From the NCBI RefSeq assembly GCF_014048465.1, contig NZ_PDLY01000001.1, forward strand, positions 62,001 to 126,000: a DNA stretch of 64,000 nucleotides, read 5' to 3'. Position numbers and translations under genes: made by a program. The stretch is from Bombella mellum (GTDB lineage: Bacteria; Pseudomonadota; Alphaproteobacteria; Acetobacterales; Acetobacteraceae). Positions 1 to 64,000 of the stretch are shown in pieces (position 1 is the stretch's first letter; the number at the start of each line of letters is the position of its first letter). The notes below the pieces were generated by a model, which ran no database searches, was not told where the DNA came from, and saw only the letters and a program-made list of their open reading frames with translations.

Positions 1-244
1 GAAGGCCGGAGAAGGCCCGGTCGCAGTCTTCATCACTCATGTGCCCGAACAGTGCCATGCTCTGGCCGGAGAGACCGGCAATGCCGCTGTGCAGGGCCTC
101 CCGTGGGGTGTTGGCTCCGGCACGGGCCAGGGCACGGACGACATGCCGTGCCCAGCGGTCCGCCGTGAAGGCCGACATGCGGGAAATGACAAAACATTTG
201 CCTGCATCAGGGCCTTCGGCAGGGGTCCATTCAATGGTTTTCAT
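1..244 (-). CDS. Putative phage tail assembly chaperone (partial, runs off the window)
   Basis: ATG at 244, 12 bases after the stop of the tail tube gene; 81 codons are visible and the frame is still open at base 1. The N-terminus reads MKTIEWTPAEGPDAGKCFVI, followed by a helical stretch (SAFTADRWARHVVRALARAG). It has no recognisable catalytic motif. In phages of this type the gene after the DUF3277 tube protein is a small tail assembly chaperone, sometimes expressed with a programmed frameshift; the call rests on position and size rather than on a motif. Confidence 0.6.
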   Translation of the reverse strand, partial: MKTIEWTPAEGPDAGKCFVISRMSAFTADRWARHVVRALARAGANTPREALHSGIAGLSGQSMALFGHMSDEDCDRAFSGL

Positions 245-256
245 GGCAGGGCCGCC

Positions 257-700
257 TTACAGCCCTGCCGGGAGGACGTTTTCCCATGTGATGTTCACGG
301 TCCGGTTGCCCAGTGTCGTATCCCCTGCCGGAACGGGATCGTACTCCGTCAGGCAGCCATTGGTGAAGGTGAAACGCTGTCCCAGCCCGTGCAGCAGAAG
401 CTCGCCGTTCAGTTCATAGACCGTCCGGGCCTGCCGGGAGGCCGTGGTGATGGCATCGAAGACGGGAAGGGAGCGGGAACCGGCGGAGAAATGCAGGGCC
501 ATGTGATAGGCTGAAGGGACGAATCCCTTGTTGAGACGGCCATCAATGGAGAGGCTCGTCGTGGCCAGCTTCAGCTTCTGGGAGCCACTCCAGCCATGGT
601 CGGTTGCCCAGTTCTCCAGCGTGATGGGTGCATTGAACAGGGTCTTGACCGTGAGGGTGAAAACGGCGTCAGCCGAGGTGATGAGCGTAGTGCGGGACAT
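257..700 (-). CDS. Phage tail tube protein (DUF3277 family)
   Basis: 147 aa, beginning MSRTTLITSADAVFTLTV. It lies 3 bases after the sheath gene, the usual sheath-tube pair of contractile tails. The C-terminal half is beta-rich with the run of short strands expected of a tube subunit that stacks as hexameric rings (for example GELLLHGLGQRFTFTNG and NRTVNITWENVLPAGL). DUF3277 proteins of about this length are annotated as phage structural proteins next to DUF3383 sheaths. No frameshift or truncation is seen. Confidence 0.75.
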   Translation of the reverse strand: MSRTTLITSADAVFTLTVKTLFNAPITLENWATDHGWSGSQKLKLATTSLSIDGRLNKGFVPSAYHMALHFSAGSRSLPVFDAITTASRQARTVYELNGELLLHGLGQRFTFTNGCLTEYDPVPAGDTTLGNRTVNITWENVLPAGL

Positions 701-703
701 GAC

Positions 704-1873
704 TTACTGGACCTCGATGGATGCAAGATGAATGGACTGGACGGACTGGCCATCCGTGTACCAGAAGCGGCATGGGGGACTTCTGCGGGCGGCCCGGATG
801 TCGGCTGCGGCGGTGGAGGCATTGGGCTGGAAGTACCATCCCTGGCTCTGCACCGTGTCGCTGATGGTGGTTCCGGCGGCCTGATCGATCTGCTGTTTCT
901 GAAGGGATGTCAGCTGGATTCCGGGGCGGATGGCTCCGAAGCGAAGGGCCTGGTTGATGGTATCCTGCACGCTGGCCGAGATCAGCCCATCCCCGATGCT
1001 GTCATACGGAATCTGTCCGGTCTGGAGCAGAAGCGTGGTCAGGGCGGACTGGAAGGATGCATTGAGCCATATCTGGTTGATGTAGCTGTCCGCCCAGAGG
1101 AAAGACCCCGAGACATGCCCGTCCTCCAGCCACTGGAAGCGGCCCAGTCCGTTGGCATAGGCCCCGTAGAAATTGTAGCCGTTGGCCCGGAGGGTGGCGG
1201 CTGTCGTGGCATCGGTCACGCTGGGGGTGAGCAGCCCGCTGCGGCGGAAGCAGAGCGTTGTGCGTCCGGATGTTGCGCTGAAATCGAGCGAGGCCAGCCA
1301 GCCGAGACAGAAGGCGGCGGCCAGCGGGTCCTGATAAATCAGGGTGGTGCCATCAATGTTCCGGTTCTGCAACCATGTGCCGAAGCTGGCACTATTCTGC
1401 GGGTTGAGGGCCTGCTCGTCCGTGTCCCATGGGACATACCAGTAACGGTCCGTCGTGTCGGCCACCCATGTGGCGAAGGCCTGTTTCTGTGTCAGGGTGG
1501 GTTCCCACGTGGTGGTGAAGCCGGTGAAAGCCTGATTCTGGCTGGTGATGAGGTCCATCAGGCTGGCCGGGTCGGCCTGGTGGGCCGGGTCAGCCATATG
1601 GATCAGCAGGGTGGACGGTATCTGGGATGCATCGTCATGACTGGCGAAATAGACGGCGGCCATGCGGGCTTCCGGGCTGCTGGCGGGGAAGTCTTTCGTC
1701 ACGTCCGCCAGGGAGCCGTAAGATTTCAGCTGGCCTGTACCGAGAGCGGCTGAATCCGAAGGGAGCGTGATGAGCAGCCCGTTCATGAAAGGAACGCTAC
1801 TGGCTGTGCCCAGCGTGGCGGGATTGATGCTGACAGTCTGGGCAAGAGGGATGGTGCCGGTCAGGGAGGCCAT
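704..1873 (-). CDS. Phage tail sheath protein (DUF3383 family)
   Basis: 389 aa. The N-terminus MASLTGTIPLAQTVSINP and the segment KDFPASSPEARMAAVYFAS are typical of the DUF3383 family, a sheath-like protein of contractile tails. Sheath subunits polymerise around the tail tube and contract at infection. The length matches the family. A GGAGTG-type Shine-Dalgarno precedes the ATG at 1873. The protein is followed directly by the tube gene, which supports a myovirus-like tail rather than a siphovirus one. Confidence 0.85.
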   Translation of the reverse strand: MASLTGTIPLAQTVSINPATLGTASSVPFMNGLLITLPSDSAALGTGQLKSYGSLADVTKDFPASSPEARMAAVYFASHDDASQIPSTLLIHMADPAHQADPASLMDLITSQNQAFTGFTTTWEPTLTQKQAFATWVADTTDRYWYVPWDTDEQALNPQNSASFGTWLQNRNIDGTTLIYQDPLAAAFCLGWLASLDFSATSGRTTLCFRRSGLLTPSVTDATTAATLRANGYNFYGAYANGLGRFQWLEDGHVSGSFLWADSYINQIWLNASFQSALTTLLLQTGQIPYDSIGDGLISASVQDTINQALRFGAIRPGIQLTSLQKQQIDQAAGTTISDTVQSQGWYFQPNASTAAADIRAARRSPPCRFWYTDGQSVQSIHLASIEVQ

Positions 1874-1903
1874 GATGGAGTGTCCTTGTCTGTGAAAAAG
1901 GAA

Positions 1904-2485
1904 TCAGTGGTCGGCAGATGGGAGGAGGGTGGTCAGGGTGGCTTCCACCATGGAGGCCATGCCGAGGGCCGTGGCCGTCTCGGCCGGGCGTTTCAGGGTG
2001 GTCATGATGATGAGACGCAGTGTCAGGGTGGCGGAGGCCTCATACTGCTGTTCCGCACTGGTGAAGTCCTGCTGTGTGAGCGGCCCGGTGTCTATGGGGG
2101 CCATGTCAGGTCGTCTGTGGCGGAACCATGCCACGGTCCGCCGGTCCCGCCACAGGGTGCTGACACTGCTCAGAACCGTCAGGGATTCAGGCCCACGGGC
2201 GGTGAGCCGGATGGACAGTTCCACGGGCTGGGAGATGGTGACGCCTTCTTCATCATGGTCATGGCTGTTGGTGGCGAGCGGACGGCGTGTGGTCGGCTGC
2301 ATGACGAGATGGCTGCCTGAGGGCATGGGCAGACGGTTCTGCTGGCCCTGGAAGAGGCTCCAGTTTTCAGGCAGAATCTCTGCTTTCAGCCAGTCTCCCA
2401 GCATCTGCATGACCGTGCTGTCTGTCGGGGTCAGCTGGAACTCTGTCGGCATGGAATCTGGCGGGTGACGATCAGGCGGCACCAT
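1904..2485 (-). CDS. Phage neck terminator protein-like (LIC_12616 / gp12-like family)
   Basis: 193 aa from the ATG at 2485, which has GGGGAG seven bases upstream; a second ATG at 2452 would give 182 aa but has no clear ribosome binding site. The longer form overlaps the upstream gene by 55 bases. The protein contains MQMLGDWLKAEILPE near the N-terminus and VELSIRLTARGPESLTVLS in the middle, fitting the small neck or collar proteins found just upstream of DUF3383 sheaths. These complete the head-to-tail joint. The family assignment is from memory of the pattern and its position, so it is moderate. Confidence 0.6.
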   Translation of the reverse strand: MVPPDRHPPDSMPTEFQLTPTDSTVMQMLGDWLKAEILPENWSLFQGQQNRLPMPSGSHLVMQPTTRRPLATNSHDHDEEGVTISQPVELSIRLTARGPESLTVLSSVSTLWRDRRTVAWFRHRRPDMAPIDTGPLTQQDFTSAEQQYEASATLTLRLIIMTTLKRPAETATALGMASMVEATLTTLLPSADH

Positions 2486-2820
2486 TCATTGGCTCCCCAT
2501 TGTTCGAGTATTTTCGTGACCAGCCATTCCGATCCTTCAAACAGGAGGCTGTCGCCCCCGCTCTGCAGAGGGCGGCTGAGTGTGTGGGCATGGCCCTGGA
2601 GAAAGACGGTGCGGCTTTCTCCCTGCTGGGCGATGTCCCCGACGAGCTGGAGGAGCGTGGCCGGGGCGGGCTGGATGTCGACCAGTACCGGGATGTCCTC
2701 ATGAAGTGGGGTCGTGCTGTAGTCGGCGGCAATCTGGCTGCCTGTCATGCGGCGGAGAATGGCGGGCTGAAGCGGGTTGATGGTGGTCGTCACGCTGCTG
2801 GCGAGAGAGAAGAGATTCAT
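2431..2820 (-). CDS. Phage protein of unknown function, probably head-tail joining
   Basis: 129 aa, ATG at 2820 with a GGAAGG motif nine bases upstream. Beta-rich, with PVLVDIQPAPATLLQLVGD and LLFEGSEWLVTKILEQWG; no catalytic motif. It lies between the DUF4054 gene and the neck terminator, where tailed phages encode head-completion or stopper proteins, so a joining role is inferred from position only. Its 3' end overlaps the next gene. The gap between it and the DUF4054 gene (2821-3205) is occupied by a plus-strand gene instead of another late gene. Confidence 0.6.
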   Translation of the reverse strand: MNLFSLASSVTTTINPLQPAILRRMTGSQIAADYSTTPLHEDIPVLVDIQPAPATLLQLVGDIAQQGESRTVFLQGHAHTLSRPLQSGGDSLLFEGSEWLVTKILEQWGANEWCRLIVTRQIPCRQSSS

Positions 2821-2957
2821 GCTGTCTGGCCTTCCATCAGGTGGTGAAACCGGTCAGGCGGGACTGGATTGACGAAAGCGCATGACTGCGCCACCTTACG
2901 GTCAGTTCTGGCTGGTTGCGGATGCGTGTCCAGCCAGTGAGACAGGAGTGAGATCGT

Positions 2958-3149
2958 ATGTATGGTGCTGTAACCGGCAAGACCGTGCTGTTTGCCGTGG
3001 TGCTGATCCTGTGTCTGCTTTCTCTGACACGGACCATTTTCCTGATGATGCGGGCCGGTGATGGCAAGCGTATCACCTTCGGTACGCTGGTCCATCTCGT
3101 GGTGCCTTTCCTGTTCGCCTATGTCGTGTGGTGGCTGCTCTGGCACTGA
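2958..3149 (+). CDS. Small two-span membrane protein on the opposite strand of the late operon
   Basis: 63 aa with two hydrophobic helices (about residues 9-29, VLFAVVLILCLLSLTRTIFL, and 44-62, LVHLVVPFLFAYVVWWLLW) joined by a short basic loop. ATG at 2958 is preceded by CAGGAG at nine bases, and a hairpin terminator follows 23 bases after the stop. It faces against all neighbouring phage genes. Together these signs make it a real, independently transcribed gene, perhaps a moron-type accessory gene or a small membrane-acting protein. No family is recognised. In 2821-2957 I see only a poor promoter candidate (TTGACG at 2869). Confidence 0.7.
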   Translation: MYGAVTGKTVLFAVVLILCLLSLTRTIFLMMRAGDGKRITFGTLVHLVVPFLFAYVVWWLLWH

Positions 3150-3172
3150 GAGCATCAGGCGATGATGGATGA

Positions 3173-3202
3173 CGGCCCGCCCTGCTGGAGCGGGCCGTTT
3201 CT
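3173..3202 (+). terminator. Terminator of the small plus-strand membrane gene
   Basis: Perfect 8-bp stem CGGCCCGC / GCGGGCCG with a nine-base loop, then TTTCT. The T run is on the plus strand, so it serves the plus-strand gene ending at 3149 and not the minus-strand phage genes. Confidence 0.75.
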
Positions 3203-3205
3203 GTA

Positions 3206-4151
<946 letters not shown>

Positions 4152-4154
4152 GGT

Positions 4155-5180
4155 TCAGATTCCTGTCATGGTGACACAGGCCACCGGGTAGAACCAGATG
4201 GTTCCCCATGTGCCCTGGGACTTTTTCTGGCGGATGTAGGAGCTGTAGCGTTCGACCGCATGGGCACGCAGTTTCTCGGTAAAGGCGGTGGTGACACTTT
4301 CCTGCCCGTCCACTTCCCGCAGGAAGAGCTGCATCTGCGTGACCTTGCTGAGGCCACCGGACAGCGTGCTGCCGGCTTCCGGCAGGGTCTCGATCTTCAG
4401 GTTGGGCAGGTTCTCCCGCAGCAGTTCACGAAGGGAGACACGGAACTGGTTCGTATACAGCAGGCACTGCTGCCGCTCCGTCGGAATGACGAGGGTCAGG
4501 GGGCTTTCCAGCGTGACATTTCCGCCCATCTGTTCGGAAAGCTGCTGGAAGGCCTTGAGAATGTCGGCATAGACCTGCATCGGGTCGGTCATGCTCAGCC
4601 AGTCGCTGCTGCCTGTTGCCGCCCCGGAAGGAGCAATCTTTGGGGTGGGCTGGATGGCCGGTGGCAGGGCCGTGTCATTGAGGGCACCACGCAGCTGGAG
4701 GCCTTCCATCCCGAAGAGGCTGATGCGGTTACTCGTCTTGTTCAGGACGGAGATGGACGCCTCATTCTTGCGGGAGACCCAGTCAAGCCGTGCCGTCCCC
4801 ATGCGTTCTGCCTCCCGTTCCCCCCAGCGGGTCCATGTCTGGAAATGGAAGGACTGACGCTGCACCCAGTTGGCGTTGACGTCACTGTCCCCGGAGCTGT
4901 CATAGTCTCCATAGGAAGCCGTCTGGCCGGAAAGTTCGATAAAGGGGAATTGCGCCGTGTCCGTCAGCCAGTCGCCTTTCTGGCCCTGGCCATAGATGGC
5001 CTCGGCCCGGATGGGCGTGATGAGAGCCTTGATGGTGCGAGGGTCGGCATAGGTGGAAAAGATGGACGGAATGCCGGAATTGGGAGCTGTCACGGCACCG
5101 TCGAAGGCCATGGCGTGGTCAAGCACGCCATGAATGCCGAAGTCACGTTTCAGCATGGCGGAAGAAATGGAGTGGGGCAT
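4155..5180 (-). CDS. Phage major capsid protein (DUF2184 family)
   Basis: 341 aa. It carries features of DUF2184 capsids: the segment GDWLTDTAQFPFIELSGQTA, a run rich in Asp/Ser (YGDYDSSGDSDVNANW) and a central segment PLTLVIPTERQQCLLYTN. The helix-rich TRWGEREAERMG segment precedes the part resembling an HK97-type spine. Length fits the family. It lies after the protease and cement genes and before DUF4054, the normal place. The protein would form the icosahedral shell after proteolytic maturation. Confidence 0.85.
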   Translation of the reverse strand: MPHSISSAMLKRDFGIHGVLDHAMAFDGAVTAPNSGIPSIFSTYADPRTIKALITPIRAEAIYGQGQKGDWLTDTAQFPFIELSGQTASYGDYDSSGDSDVNANWVQRQSFHFQTWTRWGEREAERMGTARLDWVSRKNEASISVLNKTSNRISLFGMEGLQLRGALNDTALPPAIQPTPKIAPSGAATGSSDWLSMTDPMQVYADILKAFQQLSEQMGGNVTLESPLTLVIPTERQQCLLYTNQFRVSLRELLRENLPNLKIETLPEAGSTLSGGLSKVTQMQLFLREVDGQESVTTAFTEKLRAHAVERYSSYIRQKKSQGTWGTIWFYPVACVTMTGI

Positions 5181-5233
5181 GGTGATACCTTGCTTGTGGT
5201 CGGGAGCGGAGGGGCGGGCGGTTTGAAGAGGGT

Positions 5234-5734
5234 TCAGGCCGTCATGGGGTGCATGGGGCCGGAAATGATGATCGGTTCTCCTGCATTGCCGCCACGGGAG
5301 ACCGTCCAGCCTGTGGCCACGGTTCCCTGCGGTGCGTTGCCTGCCGGGGCCGTCTGGAGGCTGCCGTCATCTGTGGAGGCATGGACGGCCTGTCCCGCCG
5401 TGGCTGCTGTGCTGGCCACGGCCCAGAAGTCTCCGCCCTCAGCAAGGCTGGCCATGAAGCCCTGCGGCAGGGTCATGGTGGCGGACTGGAGATACTGCGT
5501 CGTCAGCCCCTGCTGCGAATGGTAGAGGAAGCCCGCCGGTGTGGTGGTGCCGGTATGGCTCAGGCTCACGCCGTCTTCATGACGCCAGACGAAACGGGCA
5601 ATGGTCAGCCCGCCCTCTCCGGCGATGAATCCCCCTTCCGGGGCGATGGCCGTGCGGATGGGATTGGCACTGGCCGGGGCTCCGGGAAAGCCCTGCGGCC
5701 ATGTGTAGGAGACAGTCTGCTGGAAATCGGACAT
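5234..5734 (-). CDS. Phage structural cement (capsid decoration) protein, Gp24-like
   Basis: 166 aa beginning MSDFQQTVSYTWPQGFPGAP, a start seen in cement proteins encoded between the prohead protease and DUF2184 capsid genes. Glycine- and alanine-rich, beta-strand prone (EGGLTIARFVWRHEDGVSLS), no enzymatic motif. Cement proteins bind the outside of the capsid and stabilise it. The ending GEPIIISGPMHPMTA is also seen in such proteins. ATG at 5734. Confidence 0.7.
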   Translation of the reverse strand: MSDFQQTVSYTWPQGFPGAPASANPIRTAIAPEGGFIAGEGGLTIARFVWRHEDGVSLSHTGTTTPAGFLYHSQQGLTTQYLQSATMTLPQGFMASLAEGGDFWAVASTAATAGQAVHASTDDGSLQTAPAGNAPQGTVATGWTVSRGGNAGEPIIISGPMHPMTA

Positions 5735-5769
5735 GGATGTGCTTTCTGTAAATCTGGGCAGGAATGGGG

Positions 5770-6699
5770 TCAGTAACGGCGTGGGGCCGTATACCCGGTG
5801 GTGGTTTCATCAGCGGCAGGAGCGTGCGTGACGGGCGGGGTCATGGCCTCCAGACGGGTCTGGACGAGGGCATGAAGACCGGCCTGATTGATGGCGGCGA
5901 GACTGTCCGCTGCCATGCCGGACTGCCGGAGGGCATAGCGGTAGACGTCATCGGCACTTTCCATGCCATGAACCTCTCCGACCAGAGGGCGGACAAGGCG
6001 GCGTGCCTCCTCCGTGGCCTGGCGCAGGGTACGGTCGGCGGAAAGGGCCTTCTGGATGGCCTCGTTCAGGGCAGATTCCGCCTCTTCATGGCGGGGTACC
6101 TCGGCGGCGGGCGTGTTGTCTTTCCGTGTCATGGTGGTGGCTGCTTTCCCTGTGGCTGAAGAATCATGGACCAGTACGTCAGGGCCGGCCCGTCCTTTTG
6201 TTACGAGAGCAATATGGTTTCCCCGGATGTTGATCATGCGTCCGTCATAGGGCTGACCCTCATGGGTGCCCGGTGTCATGTCCGCCTCATAGGCATAGCC
6301 GCAGGACAGTTCCTTCTGGTCACCGGACTGGATGCGGGTGATGGCAGGACCATCAAAGATGACCATGCCGACCGTCAGGTAGGGGCTTTCGAAGCGGGCA
6401 TTGTCCATGGTGGAGCCGACTGTCAGTTCCCTTGGGTGGGCGTCTGCACTGGTGGGGACGTGTTCCTCCAGAACAGGCAGGGAGTTGAAACTGTCTGCCG
6501 CCCTTTCCAGTTCCTTCGGGTCCCGCAGGAGGCGGTAGGACTGGTCCGGGTTCAGGCCCAGCCGGACATGGTCGGGAATTTCCCGTCCCTGATAGAGGCA
6601 GATGTTGGCCTTGCTGATGGGAGTCCGTTCCACACGGAGACGTCCGTTGTCATCAAAACTGCGGACGGAACCGGTGCGGTCATAGGCGAGAATGGTCAT
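5770..6699 (-). CDS. Phage DUF2213 protein, probable prohead maturation protease
   Basis: 309 aa. N-terminal half shows the DUF2213 pattern: YDRTGSVRSFDDNGRLRVE, then SLPVLEEHVPTS, ELTVGSTMDNARFESPYL, the conserved KELSCGYAYEADMTPGTHEG and a GNHIALVTKGRAGPDV box. DUF2213 proteins are regarded as head proteases with a C-terminal scaffold; the helical, charged C-terminal 120 residues here fit a scaffold tail. Its ATG at 6699 overlaps the portal stop by four bases (ATGA), so translation is coupled. Confidence 0.8.
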   Translation of the reverse strand: MTILAYDRTGSVRSFDDNGRLRVERTPISKANICLYQGREIPDHVRLGLNPDQSYRLLRDPKELERAADSFNSLPVLEEHVPTSADAHPRELTVGSTMDNARFESPYLTVGMVIFDGPAITRIQSGDQKELSCGYAYEADMTPGTHEGQPYDGRMINIRGNHIALVTKGRAGPDVLVHDSSATGKAATTMTRKDNTPAAEVPRHEEAESALNEAIQKALSADRTLRQATEEARRLVRPLVGEVHGMESADDVYRYALRQSGMAADSLAAINQAGLHALVQTRLEAMTPPVTHAPAADETTTGYTAPRRY

Positions 6700-8135
6700 G
6701 AGGCCTCGGATGGCTGTGGTTGTGTGGTCTGCTGCCAGAGGGGCTTGAAGGTGATCTCCAGCGCAGGGTCGGTGTCTCCCCAGAGGTTGAGCTGGATCAG
6801 GGTGAGCAGGCGGCTCAGCACGGGCCGCATGTAGGCTTCCTGAAAAGCGGCGATCTCATCGTAGAACACCCTGATCTCTCCGGCTGAGGAGGCGTTCAGC
6901 CCGTTGGGGGTGATGCCGAAGAGCTTCACGAGCGGGATGCCGGGGATGGAGGCCATGGCTTCCATGGCCTGGGCCTGTAGGTCGGCAAGTCCTGTCAGGG
7001 GTGTGGCCACGATGGACACATCCTCGTTCTGCCGGTCGGCCACGATGATGTCCTGTCCTTCGGAAATTTTCTGCATGAAGGAGGCCCGCCCTGTGATGGA
7101 GGCTGTCGGGTCGGCCTCATCGCCGGTGCCGGTGGCCATCAGGCTGCCCATGTCGGTCTTCAGGACAAGCCTAGAGAAATTGGCCGTGATGTTGCTGATG
7201 CTGTTGCGGGTCCGCAGGAAGTTGTGGACATAGGGGCGTAGCTGCTGTGTCAGGCTCATCCCGCCGAAATTGAATGATGGTTTGAAGAGGTCGGATACGC
7301 CATAGGGCACCATGCTGATGAGCCTGTCCCGATGGACAAGGCTACCCTGCACCCACCAGTTGCGGGGCCGGTAATAGTCATCCTGCAGGGGGGAGTCGGC
7401 ATTGTAGGCGTTGGGTGTGGTCCAGACCGGTTCGATGTTTTTCAGCCCGGCCAGAGTTCCCCTGCGGACCCCGTGGGGGGTGAGGGGCAGAGGGAGTGTC
7501 TGCCCATAGGTCGTGCGGGGCGTGTCCGCCATGTTGAGCCAGATATGGCCGATGCCGTAGAGCAGGCTGTCCAGAATCTGCTGGTGCAGCAGCTCGCGGA
7601 CATTCAGCCGTTTCAGTTCCACATCCAGCGCATGAAGGCGGGTTGCGGGATCTGGCGGAAGAGCCGGAGAGGGATGGTCCGTGGGGTTGTGGGTGCTGAG
7701 GCTGATCCATTCCCGTGTGGCTTCCCGTGCGATGACATCACAGGGTTTGCGGAACTCCGCCCGCTGGGCCATCTGGGCGAGGGTCGGATACCCCAGAAAA
7801 CCAAGCCCGTCGGCCATCCATGATGGTTGGGCTGCCGTCTGTCCCATGGCCCAGCTGGTCATGTCCATCATGGTCGTGGGAGCAGAATCCATCCCGGGCT
7901 GGTCATGCCCTTCCGGCACGACGCCCGGCGGTGGCCGGTAGGGGGCGAGTGGCGTGGCCGTCGTCCTGTCATCGGGGGCAGGGATGGTGTGGGAGGCCCG
8001 CCACAGACGGGTCAGCCAGTGGGGGCTTGTCTTTCCGGCCGTACTGGTGTGACGTGGAGCAGTGGGTTCCTGCCGAGGGCGTGCGGTCGTTGTGGTCTGT
8101 TTTTCAAACAGACGGGTGAGAGAAAAACCGGGCAT
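6696..8135 (-). CDS. Phage portal protein (DUF1073 family)
   Basis: 479 aa from the ATG at 8135; a TTG two codons earlier is also possible. The typical DUF1073 region begins near CDVIAREATREWISLST and continues through LLHQQILDSLLYGIGHIWLNM. An internal segment NGLNASSAGEIRVFYDEIAAFQEAY resembles the stem and crown helices of portals. The portal ring sits at one capsid vertex and is the channel for DNA packaging. Public annotations sometimes label DUF1073 proteins as anti-CBASS Acb1-like; gene order supports portal here. It overlaps the protease gene by four bases. Confidence 0.85.
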   Translation of the reverse strand: MPGFSLTRLFEKQTTTTARPRQEPTAPRHTSTAGKTSPHWLTRLWRASHTIPAPDDRTTATPLAPYRPPPGVVPEGHDQPGMDSAPTTMMDMTSWAMGQTAAQPSWMADGLGFLGYPTLAQMAQRAEFRKPCDVIAREATREWISLSTHNPTDHPSPALPPDPATRLHALDVELKRLNVRELLHQQILDSLLYGIGHIWLNMADTPRTTYGQTLPLPLTPHGVRRGTLAGLKNIEPVWTTPNAYNADSPLQDDYYRPRNWWVQGSLVHRDRLISMVPYGVSDLFKPSFNFGGMSLTQQLRPYVHNFLRTRNSISNITANFSRLVLKTDMGSLMATGTGDEADPTASITGRASFMQKISEGQDIIVADRQNEDVSIVATPLTGLADLQAQAMEAMASIPGIPLVKLFGITPNGLNASSAGEIRVFYDEIAAFQEAYMRPVLSRLLTLIQLNLWGDTDPALEITFKPLWQQTTQPQPSEAS

Positions 8136-8171
8136 GGGCAAGGCCTATCTGTAACGGAAAGGAAACGTGTC

Positions 8172-8303
8172 ATGAGATGGATCGACTGGAAGGCATCATC
8201 ACAACATATTGCCGGACGGATGCTTCTGCTGGCCCTGCTGGGTGGCCTGATACTGGGGGGAGCCGTGGGCGGCGGGCTGGTCTGGGCTCTCAGTCATCTG
8301 TGA
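8172..8303 (+). CDS. Tiny single-span membrane protein on the opposite strand of the late operon
   Basis: 43 aa: basic N-terminus (MRWIDWKASSQHIAGR) followed by one glycine-rich membrane helix (about residues 17-41, LLLALLGGLILGGAVGGGLV). ATG at 8172 has AAGGAAA at eight bases, and a terminator hairpin covers the stop codon. It sits in the 180-base space between the portal and large terminase genes and points the opposite way. The GxxxG-type pattern of the helix suggests helix-helix association. Same design as the gene at 2958. Function unknown; candidate moron, lysis-associated or superinfection-exclusion protein (inference). Confidence 0.65.
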   Translation: MRWIDWKASSQHIAGRMLLLALLGGLILGGAVGGGLVWALSHL

Positions 8304-8314
8304 GAGCCGTTTCC
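8285..8314 (+). terminator. Terminator overlapping the stop codon of the 43-aa gene
   Basis: Stem GGCTCTCA / TGAGAGCC (8 bp, perfect) with an eight-base loop, followed by GTTTCC. The second arm includes the TGA stop of the small gene. Orientation of the T run fits the plus strand. Confidence 0.65.
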
Positions 8315-8315
8315 A

Positions 8316-9545
8316 TCAGGTGGGTGGTGCAAACCGTGAGAAATCCGGCAGGGGGGACCGGTTGGTGATGAGGCCATCCAGAGCGTAACGCAGGGCGTCG
8401 AGGTAATGGTTGTTTGCATCTTCCACCTGCGGGAGGACATCGCCTGTCAGCGGGTCCGACCTGTAACGGTAGAGGCGGAACTCACGGGCTGTCTGCTGGC
8501 AGCGGGGATGGATGCGGATGGACCGGAAGGAGCGCAGCCTCTCGATGCCATCCTGCACGCTTCCGGGCCATTTTCGGGCGGCACTGATGCGGAAATGATG
8601 GTGGGTGCGAAGGTAACTGATCGTTTCCGGTCGGGCACCGTCTGCCCGGATGGGCCAGTGGCGGATGCCCGGTATCCTGTCGAACAGGGCAGGCAGGTGG
8701 TCCAGTGGAATGTGGGTGCCGCCTGCCTCATGGTCGACATGGAGGATGTCCTCGTGAATGAAGCAGCGTATGACGGCCGTGGGGTCCCGTGAGAAGCCCC
8801 AGTCCACCCCGAAATGGAAGCGGCATCTGCTGGGGGACTGGAACTCTTCAACCGTGATGCGGTCGGGGAAGATGAGGGCGTCATGATGCAGCTGGTAGCC
8901 ACCTTCCCAGATGTGGTCATAATCCTGTGGACGCAGACGCTGGTCCCGTATCCGTTCCTGTTCCAGAACATCCGGGAACCACGGATTGTCCGACCAGTTC
9001 GCCCGGATCGTGATGAAGGAGGGGTCACCTTCCGTGGCAGGATCGCGCATGAAGGCATCCACAGGGTCGGATGGCTGGCCGGGATTCCAGCTGAACCAGA
9101 GTTCGGAACCGGGCCGACGGATGGTCGGACGCAGGAGCGTCAGAGATTTGGCAGAGAGGGACTGCGCCTCCTCCACCCAGGCGATGTCCATTCCTTCCAG
9201 GGATTTCATGGTCTCGGCATTGTGGGACTGCATCCCCTGGAAGAGGATGACACCCCCTCCGGGTGTACGGATTTCCCGCTCCAGCACCGTGAAGAGAGGG
9301 GATAGATTCAGCCGCATGATGGTGTCCCGGAGCAGCTGGTGAACGGAAACGGTCAGGGATTTCTGGATTTCCCGGATGCAGACCGCCCGCAACCCGGGGC
9401 GCAGTGTGGCCTGTTCGATCAGCATTCCGGCAAAGAAACAGGACTTCCCGGAACCTCGTCCTCCCCAGATGCCTTTATAGCGGGCAGGCTGGAGAAGGGG
9501 CGCAAAGGCCCGGGGTGTCATGATGGTGACCCGGTCTGTTGTCAC
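8316..9545 (-). CDS. Phage terminase large subunit
   Basis: 409 aa. ATPase part: Walker A GGRGSGKS at residues 28-35, Walker B with catalytic Glu in DIAWVEEAQ near 120-128. Nuclease part: FGVDWGFSRDP around 246-256, giving the first metal-binding Asp (D248). It packages DNA into the prohead with ATP hydrolysis and cuts the concatemer. Length and motif spacing fit the PBSX/Terminase_3-6 group. The start is a GTG at 9545 preceded by a GGGG stretch; ATG at 9521 would remove eight residues without affecting motifs. Confidence 0.9.
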   Translation of the reverse strand: MTTDRVTIMTPRAFAPLLQPARYKGIWGGRGSGKSCFFAGMLIEQATLRPGLRAVCIREIQKSLTVSVHQLLRDTIMRLNLSPLFTVLEREIRTPGGGVILFQGMQSHNAETMKSLEGMDIAWVEEAQSLSAKSLTLLRPTIRRPGSELWFSWNPGQPSDPVDAFMRDPATEGDPSFITIRANWSDNPWFPDVLEQERIRDQRLRPQDYDHIWEGGYQLHHDALIFPDRITVEEFQSPSRCRFHFGVDWGFSRDPTAVIRCFIHEDILHVDHEAGGTHIPLDHLPALFDRIPGIRHWPIRADGARPETISYLRTHHHFRISAARKWPGSVQDGIERLRSFRSIRIHPRCQQTAREFRLYRYRSDPLTGDVLPQVEDANNHYLDALRYALDGLITNRSPLPDFSRFAPPT

Positions 9546-9559
9546 GAGGCCCCTGCATT

Positions 9560-10018
9560 TTATTGTGGTGGTGTGTCTGGTGGCATCGTGCCCGGAGCAG
9601 TGGGATCAATGATGAGCCGCTGGATGGTGTGTATGGGACCGCCATCATGCCCGGCATGTTCCACGGTCTGCCGGTCGCCATACCGTTTCGGGGCACGGCG
9701 GGCCATGACCCAGCGGAGCATGTCGAACCGCAGCTTGTGGAGACTGACCGTGGCTGCATCGGCTTTTTCCGGTATGGCCCTGATATGGGAGAGGATGGTG
9801 CTTTCCAGACTGTCGGCAGACAGTTCCCGTGCCCGGCGATAACGGGACAGGAGGGCGGGATGTTTCTGGAGCCAACGATAGAAGCTGCGCAGGGTGGGGC
9901 GTCGTGCGCCAGAGCAGATGTCATGCAGGGGAGTGCCGAGCATGAGGTCTTCCATCATTTCATCGAAGAGTTTCTGCGAGAAGAAGACAGGTTTTTTGCG
10001 GGGTGTGTCATGAGGCAT
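9560..10018 (-). CDS. Phage terminase small subunit
   Basis: 152 aa from the ATG at 10018, which overlaps the stop of the preceding gene (10008) by eleven bases. N-terminal residues KPVFFSQKLFDEMMEDLMLG and LRSFYRWLQKHPALLSRYRRARE give the helix-turn-helix pattern of DNA-binding small terminases; the middle is a helical oligomerisation segment and RRAPKRYGDRQTVEHAG is the usual end of this family. It recognises the pac or cos site and stimulates the large subunit encoded 14 bases downstream. Confidence 0.8.
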   Translation of the reverse strand: MPHDTPRKKPVFFSQKLFDEMMEDLMLGTPLHDICSGARRPTLRSFYRWLQKHPALLSRYRRARELSADSLESTILSHIRAIPEKADAATVSLHKLRFDMLRWVMARRAPKRYGDRQTVEHAGHDGGPIHTIQRLIIDPTAPGTMPPDTPPQ

Positions 10019-10409
10019 GGGTCGCATGGAGGCGGTTGTGGGCGTGTCTGCCAGAGAAGAAGGGCAGCCGGTCACTTTCCAGAGCGTTGACCTGCAGTTC
10101 CCGGTGTGTCCTGAGGCGGAGCTGGGTGAGGGTGAAGGTGGAGAGACTTGCAGGCTGGGGGGTGACGGCCTGACGCTGCTTGAGGAAGGGAATGGCCCTG
10201 ACGACCGCATTCTGTTTTAGTCCCAGAATGAGTTCATCCCGCCATGTCAGGGGAATGTCGGCCCTGTGTGTCAGGGCCGGAGCTTCGTGGATCGGGCAGA
10301 GAACAAGACTGTTGCCCTCTTCAGCAAGGACGGTGCAGAGGCCACGTCTTGTCATGACGATACGGCCCCGTCCGAGCGGCTGCCCGGTGGTAGGAAAGGA
10401 ATGTGACAC
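10008..10409 (-). CDS. Small phage protein, possibly SH3-barrel/MazF-like
   Basis: 133 aa from a GTG at 10409; an ATG at 10355 is also possible (MTRRGLCTVLAEEG). It is the first gene of the late operon. The pattern GRIVMTRRGLC...LVLCPIHEAP...DIPLTWRDELILGLKQNAVVRA recalls the MazF/PemK barrel (strand, loop, LCPI strand, then IPL...GL segment), but the signature residues of active MazF are not convincingly present and no antitoxin gene is adjacent. It may be a structural or nucleic-acid-binding relative. Coding status is supported by tight overlap with terS. Confidence 0.5.
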   Translation of the reverse strand: MSHSFPTTGQPLGRGRIVMTRRGLCTVLAEEGNSLVLCPIHEAPALTHRADIPLTWRDELILGLKQNAVVRAIPFLKQRQAVTPQPASLSTFTLTQLRLRTHRELQVNALESDRLPFFSGRHAHNRLHATHAS

Positions 10410-10455
10410 GGGAAAAGTCCGTTATGTTTATGTAATGATGATGGAGTGCGGGAGT

Positions 10456-10473
10456 CCCGGCCATCTGGCCGGG
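10456..10473 (-). other. Perfect hairpin in the late leader
   Basis: CCCGGCCA / TGGCCGGG, 8 bp, two-base loop, no T run on either side. It is in the leader between the late terminator and the first late gene and could act on RNA or DNA; function unknown. Confidence 0.4.
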
Positions 10474-10578
10474 TACAGGCACGGTGCAGGGATGCTGTTT
10501 CCTGAATGAGGAGACAGTCCAGAAAGTCGGAATGAGATGAAGAGAAAGACACGGCCCTGAGACAGGAGAGTGTCAAAG

Positions 10579-10610
10579 AAAAAGCCGTGTCCTTCTTTAG
10601 GCACACGGCT
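10579..10610 (-). terminator. Strong terminator just downstream of the phage late promoter
   Basis: Minus-strand stem AGCCGTGT / ACACGGCT (8 bp) with a 12-base loop, followed by TTTTTCTTT. It begins only about 10 bases after the expected start of transcription from the promoter at 10626-10654, so the default transcript would be about 40-45 nt. Late genes beyond it would need read-through or antitermination. Confidence 0.8.
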
Positions 10611-10625
10611 CGAGATGATGAGGTT

Positions 10626-10654
10626 TTTATAGGATGAAACGGGTATTCTGTCAA
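10626..10654 (-). promoter_or_regulatory. Probable phage late promoter (near-consensus sigma-70)
   Basis: On the minus strand: TTGACA (10654-10649), exactly 17 bases, TATAAA (10631-10626). The -35 is perfect and the -10 has five of six matches. It starts 29 bases after the stop of the putative late regulator and points to the terminase operon. Confidence 0.8.
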
Positions 10655-10682
10655 CAGGAAAATGACGTGACGGGAAAAGGGA

Positions 10683-11330
10683 TCAGTTACGGAATTCCAC
10701 AGCCGTCAGTCTGCGGGGTTTTTCGAGGATATGCTCGCCATGTTTCATGAGCCTATCAAGACTTTTTGGGGCAAGGTCGTATTTCCTGGCCAGTGTTTCC
10801 ATGTCCAGCCCTTCACGATGCTGTCGGGCGATGAGAACGGCCTTCCGTGCTTTTTTGCGCCTCTGTTCCTGCCAGAAGTCAGCCAGCATCTCCAGTGTGG
10901 CGGCACACTCTTCCGCCGCTTTCTTGCGGGCAATGTCCGGGTGGAGGTCAGGATAGAGTCTGTGTCCCAGAGAGGTGAAGGACCAGCCAAGCCCCAGCAT
11001 GTTGACCAGAAGCTGATGCCGTGCCCGTCCGGCATGACGCCGGAAGGCGTTCAGCCTTCCCCAGGCCTTGCCCTGCAACGCATTGAAGGTAAAGACATTT
11101 CCTGCCTGGGCCGGGACACCACCATTCTTCATGATGTCGAGATAGCCATGTTCGGCCAGCATCCAGTCCTTGATCCACTGTTCTGCTTCTGAAATGACTT
11201 CAGCCTTCAGGCGTGATGACAGGGCTCCAAGAGTATTGGCACGACGACGCCGACGGCCAATCCCCTCATAGTCGGCCTTGCGTGTGCGTTCCCGTGTGGG
11301 AGTGGTCGTGATGTGAGCAATGCGAGACAA
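10683..11330 (-). CDS. Putative phage late regulator (candidate Q-like antiterminator)
   Basis: 215 aa from a TTG at 11330 with GGGAG seven bases upstream; ATG at 11375 would add 15 residues but has a poorer site. The N-terminus is strongly basic (PTRERTRKAD at 11-20, then RRRRR at 26-30), like the arginine-rich RNA-binding segments of antiterminators. The C-terminal 55 residues hold a helix-turn-helix (GLDMETLARKYDLAPKSLDR). No family is recognised. It lies between the repressor control region and the late promoter, where lambdoid phages encode Q, and would be expressed on induction. DNA-binding activator is the alternative to antiterminator. Confidence 0.6.
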   Translation of the reverse strand: MSRIAHITTTPTRERTRKADYEGIGRRRRRANTLGALSSRLKAEVISEAEQWIKDWMLAEHGYLDIMKNGGVPAQAGNVFTFNALQGKAWGRLNAFRRHAGRARHQLLVNMLGLGWSFTSLGHRLYPDLHPDIARKKAAEECAATLEMLADFWQEQRRKKARKAVLIARQHREGLDMETLARKYDLAPKSLDRLMKHGEHILEKPRRLTAVEFRN

Positions 11331-11476
11331 GAGAAATCTCCCTAAAAAAACTGCGTGATGGTCGTGAAGGGGCATGACCCCTTTGCAGGAGTCTTCATGA
11401 GAGGATGCAACAGTGAGGGTATTCTTCCCTGGCAGGTGAGTGTCGGAGAGCCTTCTGCGGGAGCTGAAACAGAAAT

Positions 11477-11501
11477 GCGGGTATATCCCCTCAAATGTCA
11501 A
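11477..11501 (-). promoter_or_regulatory. Promoter of the late-regulator gene with an operator-like site in its spacer
   Basis: Minus-strand TTGACA at 11501-11496 is a perfect -35; the -10 expected near 11478-11473 is poor (GCATTT). Between them lies the near-palindrome GGGGATATACCC (11490-11479), which resembles the perfect palindrome at 11553. A repressor bound here would block polymerase, so the arrangement fits direct control by the divergent S24 repressor. Confidence 0.5.
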
Positions 11502-11526
11502 GCAAATTGATGAGGAATCGGAAAAC

Positions 11527-11567
11527 TGTCCCTATGGACAATTCGCTTCTGGCGGGGATAATCCCCG
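11527..11567 (+). promoter_or_regulatory. Two palindromic operator candidates in front of the repressor gene
   Basis: TGTCC-CTAT-GGACA (11527-11540) and CGGGGAT-A-ATCCCCG (11553-11567), both perfect inverted repeats. The second ends one base before the repressor ATG and shares GGG..AT.CCCC with the site at 11477. They are likely repressor binding sites for autoregulation; which one is used cannot be told from sequence. A weak plus-strand promoter (TTGATG at 11507, CCCTAT at 11530, spacer 17) overlaps the first. Confidence 0.5.
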
Positions 11568-11568
11568 T

Positions 11569-12330
11569 ATGTCCATTGAATCTCTTCTGTCCCGTCTTGA
11601 TTCTCTTCTGGCTGCGCAGGGTCTGTCCGACCGGCGTGCGTGCCTGAAAGCCCGTGAGATCAACCCGGCTGTTGGCGTGGATTTTCTGAGGGACATGCGC
11701 AGGCGTAAACATCTTCCCCGTACGGACAAGCTGGCTGCTCTGGCGCAGGTACTGGAGGTCCCCGTGGGTACGCTGGTTGCGGAGGTCAGCCGTCAGGATG
11801 AACCGGAGGATCGGAGCCTGATGGAGGCCGGGGAGGCTCCGTTCCTGTCTGTCTCGCAGGTCCGGGTCTGCGGAGAGGTTCAGGCAGGTGTCTGGAAAGA
11901 GGCTCAGGAATGGCCCCTGTCAGATCAGTACAGGATCACCATTCCTTATGATGCGGCCTGCGCCGGGCTGAGGCGTTATGGGCTGGTCGTCCGGGGGCAG
12001 TCCATGAACCGGGTGTTTCAGGAAGGCTCGGTGGTCATTGTCGTCAATTTCTCGGAACTGGGGCGGAGGCCCCGTAATGGGGATTACGTCGTGGCGATGC
12101 AGCGTTCGGCCGTGTCGGACAGTTTTGAGGCGACCATCAAGGCGGTCCAGATCAAGGACAATGGACAGATGGTGCTGTGGCCTCAGAGTACCGAGCCAGA
12201 ATTTCAGGCTCCTATCATTCTTCCCGCTCCCGAAGAGACGGTCTGCCACAGTGCAGTGGGAAGTCCGGACGTGACCATTCTGGCACTGGTCGTGGGCAGT
12301 TACATGCCGATGCCGAGGGCTTCTTTTTAG
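11569..12330 (+). CDS. Phage repressor, HTH plus S24 (LexA/UmuD-like) self-cleaving peptidase
   Basis: 253 aa from the ATG at 11569; an open frame continues upstream but that part covers the operators. Residues 1-70 form the DNA-binding region (LLAAQGLSDRRACLKAREIN...LRDMRRRKHLPRTDKLAALA). The S24 domain follows: probable cleavage site C101-G102 in VRVCGEVQAG, nucleophile S145 in VVRGQSMNRVF and lysine K191 in FEATIKAVQI. It should hold the prophage silent and cleave itself when RecA filaments form. dinB starts 24 bases after its stop. All residues needed for autocleavage are present. Confidence 0.88.
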   Translation: MSIESLLSRLDSLLAAQGLSDRRACLKAREINPAVGVDFLRDMRRRKHLPRTDKLAALAQVLEVPVGTLVAEVSRQDEPEDRSLMEAGEAPFLSVSQVRVCGEVQAGVWKEAQEWPLSDQYRITIPYDAACAGLRRYGLVVRGQSMNRVFQEGSVVIVVNFSELGRRPRNGDYVVAMQRSAVSDSFEATIKAVQIKDNGQMVLWPQSTEPEFQAPIILPAPEETVCHSAVGSPDVTILALVVGSYMPMPRASF

Positions 12331-12354
12331 GAGGATGGTCAGGTCTTGCAGGGA

Positions 12355-13461
12355 ATGCCTTATGATGGACAGGGCGGGGATGTTACCCGACGCATCCTGC
12401 ATGTGGACATGGATGCCTTCTATGCGTCCATCGAGCAGCGGGACAATCCCGGCCTGAGGGGGCGGCCCGTTGCGGTCGGGCGAGGGTCTGGCCGGGGTGT
12501 CGTGGCGGCTGCCAGCTATGAGGCCCGTGTGTTCGGGGTACGTTCCGCCCTGCCATCCCACATGGCCCTGGAACGCTGCCCGGAACTGGTGTTCGTGCCA
12601 CCCCGCTTTGAGGTCTATCGGGCCGTTTCAGCCCAGATTCACGCCATTTTCCGCCAGTACACGCAGCTCATACAGCCCCTTGCGCTGGATGAGGCCTATC
12701 TGGACGTTACGGAGCGGTGGGAGCCTTACGGGTCTGCCACGGCCGTGGCCGAGTGCATAAGGCGGGACATTCATGACCAGACAGGCCTGACGGCGTCGGC
12801 CGGCGTGTCCTATAACAGGTTTCTGGCCAAGCTGGCTTCCGGTCAGCGCAAGCCGGACGGTCTGTTCGTCATTGCGCCGTCTCAGGGGGAAGCGTTCGTG
12901 GCTGACCTGCCGGTGGAGAAATTTCACGGCGTGGGACCAGCGACGACAAGACGGATGCACGGGCTGGGCATCTATACGGGAGCGGACCTCAGGAGCTGGA
13001 CGGTCCCGGAGCTGCGGCGGCATTTTGGCGGTTCAGCCCAGTTCTATCACGACATTGCCAGAGGACTGGACCATCGCCCTGTGGAGGCCAACCGGCCCAG
13101 GAAGTCATTGGGGACTGAAACGACATTCGCCCATGATGTGGCGGACTGGGACAGGCTCTCAGCCACCCTGAAGGCCATTGTCCGCAAGCTGGCGGAAGGA
13201 TGCGGCCAGAAACGAATTGCCGGGAAAACGGTCACCCTCAAGCTGCGCTATGCCGGATTCCAGACCGTGACACGGGCCAGGTCGGCTCCTTTCCCCGTGG
13301 CGGAAGAAGCCGTGCTGCGACAGATGGCTCTGGAGCTGCTGTGGAGTTTCTTCCCGCTGGAGAAGCCTGTCAGGCTGCTGGGACTGACCATTTCCTCTCT
13401 GGTGCCCTGCGGGGAGGGTGCGCTGCCCGTGCAGATGGGCCTGTTTGAGTCGCAGGCGTGA
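12355..13461 (+). CDS. dinB: DNA polymerase IV (Y-family translesion polymerase)
   Basis: About 368 aa from the ATG at 12355; a TTG at 12346 is also possible. Y-family motifs are intact: ILHVDMDAFYASIEQRDNP (metal-binding Asp), AAASYEARVFGVRSALPSHMA, and LALDEAYLDVTE (catalytic DE). The little-finger region contains KSLGTETTFAHDV, typical of DinB rather than UmuC, and the protein ends MGLFESQA. It copies past damaged bases. Because it follows the self-cleaving repressor in one transcription unit, its expression is probably tied to DNA damage. Confidence 0.92.
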   Translation: MPYDGQGGDVTRRILHVDMDAFYASIEQRDNPGLRGRPVAVGRGSGRGVVAAASYEARVFGVRSALPSHMALERCPELVFVPPRFEVYRAVSAQIHAIFRQYTQLIQPLALDEAYLDVTERWEPYGSATAVAECIRRDIHDQTGLTASAGVSYNRFLAKLASGQRKPDGLFVIAPSQGEAFVADLPVEKFHGVGPATTRRMHGLGIYTGADLRSWTVPELRRHFGGSAQFYHDIARGLDHRPVEANRPRKSLGTETTFAHDVADWDRLSATLKAIVRKLAEGCGQKRIAGKTVTLKLRYAGFQTVTRARSAPFPVAEEAVLRQMALELLWSFFPLEKPVRLLGLTISSLVPCGEGALPVQMGLFESQA

Positions 13462-13570
13462 CTTTATCAGGGCATGTCATGGATTCACTTGTCTGTCCCT
13501 TCGGGAAGGAAGATGATGCGGATGGTCGCTATGACCGTGAAGCTATGTTGTCCCTGAATATGGAGGGGTT

Positions 13571-14407
13571 ATGAGCGGTTTTCCAAAAGATGCGGCTGCC
13601 CGTGTGCAGCTGAATGACGGTCAGACCATGCCGTGGATCGGACTTGGCGTATGGCAGACGCCCCCTGATGAAACGGCTGATGTCGTCCGGACGGCGATCG
13701 AGCTGGGATACAGGGCGGTTGATACGGCGCGTCTCTATCACAACGAGGCCGGAGTCGGAGAAGGGCTTCTGGATCATCCTGACATGTTCGTCACCACCAA
13801 GGTCTGGAATGACGAGCAGGGGTATGATTCGACCCTGAGGGCGTTCGATGAAAGTGCCCGCCTCTTGCAGCGTGACGTGGTGGACCTGTACCTCATCCAC
13901 TGGGCCATGCCGCAGCAGGGGCTGTATGTGGAGACATGGAAGGCCCTGATAGAGCTGAAGAAGCAGGGGCGTGTCCGGTCCATTGGCGTGTCCAATTTCG
14001 AGAAGGATCACCTTCAGAAGATCATTGATGAGACAGGCGTCGTGCCGGTCGTCAATCAGATCGAGATCCATCCTTTCTTCCAGCAGGAGGAACTGCGGCG
14101 TTTCCACAAGAGCGTGGGCATCCAGACGGAAGCCTGGCGGCCGCTGGGGAAAGGGACCGTGCTGAAGGATGAGCTGATCGCCGGAATTGCCAGAAAACAC
14201 GGCAAGAGTCCGGCTCAGGTGATCCTGCGCTGGCATCTCCAGAATGAGGTGGTGGTGATTCCTAAGTCGGTCCATCGGGAACGTATGGCCGAGAATCTGG
14301 ACCTGTTCGATTTTGCCCTGTCCGAGCAGGACATGGCGGAGATCGCCACGCTGCATCGTGCGGATGGCCGTATGGGTGAGAACCCGGCACATCCCGTTTT
14401 TGACTGA
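13571..14407 (+). CDS. Aldo/keto reductase (2,5-diketo-D-gluconate reductase-like)
   Basis: 278 aa with the complete catalytic tetrad: D51 and Y56 (AVDTARLYHNE), K77 (FVTTKVWN), H110 (LYLIHWAM). NADPH-binding end IPKSVHRERMAENLDLFDF is present. Length and GVSNFEKDHL motif fit the AKR5 group that includes DkgA/DkgB and methylglyoxal reductases. Acetic acid bacteria use such enzymes on keto-sugars, but the true substrate cannot be told. A GGAGGGG ribosome binding site precedes the ATG. Stands alone; parE converges from the right. Confidence 0.88.
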   Translation: MSGFPKDAAARVQLNDGQTMPWIGLGVWQTPPDETADVVRTAIELGYRAVDTARLYHNEAGVGEGLLDHPDMFVTTKVWNDEQGYDSTLRAFDESARLLQRDVVDLYLIHWAMPQQGLYVETWKALIELKKQGRVRSIGVSNFEKDHLQKIIDETGVVPVVNQIEIHPFFQQEELRRFHKSVGIQTEAWRPLGKGTVLKDELIAGIARKHGKSPAQVILRWHLQNEVVVIPKSVHRERMAENLDLFDFALSEQDMAEIATLHRADGRMGENPAHPVFD

Positions 14408-14415
14408 GAAGGTCC

Positions 14416-14444
14416 GGGGGACATCTCCAGAGGAGATGCCCCCC
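14416..14444. terminator. Hairpin between the convergent aldo/keto reductase and parE genes
   Basis: GGGGG-A-CATCTCC / GGAGATG-C-CCCCC, 12 bp with one mismatch and a three-base loop. No long T run; probably a shared transcription end for both strands. Confidence 0.5.
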
Positions 14445-14455
14445 ATCTTCCGTGG

Positions 14456-16444
14456 TCAGATGTCGAGCAGCTCGACGGAACGGGCCTGTTCCTGGATGAA
14501 CTGGAAGCGCAGTTCCGGCTTGCGCCCCATGAGGCTCTCGATCCGTGTCCGTGTCAGCAGATTTTCTTCCGGTGGCACGGTCACACGCAGGAGCGTGCGG
14601 CGGGATGGGGACATGGTGGTTTCCTTGAGGTCGGAAACCGGCATCTCTCCCAGCCCCTTGAAGCGTGATATCTCCACCTTGGCATTGGGCTTGAAGTCCG
14701 CTTTCAGGCGGCGGTCACGGTCGAGATCATCCATGGCATAGACGGTCCTGCTGCCATGTGTGAGCCGGTAAAGGGGCGGCTGTGCCAGATAGAGGTGGCC
14801 CTGCCGCACGAGGTCCGGCATTTCCCGGAAGAAGAAGGTCATCAGGAGGGAGGCGATGTGGGCACCGTCCACGTCGGCATCCGTCATGATGATGACCCGG
14901 CCATAGCGCAGCCTGTTCAGGTCCAGCGTCTTGCCGAATCCGCAACCGAGGGCTTCGATCAGGTCCCGAAGCTCGGTGTTGGCCCTCAGCTTCTCCTGCG
15001 TGGCCGAGGCCACGTTGAGGATCTTGCCACGCAGCGGGAGAACGGCCTGTGTTTCCCTGTCCCGGGCCTGACGGGCCGAGCCACCGGCGGATTCACCTTC
15101 CACCAGGAAGAGTTCCGTCTCATGGGCATTGCTGCGGGAGCAGTCCGTCAGCTTGCCCGGCAGGCGCAGGCGGCGTGTGGCCGTCTTGCGGCTTGTTTCC
15201 CGGGCCTCACGGCGGCGCAGGCGTTCCTCCGCCCGTTCGACGATGTAACCGACGAGACTGTCCGCCTGCTGGGGATTGCCGCCCAGCCAGTGGTCCAGAC
15301 GGTCCCGTAGGGCACCTTCCACGAGGCGGCTGGCCTCCTGTGTGGTCAGACGGTCTTTCGTCTGTCCCTGGAACTGGGGGTTGCGGATGAAGACGGACAG
15401 GCGGGCATTGATGGTGCCCAGCACGTCCTCTGCTGTGATGGCATTGGCACGGCGTATCTTGCGCTGCTCGCCCCAGTTGCGGAAGCCCTTCACCAGAGCG
15501 GCCCGCAGACCGTTCTCATGTGTGCCGCCCTGTGGGGTGGGGATGGTGTTGCAGTAGGAGATGAGGGAGCTGGTACCCTGGTCAAGAAAGGCCACCGCCC
15601 ATTCGACCCGCCCACCGGGCTGGCCGTCGGCTGCCACGGGAAGGTCCGCATCACCGGCCCACAGAGGGGTCAGCAGGGTTGGCGAGGAACCCAGATCGGC
15701 CGTCAGGGCGTCTTCCAGCCCGTTCGGATAGGCGATGACGGCCTCTGCGGGGGGAGCATTCTCGCCTTTCAGGAGATCGGGGGCACAGGACCACGAAATG
15801 CTGACACCCCGGAACAGGGCGGCCTTCACCTGACACTGACGGTAGAGGCGGGCCGGTGAGAAATGCAGGCTGCCCCCAAAGATTTCACTGTCCGGGGTGA
15901 AACGCACCATCGTGCCCCGCTTCAGGGCCGGTTTCGTGCTTTCCAGCGCACTGGTTGGCAGACCACGGGAGAATGTCTGCCTCCATCCCTTGCGGCCACG
16001 ATAGACCTCGACTTCCAGCCGGGAGGCCAGAGCATTGACCACGGAGCTGCCTACACCATGCAGACCGCCGGATGTGGCGTAGGACTTGCCCGAGAATTTC
16101 CCGCCCGCATGAAGGGTCGTGAAGATGACCTCCAGGGCCGATTTTTCGGGGAAGCGGGGATGAGGGTCGGTCGGGATGCCACGGCCATTGTCACGCACCA
16201 TCAGGGTGCGGGCATCTTCCAGACAGACCTCAATGGTCGTGGCATGACCGGCCACGGCTTCGTCCATGGCGTTGTCGATGATCTCGGAGGCGAGATGATG
16301 ATAGGCCGTGTCGTCCGTCCCGCCGATATACATGCCGGGACGACGACGGACAGGTTCCAGCCCTTCAAGAACTTCGATGGCCCCGGCATCATAATTTTCA
16401 GCTGGCTGGGAACGGGAGGAATCCTGCTCGAACATGTCGGCCAT
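14456..16444 (-). CDS. parE: DNA topoisomerase IV subunit B
   Basis: 662 aa. GHKL ATPase: EIIDNAMDEAVAGH (E54, N58), VRDNGRGIPTD, and GGLHGVGSSVVNALS-type loop. Toprim: FLVEGESAGGSARQARDR and LPLRGKILN, then IMTDADVDGAHI. The end FKGLGEMPVSDLKETTM is characteristic and the length fits ParE rather than GyrB, which is longer. With ParC it decatenates daughter chromosomes. Preceded on the same strand by a secreted-protein gene 41 bases away. Confidence 0.93.
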   Translation of the reverse strand: MADMFEQDSSRSQPAENYDAGAIEVLEGLEPVRRRPGMYIGGTDDTAYHHLASEIIDNAMDEAVAGHATTIEVCLEDARTLMVRDNGRGIPTDPHPRFPEKSALEVIFTTLHAGGKFSGKSYATSGGLHGVGSSVVNALASRLEVEVYRGRKGWRQTFSRGLPTSALESTKPALKRGTMVRFTPDSEIFGGSLHFSPARLYRQCQVKAALFRGVSISWSCAPDLLKGENAPPAEAVIAYPNGLEDALTADLGSSPTLLTPLWAGDADLPVAADGQPGGRVEWAVAFLDQGTSSLISYCNTIPTPQGGTHENGLRAALVKGFRNWGEQRKIRRANAITAEDVLGTINARLSVFIRNPQFQGQTKDRLTTQEASRLVEGALRDRLDHWLGGNPQQADSLVGYIVERAEERLRRREARETSRKTATRRLRLPGKLTDCSRSNAHETELFLVEGESAGGSARQARDRETQAVLPLRGKILNVASATQEKLRANTELRDLIEALGCGFGKTLDLNRLRYGRVIIMTDADVDGAHIASLLMTFFFREMPDLVRQGHLYLAQPPLYRLTHGSRTVYAMDDLDRDRRLKADFKPNAKVEISRFKGLGEMPVSDLKETTMSPSRRTLLRVTVPPEENLLTRTRIESLMGRKPELRFQFIQEQARSVELLDI

Positions 16445-16485
16445 TCTGTAATCCTGTCTGTCGGGGCGTGGAGGAAGGGGCCGGG

Positions 16486-17019
16486 TCAGCCCCGGCGTTT
16501 ACGGTGGGTGGCCCGGTGCGGAGCCTGCGGAGCCGTGCAGCTTTCAAAGGACGAAGGCTGCACGATGTCCTTGGCGTCGGCATAATGGGCGAGATCGCTG
16601 TTCGAATCGTCGAGGGCCTCGATCTCGTCATACATGGGGACACGCTGTGCGCAGAAGGCCGTGCCGGACTTCAGTCCGCCCAGGGACTGCACGTCGGCCA
16701 GCTGGGTGATGTAGTCATCATGCTTCTTCTGTGCCTGACGGCCGAAGGTGCGACGGAAATAAGAATCGAGCTGTTTTTCCGAGGTCGTGAGAATGGGACG
16801 GAAACGGTTGATGAACTGGTTGTAGCGGTCCTGCGTCTGGCAGGAGAGGGCCGTGACCATGAGTTCCGATTTCAGCCCGGCCAGATTGAAGGCCGCATGG
16901 TCTTCTGCCGAAGAATGACACGCCGCAGCCCAGGAGGCCGGTGCGAAGGCAAAAAAAGCCGCAGTTGTGAGGGCCAGTCCGGTTCTGGAAAAGGACAGGC
17001 TGCGAAACAGAAGAGACAT
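16486..17019 (-). CDS. Secreted protein of unknown function
   Basis: 177 aa from the ATG at 17019, chosen because GGGAG lies seven bases upstream and a signal peptide follows (basic start MSLLFRSLSFSRTG, hydrophobic core LALTTAAFFAFAPASWA, cleavage near residue 32). The mature part is helical with several cysteines (CHSS, LSCQTQD, AFCAQ, ESCTA), which may pair in the periplasm, and a basic tail HRATHRKRRG. No family recognised. Likely exported; function unknown. Confidence 0.7.
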   Translation of the reverse strand: MSLLFRSLSFSRTGLALTTAAFFAFAPASWAAACHSSAEDHAAFNLAGLKSELMVTALSCQTQDRYNQFINRFRPILTTSEKQLDSYFRRTFGRQAQKKHDDYITQLADVQSLGGLKSGTAFCAQRVPMYDEIEALDDSNSDLAHYADAKDIVQPSSFESCTAPQAPHRATHRKRRG

Positions 17020-17115
17020 GTGAAAACTCCCGCTGACAGGTTTTCTGCCTATATCACGCTCGTTTGGGAAAGTCTGCCCTGAGGCGGGCAATTCTTTGGT
17101 GGATATGGCTGCGCA

Positions 17116-17262
17116 ATGATTAAAGAAGAGTTAGAACAGGCTGACAAACAAAGAAATATGGAAGAGCGCATTCTCATGGCTGCCGTGAAAGCGTATCGTG
17201 CCCATGTGAGACTGGCGGATTGCGGGGAAGGCCCCGGAGACGCCTTTTTTATCTGGTTTTAG
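17116..17262 (+). CDS. Possible 48-aa protein or small RNA
   Basis: ATG at 17116, TAG at 17260-17262. The product begins MIKEELEQADKQRNMEERIL, a charged amphipathic helix, and ends GDAFFIWF. The ribosome binding site is weak (GGTGG about 12 bases upstream). A hairpin (CGGGG-AAGG-CCCCG flanked by GGCG/CGCC) followed by TTTTTT lies inside its last 15 codons, so the stretch could instead be a short non-coding transcript with its terminator. Confidence 0.35.
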   Translation: MIKEELEQADKQRNMEERILMAAVKAYRAHVRLADCGEGPGDAFFIWF

Positions 17263-17280
17263 TTTTCTCTGGAGTTGACT

Positions 17281-17877
17281 GTGCAGCAGAGCGGTTTTCT
17301 AGTGCGGGCTGGGGTTGTTGGCGCAACTCTTCTGGCCCTTGGCGGGTGTGTTGGCCAGCAGTCGAGGGGGTCCAACGCTGTTGAGATCCCTCCCAATCCT
17401 TTTGCCAACGAGAAGCGGGCCGCCCAGTGTGAGGTGTCTCCCGTTCAGACGGACGCCCAGGGGCGGATGAGCGTGACCATGACGGTGAGTGCCGGTGACG
17501 GTGGCACCTGCCCGTTCTCCATCAGCAAGGGGGGCGGAGGAAGCTACGTGTCCTTTGGGGTGGTGCCTCCTCCTGAATACGGCCGGGCGTTCCTCTACAA
17601 TTACAACAACCGCACCTATGTCGAGTACACGCCCGCAGCGGATCACAAGGGTGAGGATTCTTTCTCCGTGGAGCTGATCCCGGCTCACGCCCAGCCCCGT
17701 CGCCAGCTTCTCGTGCACATTCATGTCGAACAGCCAGCAGGTGTGGTGGCTGCTCCGGCAGCAGCCGAGCCGGAGAAGAAGGCTTCTGAGACGGCAGCCC
17801 CGGCCAGGAAGCGGGTCGTGCATCATACAGCCTCACGGGCCACTCATGCTGCCAGCCATCATACGACCACAAAATGA
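17281..17877 (+). CDS. Putative outer-membrane or periplasmic lipoprotein
   Basis: 198 aa from a GTG at 17281, preceded by GGAG at six bases; the in-frame TTG at 17275 lies in that ribosome binding site. Signal peptide ends in a lipobox LGGC (lipidated C23). The middle is a beta-rich domain (SVTMTVSAGDGGTCPFSISKGG...YVEYTPAADHKGEDSFSVELI) with a cadherin/Ig-like look. The tail is Ala/Glu/Lys-rich and then His/Thr-rich (HHTASRATHAASHHTTTK), an unusual histidine-rich end that might bind metal. Function unknown. Confidence 0.7.
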   Translation: MQQSGFLVRAGVVGATLLALGGCVGQQSRGSNAVEIPPNPFANEKRAAQCEVSPVQTDAQGRMSVTMTVSAGDGGTCPFSISKGGGGSYVSFGVVPPPEYGRAFLYNYNNRTYVEYTPAADHKGEDSFSVELIPAHAQPRRQLLVHIHVEQPAGVVAAPAAAEPEKKASETAAPARKRVVHHTASRATHAASHHTTTK

Positions 17878-17921
17878 GGTGATGGTCCCTCAGTCCTGAT
17901 GAAGGACGGAACGGTAAGGTT

Positions 17922-17961
17922 GAAAGGGGCCGGGCAGGGCATGTCCGGCCCCTTTCTGCAT
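17922..17961 (+). terminator. Terminator of the lipoprotein gene
   Basis: Perfect 12-bp stem GAAAGGGGCCGG / CCGGCCCCTTTC with an 11-base loop, 45 bases after the lipoprotein stop, followed by TGCATTTTG. Confidence 0.65.
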
Positions 17962-17974
17962 TTTGGAATGACAA

Positions 17975-18010
17975 TAAAAAAACCGGCCTGACATCCGCAG
18001 TCAGGCCGGT
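17975..18010 (-). terminator. Terminator of the ompA-family gene
   Basis: Perfect 11-bp stem ACCGGCCTGAC / GTCAGGCCGGT with a seven-base loop; on the minus strand it is followed by TTTTTTTATTG. Lies 20 bases after the ompA-like stop. Confidence 0.85.
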
Positions 18011-18030
18011 CTCTCTGGAAGATGTCCGGA

Positions 18031-19176
18031 TTACTGGAAGTCGATCTCGACCCGACGATTCTGCGGCTCGGCCGTGCCGGAGCGGGTGGACACGAGCGGC
18101 TGGGTGTCACCAAAGCCGTGAACGTCAATCACACCGGCCGGAACACCGTCACGGATCAGCTCAGCCTTGACGGTCTGGGCACGGCGCAGGGAAAGGGACA
18201 TGTTGTAGGTCTTGGCCGTTTTGCTGCCCGGCTGGGCGGCCGAGGAATCCGAATGACCGTTGACCTGGATGCGGGTGAACTGGGCTGACGTGGAATTGCG
18301 GGCTGCCGTCTCCACGATGGCACGGGCACGATCGGAGAGGGTGTCACGATCCCAGTCGAAGAAGACCAGATAGGTGCGGACGGGGGCCGGAGCCGGCGTG
18401 GACAGTGTCTGGGCCGGAGCCGGCGGCGGGGGAGCCGGGTTGAACTCATACCGCAGCCCGAGCATCAGGGAATGGTTGAAGTCCGTACGGCTGCCACGCT
18501 TGCCGCTCACGGGACTGTTTTCAGGATTGCTGAAATTGTAGGTTGCCGTCGTGAAGTGACGATGACGGCCCGTGATGGTGTAGAAGCGGTATTCCATGGT
18601 GGTGGAGAGGCCGACGACCCACGGCACGGGCACGGACAGGCCGAAGATGCCCTGATAGGCAAATCCCCCGGCACTGTTGCGGGTCCGTTGCCTGTAGCCG
18701 CTGTTGGCTCCCGTCCCCTGGATTCTGGTGTTCGTGAACTGGCTGCCGTAGCCGATACCGGCTCCGAAATAGGGGTAGATCCAGTTCTGGCCGATGTCGA
18801 GATCAAACAGGGCGTTGGCCATGCCACCATATTTCTGCTGGTGACCGTGAGCCGTGCTGCCGAAACCGGGAGAGTGGAACCGGGAAAGACGGTTGTTGCG
18901 GTAATTGCCCTCAAGCTCCACACGGAAGCCATTGCCCAGCCCCCAGCCGATGCTGCCAAGGCCAGTGATGCCCGTCGCAAAATCGTCCCGCCCGCGGGGG
19001 AACAGCTTTGTGTGTGGGTTGACCGTCTGTGACTGGTTGAAGCTCGCCCCGGCAGCCCCGGCAACATAGAGACCACGGACAGGCTGGGCTTCTGCCGCAC
19101 CAAACGCCATGACTGACAGGCAGGCGGCACAGACGCTGCGGGCCAGCAGTGATGTAATGGAGGTGCGTGCGTTCAT
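18031..19176 (-). CDS. OmpA-family outer membrane protein
   Basis: 381 aa. Signal peptide ends near AEA-QP (residue 30). Residues about 35-240 form an eight-strand type barrel, starting RGLYVAGAAGASFNQSQ, with aromatic strand ends. A Pro/Ala linker (NPAPPPPAPAQTLSTPAPAPV) joins the C-terminal OmpA domain: VFFDWDRDTLSDRARAIVE, IQVNGHSDSSAA, SLRRAQTVKAELIRDGV and VSTRSGTAEPQNRRVEIDF, with the peptidoglycan-binding Asp and Arg. It anchors the outer membrane to the wall. GGAGAG precedes the ATG. Confidence 0.9.
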   Translation of the reverse strand: MNARTSITSLLARSVCAACLSVMAFGAAEAQPVRGLYVAGAAGASFNQSQTVNPHTKLFPRGRDDFATGITGLGSIGWGLGNGFRVELEGNYRNNRLSRFHSPGFGSTAHGHQQKYGGMANALFDLDIGQNWIYPYFGAGIGYGSQFTNTRIQGTGANSGYRQRTRNSAGGFAYQGIFGLSVPVPWVVGLSTTMEYRFYTITGRHRHFTTATYNFSNPENSPVSGKRGSRTDFNHSLMLGLRYEFNPAPPPPAPAQTLSTPAPAPVRTYLVFFDWDRDTLSDRARAIVETAARNSTSAQFTRIQVNGHSDSSAAQPGSKTAKTYNMSLSLRRAQTVKAELIRDGVPAGVIDVHGFGDTQPLVSTRSGTAEPQNRRVEIDFQ

Positions 19177-19374
19177 GTAATTACTCTCCGACCAGACGGG
19201 TGGTTACCCTTTTCACTGAAAGTGGCGGTAAACGCAATGGATTCACTGGAAATACCTGCTCCCCTCTCGACTGAATCCGGGAATGATGTGTCCTATGGGT
19301 TACAGGGAGATCATGATCTATGCTGAAAAATGAAGGTTTTCTGATGGATGTGCACAGTGAAAAGGCTGTGCCTG

Positions 19375-19728
19375 TCAGTCGGAATGACTGAAACGGCGTG
19401 TGCCGATTTCCTTTTCCAGCGGCTGGCTACTGTCCTGTACATCAATGTCGATGACCCAGAGGTCCGGGTCATAACGTTTCTGCCGGTCCAGATAGGCGGA
19501 GGCCTGCATGGCCGCACTTCCGGTCTCACCATCTTCAAATGTCTGACGGTACCATGTGTCTCCCTGTTCCCGGAGGACGGCCGTCCGGCCATCCCTGCCG
19601 CTCAGCGTGATGAAGATGCTGCCGGCATCTTCGTCGCCCTTGTGGGCGATGAGGGCGACGAGACCATTCTGGTTGAGACGTCGGAGCGTGGCCCGGACCC
19701 AGAATCCTGTCTTGAGACCATAAGGCAT
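19375..19728 (-). CDS. DUF1491 family protein
   Basis: 117 aa. The pattern LKTGFWVRATLRRLNQNGL, KGDEDAGSIFITL and YDPDLWVIDIDVQD is that of DUF1491, small proteins found in Alphaproteobacteria with unknown function, usually near peptidase or cell-cycle genes. Starts 45 bases after the S41 protease stop on the same strand and is the last gene of the series beginning at gltX. The 198 bases from here to the ompA-like start hold only the ompA upstream region. Confidence 0.75.
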   Translation of the reverse strand: MPYGLKTGFWVRATLRRLNQNGLVALIAHKGDEDAGSIFITLSGRDGRTAVLREQGDTWYRQTFEDGETGSAAMQASAYLDRQKRYDPDLWVIDIDVQDSSQPLEKEIGTRRFSHSD

Positions 19729-19773
19729 GGGAACGGTTTCCTTGCAGCTGGAGAAGGGGGCATGACCATCGGT

Positions 19774-21735
19774 TCAGGGAGCGGATGCGGCGGTCTGATG
19801 GGCAGCGGAGCTGCTGTCGGGTAGATGGAGCAGGGCCGTGTGATAGGCCTGAGGGGAGGCGAAGAGGGCCAGGATCGCCGCCATGTCATCCTGATTCGGT
19901 GATGATGGCGGACAGACCTGTCTCAGGGCATGACGGGCACTGTCCGGGCTGTCCTCATGGATGAGGCGGGACTTCTGAAGGGCTTCGGTCATGAGCGAGT
20001 GCCCCTCACGGAGGGCGGCAAGCTGGGCGTGGAGAGTGAACTGTCCCTTGGGCGAGGTGCAGAGCTGGGGCAGCACGCCCAGCCCCTGCAGGGTCCAGCC
20101 CTGGGGAGCCGCAAGGCGTGCCCATGTCAGGGACAGGTGGCCACCATTGGGCATGATGGTTGAAACCTGCACCATCCCCTTGCCGAAGCTGCTGCTGCCA
20201 GTGACGACGGCCCGCTGCTGGTCGGCCAGGGCGGCGGCCAGCACCTCGGCGGCACTGCCCGTGTCCTGGTCCACAAGAAGGGCGAGGGGCGCATTGTTGG
20301 TCAGGTCTCCTCCCTGAATGCTCCAGACATGATTGGCCTCGGCGGCCCGCCCCTCCGTCGTGGCGATGACACCGTGGTTGAGGAACAGGGCTGCCGTCAT
20401 GACGGCCTGCTGAAGGATGCCGCCGTGATTGCCCCGCAGGTCCAGGATGAGGCCGGGCAGGGCCGGAGCGGCCGAGGATGCCGGGGTGGACGGGAGGGGG
20501 AGGCCGCCATTGTCAGGGGAAGTATCCGGCAGCAGCGTGGAAAGATACTGGCTGATTTCTTCCGCCGTATGGCTGGAGAAGTGGGTCACCCGCAGGACGG
20601 GATAGCGGCCCGTGCTGTCGGGGAAGACGCTTTCCTCCTCCATGCGGCCCCGGGTGAATGTTCTGGTGATCTGGCGGCCATCCTGCGTGTGGAATTCCAG
20701 TTCGATCTGGCTGCCCGCCTGGCCGGTCAGCATGGACTGGAGCGTGGCCAGCGGAAGCTGATGTGCGCTGTGGCGGTCCAGCCTGACCAGACTGTCACCC
20801 GGGGCGATGCCGGCATCCCAGAGGGGACTGTTGAGATTGAGGGCCGCCACGACGGGAAAGCGGGCATGGGTCCGGCGCAGGGTCAGGCCGACACTGGCAG
20901 GAGCGGTGGCAGGAGAGCTGTCGGGCGTGACGGAATCGGAATGGCTGGCAGGTGGTGTGGGAGACTGGTAGCGGGAATAGGGGTCCAGTTTTCCCAGCAT
21001 CCCGTTGAGGAAGTGGTTCAGCAGGGTCTCGTCGCTCATGAGCTGGAACCGGGGAACGTTGCGGTGCAGCAGCGTGATGAGACGCAGGCTGAGATGGCTC
21101 CACCCTGTCACGTCATCCCGACCGGGCGTGCGTTCGGAAAGAAGGGGCTGGTGGTTGTAAAGGATGGTGAGCCGGGCAGGCGTGAAGAATGTCTTGGGCT
21201 GGAGCGTGAAGGTGAAACTGGCCGACGGTGCCGTGTCATGGGCCTGCAAGGGAGGGACGGCCTCAAGAAGGGACTGCATGCCCCACAGGCAGAGTTCCTG
21301 TGGTGTATGGGGGGCCAGCGTCCGGGGTAGCATGAATGTGAGGGCCGTGGAGAGGGTCAGTTCCGCCTGCCGGTCTTCGTCCGTGAAGTCGGAAGGGGCC
21401 GGGGACAGGACAGGACTGTCCGGTCTGGCCTGAGAGGGCAGGGCACCGACCGGTGAGGAACCCGGGCCTGACGGGATGACCCGCGCAGGAGTGGTACCAC
21501 TGGCCTGTGACAGCGAGGCGTCGGTGACGTGGCCGGTAAAGCGGTGGATGAAACGGTGCCAGAAAGGGGAGGGCTGCACGGGCAGGGCCGTGGCCACCCC
21601 CGCTCCCAGCAGCCCGGACAGGAGACACCCGGCCATGATGGCACGGGCAGGATGCAGGGGCCGGACCAGTCTTATGGGGACAGCAGACCGTAATGACTGG
21701 GGGAAGAGAGAATAAGGAAACCGGAACAGCGTCAT
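19774..21735 (-). CDS. S41-family carboxyl-terminal processing protease
   Basis: 653 aa. An N-terminal hydrophobic segment (IMAGCLLSGLLGAGVATALP) targets it to the periplasm. PDZ domain around LNSPLWDAGIAPGDSLVRLD; S41 core with LILDLRGNHGGILQQAV, catalytic Ser in DQDTGSAAEVLA and catalytic Lys in SSSFGKGMVQVST. It is longer and has a less conserved N-terminal third than typical CtpA. It would trim or degrade periplasmic proteins. It starts 124 bases after topA and may have its own promoter. Confidence 0.85.
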   Translation of the reverse strand: MTLFRFPYSLFPQSLRSAVPIRLVRPLHPARAIMAGCLLSGLLGAGVATALPVQPSPFWHRFIHRFTGHVTDASLSQASGTTPARVIPSGPGSSPVGALPSQARPDSPVLSPAPSDFTDEDRQAELTLSTALTFMLPRTLAPHTPQELCLWGMQSLLEAVPPLQAHDTAPSASFTFTLQPKTFFTPARLTILYNHQPLLSERTPGRDDVTGWSHLSLRLITLLHRNVPRFQLMSDETLLNHFLNGMLGKLDPYSRYQSPTPPASHSDSVTPDSSPATAPASVGLTLRRTHARFPVVAALNLNSPLWDAGIAPGDSLVRLDRHSAHQLPLATLQSMLTGQAGSQIELEFHTQDGRQITRTFTRGRMEEESVFPDSTGRYPVLRVTHFSSHTAEEISQYLSTLLPDTSPDNGGLPLPSTPASSAAPALPGLILDLRGNHGGILQQAVMTAALFLNHGVIATTEGRAAEANHVWSIQGGDLTNNAPLALLVDQDTGSAAEVLAAALADQQRAVVTGSSSFGKGMVQVSTIMPNGGHLSLTWARLAAPQGWTLQGLGVLPQLCTSPKGQFTLHAQLAALREGHSLMTEALQKSRLIHEDSPDSARHALRQVCPPSSPNQDDMAAILALFASPQAYHTALLHLPDSSSAAHQTAASAP

Positions 21736-21859
21736 ATCGTCTCTTCTGGGAACAGGGACCGGGCATGATGATGGAACAGGCCCGCCACACAGACCGGAGC
21801 CTTGCCCTCATGAGGGCAGACTCCCAGCACATTATGCCTCATTGGAAGAAGAAAGAAAG

Positions 21860-24574
21860 TTAGAAAGGAAGGTCGTCCTCGCTGACGGGTGTTTCCGACA
21901 CGTTCCGGCTTTTGCTCTTCGAGGTTTTTGCCGTTCCGGCCGTTTTTTTCGCCGTGCTCTTTCCTTTTGCCACACTGGCTGCCTTGGTCTTTGTCGTGCT
22001 GGCCGTCTTCCTGGCGGTGGTTTTTTTGGTCGTGGTCTTTTTTGTGGCCGTCTTGCGGCCACCTTTCAGTGGCTTTCCTTTTTCCTCCAGCAGGGTCAGG
22101 GCCTCTTCCAGCGTGACATCATCCATCGAGTCCCCTTTGGGGAGGGTGGCAATGGTCTGGCCATGCTGCACGTAGGGACCGAAACGTCCCTTGCGGACCA
22201 TGACGGCCTCGCCATCCTTGGGGTGCGTACCCAGCGTGCGGATGGAGGCCAGCTTTTTTGCCAGAGCATCGACGGCCCGGTTCAACCCGATGGTCAGTAC
22301 GTCGTCATCCTTGCTGAGCGTGCCGTAAATGCTGCCCATCTTGACGAAGGGGCCGAAACGGCCAAGGCCAGCCGTGATCATCTCGCCCGTTTCCGGGTGG
22401 GGACCAACCTCACGGGGAAGGGAGAGAAGGCCGATGGCCTCCTCAAGGGTGAGCGTTTCACCGTTACGGTCCTTGGGGATGGTGGCCCGCTTCGGTTTCG
22501 CCTTCTTGTCCTCAGGGTCCGGTTCACCACGCTGGACGTATAGGCCGTAAGGCCCACGGCGGAGGGTGACGTCCTCTCCAGTGGCTGGGTCCTGGCCCAG
22601 AAGACGCATGCCGTCCGGCAGGGCGGTTTCCTCGCCATTATCGACCGTCAGAGGCCGGGTGACACGACATTCCGGATAGTTGGAACAGCCGAGGAAGGCC
22701 CCGTGCCGCCCCAGCTTGAGGCCAAGCCGACCGTCCGTGCAGGAGGGGCAGCTGCGTGGGTCGCTGCCGTCCTGACGGGAGGGGAAGAAATGGTTGCCGA
22801 GGTCCTGATCCAGAGCATCGATGACGTCGGATATCTTCAGGTCTTTTGTCTGGGCGACGGTTGCGGAGAAGTCCTGCCAGAAGGCGGACATGACATCATG
22901 CCAGTCAGCCCGTCCGTCGGAGATGTCATCCAGCTGCGTTTCCAGCGAGGCGGTGAAGCCCGTATCCACATAACGCTGGAAGAAGGAGGTGAGAAAGGCC
23001 GTGACCAGCCGTCCCCTGTCTTCCGGCACGAAGCGTCGGGCATCGAGGCGCACATAATTGCGGTCCCGCAGGACGCTGAGGATGGAGGCATAGGTGGAAG
23101 GTCGCCCGATGCCGATTTCTTCCATCTTCTTGACCAGTGAGGCCTCGGAATAGCGGGGTGGCGGCTGGGTGAAGTGCTGTTCGGCTGTCACGTCCTTCGT
23201 GCCCAGCTGGTCGCCTTCCTTCATGGCGGGGAGAAGACGGTTCTGGTCGTCATCCCCGCCCTTTTCCCGGTCATCATGGCCTTCGATATAGAGTTTCAGG
23301 AAACCGTCAAAGGCGATGATGGAGCCGGTGGCCCGCAGCAGGGTCTGGTCCCGTGCGTCGCCGATGGTCACGGCTGTCTGGTCCAGCTCGGCCGACTGCA
23401 TCTGGGAGGCGACAGAGCGTTTCCAGATCAGTTCATAGAGACGTTTCTGGTCTGCCGTGAGTACGGAAGCGACGGCAGACGGCGTGCGGGACACATCGGT
23501 GGGGCGGATGGCTTCATGGGCTTCCTGTGCGTTCTTTGCCTTCGTGGTGTAGGACCGTGGCTTGTCCGGACAGTAATCCTTTCCAAAGGATGCGCTGATA
23601 TGGGAGCGGATGGACTGCACGGCCTCCGAGGCCATGGTGACGCCATCAGTACGCATGTAGGTGATGAGGCCGACCGTCTCGCCATTCAGGTCCACGCCTT
23701 CATAAAGCTGCTGGGCGGTCCGCATGGTGGTCTGTGCACTCATGCCCAGCTTGCGGGAGGCCTCCTGCTGGAGGGTGGAGGTGGTGAAAGGCGGTGCCGG
23801 GTTGCGGCGCGTCCGTTTCCGTTCGATCTTCCGTACGCTAAGGGCGGAGGAGTGGACCAGATCACGGGCCCTGTGGGCCGTCTCCTCATCGGGCAGGGCG
23901 AACTGGTCGAGTTTGTTGCCTTCAAGGTGGGTCAGCTTTGCGGTGAAGTCCGCCTTGCCGGGAGTCGTGAAGAGACCTTCCACGCTCCAGTATTCCCGGG
24001 GTTTGAAGACCTCGATTTCCGCTTCCCGTTCGCAGATCAGCCGCAGGGCGACGGACTGCACACGCCCTGCACTGCGACTGCCGGGCAGCTTGCGCCAGAG
24101 TACGGGGGACAGGGTGAAACCGACCAGATAGTCCAGCGCACGGCGGGCCAGATAGGCATCAATCAGGGGGCGGTCCAGCGTACGGGGGGCCTTCATGGCC
24201 GCAGCGATGGCGTTCTTGGTGATCTCGTTGAAGGTGACCCGCTCGACCTCAATATCCTTGAGGAGCTTTTTTTCCTCAAGGGCACTGCGGACATGCCATG
24301 AGATGGCCTCACCTTCCCTGTCCGGGTCGGTGGCGAGAATCAGTTTGCTGGCCCCCTTCAGGGCCTTGGCAATGGTGGCGATCTGTTTTGAGCCACGGTC
24401 ATCGGTCTGCCACGACATGGCAAAATTCTCGTCGGGACGTACGCTGCCATCCTTGGGGGGAAGGTCCCGCACATGACCGAAGGAGGCGATGACGGTGTAA
24501 TCGCTGCCGAGATAACGGTTGATGGTCTTTGCCTTGGCAGGGCTTTCGACAACCACAACATTCTTCACTGCCAT
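21860..24574 (-). CDS. topA: DNA topoisomerase I
   Basis: 904 aa. Toprim start VVVESPAKAKTINRYLGSDY, ATDPDREGEAISWH, and catalytic Tyr in GLITYMRTDG. One four-cysteine zinc finger (CPSC...CSNYPEC) is followed by topoisomerase C-terminal repeats (GPYGLYVQRG, GRFGPFVKMG, GRFGPYVQHG) and a long Lys/Thr/Ala-rich tail. It relaxes negative supercoils. Its low-complexity basic tail is common in this phylum. Starts 56 bases after dprA on the same strand. Confidence 0.95.
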   Translation of the reverse strand: MAVKNVVVVESPAKAKTINRYLGSDYTVIASFGHVRDLPPKDGSVRPDENFAMSWQTDDRGSKQIATIAKALKGASKLILATDPDREGEAISWHVRSALEEKKLLKDIEVERVTFNEITKNAIAAAMKAPRTLDRPLIDAYLARRALDYLVGFTLSPVLWRKLPGSRSAGRVQSVALRLICEREAEIEVFKPREYWSVEGLFTTPGKADFTAKLTHLEGNKLDQFALPDEETAHRARDLVHSSALSVRKIERKRTRRNPAPPFTTSTLQQEASRKLGMSAQTTMRTAQQLYEGVDLNGETVGLITYMRTDGVTMASEAVQSIRSHISASFGKDYCPDKPRSYTTKAKNAQEAHEAIRPTDVSRTPSAVASVLTADQKRLYELIWKRSVASQMQSAELDQTAVTIGDARDQTLLRATGSIIAFDGFLKLYIEGHDDREKGGDDDQNRLLPAMKEGDQLGTKDVTAEQHFTQPPPRYSEASLVKKMEEIGIGRPSTYASILSVLRDRNYVRLDARRFVPEDRGRLVTAFLTSFFQRYVDTGFTASLETQLDDISDGRADWHDVMSAFWQDFSATVAQTKDLKISDVIDALDQDLGNHFFPSRQDGSDPRSCPSCTDGRLGLKLGRHGAFLGCSNYPECRVTRPLTVDNGEETALPDGMRLLGQDPATGEDVTLRRGPYGLYVQRGEPDPEDKKAKPKRATIPKDRNGETLTLEEAIGLLSLPREVGPHPETGEMITAGLGRFGPFVKMGSIYGTLSKDDDVLTIGLNRAVDALAKKLASIRTLGTHPKDGEAVMVRKGRFGPYVQHGQTIATLPKGDSMDDVTLEEALTLLEEKGKPLKGGRKTATKKTTTKKTTARKTASTTKTKAASVAKGKSTAKKTAGTAKTSKSKSRNVSETPVSEDDLPF

Positions 24575-24630
24575 GAGTTCTTCCCGGTCTCTGGTGTCCT
24601 GACGATAGGGCTGCGTATGGCCGATGCCCG

Positions 24631-25872
24631 TCAGCTGGGAAGCGTGATCTGTCCATCCTCATGGCGTTGGACAGCCCCGTTTATTTCCAGCTCGATGAGT
24701 ATTGCCGCAACTGCTGAGATGGACAACTGACAGCGTGATGCAATCTCGTCAACAGTGGAGGGGGTATGAGCCAGCAGGGAGAGGATATTTTTTTCATCAG
24801 GACTTTGCCCGTTCAGTACCGGTGCAGGTGGTGGCTGAACATTGACCTGTGCTGAGGCGATGGATGCTTTTTCTGGCTTTGGAACGCTGGCTGTGGGCAT
24901 CATGGAGGTGAAAAGGAATGGCTGGAGAGGGGGCGGCCGTCCCCATGGGGCCAGTGCCCGGTCGGGTGAGGGGGCGTCATCAAGGGCGGTGAGAATGTCC
25001 TGGAAGCGTTCGACCAGAATGGCCCTGTTCTGTTTCAGCAGGTCATTTCCACCGCTGGAGCGTGGGTCTTCGGGGAAACCGGGAACGGCAAAAAGAAGAC
25101 GCTGGAAGGTGGCGGCGAGTTGGGCCGTGATGAGCGTGCCGGACCGTCTGGCCGCCTCGACCAGAAGGCAGCCACGCGAGAGACCGGCAATCAGATGATT
25201 GCGGCGTGGAAAATGACGGGCATTGGCCGGCATGCCAGGAGGATATTCCGTGATGAGGCAGCCCTCCCTGGCTATGGCAGCCTGCAGGTCGGCATGTTCG
25301 GGCGGATAGGTGATGTCCAGCCCGCCCGGAAGGGCGGCGATGGTCCGGCCGAAGGGCAGTGCTCCCCGGTGGGCGGCTCCATCAATGCCACGGGCCAGAC
25401 CGGAGATGATGGTCAGTCCTGCTTCTGCCAGACCGGCGGCGAAGCGTTCGGTCAGGTTCAGGGCTGGGCTGGAGGCCTTGCGGGCACCGACAATGGCCAG
25501 GGATGGTGCTGAAAGGAGGTCCGTGCTGCCCTGGGCGAACAGGAGGACAGGCGCATTGGGCAAGGTGGTGAGTAGGTGTGGATAGGCGGCGTCAGAGCGG
25601 AGCAGATGGCAGGCTCCCCGCTTTTCCAGCCAGACTATTTCGTCTTCGATCCGGGTCGTGGAGGGAATGGCCGGGGCCGGGCGGCCGGAGAGACGGGCAC
25701 GGGCAGGCAGGGCCTCGATGGTCTGCTCGGCCGTGCCATAGAGGCCCATCAGCCTGCTGAATGTGGCGGTTCCGATTCCTTTCGTGCGGGCCAGCCGGAG
25801 ACGGGCCAGCCGCTCCGTGGGAGGCAGTCCTGTCTCCGATGGAAAAGCGGCAGGCTTATCTCTGCCCGACAC
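24631..25872 (-). CDS. dprA: DNA-protecting/processing protein for transformation
   Basis: 413 aa. Rossmann-like core with SLAIVGARKASSPALN, ISGLARGIDGAAHRGAL, and GGLDITYPPEHADLQAAI...LITEYPPGM, the DprA/Smf signature. C-terminal winged helix (STVDEIASRCQLSISAVAAILIELEINGAVQR). It loads RecA on incoming single strands during natural transformation. Overlaps plsY by 17 bases. comEC lies a few kb away on the other strand, so two transformation genes are in this window. Confidence 0.92.
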   Translation of the reverse strand: MSGRDKPAAFPSETGLPPTERLARLRLARTKGIGTATFSRLMGLYGTAEQTIEALPARARLSGRPAPAIPSTTRIEDEIVWLEKRGACHLLRSDAAYPHLLTTLPNAPVLLFAQGSTDLLSAPSLAIVGARKASSPALNLTERFAAGLAEAGLTIISGLARGIDGAAHRGALPFGRTIAALPGGLDITYPPEHADLQAAIAREGCLITEYPPGMPANARHFPRRNHLIAGLSRGCLLVEAARRSGTLITAQLAATFQRLLFAVPGFPEDPRSSGGNDLLKQNRAILVERFQDILTALDDAPSPDRALAPWGRPPPLQPFLFTSMMPTASVPKPEKASIASAQVNVQPPPAPVLNGQSPDEKNILSLLAHTPSTVDEIASRCQLSISAVAAILIELEINGAVQRHEDGQITLPS

Positions 25873-26491
25873 GGGGTTCCGTCCCGCTACAGAGGCGGGT
25901 GATGTTGCCGTAATGACGCAGGAGAATCAGCAGGGTGATGAAGGCCGCAGCAATCGGACGGGCCGACATGATGGGAGTCAGGGAAAAGGCCACCATCAGG
26001 AACGGTGCTGCCAGAAAGGCAAGAAGGGCACCCACGGAGGAAATCCTGCTCAGGCGGACACCGGCCAGCCAGAGCAGGGTGCAGAGCAGCCCGACCGGCC
26101 AGCACATGCCCCAGAAGACGCCAATACCGGTGGCGACGCCCTTGCCCCCACGGAATCTGAGCCAGACAGGGAAGCAGTGCCCCACGACGGCGGCACAGCC
26201 CGCCACGGAGAGGCACAGGGCTGTCTCGTGAGGCGACAGGGCCTCCGCCAGCAGGACGGCGAGAAGCCCCTTGAGGGCGTCCAGAAGCAGGGTGGCCGCG
26301 GCGAGCCCCTTGCGGCCTGTCCGCAGCACGTTGGTGGCTCCGATGTTGCCGGAACCGATGCGCCGGATGTCGCCCTGTCCGGCCAGTGCCGTGAGCAGGA
26401 GACCGAAGGGGATGCTTCCCAGAAGATAGGCCCCCAGAGCGATGACGGGCAGGCTAGGAGGCATGAGGGACCAGGTCATGATGCCGCTCAT
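25856..26491 (-). CDS. plsY: Glycerol-3-phosphate acyltransferase (acyl-phosphate type)
   Basis: 211 aa, about five membrane helices. Family motifs: YLLGSIPFGLL, the GSGNIGATNVLRTG loop, and WLRFRGGKGVATG. PlsY moves an acyl group from acyl-phosphate to glycerol-3-phosphate, the first step in phospholipid synthesis, in the inner membrane. Its ATG overlaps the stop of the preceding pyrC-like gene by four bases. Confidence 0.93.
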   Translation of the reverse strand: MSGIMTWSLMPPSLPVIALGAYLLGSIPFGLLLTALAGQGDIRRIGSGNIGATNVLRTGRKGLAAATLLLDALKGLLAVLLAEALSPHETALCLSVAGCAAVVGHCFPVWLRFRGGKGVATGIGVFWGMCWPVGLLCTLLWLAGVRLSRISSVGALLAFLAAPFLMVAFSLTPIMSARPIAAAFITLLILLRHYGNITRLCSGTEPRVGQR

Positions 26492-27765
26492 GCGGAAAGA
26501 CCTTCGGCAGTGAAGACTTCACGCCCCTGACGGAAGGTCCGCAGGACACGCCCCCTGAGGGTCCGGCCATCAAAGGGGGTGTTCTGTGCCCGGCCGGGCA
26601 GACTGCCCGCAGTGACGGTCCATTCCTCTTCCGGGTCAAACAGGCACAGGTCTGCCGGGGCACCGACAGCCAGAGTTCCGGCTTCCAACCCCAGAAGGCG
26701 GGCCGGGGCCACGGTGAGCAGGCGAAGGGCCTCCAGCAGCGGCAGGCCTGCCTGAAGCGTGACGCCCAGCAGGGTGACGAGACCGGTCCCGCCAGCCCGG
26801 GCCTGGGCAAAGGGAAGACGCTTGTCGTCCGCATCGGCCGGGCTGTGATCGGAGGCGATGGCATCAATGGTGCCGTCTGCCAGCCCTGCCAGAACGGCCT
26901 GCCGGTCAGCTTCCAGCCGCAGCGGCGGGGAGAGCTTGGCATAGGTGCGGAAGTCTCCGATGTCCGCTTCCGTCATGGCGAAATAGGGCGGTGCCGTGTC
27001 GCAGGTAACCCGGATTCCCCGCTTCTTGGCATCGGCGATCAGGCCAAGGGCTTCCCCGGTGGAAACATGGGCGAAATGGATGCGTGCGCCGGTCAGCTCG
27101 GCAAGGCGGAGGTCACGGGCGACCATCATGGCCTCGGCGCAGGCGGGAATCTGCGGCAGGCCCATCTTCACGGCCTGCGGGCTGGCCGTGGCGCAGCCCC
27201 CCTTGGCCAATGACGGCTCTTCCGGGTGGAGGACAATGACGGTGTCCAGAAAGCCGGAATAGGCCAGCAGGTTGCGCATCTGCTTGGTGTCGGCAATGGC
27301 CCGGGCACCATCGGTGAAGCCGATGGCCCCGGCCTTTTTCAGCAGGCCGATTTCGGCCATGTCCGTTCCGGCACAGCCTTTTGTCAGCGCACCGTAGGGA
27401 TGGATGGAGACCAGACCTGTCTCTTCCCCACGGCGGCGGATGTAATGGACGAGGGCCGGGTTGTCGATGGCAGGCTCGGTATCGGGAAGCAGGGCCAGGG
27501 AGGTGATGCCTCCCGCCACGGCAGCCTGAATGCCGGAATCAATGCTCTCCCGGTATTCAGCCCCGGGTTCGCCAAAGCTGGCCCGCATGTCCACGAGGCC
27601 GGGGCAGAGGACGGCCCCTCTGCCATCCACGATACGGGCGGCCTTGGGAGCATCCTTGGGGTCGAGGGAGGCAATGCGTCCCTTCTCGACCAGCAGGCTC
27701 CCTTTGCCATCCCGCCCGGAGGCAGGGTCAATCAGCCGGACATTTTCAAAAAGGATGCTGCTCAT
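26488..27765 (-). CDS. Dihydroorotase-like protein, probably inactive (PyrC')
   Basis: 425 aa, amidohydrolase fold similar to type I dihydroorotase. The metal-binding HxH expected after LVDM is replaced: the sequence reads [12 protein letters not shown], so Arg61 and Ser63 stand where His should be. Later elements such as [11 protein letters not shown] and [12 protein letters not shown] remain. In Pseudomonas and relatives an inactive PyrC' is needed to assemble PyrB; the gene here directly follows pyrB with a four-base overlap, which suits that role. A working dihydroorotase should be encoded elsewhere. Confidence 0.85.
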
Positions 27766-28700
27766 GCGGGATTCTTCATGCGGGAAAGACGGTCGAGGAC
27801 AGCCATGCGGACGGCCACGCCCATCTCGACCTGTTCAGAAATGACGCTCTGTGGCGAGTCGGCGACATCGGAGGCGATTTCCACACCCCGGTTCATCGGG
27901 CCGGGATGCATCACCAGGGCTCCCGGCCTGGCCAGAGCGAGGCGGCGGCGGTCCAGCCCGAAGAGGGAGAAATATTCCCGTGCGCTGGGGACAAGGCCGC
28001 TGCCCATGCGCTCCCGCTGGACACGGAGGCACATGGCCACGTCCGCATCCTTCAGGGCCTCATCAATGTCATGATGGAGGGTGACGCCTTCCAGCGTGCC
28101 GAGGGCACCAGGCAGCAGGGTGGGGGGGCCTGCCAGATGGATGTCATTGCCCATGGCCCGCAGGAGGTGAATGTCCGACCGGGCCACACGGCTGTGGGCG
28201 ATGTCGCCGCATATGGCGATCTTCAGCCCGCTGAGGCGGCCGAAATGCCGCCGGATGGTCAGACCGTCCAGCAGGGCTTGCGTGGGGTGCTCGTGCATCC
28301 CGTCCCCGGCATTGACGACACTGGCCTCGACCTTCTGCGAGAGCAGGGCCGGGGCACCGCTCTGGGCATGGCGGACCACCAGCAGGTCGCAGTGCATGGC
28401 GTTGAGGGTGGAGGCCGTGTCCAGAAGGGTTTCGCCCTTGTTGACCGAGCTTGTGGCGACGGTCATGTTCACCACATCGGCACCCAGCCGCTTAGCGGCC
28501 AGCTCGAAGCTGGTGCGCGTGCGTGTGCTGTCCTCAAAAAAGAGATTGATGACGGTACGGCCCTGTAGCACGTCCCGTGGTGCATTGCGGGAACGGCTGA
28601 GCAGGGCATAGCTCTCGGCGAGGTCCAGAAAAGGCGTGATGTCCTTTTCCGTCATGCCTTCAATGCCGAGAAGATGGGGCGTGTGGTGCGTGGGGTTCAT
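27762..28700 (-). CDS. pyrB: Aspartate carbamoyltransferase catalytic chain
   Basis: 312 aa. Carbamoyl-phosphate binding [32 protein letters not shown], and aspartate-loop [12 protein letters not shown] followed by [11 protein letters not shown]. Makes carbamoyl-aspartate in pyrimidine synthesis. No pyrI regulatory-chain gene is adjacent; the partner is probably the inactive PyrC' next door. Overlaps gltX by four bases and pyrC' by four bases. Confidence 0.94.
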
Positions 28701-30100
28701 GCGGACAGGACACTCCGGATGCGGGCGAGAACCTCATCCCGGCCCAATGCGGCGAGCGTGAGGTCGATTCCGGGCGATGTCGTGGTACCTGTCATGGCGG
28801 CACGGAGCGGCTGGGCGACGGCTCCCAGTTTCAGCTCATGCTCGGCAGCGAAGGCCCGCAGCGTGCTGTTGATCCCTTCCGCCGTGAAGGGGTCCAGCCC
28901 GGCGAGTTTTTCCTCCAGCCCGGCGAGAACCTTCCGGCCTTCTTCGCCCAGATGCTTTTCCGCCTTGGGGGTGATGGTCAGCGGCAGACGCAGCCCGGCG
29001 AAGGCGGCGTTGTCGGCAAGTTCCACGACCGTCTTTGCCCGTTCCTTCAGCCCCGGCATGAGGGCAAGCACACGGGCACGGACAGTCTCGTCATGGTCAA
29101 GGTCATCACGCCGCTCCAGACGCTGCATGACAAGGGCCGTCAGCCGCTCGTCATCGGCACGGCGCATCCAGATGCCGTTGAGGTGGCTGAGCTTGACGTA
29201 ATCCATCCGGGAGGGAGACCGGCCGATGCCGTCCATGTCGAAAAGCCTGATCTGTTCCTCACGGTCCAGCACCTCGGCATCGCCATGCCCCCAGCCGAGG
29301 CGCAGCAGATAGTTGCAGAGGGCCTCCGGCAGGATGCCTTCCTCACGGAAGTCCACGACGGACTGTGCACCATGACGTTTGGAGAGCTTGGCCCCATCCG
29401 GCCCGTGAATCAGGGGCAGATGGGCGAATTTTGGCAGGTCCCAGCCCATGGCCCGGTAGATCATGGCCTGACGGAAGGTGTTCGTCAGGTGGTCGTCACC
29501 CCGCATGACGTGCGTGATGCCCATGTCGTGGTCATCCACCACCACGGCGAGCAGATAGGTCGGTGTCCCGTCGGAGCGGAGTAGGATGAGGTCATCCATT
29601 TCCGCATTGGCGACACGGACCTCTCCCTGCACATGGTCCCTGATGATGGTCTCACCCTCTTTCGGGGCCTTGAGGCGGATGGCATAAGGCACGCCTTCCG
29701 GGGCTTCGGACGGGTCACGGTCACGCCACGTGCCATCATAGCGGGGCGGGCGTTTCTCGGCCCGGGCCTTCTCCCGCATGGCGGCCAGCTCTTCGGGCGT
29801 GCAGTAGCAGCGGTAGGCCATGCCCTTTTCCATGAGCTGGGCAACGACCTCGGCATGACGCTCCTGTCGGCTGGCCTGGAAGACAGGCTCCCCGTCCCAG
29901 TCCAGCCCCATCCATTTCAGACCGTCAAAGATGACGTCCACGGCATGCTGGGTGGAGCGTTCCCGGTCTGTATCCTCGATGCGCAGGACAAATTCTCCAC
30001 CGTGATGACGGGCGAAGAGGTAGTTGAACAGGGCAGCACGGGCATTGCCGATATGGAGCAGGCCGGTGGGCGAGGGAGCAAAACGGGTACGGATCTTCAT
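28697..30100 (-). CDS. gltX: Glutamyl-tRNA synthetase
   Basis: 467 aa, class I. HIGH motif in [24 protein letters not shown] equivalent in [13 protein letters not shown], tRNA-acceptor region [15 protein letters not shown] zinc-type [18 protein letters not shown] segment is present. Charges tRNA-Glu, and in bacteria lacking GlnRS also tRNA-Gln. First gene of a minus-strand series down to DUF1491; faces comEC across a short divergent space. Confidence 0.95.
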
Positions 30101-30214
30101 GAGCAGGCCTTATAACATGCCGGGATGGGTCGGGCCATCCACTTCCGGGGTGTCTGGTATGGGCTTTACCATAAGCTGCGGTATTTGTGGAACGGAGGAC
30201 GGACGCCGGGAACG

Positions 30215-32467
30215 ATGGTGGGGCGGGGCATGGTCAGGATGGTGGTCAGGGTGGTGGCGGAGGGGCTGGCCCGGCAGGGCAGCCGCCGGACCTGCTGGCT
30301 GCCCGTCGGTCTGGCTCTGGGGATCGTGGGGTATTTTGCCCTGCCGGAGGAACCTTCATGGGGGAGCTGTCTTCTGGCGGGGGGGCTGGTGGGTCTGGGG
30401 CTGGTCCTGCTGGTCTGGACCCGGCGCATGGAGGCGGTGACCGAGCGGGCGGCGGACTGGCAGATGCTCGGGCACTGCACGGGAGGCGGACTGCTGACGG
30501 TGGGGCTTGGCTTTCTGCTGGCCTGTGGACAGGCCCGTCGGCAGCCACCCATGCCGCAGCTGCCGCTGGAATCTGTCTGGGTGCAGGGGCGTCTGGCCGT
30601 GCTGGAGCCGCTGGCGGCGCAGCATGAGGGGCAGGCCACGGGATGGCGTGTCGGGATTGATGGGGCCGTGTTTGAGTCCCCCTGGTGGGAGGGCATGACC
30701 CCCCTGCGGCGGCGGGTGATGATCACGTTCCGGCCCGGAGCGGGTCGGCAGGAAAAGCTGGAAGAGCTGATGGTGGGACAGAGTGTCAGGTTGCGTGCCC
30801 TCCTGCGGTCTCCTGCCCTTCCCTTCTGGCCGGGCGGGCGTGACGGGCAGAGAGGGGCGTGGTTCGAAGGGCGGGCGGGGGCAGGTCTGGCCCTGTCGCC
30901 GCCCATGCCGGGGGAGAGGCCGTATGATGGTGGCCTGTCTGACCGTCTGGCGGTCCGGCTGGCTGGTCTGCGTCAGGGAGTGGCCCGTGTGATCGCAGGT
31001 GTTCTGCCGGGGCAGGAGGGGGCCGTGGCCTCGGCCGTGCTGTGTGGTGAGACGGGACGGCTCTCCATGGAGACGAGGCGGCGTTATGCGGCGTCCGGTC
31101 TGGCGCATCTGCTGGCCGTGGCCGGGCTTCATCTTGGCTTCGTCATGGGGATGGCTTTTGCCGTGATGCGGCGGTGCCTGAGCCTGTCCCAACGCCTGTC
31201 AGCGCACTGGCCATGCCGTGAGGTGGCCCTGACCGTCTCCCTTGGCGTCGGCCTGGGTTATGTGGTGCTGACAGGTCTGCATGTGCCGGGCCTGCGTGCG
31301 CTGGGGCTGGCCGGACTGGGGGTTATGGCTCTGCTGCTGGGGCGGCGGGCCGTGTCCATGCGGGGGCTGGCTCTGGTCTGCCTAGCTCTTGAGGTGGCCT
31401 CGCCCGCTCTGGTGCTGGACGTGTCCTTCCAGATGTCCTTTGCGGCCGTGATGGTCCTGATCGCCGGGTATGAATCCCTGCGGAACAGGCTGGCCCGGCT
31501 GGGTGGGCATGACGGGGCGCAGGTCGATGATGGGCATGGGCGGCGGGATCGGGCGGCATGGCGGCGTGGAGCCGTTTTTCTGGCGACACTGGCCATGACC
31601 TCCCTGCTGGCCGGTCTGGCGACGCTGCCGCTCAGCATGGCGTATTTCGGGGCCTTTCAGCCGTGGTTTGTCGTGGCCAACCTGCTGGCCGTGCCTCTGA
31701 TGGGGGTATGGGTGATGCCAGCCGGAATGGTCGCCCTGCTGATGATGCCCTTCGGCCTCTCGGCAGTCCCGCTGCATGTGATGGGCTGGGGAATAGGGCT
31801 GATCGGCTGGCTGGCAGGGCATGTGGCTGCCGCTCCGTTGGCGTCACTGCCTGTGCCGTCGTTTCCTTCATGGGTGGTGGGGCTGTACATGCTGGGCCTG
31901 ACGGTGACATGCCTGTGGCGTGGCCGGGGGCGTGCTGCAGGTGTGGGGCTGGTGCTGGGAGCGATGGTGGCTGTTTGGTCTGTCGACCGCCCCGTGATGC
32001 TGCTGGTGGCGCAGGGCAATGTTCTGGCCGTCCGGCAGGGTGGTGCCATGAAGGTGGTGGACGGAAGACCCGGCAGCGGACCTCTTCTTCAGGAGATGCG
32101 ACGTGCCTTTGGCTGGCAGGCGGATACGGTCGGACCGCCAGAATGCAGGGAGGGTGTCTGTCGGCTCAGGCTGAAAGCCGGGCGGGTCATCCTGTGGCGT
32201 GGGGCGTCGGGGCCGGATGAGGTGGAGGGCGTGTCATGCCGGGATGTTGTTCTGGAGGTCCGGATGGGGCCTCAGCATCCGTTGTGTCCTGCGGTCCGGC
32301 AGCTGGGGCCTGCTGCCGTGCGGCAGGAAGGGAGCTGGGCTGTCTATGAGGGAGGGCGGAAGGGGGTGAGGCTGCTGTCGGACAGGATGGTGCAGGGGCA
32401 CCGCCTCTGGACGGATGATGGGGAGTATCGGACAGTGTCTCCCTTCCCTCTGGCCAGGGAAGAGTGA
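30215..32467 (+). CDS. comEC: ComEC/Rec2 DNA-uptake channel protein
   Basis: About 750 aa from the ATG at 30215; an ATG at 30125 is in frame but leaves only 24 bases to gltX, so the shorter form is preferred. Hydrophobic start CWLPVGLALGIVGYFALP, DUF4131-type region, then the competence domain with GETGRLSMETRRRYAASGLAHLLAVAGLHLGFV and further helices. The C-terminal metallo-hydrolase part is short and lacks a clear HxHxDH. ComEC moves single-stranded DNA across the inner membrane. Ends 11 bases from the convergent GT8 gene. Confidence 0.9.
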   Translation: MVGRGMVRMVVRVVAEGLARQGSRRTCWLPVGLALGIVGYFALPEEPSWGSCLLAGGLVGLGLVLLVWTRRMEAVTERAADWQMLGHCTGGGLLTVGLGFLLACGQARRQPPMPQLPLESVWVQGRLAVLEPLAAQHEGQATGWRVGIDGAVFESPWWEGMTPLRRRVMITFRPGAGRQEKLEELMVGQSVRLRALLRSPALPFWPGGRDGQRGAWFEGRAGAGLALSPPMPGERPYDGGLSDRLAVRLAGLRQGVARVIAGVLPGQEGAVASAVLCGETGRLSMETRRRYAASGLAHLLAVAGLHLGFVMGMAFAVMRRCLSLSQRLSAHWPCREVALTVSLGVGLGYVVLTGLHVPGLRALGLAGLGVMALLLGRRAVSMRGLALVCLALEVASPALVLDVSFQMSFAAVMVLIAGYESLRNRLARLGGHDGAQVDDGHGRRDRAAWRRGAVFLATLAMTSLLAGLATLPLSMAYFGAFQPWFVVANLLAVPLMGVWVMPAGMVALLMMPFGLSAVPLHVMGWGIGLIGWLAGHVAAAPLASLPVPSFPSWVVGLYMLGLTVTCLWRGRGRAAGVGLVLGAMVAVWSVDRPVMLLVAQGNVLAVRQGGAMKVVDGRPGSGPLLQEMRRAFGWQADTVGPPECREGVCRLRLKAGRVILWRGASGPDEVEGVSCRDVVLEVRMGPQHPLCPAVRQLGPAAVRQEGSWAVYEGGRKGVRLLSDRMVQGHRLWTDDGEYRTVSPFPLAREE

Positions 32468-32478
32468 TGCCGGTTTTT

Positions 32479-33423
32479 TCAGGCACTGCACAGGCTGCGG
32501 ACCAGTGGCGGGGTGATGCGGCCAAGACGTTTTTCCAACGTCGTGGAAAGACGCTGGTAATGGCTGGCACCGGGAAGCGTGGGGTCTTCCCACGGTTTCG
32601 TGCCTTCGGGAAACTGGATGATGCAGCGTTTCATCCGCTCACGTTCCCGGCGTTTCTTCCAGTGGTCAGGAAGGTGCAGACAGAGATTCTCCGTCAGTTT
32701 GCCGGTCATGAAGTTCCAGCGTTCCGGCAGGATGTGGACATGGTCGTGAAAGACCTGGTTGAGAATGTCCGTGCCGGGGCAGAGATAGGGGCGTGTGGCC
32801 AGGGTGAAGCAGCGGTTGATCTGTGAGGGGGAGATCAGCCGGGGTCGGATCAGGAGCATGTTGCTGTTGAAGTAGTCTTCCGGCCGGGCCAGGCAGAGAT
32901 GGTGGCGGGTGTAATGGGGCAGGGTGATGTCGGGCAGCTCCGTGGCGGGAGCATCCCCCAGCAGGGTGTGGATGGGCACCTCATGCTGGCGGAGTATCTG
33001 GGCCACGGGGTCGGCGACAGCCCCCAGCCCGACAGTGCGGGGAAAGCGGTTCAGCAGTGGAGCCAGGGAACCGGTCACGAGCAGGGCGTTGTTCAGCCAG
33101 AGGATGTGGGGGCTGTCCCGGAAGAGGACCGGCAGGTAGCAGCGGTAGAAGCATTCGGTCCGCCACCGTCCGTGGGTGTGCGGGCGCAGGGCACTGACCT
33201 TCTGGCTGACGTTGTGGAATGTAAGCTGGCTGTGGTCCGTCTGGAACAGCCCGCCAAGGATGATCTGGAGGGCGGGCTGGATGCCGGTATGGAGGATGTG
33301 GAAGTCCAGCCTTGCCCGGGGATTGTGATTCATGACGGACTGGATGGCGCAGAGTGTGGCCCAGAGGTCCCGGCCATCCGTACCGAAGACGATGGCTGTC
33401 TCTTCCAGTAAAGGCGATGTCAT
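32479..33423 (-). CDS. Glycosyltransferase family 8-like protein with lost metal ligands
   Basis: 314 aa, GT8 fold pattern: IVFGTDGRDLWATLCAIQSVMNH at the N-terminus, KVSALRPHTHGRWRTECFYRCYLP in the middle. The DxD site of the family, normally like YLDxD, reads WLNNALL here (N111, A113), and the C-terminal H of the HF..G.KPW motif is Gln (IIQFPEGTKPW, about Q270). All three usual Mn2+ ligands are thus changed. It may be inactive, metal-independent or altered in role. Neighbours do not form an envelope-sugar cluster. Confidence 0.75.
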   Translation of the reverse strand: MTSPLLEETAIVFGTDGRDLWATLCAIQSVMNHNPRARLDFHILHTGIQPALQIILGGLFQTDHSQLTFHNVSQKVSALRPHTHGRWRTECFYRCYLPVLFRDSPHILWLNNALLVTGSLAPLLNRFPRTVGLGAVADPVAQILRQHEVPIHTLLGDAPATELPDITLPHYTRHHLCLARPEDYFNSNMLLIRPRLISPSQINRCFTLATRPYLCPGTDILNQVFHDHVHILPERWNFMTGKLTENLCLHLPDHWKKRRERERMKRCIIQFPEGTKPWEDPTLPGASHYQRLSTTLEKRLGRITPPLVRSLCSA

Positions 33424-33468
33424 GGTCTATCTCAAGGCTAAATCATGGCTTCAGGAATGGATAGGTCT

Positions 33469-33474
33469 TTTATA
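33469..33474 (-). promoter_or_regulatory. Possible -10 of the GT8-like gene
   Basis: Minus-strand TATAAA about 45 bases upstream of the GT8 ATG, in the AT-richest part of the 116-base gap after nth; no good -35 is seen. Confidence 0.3.
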
Positions 33475-33539
33475 GAGTTCCATGGTAAAATAAAGACCCT
33501 CGTGTGAAAGAGGCCTTGCAGGTCGTCCGTTATGGCCAT

Positions 33540-34238
33540 TCAGCGTCTGGGTGGTATCTTGTTCTTTTCCGGGTAGAGGCACCATTCCGTGACGGGACAC
33601 CGCCAGCATTCCGGTGTCCGGGCCTTGCAGACATAGCGGCCATGAAGGATGAGCCAGTGGTGGGCGGGGCGGAGCATTTCTGCGGGAATGCGGCGGACCA
33701 GTTCGTCCTCCACGGCACGGACCGTCTTGCCGGGGGCGAGGCCGGTACGGTTGCCCAGACGGAAAATATGGGTATCTACAGCCATGGTCGGCTGGTCGAA
33801 GGCGATGTTGAGAATCACATTGGCGGTCTTCCGCCCCACGCCGGGCAGGGCCTCCAGCTCCTCCCGGGTGCCGGGGACCTGGCCACCATGTTTTTCCAGC
33901 AGCTGCTGGCAGAGCAGGGCCACATTGTGGGCTTTGGATCGCCAGAGTCCTATGGTGCGGATATGCCGGGCGATGCCTTCTTCTCCCAGGGCGGCCATGC
34001 TGGCGGGGTCAGGGGCTTCCTCATACAGGGCACGGGTGGCCTTGTTGACGGAAACATCGGTTGCCTGCGCCGAAAGCACGACGCTGACGAGCAGCTCGAA
34101 CGTGTTGTGGTAGATCAGCTCGCTGCGGGCCTCCGGGTGGGCCTTGTCCAGTGCGGTCAGGAAGGCCCGGACGGCTTTCAGGCTCATGCGGGGCTGGGTG
34201 CTGGTCGTGCGGGTGCGGGGCGTGCTGGAAGAGGCCAT
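33540..34238 (-). CDS. nth: Endonuclease III
   Basis: 232 aa from the ATG at 34238; a TTG at 34310 would add 24 residues of low-complexity sequence. Helix-hairpin-helix LPGVGRKTANVILN with catalytic Lys, catalytic Asp in MAVDTHIFRLGNR, and a C-x6-C-x2-C-x5-C iron-sulfur cluster (CKARTPECWRCPVTEWC). Removes oxidised pyrimidines and nicks the abasic site. Complete and typical. Confidence 0.94.
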   Translation of the reverse strand: MASSSTPRTRTTSTQPRMSLKAVRAFLTALDKAHPEARSELIYHNTFELLVSVVLSAQATDVSVNKATRALYEEAPDPASMAALGEEGIARHIRTIGLWRSKAHNVALLCQQLLEKHGGQVPGTREELEALPGVGRKTANVILNIAFDQPTMAVDTHIFRLGNRTGLAPGKTVRAVEDELVRRIPAEMLRPAHHWLILHGRYVCKARTPECWRCPVTEWCLYPEKNKIPPRR

Positions 34239-34357
34239 GAGGAATGGATGGTCCGGCAGTTGGGAGAGAAAATCTTGCCTGTTCCTAGGACGGGCTGGCG
34301 TTTTCTTCAAGCTGGCCGGTAAAGGTGAAGGCAGAGGCTGTCGGGAGTGATGGAGGG

Positions 34358-36181
34358 ATGAACGTGGCAGATGACAGGGATGGACAGGGACAGAAGACGA
34401 AGCTTTCTTTTGGCAGCGTGCTGCGGTTCGTGGCCGTGCGCTGGGTGGAACATCCGGTCATGCTGGCCTGGACGCTGGGCGGCGTGGCCCTGGCGACGGT
34501 GGCGGACATCTGCACCCCCCTGCTGGCAGGCCGCCTGATAGGGGACGTGTCCCGTTCCTCGGCGGGGAGCGGCCGGGCGGTCCTGCTGCATGACGCACTG
34601 CTGATGGTGGGCGGGATTCTGGTCCTGGGGCTGGTGGGCGTGCTGGGGCGGCGGTCATCCTATCTGGGGATAAGCCGGCTCAGCCTTGCCGTCATGCGCC
34701 GGGTGCTGGATGATGCGTTTGCCCGTGTGCAGCGTTTCTCGTCGGACTGGCACGCCAACAATTTTGCAGGTTCCACCGTGCGGCGTGTCACCCGTGGAAT
34801 CTGGGCGATCGACACGCTGGATGACACGCTGCTTCTGCTGATCGCCCCCGAGGTTCTGGTCCTGCTGGGCACCACGCTGGTGCTGCTGGTGCGGGCACCG
34901 CTCATGGGGCTGGTTCTGGCGGTGATGGTCGGTCTGTTTGCCTTCATTTCCATCTGGCTGGCCCTGCGGTACGTGGCTCCCACGGCCCGGGTTTCCAACG
35001 AGTGGGATTCCCGCATGGGGGCCGTGCTGGGCGATGCCGTCACCTGCAATGCCGTCGTGAAGAGCTTCGGGGCGGAGGAACGGGAGGAAGGCCATCTCCA
35101 TGCCGTGGCCCGTACATGGGCGGAGAAAACCTATTACAGCTGGTACCGGGGCACAAACAGTGCCAACTTTCAGGCATCCTGCACGCTGCTCATGCGTGTG
35201 GTGATGATCGGTCTGGCGGTGCTTTTCTGGTGGCGGGGTGTGGCCGGTCCGGGTGACGTGGCCTACGTGCTGACGATGATGTTCCTCATACAGGGATATC
35301 TGCGTGACCTCGGGCAGCAGGTGAGCCAGGTCCAGCGGTCCGTCAACGAAATGGAGGAGCTGGTCGGTCTGTTCTCGATGGAACCTGCCATTCAGGATGC
35401 GCCCGATGCCGTGCCACTGGAGGTGAAAGCTGGAGAGATCGACCTTCTGGGCGTGACGTTCCGTTATCCGTCCCAGGCCAGGCCGATCTATCAGGACCTG
35501 TCCCTGAAGATCATGCCGGGGAGCCGTGTGGCTCTGGTCGGGGCGTCAGGTTCCGGCAAGACGACGCTGACACGCCTTCTCCAGCGTCTGTATGACGTGA
35601 ATGAGGGGAACATCCTGATTGACGGGCAGGACATCGCCCATGTCACCCAGCAGAGCCTGCGGCGTCAGATTGCGCTTGTGCCGCAGGAGCCCATGCTGTT
35701 CCATCGGACACTGGCGGAGAACATCGCCTATGGGCGGCCCGATGCCACCCGTGAGGAGATCGTGGAGGCAGCCCGCCTTGCCAACGCGGACGTCTTCATC
35801 TCCCGTCTGCCTGAAGGCTATGGCACGCTGGTCGGGGAGCGGGGCGTCAAGCTGTCCGGCGGGGAACGCCAGCGCGTGGCGATTGCCCGGGCGTTTCTGG
35901 TCGATGCACCGATCGTGATTTTCGATGAGGCCACGGCAAGCCTCGATTCTGAATCAGAAATGCTGGTGCAGGAAGCCATGACCCGCCTGATGGAGAAGCG
36001 CACCGTGCTGGTCGTGGCGCACCGTCTGGCAACCGTGCGGGACCTGGACCGGATTCTGGTGTTCCATCAGGGGCAGATTGTCGAGAGTGGAACCCATGAG
36101 AGCCTGATGGCCCTGAAGGATGGGTTCTATCACCGTCTGGTGTCGTTGCAGACGCTGGAGGCTGGTTCAGCTGGAGCATGA
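34358..36181 (+). CDS. ABC exporter, fused membrane and ATPase domains (MsbA/lipid-type)
   Basis: 607 aa from the ATG at 34358; a GTG at 34325 is possible. Six-helix membrane domain, then ATPase with Walker A VGASGSGKTTL, Q-loop IALVPQEPMLFHRTLAENIAYG, signature LSGGERQRVAIARAF and Walker B PIVIFDEATASLDSESE. Homodimeric exporter of lipids, peptides or drugs; substrate not predictable. Related to the ABCB group, which contains MsbA and antigen-processing-like transporters. Divergent from nth. Confidence 0.9.
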   Translation: MNVADDRDGQGQKTKLSFGSVLRFVAVRWVEHPVMLAWTLGGVALATVADICTPLLAGRLIGDVSRSSAGSGRAVLLHDALLMVGGILVLGLVGVLGRRSSYLGISRLSLAVMRRVLDDAFARVQRFSSDWHANNFAGSTVRRVTRGIWAIDTLDDTLLLLIAPEVLVLLGTTLVLLVRAPLMGLVLAVMVGLFAFISIWLALRYVAPTARVSNEWDSRMGAVLGDAVTCNAVVKSFGAEEREEGHLHAVARTWAEKTYYSWYRGTNSANFQASCTLLMRVVMIGLAVLFWWRGVAGPGDVAYVLTMMFLIQGYLRDLGQQVSQVQRSVNEMEELVGLFSMEPAIQDAPDAVPLEVKAGEIDLLGVTFRYPSQARPIYQDLSLKIMPGSRVALVGASGSGKTTLTRLLQRLYDVNEGNILIDGQDIAHVTQQSLRRQIALVPQEPMLFHRTLAENIAYGRPDATREEIVEAARLANADVFISRLPEGYGTLVGERGVKLSGGERQRVAIARAFLVDAPIVIFDEATASLDSESEMLVQEAMTRLMEKRTVLVVAHRLATVRDLDRILVFHQGQIVESGTHESLMALKDGFYHRLVSLQTLEAGSAGA

Positions 36182-36184
36182 GAC

Positions 36185-36210
36185 GGACCGTGCCCTTGGT
36201 GGCACGGTCC
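36185..36210. terminator. Hairpin between convergent ABC exporter and decarboxylase genes
   Basis: Perfect 10-bp stem GGACCGTGCC / GGCACGGTCC with a six-base loop, starting three bases after the exporter stop; no T run, so efficiency is unclear. Confidence 0.5.
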
Positions 36211-36230
36211 GACCCGGACGTGTGGGCGGA

Positions 36231-37370
36231 TCAGATGTAATATTCGTCCAGCGGCGGGAAGCCGTTGAAACCGGTGGAGCAGTAGGTGGACACATAGGCC
36301 CCGGTGGCCAGAATGTTGATCCTGTCCCCGGCCTTGATCTCGTCGGGCAGGGGGATGAGGTTCTTCTCGTAGAGGACATCCATGCTGTCGCAGCTCGGCC
36401 CGGCAAGAATGCAGGGTGACGTGCCGGAGGTTTCCTCATCATGGGGAGTCTGGAAGGTGTAGCGGATGGATTCTCCCTCCGTTTCCGCCAGTCCGCCGAA
36501 ACGGCCGATGTCCAGATAGACCCAGCGGGGATCGCCGTCTCCGCCGCCCCGTCGGCTGGCCAGCACGACCTCGGTATGCACCACCCCGGCACTGCCGACC
36601 ATGTAACGGCCCGGTTCCAGCAGGATGCGGGGGGCCGTGTCAGGGAAATGGGTGTTCATGGCCTTCGTGATGGCCTGTCCGAACTGGTCGATGCTGGGGA
36701 TGGGGCTGTTGTAATAGGTCGGGAAGCCACCGCCCATGTTGATGAAGTCCAGTGTGATGCCCTGCTTCTTGAGACGGTGGTAGATTCCGGCGGCCTGTGC
36801 GATGGCGTCGCCATAGGCCTCCGTGTTGGTCTGCTGGCTGCCAACGTGGAAGGACAGGCCGACTGGCTTCAGGCCCAGCTCATGGGCCTTCTGCAGCAGG
36901 GTGAAGGCACTCTCCGGTGTCGTGCCGAACTTGCGGGAGAGCGGCCACTGTGCCCCGGTGTTGACGACACCAAGGCGGCAGAAGACCTCACAGCCGGGGG
37001 CATGTTCGGCCAGTTTTTCCAGCTCTTCCAGACAGTCGAAGGCGTAGAGCGTCAGCCCCTTCTGGTGGGCATAGGCGATGGAGCGCACGTTCTTGACGGT
37101 ATGGCCGAAAGACAGTTTCTGTGCCGGGATACCCGCCTCCAGGCAGATGTCGATTTCTCCGGGGGAGGCGATGTCAAAGAAGGAACCGAGGGCGTGCAGC
37201 TCCCGGAGAATGGCCGGGGCCGGATTGGCCTTGACGGCATAATGGATGCGGGAGGAGGGCAGGGCCCCGTGCAGGGCGTGGTACTGCGTGCGGACGCAGG
37301 ACAGGTCCACGACGAGGCAGGGAGTGGCGGGTTTCTGTTCGGCGAGGAACTGGGCAATTTTTGGGGTCAT
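36231..37370 (-). CDS. Ornithine/lysine-type PLP decarboxylase (group IV)
   Basis: 379 aa from the ATG at 37370; a GTG at 37379 is possible. PLP-Lys in IHYAVKANPAP, HVGSQ for PLP stacking, glycine loop INMGGGFPTYY, EPGRYMVG, and active-site Cys in AGPSCDSMDVLYEKN. The length and CDSMD motif fit eukaryotic-like ornithine decarboxylase, giving putrescine; lysine may also be used. It is preceded by a 460-base leader and faces the LpxO-like gene. Confidence 0.9.
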   Translation of the reverse strand: MTPKIAQFLAEQKPATPCLVVDLSCVRTQYHALHGALPSSRIHYAVKANPAPAILRELHALGSFFDIASPGEIDICLEAGIPAQKLSFGHTVKNVRSIAYAHQKGLTLYAFDCLEELEKLAEHAPGCEVFCRLGVVNTGAQWPLSRKFGTTPESAFTLLQKAHELGLKPVGLSFHVGSQQTNTEAYGDAIAQAAGIYHRLKKQGITLDFINMGGGFPTYYNSPIPSIDQFGQAITKAMNTHFPDTAPRILLEPGRYMVGSAGVVHTEVVLASRRGGGDGDPRWVYLDIGRFGGLAETEGESIRYTFQTPHDEETSGTSPCILAGPSCDSMDVLYEKNLIPLPDEIKAGDRINILATGAYVSTYCSTGFNGFPPLDEYYI

Positions 37371-37841
37371 GAGAGTCACGTTCCCTGAAAGTCTTCCCTG
37401 TCCTGTGTCAGGGAGGATGTTGCGAAACGGTCGAACGGACCGGCGAAGTTCCGCCTGCCCTGTGAAGGGGCGTACGGAAGCCAGAACGCTTGACGTCGTT
37501 GCGTAACCGCATGAGGGCCAGTGGCACGTGCGTTGCTGCGTGGAATGCGTGACAAAGCCTTAGATCGGCCCGTAATGCAAGGGGAAACTGCACGGGGCCG
37601 GAGGGGAGATTTTCCCTTTTCACGGAAAAGTGATTCCCTGTGAGGCCGGGTCTGAATGGCACGGGGGCGGAATGACAGGTCTGAAAAAATCCGTTCATTC
37701 CGGGAGTTCCGGGTTTCCATGCTGTCCGCCGGGCCGGGATGTCAGAGCGGCCCGAACTGCTTCCTGCCCGGGAAGTTCTTTTGGTAACAGGGAAGGTCTC
37801 ACGCATGAAAATCTGATCTGTTTTCCGGAAGGGAGGGACAT
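37371..37841. promoter_or_regulatory. Long divergent intergenic region and decarboxylase leader
   Basis: About 470 bases with no convincing gene. Open frames on the minus strand here lack coding character. In Alphaproteobacteria ornithine decarboxylase genes are often preceded by the structured speF RNA, which is several hundred bases long; this space could hold it, but I could not match the motif by eye. Towards the plus-strand gene there are two hairpins: CGGGCCG/CGGCCCG (37730-37754) and CTTCC/GGAAG (37760-37775) followed by TTCTTTTGG. Confidence 0.4.
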
Positions 37842-38597
37842 ATGAAAACGGCTCGTCGGGACGGCAGGAAACGTCCGCTGCTGGTAAGGATCGGGAAATC
37901 GTTGCGCCCCCTGTTCAACGGGCTGATCGCCAGAGGGTCCCTGGTTCCCAACACGCCCCTGCTGGAGAGCAGCCTGTTCCCGTGGGTGGCTGCGCTGGAG
38001 AAGGCTGCTCCTCTCATGCAGGCGGAGTTCCGGGCCATCATGGCGGAGCGTGGGGCCGTCCCGCCCCTGCGTGATCTTTCACCTGACCATGAGCGGATTG
38101 CGCCGGACACCCGGTGGAAATCCTTCTTCCTCTATGGATATGGCATCCGGGTGCCGGAGAACTGCGCCCGGGCACCGGTGACGGCGCAGCTCGTCGCTGG
38201 CATTCCCGGTCTCTGTTCCGCCCTGTTTTCCGTGCTGGAGCCGGGCGGCGAGATTCCGCCCCATAATGGCGTGACCAAGGGCATGCTGAACGCACATCTG
38301 GGCTTGGGCGTTCCGAAAGATCGTGATAATTGCTGGATTCGGGTCGCAGACAGCACGCTGCACTGGGATGAGGGCAGGATGTTTGTCTTTGACGATACGT
38401 ACCGCCACACCGTGCAGAACAACACCGACGAGGTGCGTGGCATTCTGTTCATTCAGTTTGAGCGGCCTGCCCGTGGTCTGGGGCGGCTCATGCAGCGTAT
38501 CTTCCTTGGAGGGGTGAAAAGATCCGCCTTCGTCAGGGATGCCCAGAGCAACATAGAACGCTGGAACCGGATTCAGGCCGAGCTTGAAAAAGTATGA
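37842..38597 (+). CDS. Aspartyl/asparaginyl beta-hydroxylase family protein (LpxO-like)
   Basis: 251 aa. Double-stranded beta-helix dioxygenase with SVLEPGGEIPPHNGVTKGMLNAH (first iron His) and FDDTYRHTVQNNTDEVRGILF (second His and the 2-oxoglutarate Arg). Family members act on peptide Asp/Asn or, for LpxO, hydroxylate lipid A acyl chains at C2. The short N-terminus with a basic start (MKTARRDGRKRP) and lack of extra domains favour the LpxO group. GGGAGG lies five bases before the ATG. Confidence 0.8.
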   Translation: MKTARRDGRKRPLLVRIGKSLRPLFNGLIARGSLVPNTPLLESSLFPWVAALEKAAPLMQAEFRAIMAERGAVPPLRDLSPDHERIAPDTRWKSFFLYGYGIRVPENCARAPVTAQLVAGIPGLCSALFSVLEPGGEIPPHNGVTKGMLNAHLGLGVPKDRDNCWIRVADSTLHWDEGRMFVFDDTYRHTVQNNTDEVRGILFIQFERPARGLGRLMQRIFLGGVKRSAFVRDAQSNIERWNRIQAELEKV

Positions 38598-38652
38598 TCA
38601 TGCACCGCCGCCATGAGTGGCGTGGTGAACAGGGAGAGGAAAAGCGCGTTAC

Positions 38653-39630
38653 GTGCCTGACAATACCGAGATGCCAACAGAACCCCCGCCGCCGCCCCAG
38701 GGCTGGCTGGCAACCGTACGGCAGGTGCTGAGCAGCAGTGGGGACAGCCAGACATCCCTGAGTGCTGCCGGGTGCGCCTTCTATGCGACCCTGTCACTTT
38801 TCCCGGCCCTGACGGCCCTGATCTCAGTCTACGGGCTGGCCTTTGATGTCCAGACGGCCGAAGGCCAGCTGCATGTCGTCAAGCATATCCTGCCATCGGC
38901 CGCCTATGACATGATCTTTGACCGGGTCCATGCCCTTGTCACCCAGCCCCAGTCCTCGCTGACCCTGGGACTGGTCTTCTCCGTCCTCGTGGCCCTTTGG
39001 TCGGTGACGGCCAGCAGCAAGTCCATCCTTTCCGCCCTGAACATCGTCTATCACACCAGGGAGACACGGGGTTTCCTGCATTTCCAGTGTCTGGCCTTCG
39101 GCACGACGCTGATGGCCGTGATCGGGGCCTGCCTGACCCTGGCCCTGATGGTGGCGGCTCCGGCCATCGTGGATTACCTGCCACGCTATCTGAGCTATGT
39201 GGGCGTGAGCATGGACAATTTCCCGCCCTCGCTGCACTTTCTGGTGGAGCAGGGAACGCCGGTGCTGGTGCACTGGCTGGCCCCGACCATCATGCTCTGC
39301 TTCGTCTTCACGGCCCTGATCGTGCTTTACCGCATTGCGCCCTGCCGGGAGCATCACACCACATGGCGTTGGATCCTCCCGGGTGCCCTGCTGGCAACCC
39401 TGCTCTGGGTCGGGGTGTCCATCGGGTTCTCATGGTACGTGTCGCATTTTGCCAGCTATGGCACGACCTACGGGCCGCTGGGGGCCGTGGCGGCCGTCAT
39501 GATGTGGCTGTTTGTCAGTGCCTATGTGGTGCTCTTCGGGGCTGTCCTGAATGCAGAGCTGGAAGAACGTGGCTACCGCCGGACGGTCCGGAAGGAAATG
39601 GGCGTCCCCGTGGACGGAGTGGACTGCTGA
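38653..39630 (+). CDS. YihY/BrkB family inner membrane protein
   Basis: 325 aa from a GTG at 38653 (ATG at 38671 is an alternative). Six hydrophobic helices; family pattern SAAGCAFYATLSLFPALTALISVYGL near the start, TASSKSILSALNIVYHTRETRGF, and SYGTTYGPLGAVAAVMMWLFVSAYVVLFGAVLNAELE near the end. Often mis-labelled ribonuclease BN; the real function is unknown. Confidence 0.88.
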   Translation: MPDNTEMPTEPPPPPQGWLATVRQVLSSSGDSQTSLSAAGCAFYATLSLFPALTALISVYGLAFDVQTAEGQLHVVKHILPSAAYDMIFDRVHALVTQPQSSLTLGLVFSVLVALWSVTASSKSILSALNIVYHTRETRGFLHFQCLAFGTTLMAVIGACLTLALMVAAPAIVDYLPRYLSYVGVSMDNFPPSLHFLVEQGTPVLVHWLAPTIMLCFVFTALIVLYRIAPCREHHTTWRWILPGALLATLLWVGVSIGFSWYVSHFASYGTTYGPLGAVAAVMMWLFVSAYVVLFGAVLNAELEERGYRRTVRKEMGVPVDGVDC

Positions 39631-39660
39631 GCTGAAGGAGCCGGTGCCCGGGGCAGGCCG

Positions 39661-40197
39661 TCACCTGACCGCACTGTCCTGGGCCACCGTCTGGGCCTGC
39701 CGGGTTTCTTCCTGAAGGATGTTGCGTATGTCCGAGGCATGACGGAAGCGGGCCATGTTCCGGGGCAGCACGGTTATGGTGATCTGGCTGACGCCATGTC
39801 CCATGATTCCAAGACTGGCTGCCGCCCCTTTTGAAAGATCAATGATCCTGTCACTTCCATAGGGGCCACGGTCATTGACACGGACGATGACGGAACGGCC
39901 CGTTGCGGGTGCATGGACCAGCAGTTTCGTGCCGAGAGGCAGGGAGGGATGGGCGGCGGTCATGGCGTCCGGGCGGAACCGTTCGCCGCTTGCCGTGCGT
40001 CTGCCTGTCAGTTTCCTGTTGCCGTACCAGCTGGCCAGTCCCTTCTCCGTGACGGGGAGGGTGGAGGCTGCCTTGATGAGGGCCGTGTCCTGTGGCTGGC
40101 GATGGGTGGCCCGTGCTGGATGGTGGATGACAAGAAGGCCTGCCGACACAGCCAGACATGAGGCCATTTTCAGGAAAGACCGTCCCGGAGCGGCCAT
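39661..40197 (-). CDS. rlpA: RlpA-like septal lytic transglycosylase family protein
   Basis: 178 aa from the ATG at 40197, chosen because AGGAAAG lies seven bases upstream and a signal peptide follows (LKMASCLAVSAGLLVIHHPARA). Double-psi beta-barrel: GLASWYGNRKLTGRRTASGERF, MTAAHPSLPLGTKLLV, VIVRVNDRGPYGSDRIIDLSKGAAASLGI. All key barrel residues are present. No C-terminal SPOR domain, so it may not be targeted to the septum. No lipobox Cys. Confidence 0.85.
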   Translation of the reverse strand: MAAPGRSFLKMASCLAVSAGLLVIHHPARATHRQPQDTALIKAASTLPVTEKGLASWYGNRKLTGRRTASGERFRPDAMTAAHPSLPLGTKLLVHAPATGRSVIVRVNDRGPYGSDRIIDLSKGAAASLGIMGHGVSQITITVLPRNMARFRHASDIRNILQEETRQAQTVAQDSAVR

Positions 40198-40282
40198 GCC
40201 TGTCTTTCCTGCGGAAGGTCCGTCATGCGGCATGGTGAATGGGAAAAGGGACTGGACCTTCATGCGGTTCACGGCATCACTG

Positions 40283-40310
40283 TTGCTGGTGATGTGGATT
40301 GTGTCATAAT
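40283..40310 (+). promoter_or_regulatory. Probable promoter of aroQ-accB-accC
   Basis: TTGCTG (40283-40288), 16 bases, CATAAT (40305-40310). Four and five matches to the sigma-70 elements. It would give a leader of roughly 90 bases before aroQ. Confidence 0.45.
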
Positions 40311-40408
40311 TTGGCCTGACGGACCAGAAGGGACCGTTCACGTCAGGGTGGGCGTCAGCCCGTTGCGATATGGCTGCAAAAGAGTGACTTTACCTGGGGA
40401 ATGTGAAG

Positions 40409-40876
40409 ATGCTATCAGCCGTGCGGATGAAGCGACCTCTTATTGTTGTCCTGAACGGACCAAACCTGAACATGCTGGGTCTGCGGCAGCCTGAGATTTA
40501 CGGTGAAGCGACACTGGATGACGTGGAGCAGCTGTGCCTCCAGGCAGCGGAACGGCTTGATGTGACGATTGATTTCCGCCAGACCAATGGCGAGGGGGAG
40601 CTTGTGTCCTGGGTGCAGGAGTGCCGGGGCCGTGCAAGCGGCATCGTCATCAACCCTGCGGCCTACGGGCACACATCAGTTGCTTTGCTTGATGCGCTTC
40701 TGGCTGTTGAGTTGCCGGTGATTGAGGTGCATATGTCTAACATTCATCGTCGGGAAGCATTTCGTCATCATACGTATGTTTCACAGGCAGCTCGCGGGGT
40801 TATCTGCGGGTTGGGTATACGTGGGTATGCCCATGCCCTGCAGGCGGTGGCAGATATGATTGAGGATGAAGGATGA
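40409..40876 (+). CDS. aroQ: 3-Dehydroquinate dehydratase, type II
   Basis: 155 aa from the ATG at 40409 (GGGGA eight bases upstream); ATG at 40427 would give MKRPLIVVLNG. Motifs: LNGPNLNMLGLRQPEIYG with the catalytic Tyr, NPAAYGHTSVAL, EVHMSNIHRREAFRHHTY with the catalytic His, and VICGLGIRGY. Third step of the shikimate pathway. Coupled to accB through an ATGA overlap, the common aroQ-accBC order. Confidence 0.93.
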   Translation: MLSAVRMKRPLIVVLNGPNLNMLGLRQPEIYGEATLDDVEQLCLQAAERLDVTIDFRQTNGEGELVSWVQECRGRASGIVINPAAYGHTSVALLDALLAVELPVIEVHMSNIHRREAFRHHTYVSQAARGVICGLGIRGYAHALQAVADMIEDEG

Positions 40877-41328
40877 GCCGTATGCTCGTGGACAAGGAGG
40901 CCATTCGGGCGTTGGCCGATATCCTGACGGATACAGGCCTGACCGAGATTGAAGTTTCCGAAGGTGACAGCCGCCTTCGCGTGGCCCGGAACGTGACCGT
41001 GCAGGCTGCCGCTCCCGCTGCGGTGTCTGCTCCGGCAGCGGCTCCCGCACCTGCGGCCGAGGAAGCCTCCGCCCCGGCGGACCCGTCTTCTCATCCTGGG
41101 GCTGTTCCCAGCCCGATGGTTGGCGTGGCCTATCTGACGCCGGACCCGTCTTCCCCGCCCTTCGTGCAGGAAGGGGCACAGGTGTCTGCCGGTCAGACCA
41201 TCATGCTCATTGAGGCGATGAAGACGTTCAACCAGATCAAGGCCCCTCGTGCGGGCAAGCTGGTCCGCTACTGCGTGGCTTCTGGTGAGCCGGTCGAGTT
41301 CGGGGCAACATTGGCGATTATTGAGTAA
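40873..41328 (+). CDS. accB: Biotin carboxyl carrier protein of acetyl-CoA carboxylase
   Basis: 151 aa. Ala/Pro-rich linker ([20 protein letters not shown]) joins an N-terminal helical part to the biotinyl domain, with biotin-accepting Lys in [14 protein letters not shown]. Ends [11 protein letters not shown]. Carries carboxybiotin between AccC and the transferase. Stop overlaps the accC ATG by one base. Confidence 0.94.
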
Positions 41329-42683
41329 TGTTTTCCAAGATCCTGATTGCCAACCGTGGCGAGATTGCCCTGAGGGTTCTGCGGGCCTGCCGTGAGATGG
41401 GCATCAAGACGGTGGCCGTACATTCCACGGCCGATGCGGACGCCATGCATGTCCGTCTGGCCGATGAGGCCGTCTGCATCGGGCCGCCTAGTTCCCGTGA
41501 TTCCTATCTGAACGTGGCGGCCATCCTGTCCGCCGCCACGATCACCGGTGCGGAAGCCATCCATCCCGGCTATGGCTTCCTGTCCGAGAATGCGGAGTTT
41601 GCCGAGACGGTGGAAGAGCATGGCATTGCCTTCATCGGTCCGACGGCTGAGCACATCCGCATGATGGGCGACAAGATCACCGCCAAGACGACCATGGAAG
41701 CCCTCGGTGTGCCGCTGGTCCCCGGGTCTGACGGGGCATTGCGGAGCCTGGACGAGGCCCGGGAGGTAGCTGCCCGTGTCGGTTATCCGGTGCTCATCAA
41801 GGCGGCTGCCGGTGGTGGTGGCCGTGGCATGAAGGTGGCCCAGACGGCTGATGATCTGGAAGAGGCCTGGAGCGTGGCCCGGACCGAGGCCCGTGCGGCC
41901 TTTGGCAATGATGAGGTCTATCTGGAGAAGTATCTCGATAAGCCCCGTCATATCGAGCTTCAGATCATGGGTGACACGCACGGCAATGTCGTGCATTTCG
42001 GTGAGCGTGACTGCTCCCTCCAGCGTCGTCATCAGAAGCTGCTGGAAGAAGCCGGTTCTCCCGTCATCACGCCAGAACAGCGCAACGAGATTGGCAGGAC
42101 CGTCACGGATGCCCTGTCCCGCATGGGGTACCGCAATGCTGGTACGCTTGAGTTCCTGTATCAGGACGGGCAGTTTTGCTTCATCGAGATGAACACCCGC
42201 CTTCAGGTGGAGCATCCGGTGACGGAAATGGTCTGCGACGTGGACCTCGTACGGGAACAGATCCGTGTGGCGGCCGGTGAGAAGCTGAGCTACCGGCAGG
42301 AGGACATCGTGATGTCCGGCCATGCCATCGAGTGCCGCATCAATGCCGAGGACCCGGAAACCTTTGCCCCCAATCCGGGTACGGTTCAGGTCTTTCACGC
42401 CCCGGGTGGGCTTGGGGTCCGCATGGACAGTGCCCTTTTTGCTGGCTACAGGGTTCCGCCCTATTATGACAGCATGATCGCCAAGCTGATCGTCCATGCC
42501 CCGACACGGGAGCAGGCCATTGCCCGTATGCAGCGCGCCCTGACGGAGTGCGTGGTGGAAGGCGTGAAGACGGTCATTCCCCTGCATCAGAAAATTCTGG
42601 ATGACCCCGAGTTCCGGAAGGGTGAGTACACCATTCACTGGCTGGAAAACTTCGTGGCGAAACTTCAGGCGGACAAAGTCTGA
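41328..42683 (+). CDS. accC: Biotin carboxylase subunit of acetyl-CoA carboxylase
   Basis: 451 aa. ATP-grasp enzyme: [20 protein letters not shown], glycine loop [33 protein letters not shown], and active-site [20 protein letters not shown]. Carboxylates biotin on AccB with bicarbonate and ATP, the first step of fatty acid synthesis. Last gene of the operon. Confidence 0.96.
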
Positions 42684-42708
42684 AGATTTCTGCTTGGGAA
42701 TGGGAAAG

Positions 42709-42739
42709 GGCCGCTTCTGTCATCGGAAGCGGCCTTTTC
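42709..42739 (+). terminator. Terminator of the aroQ-accB-accC operon
   Basis: Perfect 9-bp stem GGCCGCTTC / GAAGCGGCC, eight-base loop, then TTTTCT. 25 bases after the accC stop. Confidence 0.88.
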
Positions 42740-42797
42740 TATGAGTCATGCAGTGTAGATTGATTTATTTTGATGTGTCGGAGGGTATTTTCAATAA

Positions 42798-44069
42798 ATG
42801 TCTGATTTGCCCGGAAGAAAATACAATGTGTTGTCCCTGTTTTCGGGATGTGGTGGATTGGATCTTGGTTTTGAAGGAGGCTTCAAGGTGCTTGCTTCAT
42901 CGGTCAACGATATGACCCACCCTGAATGGAAGCAGGATACTGGTGGAGATGACCGGTGGGTTTCGCTCCCAAAGACAAGATTCAATACTGTATTTGCCAA
43001 TGATATCAGGGATGGTGCCAAGGCAGCGTGGGATAATTATTTCAGAAAATTTGGGATGGATGATAAAATATACCATCTTGGAAGTATTGTTGATCTTGTA
43101 AGACATCATAGACGGGGAGAATCGGTTTTTCCTCGTGATGTTGATGTTGTTACTGGAGGATTCCCCTGTCAGGATTTTTCAGTTGCGGGGAAAAGATTAG
43201 GATTCAAATCACCCAAGAATCATAGGGGCCTGCTCTCGGAGGATGTTTTCCCTAGTCTGGAGAGTAGGGGAAAGCTCTATATGTGGATGAGAGAGGTCAT
43301 AGAGATCACGAAACCAAAAGTGTTCATCGCTGAAAATGTCAAGGGGTTGGTCAATCTTCATGATGTGAAATCAATAATAGAGAGAGACTTTAGATCTGTT
43401 TCCGAGGATGGGTATCTGGTTGTCGAGGCGAAAGTATTGCATTCGGCTGATTATGGTGTCCCTCAGTCGCGTGAACGTGTTATTTTTATCGGCTTCCGAA
43501 GGTCTTCTCTAACGCCAGAGGCCTTGGCCGCACTTTCTCAGCCTTCCTTGGATGAACGTTTTGATCCTTACCCAAAGCCAACACATGCTTATACGAATAA
43601 TGGTGAGGCGTTGGTGAAGCCTGTGAGTTTGAGGGAGGCTCTTGGAGGACTGTTGGAGCCGGACAAAACATCTGATCTTTCCCAGCAAAAATATTCTAAG
43701 GCGAAGTATATGGGAAAACATTGTCAGGGGCAGAGCGAGATACGACTGTCTGGTATTGGTCCGACTATTCGTTCTGAGCATCATGGGAATATAGAATTCA
43801 GAAGACTTTCTGCAGAACATGGTGGCATGAATTTAGAAGAACTGCAGGCAGGCCTTGAAGAAAGGCGTTTGACAGTTCGGGAATGTGCCCGGATACAGAC
43901 ATTTCCTGATGATTATGAATTCGTATTTCCTCCACAGTCAGGACGGAAGGGTGTTTCTGCATCTGAGGCTTATAAAATTATTGGGAATGCTGTTCCGCCC
44001 TTGTTGGGATATCATATTGCGCATAATCTTCAGAGTAAGTGGGATTTATATTTTGGACGAGATTCCTGA
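42798..44069 (+). CDS. DNA (cytosine-5) methyltransferase of a type II RM system
   Basis: 423 aa. Motif I LSLFSGCGGLDLGFEGGF (12-29), motif IV GGFPCQDFSVAGKRLGF with catalytic C124, motif VI IAENVKGL (178-184), motif VIII PQSRERVIFIGF, motif IX around RECARIQTFPDDY, motif X KIIGNAVPPLLGYHIA. The target-recognition part includes SGIGPTIRSEHHGNIEFRR. All catalytic motifs are intact. Recognition sequence cannot be told. A GGAGGG motif is 12 bases before the ATG, rather far. Confidence 0.93.
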   Translation: MSDLPGRKYNVLSLFSGCGGLDLGFEGGFKVLASSVNDMTHPEWKQDTGGDDRWVSLPKTRFNTVFANDIRDGAKAAWDNYFRKFGMDDKIYHLGSIVDLVRHHRRGESVFPRDVDVVTGGFPCQDFSVAGKRLGFKSPKNHRGLLSEDVFPSLESRGKLYMWMREVIEITKPKVFIAENVKGLVNLHDVKSIIERDFRSVSEDGYLVVEAKVLHSADYGVPQSRERVIFIGFRRSSLTPEALAALSQPSLDERFDPYPKPTHAYTNNGEALVKPVSLREALGGLLEPDKTSDLSQQKYSKAKYMGKHCQGQSEIRLSGIGPTIRSEHHGNIEFRRLSAEHGGMNLEELQAGLEERRLTVRECARIQTFPDDYEFVFPPQSGRKGVSASEAYKIIGNAVPPLLGYHIAHNLQSKWDLYFGRDS

Positions 44070-45134
44070 ATGATTGTTTTCAATGAAAATAGGGTAGATT
44101 TATTTGAAGAATTTCGTAATATACTTGAGCGGACGAATGAACGATTGAATGAGTGTGCAAAGTATAAAGGTGAGTATTTTATAAAGAGAAATGCTCAACT
44201 TTTGGAGGAAGATGTTGCGGATTCTTTAAAAGAGCAGTCACTGGGGACTTCGTTCGAGAATACTATTGAGATAATTTCCGGGCAAAGGTTTCCTGACATC
44301 ATAGCACGTCAATGTTACGGTGTTGAAGTGAAGAGTTCCAAAGATGATAAGTGGATTACACTTGGGGGGAGTGTTAATGAGAGCACAAGGGTAAAGGGTA
44401 TAGAAAAGATATTTCTAATATTTGGAAAACTGACGGATCCTGTTGAATTCCGTATGCGTTCATATGAGGAGTGTTTGTCAGAGGTAGTTGTTACACACTT
44501 CCCACGATACAAAATTGATATGAATTTGGAAAATGGTCAGACTATTTTTGATAAAATGGGAACAACGTATGATGAGATACGTCAACCACCGAATGAAACA
44601 GTTCATAAGATAGTCAATTTTTATAAGAAAAAATTGAGAGAAGGGGAAAGTTTGTGGTGGACTGGGAGCCATGTCAATCCAGAGGAAGATACGTCTGCTC
44701 CAATGACAGTCCGGCTGTCTGGTAAATTGAGCAAGGAAGAACGGGCTGGTTTTATAGAAAAGGGTTTTGCTTTCTTTCCCAGTATTTTTAGTTCAAAGTC
44801 CACAAAGTATGAGAGGTTCTTTTTGTGGCTTGCTACAAATCATGGGGTATTGGCGACGCGTGATTTTTTTACGGCGGGAGGTCGAGGAATTGTCCAAGGG
44901 AAGGCAGGACATGAGTTTTTTGACGTCCCCCAGAAATTGATTCAGCTTCACGATCACTGGCTTACTGTTGCCTCACTGATTGTTGAGGCGAATGCGGATT
45001 TTTTATGTGAAACATGGGGTGTCGAGAAGATAGAACCAGACCGGATCCGGCAGTGGAAGGGCATGGTATCGGAGAATTTTTCCAGAGAATATGAACAGGT
45101 TGGGCTGTTTCTTGATGACCTCATTTTCGGCTAA
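44070..45134 (+). CDS. Putative type II restriction endonuclease (PD-(D/E)XK)
   Basis: 354 aa, starting directly after the methyltransferase stop with no gap. Candidate nuclease site RFPDIIARQCYGVEVKSSK: P75-D76 and E86-V87-K88 spaced as in PD-(D/E)XK enzymes. The rest has low similarity to anything I recognise, which is normal for restriction enzymes. Frame is intact with no early stop. Pairing with the methyltransferase is the main support. Confidence 0.8.
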   Translation: MIVFNENRVDLFEEFRNILERTNERLNECAKYKGEYFIKRNAQLLEEDVADSLKEQSLGTSFENTIEIISGQRFPDIIARQCYGVEVKSSKDDKWITLGGSVNESTRVKGIEKIFLIFGKLTDPVEFRMRSYEECLSEVVVTHFPRYKIDMNLENGQTIFDKMGTTYDEIRQPPNETVHKIVNFYKKKLREGESLWWTGSHVNPEEDTSAPMTVRLSGKLSKEERAGFIEKGFAFFPSIFSSKSTKYERFFLWLATNHGVLATRDFFTAGGRGIVQGKAGHEFFDVPQKLIQLHDHWLTVASLIVEANADFLCETWGVEKIEPDRIRQWKGMVSENFSREYEQVGLFLDDLIFG

Positions 45135-45139
45135 ATATT

Positions 45140-46462
45140 TCAGTCCTGTGCTGCTTTCAGGCTGGCTCCGGCCACGAGGGGGCAGCCGGGCAGGGCCAGA
45201 AGGAAAAGGGCTGCCAGCAGGCTGAGATTGGCCGTACAGGAGGGGTTTTTCGGTGAAGCACAGGCCAGCGTCCCGAAGATGAGGCTTGGTGTCATGAGAG
45301 GCAGGGTCAGGATGGGGAGCAGCAGACTGTTGCGTCGTGCTCCCAGCGTGATGGCTGCCGTCATGCCGCCCGTAAGGGCCAGGGTCAGGCTGCCCAGGGT
45401 CAGCCCTGCCAGCAGGACGGGTAGGGCCGAAAATGGAATCTGGAAAAGCAGGGCAAGCAGGGGCGTTGCCAGAATGACCGGGAAACAGCTGCTCAGCCAG
45501 TGCATCAGCATCTTCCCCAGGGCGATGAGGGCCGGATGCAGGGTGATCTGGAGGATGTCCAGTGATCCGTCCTCGGCATCTGCCTCATAGAGGCGTTCCA
45601 GCGGCAGAAGGCAGGCGAGAAGGGTGCAGACCCACAGGACGCCCGGACCGGTCTGCTGGAGCAGGGCTGGAGCAGGGCCGAGTGCAAGCGGGAAGAGGCT
45701 GCTGCATAGGATGAGAAAGAGCAGTGCTGCCAGATGGTCGGTTCTGTTCTGGCAGGCAAGACAGAATTCCCGGCGTAGATGGTTCGCAAAAGCATGTCGC
45801 CTGCGGGGAGACGGGAAAGTCGTCCGTGGGGGAACCGTGTCTGTCATGACGGAAGACAGGGACGGTGAGGCTCCGAAGGTGAGCTGATGGCTGTCCGGTA
45901 TGCTCAGGGGGATGTGGGAAGCCACGATGAGGGCACCGCCACGGTCACGGTGCGTGCTGAACATGGCATCCAGCAGGGCGAGGCTGTCGGCATCCAGTGC
46001 ATTGGCCGGTTCATCCAGCAGCCACAGGGAGGCATCGGACAGGAGAAGGCGGCTCAGGGCCACACGGCGTTTCTGCCCCAGTGAGAGAAGCCGCACGGGG
46101 CAGTCCAGAAGGGCGGCAATGCCCAGCCGGTTCAGGGCTTCGTGAATGGCTTCCGTGTCGTGGGGAGCAAAGAGGCGGAGATTCTGTTCCACCGTGAGGG
46201 CTGGCTTCAGGGCGTCATCGGGACCCAGCCAGGCGATGCTGCTGCCTAGTTCCACTGTTCCTGATGCCGGTGGGCAGAGACCGGCGATCAGGCGGAGAAA
46301 AGAGGACTTTCCGGTACCGTTGGGGCCGGTGAGGATGAGGGCGTCACCAGATGACAGCTGGAGGGAGAGGTCGGACAGCAGGCAGCGGCCGACCCGCTCC
46401 AGCCGGACATGCTCCAGTGTCAGGATAGGCCGTGGCGGAAGGCTGGGGAGAACAGGGGCCAT
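45140..46462 (-). CDS. Fused heme exporter CcmA-CcmB
   Basis: 440 aa in one uninterrupted frame. Residues 1-210 are a CcmA ATPase: Walker A GPNGTGKS (46-53), signature LLSLGQKRRVALSRL (125-139), Walker B SLWLLDEPANALD (145-157). Residues about 220-440 are CcmB: REFCLACQNRTDHLAALLFLI start, GVLWVCTLLACLLPLERLYEADAEDGSLDILQ, then further membrane helices. These normally form two proteins of the cytochrome c maturation system I. No ccmC-H is adjacent. Its stop lies five bases from the restriction endonuclease stop. Confidence 0.88.
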   Translation of the reverse strand: MAPVLPSLPPRPILTLEHVRLERVGRCLLSDLSLQLSSGDALILTGPNGTGKSSFLRLIAGLCPPASGTVELGSSIAWLGPDDALKPALTVEQNLRLFAPHDTEAIHEALNRLGIAALLDCPVRLLSLGQKRRVALSRLLLSDASLWLLDEPANALDADSLALLDAMFSTHRDRGGALIVASHIPLSIPDSHQLTFGASPSLSSVMTDTVPPRTTFPSPRRRHAFANHLRREFCLACQNRTDHLAALLFLILCSSLFPLALGPAPALLQQTGPGVLWVCTLLACLLPLERLYEADAEDGSLDILQITLHPALIALGKMLMHWLSSCFPVILATPLLALLFQIPFSALPVLLAGLTLGSLTLALTGGMTAAITLGARRNSLLLPILTLPLMTPSLIFGTLACASPKNPSCTANLSLLAALFLLALPGCPLVAGASLKAAQD

Positions 46463-46650
46463 GCGGGTGTTTCATGTGGAGCGGCAGGGGGATGTCTGGC
46501 AGGAAAATCTGTCCGGCTGAAGGGAAAATACATAAAAGGATGTTTTGCTTAAAGGGTGGTTGTGTTTAGAAGGCGCAATGGTGAATGACTTCAGGGTGGT
46601 GGTTTTCCACGCTGTAGCGTGCGGGAGGGTGTTCGGAACTGACTGACTGG

Positions 46651-47394
46651 GTGCTGAAGGCGACCGGTATCGCCAAATCCTTCGGTGGAAATGAGATTCT
46701 GCGGGGGATTTCTCTGGATGTGGAGCGGGGAGAGCTGATTTCCATCATCGGGCCGTCCGGCTGTGGAAAATCGACATTCCTGCGCTGTCTCAATTTTCTG
46801 GAACATCCTGATGCTGGCGAGGTGCAGGTGGAGGGCGTGACCGTGGCCAGCACGGGGCAGTGGCGTCGGGCCGATGAAGCCAGGGCACACCGTCTGCGGG
46901 GGCACGTGGGCATGGTGTTCCAGTCCTTCAACCTGTTCCCGCACCGTACCGTGCTGGAGAATGTCATGCTGGCTCCCATACAGGTCAAGCGCATGGCAGA
47001 GGACAGGGCACATCAGATAGCCTGCGAGCTGCTGGAGAAGGTGGGACTGGCTGGCGTGAAGAACCGTTATCCGGACAGGCTCTCTGGTGGGCAGCAGCAG
47101 CGTGCGGCGATCGCCCGTGCCCTGGCCATGAAACCTTCCGTTATGCTGTATGATGAGCCGACGTCCGCACTGGACCCGGAACTGTCCGAAGAGGTGCTGT
47201 CCGTCATGCGGGCACTGGATGCGGAGGGCATGACCCAGCTGGTCGTGACGCATGACATGCGCTTTGCACGGGCCGCCTCGGACAGGGTGCTGTTCATGGA
47301 GGCGGGGCAGATTGTCGAAAGTGGCGATCCCGACGTGATGTTTGCCAACCCGCGTGAACCGGGAACACGGCGTTTCCTGCGGACACTTCTGTGA
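46651..47394 (+). CDS. Polar amino-acid ABC transporter ATPase
   Basis: 247 aa from a GTG at 46651 (an in-frame stop lies just upstream). Walker A IGPSGCGKSTFLRCLNFLE, Q-loop VGMVFQSFNLFPHRTVLENV, signature LSGGQQQRAAIARAL, Walker B VMLYDEPTSALDPEL, ending in VMFANPREPGTRRFLRTLL. Typical of GlnQ/HisP proteins. Pairs with the fused transporter 19 bases downstream. Confidence 0.93.
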   Translation: MLKATGIAKSFGGNEILRGISLDVERGELISIIGPSGCGKSTFLRCLNFLEHPDAGEVQVEGVTVASTGQWRRADEARAHRLRGHVGMVFQSFNLFPHRTVLENVMLAPIQVKRMAEDRAHQIACELLEKVGLAGVKNRYPDRLSGGQQQRAAIARALAMKPSVMLYDEPTSALDPELSEEVLSVMRALDAEGMTQLVVTHDMRFARAASDRVLFMEAGQIVESGDPDVMFANPREPGTRRFLRTLL

Positions 47395-47413
47395 TGGTGA
47401 GGGTGGTACGGTG

Positions 47414-49009
47414 ATGAAGCGTGTGATGTTTGCGCTGGCTCTGGTCCTGTCCGTGTTCTGGAGCATGGCCGGGCTGGATGGTCGTGCCGTGGCGGAAGGG
47501 ACTGCGGCGGCGGAGACGAAGGCCGCCGCTCCTGCGGCAGTGCCGCTGAGGGTTCCCGGAGCGGTGGATGACCACGATCTGCCCTGGGCCTCCGATGGTG
47601 AAGCCAACGTTCCTTACGTCTTTCATGATCCGGCCCATGAAGGGCGGATGACCGGGTTTGAATATGACCTGATGCAGGCCATCAGTGCCCGCATGGGACG
47701 GCATGGCCGTTTCGTGCAGAACGGCTGGGACGGCCTGATTCCCGGTCTGTCCCGGGACCTCTACGCCCTCGTGATTGATGGCATAGAGATGACGCCGGAA
47801 CACAAGGCGGCCGTTCTGTTTTCCCGTCCCTACTATGTGACGGTGGACAGGATTGTCCTGCGGAATGGTGAAACGGGTCTGGACACGCTGGAGGCCCTGA
47901 AGGGGCACGTGGTCGGCACCATCAAGAGCACGGCGGCCGAACGTCTGCTGCTGGATCATGACCCGGCCAACGTGCGTTCCTATGATGAGGAAACGAACCT
48001 GTTTTCTGATCTGAAGAATGGACGTCTGGATGCCATCCTGATTGATGAGCCTATCGCCCTCTATTACCGTTCCGATGACCTGAAGCTCGTTGGCCCGCCG
48101 ATCGGGCGTGTGGCTTATGGGATCGCTTTCCCCAAGAACAATCCGGGCCTGCGGGATGCGGTGGATTCCGTTCTGGGTGATCTCATAAGTGACGGAACGC
48201 TGCACCAGATTCTGGCCCGATGGAATCTCTGGACGCCCCAGATGGCGGACTATACGGGGGATCAGAGCCTTCTGTCGGTCAAGCCGACGGCCTGGACGGA
48301 TTACCGCCAGACCATGGAGCGGATGTCCGGCAGCAGCATGAAGGCGATGGTGCAGCGTTATGTCAGTTTCCTGCCTCTGGTGGCCAGTGGTGCCCTGATG
48401 ACGCTTGGCGTCTCGGCTCTGGCGATGGTGCTGGCCGTGGCGGCGGGACTGGTTCTGGCCCTGGCCCGGGCCTATGGCATGGCCCCGCTGCGCTGGCTGG
48501 CCGGGCTGTATGTGGAGGTCGTGCGAGGCACGCCGCTGCTGATCCAGGTACTGTTCATTTTCTATGGGCTGCCTGCTTTCGGTCTGCGTCTGTCTCCTTT
48601 TGCGGCGGGCGTCCTGTCACTGGGGCTGAACTATGCGGCCTATGAGGCGGAAAATTACCGGGCGGGGCTTCTGTCCGTTCCCCGTGGGCAGATGGAAGCG
48701 GCCATCGCCCTGAACATGACCCACATTCAGGCCCTCCGGCTCGTGATCGTTCCGCAGGCCTTCCGTACGGTCGTGCCCGTCATGACGAACGACTTCATTG
48801 CCCTGCTGAAGGACAGTTCTCTCGTGTCGGTGATCACGCTGACGGAGCTTAGCCAAACCTACATCCGGCTGTCCTCGACCTATTATGACTACATCGGTAC
48901 GGGGCTGATGGTCGCCACGGCCTATCTGCTGGTTGGCCTGCCCTTCGTGCGCCTTGCCCGCATGGCGGAAAAGCGTATGGGCCGTGTCGTGGCCAAAGGG
49001 CATCACTGA
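47414..49009 (+). CDS. Amino-acid ABC transporter, substrate-binding domain fused to permease
   Basis: 531 aa from the ATG at 47414 (GAGGGTGG seven bases upstream). Signal peptide (MFALALVLSVFWSMAGL), periplasmic binding domain of family 3 to about residue 290 (MTGFEYDLMQAISARMG, IDGIEMTPEHKAAVLFS, DAILIDEPIALYY), then a HisM-type permease with MTLGVSALAMVLAVAAGLVL, EVVRGTPLLIQVLFIFYGLP and the EAA-like loop around RGQMEAAIALNMTHIQALRLVIVPQA. Takes up polar amino acids or related compounds. Confidence 0.9.
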   Translation: MKRVMFALALVLSVFWSMAGLDGRAVAEGTAAAETKAAAPAAVPLRVPGAVDDHDLPWASDGEANVPYVFHDPAHEGRMTGFEYDLMQAISARMGRHGRFVQNGWDGLIPGLSRDLYALVIDGIEMTPEHKAAVLFSRPYYVTVDRIVLRNGETGLDTLEALKGHVVGTIKSTAAERLLLDHDPANVRSYDEETNLFSDLKNGRLDAILIDEPIALYYRSDDLKLVGPPIGRVAYGIAFPKNNPGLRDAVDSVLGDLISDGTLHQILARWNLWTPQMADYTGDQSLLSVKPTAWTDYRQTMERMSGSSMKAMVQRYVSFLPLVASGALMTLGVSALAMVLAVAAGLVLALARAYGMAPLRWLAGLYVEVVRGTPLLIQVLFIFYGLPAFGLRLSPFAAGVLSLGLNYAAYEAENYRAGLLSVPRGQMEAAIALNMTHIQALRLVIVPQAFRTVVPVMTNDFIALLKDSSLVSVITLTELSQTYIRLSSTYYDYIGTGLMVATAYLLVGLPFVRLARMAEKRMGRVVAKGHH

Positions 49010-49013
49010 CCCT

Positions 49014-49955
49014 TCAGGGAGCCAGTGGATCCCGTGGGAGCGGGTGGCCCTGTGGCTGGTTGTCAAAACCCCGCTGCAGGGCTTTCTGCATGTCCAGGGC
49101 CCAGCTGCGCATCTGGCTTAGAAAGTTTCTGGCTTCAGGGGAGGAGGCGGGCGCATCTTTTGCCCAGACCGACATGGGGGCGAGCAGCTGGTGGGTCTGC
49201 GGGTCCAGCGGTGGAATGAGCGTGTCCATGAGACCGACCTGAGCCTGCCCGTCCGTGGTGGCGGCAATGTGTCGCCACTGTACGGCCAGGAAGAGGGGTG
49301 GAATGGGCGTGACGCCAAGAGCCTGAAGACGGGCGATGGACTGGTTGATCAGGGGATTGGTACTGACATCGCTGCCCTGTATCACGACGGTGCCTGACCC
49401 TATGCAGTCCTCCCCGGAGGGAGCCACTGGCAGGCTGTGGTTGAGGAAGTTGCGGTCATCATGGCAGATGCCGGTCATGTTGCCCGTCCTGTCCAGAGGG
49501 ATGGGCTGTTGGGTCGCCTGTGCGATGATCAGCCCCGTGACGGCTCCCTGATGCGTGCGGACGAGGGCAAGGAAAGACAGGGGAGAGGCACTGCTGATCT
49601 GGGCGGAGAGGATGGGATGCCATTCTCCCCTAGGCAGGGGCATGGTGTGCCCTCCCAGCACGACGTGGTCACGCACGATTTCCGACATGCTGGGATATTG
49701 CAGATGGACCGGCAGCTGGCCGGCAGGCTCATTCTCCGCCTCATGCTGTCCCTCTTCCGTGCTGCCGGAAGACAGGTCATGCGGAGCATGTGCGGCGGCC
49801 GGGGCCGTGCCCGGCAGCCAAGGTGCCCGCTTTTTCAGCCAAGGTGTGGGAAAGAAGGCTGCCATCACCAGGCTGCCGATTCCCATGATGAAACAGAGCC
49901 GCCAGAGGGGAGCCTGTTTCCATAAGGAAGCGAACGTACCGAAAAAGGCTTTCAC
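49014..49955 (-). CDS. Membrane-anchored protein of unknown function, partner of the AAA+ ATPase
   Basis: 313 aa. One hydrophobic helix near the N-terminus (WRLCFIMGIGSLVMAAFF, about 18-36), then a basic WLKKRAPW and a long, probably periplasmic part with a predicted Cys pair (GICHDDR and GEDCIGSG). No family recognised. Its ATG overlaps the AAA+ gene stop by four bases (49952-49955), so the two are co-translated. Converges on the transporter gene with four bases between stops. Confidence 0.7.
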   Translation of the reverse strand: MKAFFGTFASLWKQAPLWRLCFIMGIGSLVMAAFFPTPWLKKRAPWLPGTAPAAAHAPHDLSSGSTEEGQHEAENEPAGQLPVHLQYPSMSEIVRDHVVLGGHTMPLPRGEWHPILSAQISSASPLSFLALVRTHQGAVTGLIIAQATQQPIPLDRTGNMTGICHDDRNFLNHSLPVAPSGEDCIGSGTVVIQGSDVSTNPLINQSIARLQALGVTPIPPLFLAVQWRHIAATTDGQAQVGLMDTLIPPLDPQTHQLLAPMSVWAKDAPASSPEARNFLSQMRSWALDMQKALQRGFDNQPQGHPLPRDPLAP

Positions 49956-51250
49956 AGGCTGGCCCTGTTCATTTTTTCCTGGGGTTCCTCGCTTGTCTCG
50001 GCCCGGATGCGTCCTTCATCTTCCATGACGAGATGGACATGGGTCCGCCCCTGCTGGCGTGCCGTGATGAGACTGTCGCTGATCATGTCCTCGATGGAGC
50101 GGAGAATGTCACGGGCACTGGCCATGCTGCCCAGTTTCTGCTGCCGCTGGAGTATCTCGAACAGGAGGGCCGGGTCGATGCCGCCTGCCTCGACATTCAG
50201 CCCGTACCCACGGATCATGTGCTCGATTTCCAGGGCGGCCACACGGGCGAGGTCCAGACCACGCAGGGCACGGAAGATGAAGATGCGGTCCAGACGGTTC
50301 AGGACCTCCGGAGCGAAACCGGCACGGCGGAGTGCCTCTGTCGATTCGGCCCGCATCTTCTCAGGTTCGTCGGAGAGACGGTCCGCAATGGCATTCAGTT
50401 CGTCCGTTGCGATGTTGGAGGTCAGCACGAAGATGGCCCGTGTGGTGGGGACCAGCTCATTGGTGGAGGCCTCCGTCACATGGCCGTCATTCCACGCTGT
50501 GAGGAACTTCTTGAAGACGTCGGGATGGGCCTTCTCGATCTCGTCCAGAAGGACCACGGCATCAGGATGTTCCTTCAGTCCACCTGTCAGACGGCCGAAC
50601 GTGTCGGACCCGACATACCCCTTCGGCGAGCCGAAGAGCTGCGTGGCGGCATGGGGGCTGGACATCTGCGTCATGTCAAAATGCAGGAGGGGGCGTTCGG
50701 TCTGGCTGGCGATCTGCTTGGCCAGATAGGTTTTCCCCGTTCCGGGTGGACCGGCCAGCAGGAACACCCCGACCGGGCGGTTGCGTGTCTGGAGGGCCAG
50801 ACGGCGGCGCAGCTGCTGGGCGATGTCCTCGCAGACCTGATCCTGCCCGATGACCCGGGCACGCAGGGCGGCCGCCAGCTCCTCGGCATTGATGGTGCTT
50901 TCACGCTGCTGGCGGGCGAGCATTTCTTCCAGTGCGGTGCGGTTTGTCAGGCGGCTGAGGACATCCATGAGAAGGCTCTTTCTGTGGCGCAGGCCCCGGC
51001 GGGCCAGACGGTCGGATGAGAGGCAGTAGAACATTCCGGCGAGCGAGAGGGCAAGACCGGTCGCTCCGGCCGGGAGATAGCCGGGCCGTGCCCAGTCCGC
51101 CGCCACACCCAGCCAGTGGAGCAGGGCGGCTGGTGAGAGATGGAGCATCAGGGCCAGCTGGACGGCGGCCAGGATCAGGAAGGCCGCCATCATCAGGGGC
51201 ATCATGCGGGACAGCCAGGGGATCAGGGATTTCATCATGGGCTTCTGCAA
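49952..51250 (-). CDS. Membrane-anchored ClpB-D2-like AAA+ ATPase
   Basis: 432 aa. Two N-terminal hydrophobic helices (about 16-37 and 58-78), a coiled-coil-like linker, then one AAA+ module: Walker A GPPGTGKT (167-174), pore loop GSPKGYVGSD (GYVG 211-214), Walker B LLDEIEKAHPDV (D236, E237), sensor FVLTSNIATD, Arg finger in LNRLDRIF (R319), then a C-terminal ClpB small domain. There is no ClpP-docking loop and no first AAA module. It is likely an unfoldase facing the cytoplasm at the inner membrane; substrate unknown. Confidence 0.82.
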   Translation of the reverse strand: MQKPMMKSLIPWLSRMMPLMMAAFLILAAVQLALMLHLSPAALLHWLGVAADWARPGYLPAGATGLALSLAGMFYCLSSDRLARRGLRHRKSLLMDVLSRLTNRTALEEMLARQQRESTINAEELAAALRARVIGQDQVCEDIAQQLRRRLALQTRNRPVGVFLLAGPPGTGKTYLAKQIASQTERPLLHFDMTQMSSPHAATQLFGSPKGYVGSDTFGRLTGGLKEHPDAVVLLDEIEKAHPDVFKKFLTAWNDGHVTEASTNELVPTTRAIFVLTSNIATDELNAIADRLSDEPEKMRAESTEALRRAGFAPEVLNRLDRIFIFRALRGLDLARVAALEIEHMIRGYGLNVEAGGIDPALLFEILQRQQKLGSMASARDILRSIEDMISDSLITARQQGRTHVHLVMEDEGRIRAETSEEPQEKMNRASL

Positions 51251-51322
51251 CTGCTCTGCCGGGAGGGTAACGCCCTGTTTTCACTGGTGGGCTGGTACGG
51301 GGTCAAGCTCTTTTCCTGACGG

Positions 51323-51925
51323 TTACTGGACGACGACCGGAACGCTGAAGGCGGGACTGGCCGTGGTGAGGGGAGGCAGGACCACGACGTTGTTGAACAT
51401 GTTCAGCGTTGCGATGGAGAGGGGGCCCCTTCCTGCCGGGCTGGTACGGGTGAACGTGACGGTACCCTCATGGACGATGGGAAGCAGGACGGCCTTCATT
51501 CTGGGGCCGAGGATGACCTGCTGGCTGAGGCCCCCGCCACTCACGGTCAGGATCTGCCCCGTACTGCCGGTCGCATCGGCCAGGGGCATGGCGGCGAGAC
51601 GGATGCGGTTGTCCTTGAGGGCGGCCAGCAGGGCCGGTTTCTGCTGTTCGGGAAAGGAACTGCGGGCGATGGCTCTGGCGGCCTCATCAGGCGGCAGCAT
51701 GGAAAGGGTCAGGGCACCTTCCAGAACGGGAACGGCCTGTGTGGATGGTTGGAGCTGCGGCTCGGGATGGGAAGCCGTCCGGGGCGGGGATGATGGCTGG
51801 CCGTGGACGGCCAGCAGGGCACCGCCCAGCCCGACGGCTGCCGCCATCAGGGCCATGGGCCGCCAGAGTGTCTGCTTCTGGGGTTCCGGTGTGGGTGAGG
51901 GCTGTTCCATGACGGTATCTCGCAT
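51323..51925 (-). CDS. Membrane-anchored protein of unknown function, first gene of the AAA+ operon
   Basis: 200 aa from the ATG at 51925 (ATG at 51928 is also possible), preceded by GGGAAAAA. Polar Pro-rich start (MEQPSPTPEPQKQ), one hydrophobic helix (RPMALMAAAVGLGGALLAVHG), a Pro/Ser linker, then a beta-rich domain (EGALTLSMLPPDEAARAIARSS, GQILTVSGGGLSQQVILG). Likely N-in with the domain in the periplasm. No family recognised. 72 bases before the AAA+ gene on the same strand. Confidence 0.65.
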   Translation of the reverse strand: MRDTVMEQPSPTPEPQKQTLWRPMALMAAAVGLGGALLAVHGQPSSPPRTASHPEPQLQPSTQAVPVLEGALTLSMLPPDEAARAIARSSFPEQQKPALLAALKDNRIRLAAMPLADATGSTGQILTVSGGGLSQQVILGPRMKAVLLPIVHEGTVTFTRTSPAGRGPLSIATLNMFNNVVVLPPLTTASPAFSVPVVVQ

Positions 51926-52003
51926 CATTTTTTTCCCGAGAACAAGGGTGGAATGGAAATGGGTGCTTTCCGGAGCGGTGCTGTCCGGATGGATGCTAAG
52001 TGC

Positions 52004-52032
52004 TTGCATTGGGGACGGCTCTGTCGTATCAG
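52004..52032 (+). promoter_or_regulatory. Promoter of the rimP-nusA-infB operon
   Basis: TTGCAT (52004-52009), exactly 17 bases, TATCAG (52027-52032). Four of six matches in each element. Transcription would start near 52040. Confidence 0.55.
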
Positions 52033-52063
52033 GGGAACGTTTTCACTTTCCGCTCTTTTGGGG

Positions 52064-52089
52064 GGTGGCCCTGACGGGCCGCCTTTTTT
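52064..52089 (+). terminator. Terminator or attenuator in the rimP leader
   Basis: Stem GGTGGCCC / GGGCCGCC (8 bp with one G-T pair), four-base loop TGAC, followed at once by TTTTTTGTTTT. It lies about 25 bases after the promoter start point and four bases before the rimP start codon, with divergent genes on both sides, so it can only act on the rimP transcript. Confidence 0.7.
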
Positions 52090-52092
52090 GTT

Positions 52093-52746
52093 TTGGATCA
52101 TTTCTCCACATCGCCGGACTCGTCCGTTCCCCTTCATGATGAGGGCAGCCCTCACGGGATTCGCCGTCTGAGTGGGCTTGAGGCACGCATTGCGGACAGG
52201 ATCGCCCCGACTCTGGCCGACATGGGCTACGAGCTGGTCCGTCTCTCCGTTCTCGGGCATGAGACGCCGACCGTGCAGGTCATGGCGGACAGGGCGGACG
52301 GCTCGCTCATCAGTGTCGAGGACTGCGAGCAGATCAGCCACGCCGTGGGGGCCGTGCTGGATGTGGATGATCCGATACCGGGTGCCTGGATGCTGGAAGT
52401 CTCCTCGGCCGGGATTGACCGTCCGCTGACCCGTGCGAAGGACTGGGAGCGTTTTGCCGGACATCTGGCCAAGGTGGAGCTGGATATTCCCTTGGACGGG
52501 CGCAAGCGTTTTTCCGGGATTGTCCTCGGCGAGCGTGACGGGCTTGGCCTGCTCCGTCTGGATGACGGGCAGGAAGTGGCCCTGCCGCTGGATGACATGC
52601 GCAAGGCCCGGCTGGTCCTGACGGATGAGCTGATTGAGGCGAGTGCCGCACTGGCCGGTGTGGCGCAGGAAGAAGAGGCTGAGGCTGGGGGAGACTCCCG
52701 TCGTGCGCCGAAGCTGAAACCCAAAAAGCCGGGGAAGAAGAACTGA
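52093..52746 (+). CDS. rimP: Ribosome maturation factor RimP
   Basis: 217 aa from a TTG at 52093, the only usual start codon in frame before the conserved part; no Shine-Dalgarno is present because the terminator T run occupies that place. Conserved RimP core: [66 protein letters not shown], and [20 protein letters not shown]. Assists 30S assembly. The basic tail [12 protein letters not shown] is longer than in E. coli. Confidence 0.92.
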
Positions 52747-52780
52747 TGACCCGTCTTATGCTGGTTGGAGGTCCGATCTG

Positions 52781-54322
52781 ATGGACACATCTGTTACCCG
52801 TCCCGAGCTGCTTCTGGTTGCTGATGCGGTCTCAAGGGAAAAGAACATTGATCGTGAGCAGGTGCTCGAAGCGATGGAGCAGGCCATCCAGAAGGCTGGC
52901 CGGGCGAAATATGGGCACGAGAAGGACATCCGTGCCACGATCGACCGCAAGACGGGCGAGGTCCGCCTGAGCCGGTGGACCGAGGCCGTTGAGGTGGTGG
53001 AAAACGAGGATGCCCAGATTCCGTTGAAGATCGCCCGGAAGTTCAGGCCGGAGATCCAAGAGGGCGAGTTCATCGTCGACCCCCTGCCGCCGATCGATTT
53101 CGGCCGCATCGCCGCACAGACGGCCAAGCAGGTGATCGTCCAGCGCGTGCGTGAGTATGAGCGCAAGCGTCAGTATGACGAGTTCAAGGACCGTGTGGGC
53201 GAGATCATCAACGGGACGATCAAGCAGACGGAGTATGGCAACCTCATGGTGGAGCTGGGTGGCCACGCCGAGGGGCTGCTGCGTCGTGATGAGATGATCC
53301 CTCGTGAGGAGTTCCGCAACTCCGACCGTGTCCGTGCGTACATCTATGACGTGCGTGACGAACCCCGTGGCCCGCAGATCTTCCTGTCCCGTACCCATCC
53401 CGGCTTCCTGGCCAAGCTGTTCGCCCAGGAGGTTCCCGAGATTTACGATGGCATCATCGAGATCAAGGCCGTGGCCCGTGATCCGGGGTCCCGTGCCAAG
53501 ATGGCCGTCGAGTCCCGTGATGCGTCCATCGATCCGGTCGGTGCCTGTGTCGGTATGCGTGGTTCCCGTGTGCAGGCCGTCGTGGCCGAGCTTCAGGGCG
53601 AAAAGATCGACATCATTCCCTGGAGCGCACAGGCTGCCACCTTTGTGGTGAATGCCTTGGCTCCGGCCGAGGTCACCAAGGTGGTGATGGATGAGGATGC
53701 GGGCCGTGTCGAGGTCGTGGTGCCGGATGAGCAGCTGTCCCTGGCCATTGGTCGTCGTGGGCAGAATGTCCGCCTTGCCAGCCAGCTGACCCGCTGGGAC
53801 ATTGACATCCTGACCGAGGCTGAAGAGTCCGAACGTCGTCAGGAAGAGTTCCGTAAGCGGACGAGCCAGTTCGTCAACGAGCTTGATGTGGATGACGTGA
53901 TCGCCGGCCTGCTGGTGACCGAGGGTTATCACACCATCGAGGACCTGGCCTATGCCGATCCGGCAGAGCTGCATGACATCGAGGGATTCGATGAAAGTGT
54001 GGCCGAGGAGCTGATGGCCCGTGCCAACGACTATCTGGCCGGTCGTGAGCGTGCCCTGGATGAACGCCGCCGTGAGCTGGGTGTCAGTGACGATCTGGTC
54101 ACGCTGGGAGCCTTCTCCCTTCAGGTTCTGGTGGAGCTGGGCGAGAAGGGCATCAAGACGCTTGATGACCTTGCCGACCTTGCTGCGGATGAGCTGATCG
54201 AGCTTCTGGGTGGTGACGAGCCGCTGGAGGAAGCCGAGGCCAACGAGATCATCATGGCGGCCCGTGCTCACTGGTTTGAGGGTGAGGAAGATGCTGGTGA
54301 GGGAGACTCGGGCCACGACTGA
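52781..54322 (+). CDS. nusA: Transcription termination/antitermination factor NusA
   Basis: 513 aa. N-terminal polymerase-binding domain ([30 protein letters not shown]), S1 domain ([23 protein letters not shown]), two KH domains ([18 protein letters not shown] and [21 protein letters not shown]), and two acidic helix-hairpin-helix repeats at the C-terminus ([20 protein letters not shown] and [21 protein letters not shown]). Complete. Overlaps the next gene by 32 bases. Confidence 0.96.
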
Positions 54323-54962
54323 GGAAGTTATCCCCGATACGGATGAGGGCCCGCCGGGGCGGGGGCGTCGTGCTTCTTCCCGGCGGCGTTGTCTGGTGAG
54401 CCGGGAACATGGTGAGCCGGGGCATATGCTTCGGTTCGTCGTGGGGCCGGATGGCCGGGTTGTGGCGGATCTGTCCGCCCGTCTGCCCGGTCGAGGGATG
54501 TGGCTGCTGGCGGACAGGGCCGTGCTGGAAGAGAAACAGCTTGCCCGGGTTTTTTCCCGTGCCGCCCGACAGAAGGTGGAACTGCCCGAGGGACTTCTGG
54601 AGTCTGTCAGGGATGGTTTGGCAAAGCGTCTTCTGGATGGTATCAGTCTGGGCCGACGCGCTGGCGAGGCGGTCTGTGGGTTTCAGAAGTGTCGGGAACG
54701 GATCGTTGCTGGTAGAGTCGGGGTTGTCATTTGTGCAGCAGGTGCGAGTCAGGATGAGGTGGCCCGTCTGCTGTCGGGCCAGCGGGACTTGCCGGTGGTC
54801 TGGGTGCCGGAGCACGTTCTGGCAGCGTCTTTCGGGCGGGAACGGGCGGTTTACGCCGTGATGGCCCCCGGTGCGCTGGCGGAGCGTCTGAAGGCAGAAT
54901 ATAAGAGATTTACGGGAGTGACCGCAGGTGTGCTCCCCGGCCCTGATACGGTAGGGCAGTAA
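54291..54962 (+). CDS. YlxR-like (DUF448) RNA-binding protein with L7Ae-like C-terminal part
   Basis: 223 aa from the ATG at 54291, preceded by GAGGAAG; the longer open frame upstream lies inside nusA. YlxR part: [20 protein letters not shown] and [20 protein letters not shown]-terminal part ([42 protein letters not shown]) resembles L7Ae/YlxQ folds. Alphaproteobacteria often carry this fused form between nusA and infB. Presumed to act on RNA or ribosomes. Confidence 0.88.
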
Positions 54963-54978
54963 GGAACAGGCAGAAATT

Positions 54979-57711
54979 ATGAGCGACGGCAACGAGCGCA
55001 ACCAGAACGGAACTCCAAAGGGGACAGCCCCGAAAGAAGGGCAGAGCAAAAGCTCCGGTCGCCTCTCCCTGCGTCCGGCAGGACGCAAGGATGTGGGGCG
55101 GACTGTGGAGGCTGGCTCTGTGAGGCAGAGCTTCAGCCACGGGCGTTCCAAGGAAGTCCGTGTCGAGGTGCGCAAGCCCAAGAGAAGCGGTGCGACAGGT
55201 GGCCGGGGTGGCCGTGCCGCAACGGGCGTGCGGGGCCTGACAGCCTCCGAGCAGGAAAAACGCCAGCGGGTTCTGGTCGAGGCCGCCGCTGCCGCTGCCC
55301 GTGCGGAAGAGGAAGCCCGGCAGGAGGCCGAGAAGATCCGCATCCGCTCCGCTGCGGAGGAAGAGGCCCGCAAGAAGGCCGAGGCTGAAAGCCGTGCCCA
55401 GGAGGAGGCCGAAGCCCGGACCCGTGCCGAAGAGGAAGAGGCCCGGAAGAAGACCGAAGCTGCCGCCCGTCGCAAGGAAACGGAGAAGCCGGTTCCGCCG
55501 CCTCTGACAGGTTCCACTGCCGGTGGCGTGCAGCTGGCCGAACCGACCAAGCGTCTGCGCCCTCTGGCCGAGCGTGCCATCATGCCGAGCCGTCCCCTGA
55601 ACACGGCGGCTTCGTCCCGTGCGGCTTCCGCCCGTCCGTCCTCTTCCTCTGCGGGAGAGACACTGCATCTGCGTGGCCGTGCCGGTGCCGCAGCGGCGGC
55701 TGATGATGACGGTGTGGCATCACCCCGTCGCAGTGGCGGCGGGGGGGGGGGCCGTCGTTCTTCCACGCAGTCCCGTCGTCCGTCTTCCCGTCGTGCGGCT
55801 GGTGGGCAGGACCGTCGCTCCGGTCGTATCGACGTCCGTGCCGCCATCGAAGGTGATGATGGCAAGACCCGGTCTCTGGCGTCCGTCCGTCGGCAGCGTG
55901 ACCGTGAGCGTCGTCAGGCCGAGCTGGAGCGTCTTCGTTCCGATCAGGTCCGTGTCGTGCGTGACGTGACCGTGCCGGAAACCATCACGGTGGGTGAGCT
56001 GGCCAACCGTATGGCCGCCCGTCAGGGTGAGGTCATCAAGATGCTGATGAAGATGGGTGTCATGGCGACGGCAGCCCAGAGCATCGACGGTGATACGGCC
56101 GAGCTGGTCGTGAGCGAATTCGGTCATCGCATCAAGCGTGTGGCGGACAACGACGTCGAGCTGGGCATCGAGGGGATCGAGGACAAGCCGGAGGACATGC
56201 AGCCCCGTCCGCCGGTGGTGACTGTCATGGGGCATGTCGACCACGGCAAGACCTCCCTGCTGGATGCGCTGCGGACGACGGATGTCGCCCACGGCGAGGC
56301 GGGTGGTATCACCCAGCATATCGGTGCTTATCAGGTGACGCTGGCCTCAGGTCAGAAAGTGACCTTCATCGACACGCCGGGTCATGAGGCGTTCACCTCC
56401 ATGCGTGCCCGTGGTGCGTCCGTCACGGACATCGTGGTGCTGGTCGTGGCGGCTGATGATGGCGTCATGCCGCAGACGGTCGAGGCCATCAAACATGCCA
56501 ATGCGGCCAATGCGCCGATCATCGTGGCCATCAACAAGATGGACAAGCCGGGTGCCAACCCTGACCGTGTCCGCAACGAGCTGCTGAACCATGAGATCGT
56601 CGTGGAAAGCATGGGTGGCGACACGCAGGAGGTGGAGGTTTCCGCCCTCAAGCGTGATGGACTGGACCGTGTTCTGGAAGCCATCCTGCTCCAGGCCGAA
56701 ATCCTTGACCTGAAGGCCAATCCGGACCGGATTGCCGAGGGTGCCGTCATCGAGAGCCGTCTGGACCGTGGCCGTGGTTCCGTGGCGACCGTGCTGGTCC
56801 AGAAGGGAACGCTCAACCGGACGGACATCGTCGTGGCCGGTGCCCACTGGGGCCGTGTCCGTGCCCTGCTGGATGATCACGGCAAGCAGATCAAGAAGGC
56901 CGGTCCTTCCGTTCCCGTGGAAATTCTGGGCATGAGTGGCGTGCCGGATGCTGGTGCTCCGTTCGTGGTGGTCGACAGCGAGAACCGTGCCCGTGAGATC
57001 AGTGAGTTCCGTCAGCGCAAGGCCCATGAGAAGGCCACGGCCATGCAGGTTGCTGCCCGTGGTACCCTAGACCAGATGCTGGCCCGGATTCAGGCTGGTG
57101 AGCAGAAGGAAGTGGCCCTGATCGTCAAGGCTGACGTGCAGGGATCGGCCGAGGCCATCCAGGCCACGGTGGAGAAGCTGTCTCATGAGGAGGTGGCTGT
57201 CCGTGTTCTCAATGCCAATGTCGGTCAGATCACCGAGAGTGACGTGCAGCTGGCCAAGGCTTCCAATGCCGTGATCGTCGCCTTCAACGTGCGTGCCACC
57301 GTGCAGGCCCGTGAGCTGGCACAGCGTGACGGTGTGGACATCCGTTACTACTCCATCATCTATCAGGTCTCTGATGATGTGGAGAAGCTGGTCCGGGGTC
57401 GCATTGCGCCGAAACATCGTGAGAAGTTCCTCGGTTATGCGGAGATCCGTCAGGTCTTCAACATCACCAAGGTTGGCAAGGTGGCCGGCTGCTATGTCAC
57501 CGAGGGTATCGTCAAGCGTGGCTGTGGCGTACGCCTGCTGCGTGACAACGTCGTCATTCATGAGGGCGAGCTCAGCCAGCTGAAACGCTTCAAGGATGAT
57601 GTCCGTGAAGTGGCTCACAACTATGAGTGCGGTCTGTCCTTTGCCGGTTACAATGACCTGCGGGAAGGCGATGTTGTTGAATGTTATGAGATGGAAGAGA
57701 TCCCGGCTTGA
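54979..57711 (+). CDS. infB: Translation initiation factor IF-2
   Basis: 910 aa. A long charged N-terminal part (Ala/Glu/Arg repeats of the [11 protein letters not shown] type and Ser/Arg-rich runs) precedes the G domain: [17 protein letters not shown] (G1), [10 protein letters not shown] (G2), DTPGHEAF (G3), NKMDKPGA (G4). C-terminal domains II-IV are complete, ending [12 protein letters not shown]. Brings fMet-tRNA to the ribosome. The N-terminal part contains an 11-base G run at 55741-55751 encoding Gly residues. Confidence 0.96.
55741..55751 (+). repeat. G11 homopolymer inside infB
   Basis: Eleven consecutive G in the coding strand, in the non-conserved N-terminal part of IF-2 (about residues 254-258, within [11 protein letters not shown]). 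Frame is open in this sequence. Confidence 0.95.
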
Positions 57712-58151
57712 AGAAACGGCCTTCCTTTGACCTTCTCGGACCGGCAGGCGAAAGCTCTGTCGGCCCGAGCACCCGTCAGCTTCGTGTGGCGGAAGAGATC
57801 CGCCATGTTCTGGCTGAAGTCTTTGCCAGAACGGAGTTCCGGGACCCTGAGCTTTATGGCGTGAGCGTCACGGTGACAGAGGTCCGTGTTTCTCCGGACC
57901 TGCGCCATGCCACGGTCTTCGTTGCCCGCCTCGGGCGTGATGACATCGAGGCCGTTCTCCCGGCCCTGAAACGTGTGGCGTCGTTCCTGCGGCGGAAACT
58001 GTCCTCTGCCCTGAGGCTGCGGACCGTGCCGGAGCTGCACTTCCAGCCTGACACCTCTCTGGAACATGCGATGGAAGTGGAGAGCATCCTGCGCTCTCCG
58101 GAGGTCCAGCGTGACCTGCACCGTGATCCAGCTTCAGATGATGTGGACTGA
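57708..58151 (+). CDS. rbfA: Ribosome-binding factor A
   Basis: 147 aa from a TTG at 57708 that overlaps the infB stop (TTGA). RbfA KH-like fold: [44 protein letters not shown], and [25 protein letters not shown]. Needed for 30S maturation. Tight spacing shows coupling to infB. Confidence 0.92.
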
Positions 58152-58168
58152 GGCTGGATGATCGGCTG

Positions 58169-59143
58169 ATGGCACGTAAAAGAGGCAGGGACATACATGG
58201 CTGGCTGATCCTCGACAAGCCGCTCGGACCGAGTTCCACGATGATGGTCAACCGGCTTCTGAGGGCCTTCGATGGCCGCAAGGCCGGACATGGCGGCACG
58301 CTGGACCCGCTGGCCTCGGGGGTGTTGCCCATCGCTTTCGGCAAGGCCACGAGCACCATTCCCTACATCATGGATGCGACCAAACGGTACCGTTTCACCC
58401 TGTCCTTTGGGGAAAGCCGCACGACGGATGACCGGGAGGGAGAGGTGCTGGCGACGTCGGACAGGCGGCCTTCCGACGATGAGATCAGGGCCGTTCTTCC
58501 TGCCCTGTGTGGGGACGTGATGCAGGTGCCTCCCGTGTTTTCGGCCCTTCGGGTGGGAGGGCAGAGGTCCTACGACTTGGCCCGTGCCGGTCGGCCACCG
58601 GAGCTGCCACCCCGGCCTGCCCGAATCGATTCGGTCACTCTGATGGAGCGGCCCGATGCGGATACGGCCGTGTTTGAGGTGCAGTCCGGCAAGGGTGTCT
58701 ACATGAGGTCCCTTGCCCGGGATATTGCTCTGGCCTGTGGTACCGTGGGGCATATTTCCGTTCTGCGGCGGACAAAATGCGGGCCTTTTGACCTCTCCCA
58801 TGCCTGCACGGTCGGCCAGTTAGGGCTGGACAAACCGGAAGAAACTAGAGACAAGGCGTATGCCCTTCCGCTTCCCCTGCTGGATGCGGCGACTGCGCTG
58901 GTCGACATCCCGGCGTTGGCCGTCACACGAGCAGAAGGAAAGGCCCTGATCTGTGGGCAGGCTGTCATGCTGGCCCATCTTGAGGGGAGCGTACCTGACG
59001 GGGTGGAAGATGTTCCACTCTGGCGGATTACGGTCGGGGGGCATGTCATCGGGCTGTGCCGGGCTGCCGAAGGGCGGCTGCGGGCAGTCAGGATGTTGGA
59101 AAACCATTTGTTTTTTGGAGAACAAGATGTCGATTACAGCTGA
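58169..59143 (+). CDS. truB: tRNA pseudouridine-55 synthase
   Basis: 324 aa. [23 protein letters not shown], then the catalytic [22 protein letters not shown] with Asp, [19 protein letters not shown], and [17 protein letters not shown]. Modifies U55 in the T-loop. Its end overlaps rpsO by 17 bases, so part of its C-terminal codons carry the rpsO start. Confidence 0.94.
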
Positions 59144-59396
59144 ACGCCGCAGCCAGCTCATTGCCGAATATCGCCGTGCCGATGATGACACGGGGTCCCC
59201 GGAAGTGCAGGTCGCCCTGCTGACCGAGCGGATCGTGAACCTGACCGAGCACATGAAGACCCACAAGAAGGACTTCCATTCCCGTCGTGGTCTGCTGATG
59301 CTGGTCGGCCGTCGCCGTGCGCTTCTGGATTACCTGAAGCGCAAGAGCGAAGAGCGTTACCAGACGCTGATCGAACGTCTCGGCCTGCGTCGCTGA
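59127..59396 (+). CDS. rpsO: 30S ribosomal protein S15
   Basis: 89 aa. [69 protein letters not shown]: the classical S15 sequence and length. GGAG lies seven bases before the ATG, inside the truB reading frame. Binds 16S rRNA central domain. Confidence 0.97.
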
Positions 59397-59408
59397 GTTT
59401 CGACCACG

Positions 59409-59434
59409 ACCCGGGGGAGCAGGCTTCCCCGGGT
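59409..59434 (+). terminator. Hairpin after rpsO
   Basis: Ten-pair stem ACCCGGGGGA / TTCCCCGGGT with a six-base loop, followed by TCTGG; 13 bases after the rpsO stop. In other bacteria the rpsO-pnp spacer holds a terminator and an RNase III site. Confidence 0.5.
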
Positions 59435-59593
59435 TCTGGCCCGTGCTGTGTCGCCAGAAAACGCTTTCGTCGGCGTTTCAGGCCACATGGTGTCATGACG
59501 TGTCTGATGCGTCATCATCGCCATGCCGTCCGAAACGCTGTTTATAGTCTGGTGCTGGCTGGGCCTTGATTATTGCTTCCGGAGGAAGACAGA

Positions 59594-61744
59594 ATGTTTG
59601 ACAATTACTTCCGTAAAGAAATCGAATGGGCCGGCCGGCCGCTGGTTCTGGAAACTGGCAAGATCGCCCGTCAGGCTGATGGGGCCGTCGTGGTCACCTA
59701 TGGGGACACGGTCGTGCTCTGCACCGCCGTGGGTGCCAAGACGGTGAAGCCGGGTCAGGATTTCTTCCCGCTGACCGTGAACTATCAGGAAAAGGCCTAT
59801 GCGGCCGGCAAGATTCCGGGTGGCTTCTTCAAACGTGAGGGGCGTCCTTCCGAGCATGAGGTGCTGTCCTCCCGCCTGATCGACCGGCCCATCCGTCCGC
59901 TGTTTCCGGAGAATTTCCGGAACGAGGTGCAGGTCGTGGCGACCGTGCTGAGCCATGACATGGAGAATGATCCGGCCCTGGTGGCCATGATCGGCTGTTC
60001 CGCCGCACTGACGCTGTCCGGTATCCCGTTTTTCGGGCCGGTCGGGGCCGCCCGTGTCGGCCGTATTGATGGCAAGTTCGTTGTCAACCCGACCTTCAGC
60101 GAGGTGAAGGACAGCACGCTTGACCTCGTGGTGGCTGGTACCTCCGAAGGCGTTCTGATGGTTGAGTCCGAGGCGCAGGAGCTGTCCGAGGATGAGATGC
60201 TCGAGGCCGTCATGCTGGGTCACACGGCTTTCCAGCCGGTGATCGATGCCATCATCGATCTGGCGGAACATGCCGCCCGGGCACCGTGGGACCTGCCGGA
60301 AATCTCCAAGGAGGAGGTTGCCCTCCGCAAGCGTGTGGACAAGGTGGGCAACAAGCTGATTGCCGAGGCCTACAAGGAACGCAGCAAGCAGGCCCGTGTG
60401 GAGAAGCTGGCCGAGGCCCGCGAGAAGATCGTGGCCACGCTTGAGGAAGAAGGTTTCGAGGCCGAGCTGGCCAAGCCGATGATCAAGGACCTGGAGGCCC
60501 AGGTGGTCCGTGGTGCCATCCTGAAGACGGGCATCCGTATTGATGGGCGTGACACGAAGACGGTGCGCCCCATCATGGCCGAGGTTGGCGTACTGCCCCG
60601 CTCTCATGGGTCTGCCCTTTTCACCCGTGGTGAGACGCAGGCCCTGGTGGTCGCCACGCTGGGGACCGGTCAGGACGAGCAGGTGATCGATGCGCTGGAA
60701 GGGGAATACCGTTCCCGCTTCATGCTGCATTACAATTTCCCGCCTTTCTCCGTTGGTGAATGTGGCCGCATGGGTTCCCCGGGCCGTCGTGAGATCGGGC
60801 ATGGCAAACTGGCATGGCGTGCCATCAACCCGCTCCTGCCGTCCAGGGAGGATTTCCCGTACACGCTGCGTGTGGTCTCCGAGATCACCGAGAGCAACGG
60901 CTCCTCCTCCATGGCCACGGTCTGCGGCACCTCGCTCTCCCTCATGGATGCTGGCGTGCCGATGCCACGCCCCGTGGCAGGCATTGCCATGGGTCTCATC
61001 AAGGAAGAGCGTGGCCATGCCGTGCTGACGGACATCCTTGGTGATGAGGATCACCTTGGGGACATGGATTTCAAGGTGGCCGGTACGTCCGAGGGTGTGA
61101 CGGCCCTCCAGATGGACATCAAGATCACCTCCATCACGCCGGAAATCATGAAGGTGGCCCTGGAGCAGGCCCGGGAAGGCCGCCTGCACATCCTTGGTGA
61201 GATGAGCAAGGCCCTTGCCGAGGGACGCTCTGACGTGGCTGGCAATGCGCCGAAGATCACGACCATGACGGTGCCCGTGGCCAAGATCCGTGACGTGATC
61301 GGCTCCGGCGGAAAAGTCATCCGGGAGATTGTTGAATATTCCGGTGCCAAGGTCGATATTGGAGATGACGGCGTCATCAAGATTGCCGCCGCCAATGATG
61401 AACAGGCCCAGAAGGCCATCAGCCGGATCGAAGGTATCGTTGCCGAACCTGAGATGGGGCGCATCTATGATGGGAAGGTCGTCAAGACGGCCGACTTTGG
61501 TGCGTTCGTGAACTTCCTTGGCCCCAAGGATGGTCTGGTGCATATTTCCGAGCTGACGGATGGCCGTGTGGCCAAGACGACGGACGTCGTCAAGCAGGGT
61601 GATGCCGTCAAGGTCAAGGTTATTGGCTTTGATGACCGTGGTAAGGTAAAGCTTTCCATGCGTGTGGTGGACCAGGAAACTGGTGCGGACATTACGGAGA
61701 GTGTCGGTGCCAAGCCGGGTCGTCCTCGCCGTGATGCGGAGTGA
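59594..61744 (+). CDS. pnp: Polynucleotide phosphorylase
   Basis: 716 aa from the ATG at 59594, with GGAGGAAG six bases upstream. Two RNase PH domains ([24 protein letters not shown] and [18 protein letters not shown]), KH domain ([26 protein letters not shown]) and S1 domain ([33 protein letters not shown]). 3'-5' phosphorolysis of RNA, degradosome part. A weak hairpin GGGAGC/GCTCCC plus TTTG follows at 61757-61776. Confidence 0.97.
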
Positions 61745-61756
61745 GTGATGTGTGGG

Positions 61757-61776
61757 GGGAGCGTCAGGCTCCCTTT
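61757..61776 (+). terminator. Weak terminator after pnp
   Basis: Six-pair stem GGGAGC / GCTCCC, five-base loop, then TTTG; 12 bases after the pnp stop. Confidence 0.45.
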
Positions 61777-61820
61777 GCATGGGTTAGTTTGTGATTGAGT
61801 AGTGGGGACATCTGGCCTCT

Positions 61821-63248
61821 ATGAAGTCGATCAATGCCGTCCGTTTTGGTGGTCAGGAGGTTCTTCCCCTGGTCGAAGGGGGCAAAGGTGTTTCTGTCTC
61901 CAATGGTGTGTCTGCAGGATACTGGGCTGCGGCAGGCGGGGTCGGGACGATCTCTGCCGTCAATGCAGACAGTTATGACGAGCAGGGAAATCCTGTTCCG
62001 CAAATCTATCATGGCCGGACACGCCGTGAGCGGCAGGCCGAGCTTGTGCGTTATGCCGTCGAGGGTGGTATCGCACAGGCCCGCATAGCCCGGGATATTT
62101 CCGGAGGTCGTGGTCGTGTCCACGCCAACTTCATGTGGGAGATGGGGGCTGCGGAGGAGGTCATCACCGGTATTCTGGAAGGTGCTCCCGGGCTGATCCA
62201 GGGGCTGACCTGTGGGGCGGGCATGCCCTACAGGCTGGCCGAGATTGCGGCTCGGTTCGGGGTGCATTACTACCCGATCGTCTCTTCCGGCCGTGCCTTC
62301 AGTGCCCTGTGGAAGCGGTCCTACGTGCGCTTTGCCGAGCTTCTGGGCGGGGTCGTCTATGAGGACCCGTGGCGGGCTGGCGGTCATAATGGCCTTTCCA
62401 ACACGGAGAACCCTCACAAGCCGGAGGCTCCCTATCATCGTGTGGCGGCTCTGCGAAAGGTCATGAACGGTTTTGGCCTCCAGCATGTGCCCATCATCAT
62501 GGCAGGTGGGGTCTGGCATCTGGAAGAATGGAATGACTGGCTGGACAATCCGGAGATCGGCCTGATCGCCTTCCAGTTCGGAACACGCCCGCTTCTGACC
62601 AAGGAAAGTCCTGTTCCTGATGCCTGGAAGCAGCTTCTGTTGACGTTGAAGGAAGGGGACGTGTATCTGAACCGTTTTTCTCCGACAGGGTTCTATTCCT
62701 CTGCGGTGAACAACGGCTTCCTTCAGGAACTGCGCGCCCGGTCCGAACGGCAGGTTTCCTTCCGGGCGGATGCCGAGGGAGACTTCAATACGCCGATCTG
62801 CCTTGGCGGGCGGGGACGTGAGGTGTTTGTCACTTCGGGTGATGCCGAAAAGGTCAGCCGCTGGAAGGAGGCAGGCTATACCCAGCCCATGCGGACTCCG
62901 GATGGCACGGTCGTGTTCGAGACGCTGGAAACGGCCCGTCAGGTCCTGGCTGATCAGGCCGCCTGCATGGGCTGTCTCTCCCAGTGCCGCTTTTCCAACT
63001 GGAGCCAGAAAGGCCCGACCTTCAGCACCGGCCAGCGCGCTGATCCCCGGTCCTTCTGCATCCAGAAGACGTTGCAGACGATCTCCCATCTTCAGGATGT
63101 TTCTCCTGAGGAACAGAAGCAGATCGTGGACCATAATCTGGTCTTCGGTGGAACGAATGCGTGGCGTTTTGCAACGGACCCGTTCTACGCCAACGGGCAT
63201 ATTCCGACCGTCAAGGAGCTGGTCGACCGCATCATGACCGGACGGTAG
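61821..63248 (+). CDS. FMN-dependent nitronate monooxygenase-like oxidoreductase
   Basis: 475 aa, TIM-barrel pattern: VSVSNGVSAGYWAAAGGVGTISAVNAD, LIQGLTCGAGMPYRLAEIAARFGVHYYPIVSSGRAF, VPIIMAGGVWHLEEW, and LIAFQFGTRPLLTKESPVP (FMN phosphate site). Longer than standard nitronate monooxygenases (about 320-350 aa). The C-terminal third has a cysteine group ACMGCLSQCRF plus FCIQK further on, which could hold an iron-sulfur cluster. Substrate unknown. Confidence 0.78.
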   Translation: MKSINAVRFGGQEVLPLVEGGKGVSVSNGVSAGYWAAAGGVGTISAVNADSYDEQGNPVPQIYHGRTRRERQAELVRYAVEGGIAQARIARDISGGRGRVHANFMWEMGAAEEVITGILEGAPGLIQGLTCGAGMPYRLAEIAARFGVHYYPIVSSGRAFSALWKRSYVRFAELLGGVVYEDPWRAGGHNGLSNTENPHKPEAPYHRVAALRKVMNGFGLQHVPIIMAGGVWHLEEWNDWLDNPEIGLIAFQFGTRPLLTKESPVPDAWKQLLLTLKEGDVYLNRFSPTGFYSSAVNNGFLQELRARSERQVSFRADAEGDFNTPICLGGRGREVFVTSGDAEKVSRWKEAGYTQPMRTPDGTVVFETLETARQVLADQAACMGCLSQCRFSNWSQKGPTFSTGQRADPRSFCIQKTLQTISHLQDVSPEEQKQIVDHNLVFGGTNAWRFATDPFYANGHIPTVKELVDRIMTGR

Positions 63249-63274
63249 GAGAGTCTGACCGGATCGTATGGATG

Positions 63275-63306
63275 GGGTGCGGATATCTGATCCGCACCCT
63301 TTTTTT
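63275..63306 (+). terminator. Terminator of the oxidoreductase gene
   Basis: Perfect 10-bp stem GGGTGCGGAT / ATCCGCACCC, five-base loop, then seven T. 26 bases after the stop. Confidence 0.92.
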
Positions 63307-63317
63307 GTTCATCCGGG

Positions 63318-63953
63318 TCAGGGGAAAAGGCGTTGGGTCGTCCATCCCGTGCCATCCGATGTCCGGGTGAAGAGAACACGGTCATGCAGGCGGAAAGGCT
63401 TGTCCATCCAGAACTCCATGGAAAGAGGTCTGACACGGTAGCCGTTCCAGTAAGGGGGACGGGGGACGGTACCGATGGCAAAGCGGGCCGTCTCTTTCGT
63501 TACGGCCTGCCAGAGGGCCTTGCGGCTGGCCACGGGGCGGGACTGCTGGCTGGCCCATGCTCCAATGCGGCTGGCACGGGGGCGGGACTGGAAATAGGCA
63601 TCAGCCTCTTCATCCGGAAGACGTGAGACCGTTCCCCGGATGCGGACCTGCCGCCGCAGGGATTTCCAGTGGAACAGCAGGGCCGCCTTCATGGTCTGTT
63701 CCAGCTCCTGCCCCTTGGCGGACTCGCTGTTCGTGTAAAAGACGAAACCTTCACTGTCGAACCCTTTCAGCAGAACCATGCGGACGTCGGGCAGGCTCTG
63801 GTCGTCCACAGTGGCCAGGGCCATGGCGTTGGGGTCGTTCGGTTCTTTATGTTCGGCGAGGGTCATCCAGTCCTGAAACAGAAGGAAGGGGTTGTCCCCG
63901 GCAATGGTCTGGTCGTCATCCTGAAAGGCGGCTTCGGCTGTTTCGTCGGTCAT
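63318..63953 (-). CDS. pdxH: Pyridoxamine 5'-phosphate oxidase
   Basis: 211 aa. [70 protein letters not shown], and the C-terminal [14 protein letters not shown]...[10 protein letters not shown]...WTTQRLFP are the PdxH signature; FMN and PLP contacts are present. Final step of PLP formation. The remaining bases to 64,000 are its upstream region with no other gene visible. Confidence 0.95.
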
Positions 63954-64000
63954 GCTGAGGGAATCCTGTTGCGAGATGATGGGTGATCATGAAAGCAGAG

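Follow-up and report, generated by a model that had tools for sequence, protein, structure and literature searches.

A putative Q-type antitermination switch with a Q21-like protein of distinct sequence in a phage-derived cluster of Bombella

Introduction

The job of a phage Q protein can be done by proteins of unrelated sequence, as AlpA and GafZ illustrate. AlpA targets lysis genes and another operon, and at its alpB and PA0807 promoters in Pseudomonas aeruginosa a terminator lies near the start, at 54 and 26 nt, respectively. GafZ is the antiterminator of a particle cluster, a gene transfer agent, in Alphaproteobacteria and works with GafY and IHF. The Caulobacter gene transfer agent cluster uses an activator plus an antiterminator, according to the accessible part of PMC11150451.

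The Q proteins of lambdoid phages form three sequence families, as stated in the available part of PMC7171158, and they require a -10-like sequence for a sigma-dependent pause, according to excerpts of PMC6606751. In phage lambda the order is Q gene, promoter, -10-like element, terminator and late genes; we read pR' as TTGACT-17-TAAATT-6-AACGAT, and the start of the T tract is 188 nt from +1. Lambda Q belongs to the PF03589 family and, in the same excerpts (PMC6606751), has a fold other than that of phage 21 Q (21Q), which is described there as resembling region 4 of sigma. At the alpB promoter the -10-like sequence CACGAT extends from -1 to +5, and alterations there impair antitermination, according to the available text of PMC9371919.

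Here we analyse a locus of Bombella mellum whose geometry an earlier note had likened to that of lambda Q, pR' and tR'. All coordinates are positions in a 64,000-nt window of contig NZ_PDLY01000001.1, the whole stretch of DNA analysed, from a genome of 2.07 Mb. Prophages in Bombella genomes have been called by PHASTER, as given in the accessible parts of PMC9147383 and PMC12282179. Among the matches listed from the open-licence literature we found no description of such an antitermination system in acetic acid bacteria, and a search of that literature for gene transfer agents together with acetic acid bacteria gave no description of this system within the text available.

Results

The control block and its neighbours

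The locus is read on the minus strand, where the gene for a 215-residue protein (10683-11330) is followed, 28 bases after its stop codon, by a TTGACA -35 element (10649-10654), a spacer of 17 nt and a TATAAA -10 element (10626-10631). This promoter, TTGACA-17-TATAAA, had been proposed in the earlier note; it is located at 10654-10626 and is the single match to TTGACA-N16-18-TATAAW in the whole genome, in which the reversed pattern, searched as a control, gave 0 matches. The spacer contains a CCCG block (10640-10643) that is a candidate Q-binding element (QBE), a role assigned by analogy with the position of the QBE in excerpts of PMC6606751. Placing the start 7 bases past the -10 element gives a predicted +1 at 10619, and on that start the hexamer CATCAT (10615-10620, minus strand) spans -1 to +5 and is a candidate sigma-dependent pause element.

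About 10 bases past the expected start, where a strong hairpin with an 8-bp stem had been pointed out, a tR'-like terminator hairpin (10583-10610) is formed by AGCCGTGT (10610-10603) and ACACGGCT (10590-10583) around a loop of 12, and is followed by the T tract TTTTCTTT (10575-10582). Its RNA fold of -18.3 kcal/mol has a z of -3.9, and 0 of 200 shuffles were as good; the hairpin pattern has one match in the genome, at 10583-10610. By geometry alone, the short leader RNA would be about 42 nt long (10578-10619), in keeping with the 40-45 nt suggested before. A generic promoter and terminator scan listed neither the late promoter nor the hairpin, because its rule accepts only -10 elements that end in T and loops no longer than 8.

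The late genes had been placed beyond the hairpin, and family matches bear this out; all of these genes are on the minus strand. The one nearest to the terminator (10008-10409) encodes 133 residues and is found in 9/9 genus records. It is followed by the terminase small subunit TerS (9560-10027 from a putative start codon in the frame 9560-10210; PF20901, E 1.2e-23), the terminase large subunit TerL (8316-9545; PF04466, E 8.8e-28), the portal protein (6696-8141; PF06381, E 1.2e-63), the head maturation protease (DUF2213; 5770-6699), the major head protein (4155-5180; phrog_264, E 1.1e-57) and the tail sheath protein (704-1873; phrog_205, E 2.7e-68). Short genes similar by eye to the 133-residue gene follow the control block in several relatives, and the terminase type behind them changes.

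Divergent from the gene for the 215-residue protein, on the plus strand, is a CI/LexA-type repressor gene (Peptidase_S24; 11569-12330 from a putative start in the frame 11440-12330). Two palindromes on the minus strand are candidate operators. One, GGGGATATACCC (11479-11490), comes directly after a conserved TTGACA (11501-11496) in the DNA ahead of the gene for the 215-residue protein; the other, GGGGATTATCCCC (11554-11566), overlaps a -10 element of the repressor gene, where the generic scan lists a promoter-like site at 11535-11562. Lying in the divergent promoter region, these palindromes suggest control of the gene for the 215-residue protein by the repressor, and on this reading of the sequence the two genes appear to form the switch of the cluster.

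Conservation in the genus

Nine records represent the close relatives (six Bombella, one Parasaccharibacter apium and two other Acetobacteraceae). An orthologue of the gene for the 215-residue protein is present in 10 of the 11 genus genomes searched, at 71-100% identity; the eleventh (G007) has a paralogue at 50% identity and no orthologue. Genus-wide conservation and the CATCAT hexamer at 10620-10615 both go beyond the earlier note. In 10/10 orthologues the stop codon is followed by TTGACA, the 17-nt spacer, the -10 element, CATCAT and the hairpin; the -10 hexamer is TATAAA in eight of them, TATAAG in one (L002) and TACAAA in one (L004).

Among the eight non-redundant orthologues the invariant columns concentrate in the proposed elements: the -35 element and the -10-like hexamer are invariant throughout (6 of 6 each), as are 10 of 11 columns of the 3' stem and Ts, 6 of 8 of the 5' stem and 4 of 6 of the -10 element. 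Invariant columns are fewer in the spacer (5 of 17, including CCCG, invariant in 8/8), the gap between the -10 element and the hexamer (2 of 5), the stretch from the stop codon to the -35 element (4 of 28) and the DNA downstream of the hairpin (3 of 100). At the level of the alignment, the control block is thus kept amid little-conserved non-coding DNA. Four same-genus paralogues, whose proteins are 38-50% identical, have CATGAT, CATGAT, CACGAT and TATAGT at the distance of CATCAT.

In an alignment of 11 hairpins from orthologues and paralogues 94.2% of the cells are paired, with little covariation: the observed score is equalled by 31 of 500 shuffles. The outer stem AGCCGT/ACGGCT, six pairs, is constant across the orthologues and three paralogues (window, L011, L029, L030). 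Judged from these sequences, conservation of the outer stem exceeds what terminator structure alone needs. Hairpins resembling that of the window also follow some remote relatives (L190, L194, L196, L199).

The Q-like protein

An open frame at 10683-11330, which starts with TTG and encodes a basic protein, and a C-terminal helix-turn-helix in the structural model (residues 161-214) agree with the basic helix-turn-helix protein that had been reported immediately upstream of the promoter. The protein belongs to phrog_16492, as do all 18 members of our alignment A1, and the library gives the function of this family as "unknown". The helix-turn-helix, encoded by 10683-10850, is a Bombella-specific extra; other members of A1 lack it or fail to align there.

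Searches of Pfam, NCBIfam and the PDB sequences gave no credible match to the protein, and tblastn against annotated phage records gave none. The Q21 family PF06530 was not matched by hmmscan at E<=1, by the 18 members at E<=0.1 or genome-wide, nor was it matched when the profile of the Q-like family was compared with it (P 0.1). PF03589, which recovers lambda Q itself at E 6e-58 as a control, matched neither the protein nor the 18 members. PF06323, given as the number of the Q82 family in the available part of PMC7171158, was not among the matches of the protein; a genome search with it was empty, as were its controls.

An AlphaFold model of the window protein has a mean pLDDT of 82.4. In a structural comparison phage 21 Q fills its first five rows (Z 9.4, 9.1, 8.7, 7.8 and 7.5), although Z values of 7-9 are common among helical proteins according to the structure tool's own note. 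The matches span residues 37-164, the part predicted to be Q21-like, and the best superposition is 3.0 Å over 100 residues. Below the Q21 rows come sigma region 4 (Z 7.2), with which the lowest Q21 rows are tied, and further down AlpA (7xya_G, Z 6.3). The presence of sigma rows at this place fits the likeness of 21Q to sigma region 4. A second model, whose lead sequence is a relative (L017) sharing 29% identity with the window protein, has Q21 in its top seven rows (Z 9.2-7.1), followed by 9n9q_C of an RNA-guided transcription complex (6.9), sigma entries (at most 6.6) and AlpA (7xyb_G, 5.2), with all remaining rows at Z 3.7 or less; the two models share alignment members. Foldseek alone was weak (E 0.71 for the window model and E 1.9 for the L017 model), and lambda Q was not among the fold matches listed for either. 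A low-confidence loop, residues 66-73, lies between helices 43-61 and 79-100 of the model; at a guess, it could be a nozzle loop.

Profiles of the Q-like family and of DUF6456 (PF20057) are colinear over 114 columns, weakly so (P 0.003, probability 10%), and a remote relationship between the two is possible from these profiles. The DUF6456 sequences L083-L092 are colinear with alignments A1 and A2 at P 0.003-0.013. DUF6456 has no match in this genome; it is the annotation given to GafA homologues in the accessible text of PMC9638019.

Paralogues and distant relatives

A composite score for the promoter plus the -10-like element, with a gap of 5 or 6 allowed, was compared with dinucleotide shuffles. 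It reached p<=0.013 in 10/10 orthologues and 4/4 same-genus paralogues. Of the 19 distant loci, 9 had p<=0.05 and the other 10 missed that level; lambda pR', scored in the same way as a control, gave p 0.05. We also used a blind offset test, in which the promoter was picked blind to the -10-like element and 21 offsets were scored. The mean -10-like score peaked at offset 5, with 4.2 in 8 orthologues, 4.3 in 4 paralogues and 0.9 in 18 distant loci, for which 2 of 400 shuffle sets reached the peak at any offset.

A wider set comprised 78 further loci from Acetobacteraceae matches outside the first set. Here the blind offset test failed, with a mean of -0.19 at offset 5 and the highest value, -0.08, at offset 13. 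A terminator was found behind 29 of the 78 genes, where shuffles predict 1.8, and 23 loci had p<=0.05 for the composite with gap 5 (3.9 expected); counted over the 29 clusters at 70% identity that hold no first-set member, a terminator was present in 10 (1.0 expected) and the composite in 8 (1.5 expected). The result for the wider set is thus mixed: the layout recurs, though not in every member. The same promoter score behind 10 Q21-family genes, intended as a positive control and run without shuffles, gave no consistent pattern; the score is therefore not a sensitive detector, and lambda was the only control with which it worked.

Distant relatives that have a terminator use other stem sequences. 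At L037, L045 and L046 the promoter and -10-like hexamer are present, and the part read ahead of the first late gene showed no hairpin; a terminator may lie further on or may have been lost. A terminase large subunit is encoded downstream in 16 of the 18 relatives tested, with Terminase_3 or Terminase_6 as the best model, and not in L039 and L047; L034 and L048 offered no frame and are outside the 18. The phrog_16492 profile matched in 76 of 397 Acetobacteraceae genomes searched, and a single-protein search of viral contigs matched 3 contigs.

The surrounding cluster

The control block lies in a phage-derived cluster of about 25 kb, which begins about 12.7 kb beyond the left edge of the window and ends at 12330. 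Its order is an endolysin-like gene (phrog_873, E 3.6e-45) in the left part, baseplate and tail genes, head and packaging genes, the control block, the Q-like gene and the divergent repressor. The four tyrosine-integrase matches of the genome are all elsewhere, no serine-recombinase match was found genome-wide, and no replication gene was found among the reading frames that were family-searched. The Q-like gene, the repressor and the late genes occur together with the flanking dinB, aldo-keto reductase and parE in 9/9 genus records besides the window, and the left flank is common to the window genome and G003.

Median pairwise dN/dS is 0.072 for the Q-like gene, 0.078 for TerL, 0.069 for the portal gene, 0.036 for the head protein and 0.092 for the repressor, with 0.072, 0.045 and 0.034 for three flanking host genes, all of these values being rough owing to high dS. 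On these estimates the genes of the cluster are under purifying selection, like the flanking host genes. The description of the element as a silent prophage thus needs correcting: it has no recognised integrase gene, sits at a single chromosomal site throughout the genus and evolves under purifying selection. These three features point to a cluster that is gene-transfer-agent- or PBSX-like rather than a recent prophage.

Identity to B. apis MRM1, counted per 100 bases, is 61-89 in the repressor and Q-like genes, 45-48 in the leader and 86-98 in the late genes; it climbs near 10400, with 92-98 just inside the first late gene. The late proteins are 91-99% identical, the Q-like protein 83% and the repressor 75%. 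This step in identity suggests an exchange of late genes between species in which the switch of each stayed in place, and the same difference (91-99% for late proteins against 83% and 75% for the switch) tempers a purely vertical history of the cluster.

Three short frames lie amid the baseplate genes of the left part, which is L065 from its position 7300 on; the frames are at 14170-15930 of L065 on the plus strand. They run opposite to their neighbours, have signal-peptide-like starts and match nothing in PHROGs; they are possible cargo genes.

Discussion

By sequence, the locus has the regulator gene directly upstream of the late promoter with the late genes behind, a sigma70 promoter with an intrinsic terminator between it and the first late gene in 10/10 orthologues, and a -10-like element in the initially transcribed region. 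The Q21 fold is seen in predicted models, and the protein falls outside the Q21, lambda Q and Q82 sequence families. In our view a switch that works by processive antitermination of the Q type, through a Q21-like protein of novel sequence, is the best reading and a probable one; it is supported by conservation in the orthologues, the -10-like element, the Q21-like fold and the recurrence of the layout in part of the relatives. Most likely the protein is a Q-type antiterminator from a new sequence family that has a pR' and tR' of its own.

The comparison with lambda stands for the order of the elements, the -10-like element and the 17-nt spacer. It does not extend to the protein, whose fold points to Q21, or to the spacing: the T tract begins about 38 nt from the start as against 188 in lambda, and the gap between the -10 and -10-like elements is 5 instead of 6. 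With the hairpin about 10 nt and the T tract about 38 nt past the start, the spacing is nearer to that of AlpA's PA0807 promoter. AlpA also shares the position of the -10-like element from -1 to +5 and the terminator near the start, its alpB hexamer CACGAT recurs in a paralogue (L028), and it appears in both fold lists, at Z 6.3 and 5.2; AlpA differs in its targets. Phage 21 Q and PR'21 share the predicted fold, the -10-like element in the initially transcribed region and the terminator before the late genes. In contrast to 21Q, the Bombella protein has no sequence similarity to PF06530 and carries the extra C-terminal helix-turn-helix, and the spacer holds the CCCG block and no TGAGCA repeats, whereas direct repeats of TGAGCA have been reported for PR'21 in the source text available. 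GafZ shares the setting, a particle cluster in Alphaproteobacteria, and differs in its partners; the DUF6456 link to it runs via the annotation of GafA homologues.

In the switch that we propose, RNA polymerase would start at 10619 from the strong promoter, with or without induction of the element. Sigma region 2 would then re-bind at CATCAT, and the polymerase would pause near +15. Without the 215-residue protein it would move on and terminate at the hairpin after about 42 nt, leaving the late genes off. Once the repressor is inactivated the 215-residue protein would be made, bind the promoter spacer beside the paused polymerase and, like phage 21 Q and AlpA, enter the RNA exit channel. The polymerase so modified would ignore this and later hairpins, and the late operon would be transcribed.

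The 215-residue protein might instead be a conventional DNA-binding activator, acting at the late promoter or at some other one, with late transcription raised through more initiation or partial readthrough and the hairpin serving only to end an early transcript. Sigma region 4 folds do come close behind Q21 in the structure list (Z 7.2 and below), the Bombella versions have a second helix-turn-helix, and the Caulobacter cluster also employs an activator (accessible part of PMC11150451). However, the promoter is already near consensus and needs none, the hairpin sits behind it and not before it, and the element at -1 to +5 is invariant in the orthologues yet has no evident role in simple activation; Q21 also ranks above sigma in both fold models. 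We regard an activator as unlikely.

Two further explanations concern the RNA and the state of the element. The constancy of six outer stem pairs across 11 sequences, more than the structure needs, and the uniqueness of the hairpin in the genome would suit a short RNA that is itself the conserved product, a trans-acting small regulatory RNA beside an incidental gene. Set against this, the terminators of distant relatives have different stems, the Rfam search gave no match at the gathering score and listed two matches, both at E 0.26, and the -10-like element and the position ahead of the late operon would be left unexplained, which makes a small regulatory RNA very improbable in our view. We give least credence of all to degenerate prophage leftovers, in which the parts look right and the switch no longer works. 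Such decay would fit the lack of a tyrosine-integrase match near the element, of any serine-recombinase match in the genome and of a replication gene among the frames family-searched, but the median dN/dS of the Q-like gene, TerL and the head protein (0.07, 0.08 and 0.04) is like that of flanking host genes, and the control block is kept in 10/10 orthologues.

Beyond the antitermination switch itself, we tentatively put forward a wider picture, possible but with the balance against it as a whole. Here phrog_16492 would be a further family of antiterminators with the Q21 fold, distinct in sequence and common among the phages of Acetobacteraceae, GafZ (with DUF6456) would belong to the same superfamily, and the Bombella switch, reduced to repressor and antiterminator, would run a domesticated particle cluster at one genus-wide site.

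If the antitermination reading is true, it adds to the antiterminators a family that is now of unknown function in the libraries. A candidate target site can be read beside many phrog_16492 genes, so the target is testable without a screen, and the system would give a compact terminator-override part for acetic acid bacteria. For the organisms themselves it would mean that a cluster kept across beehive-associated Bombella runs on the two-gene logic of a lambdoid phage.
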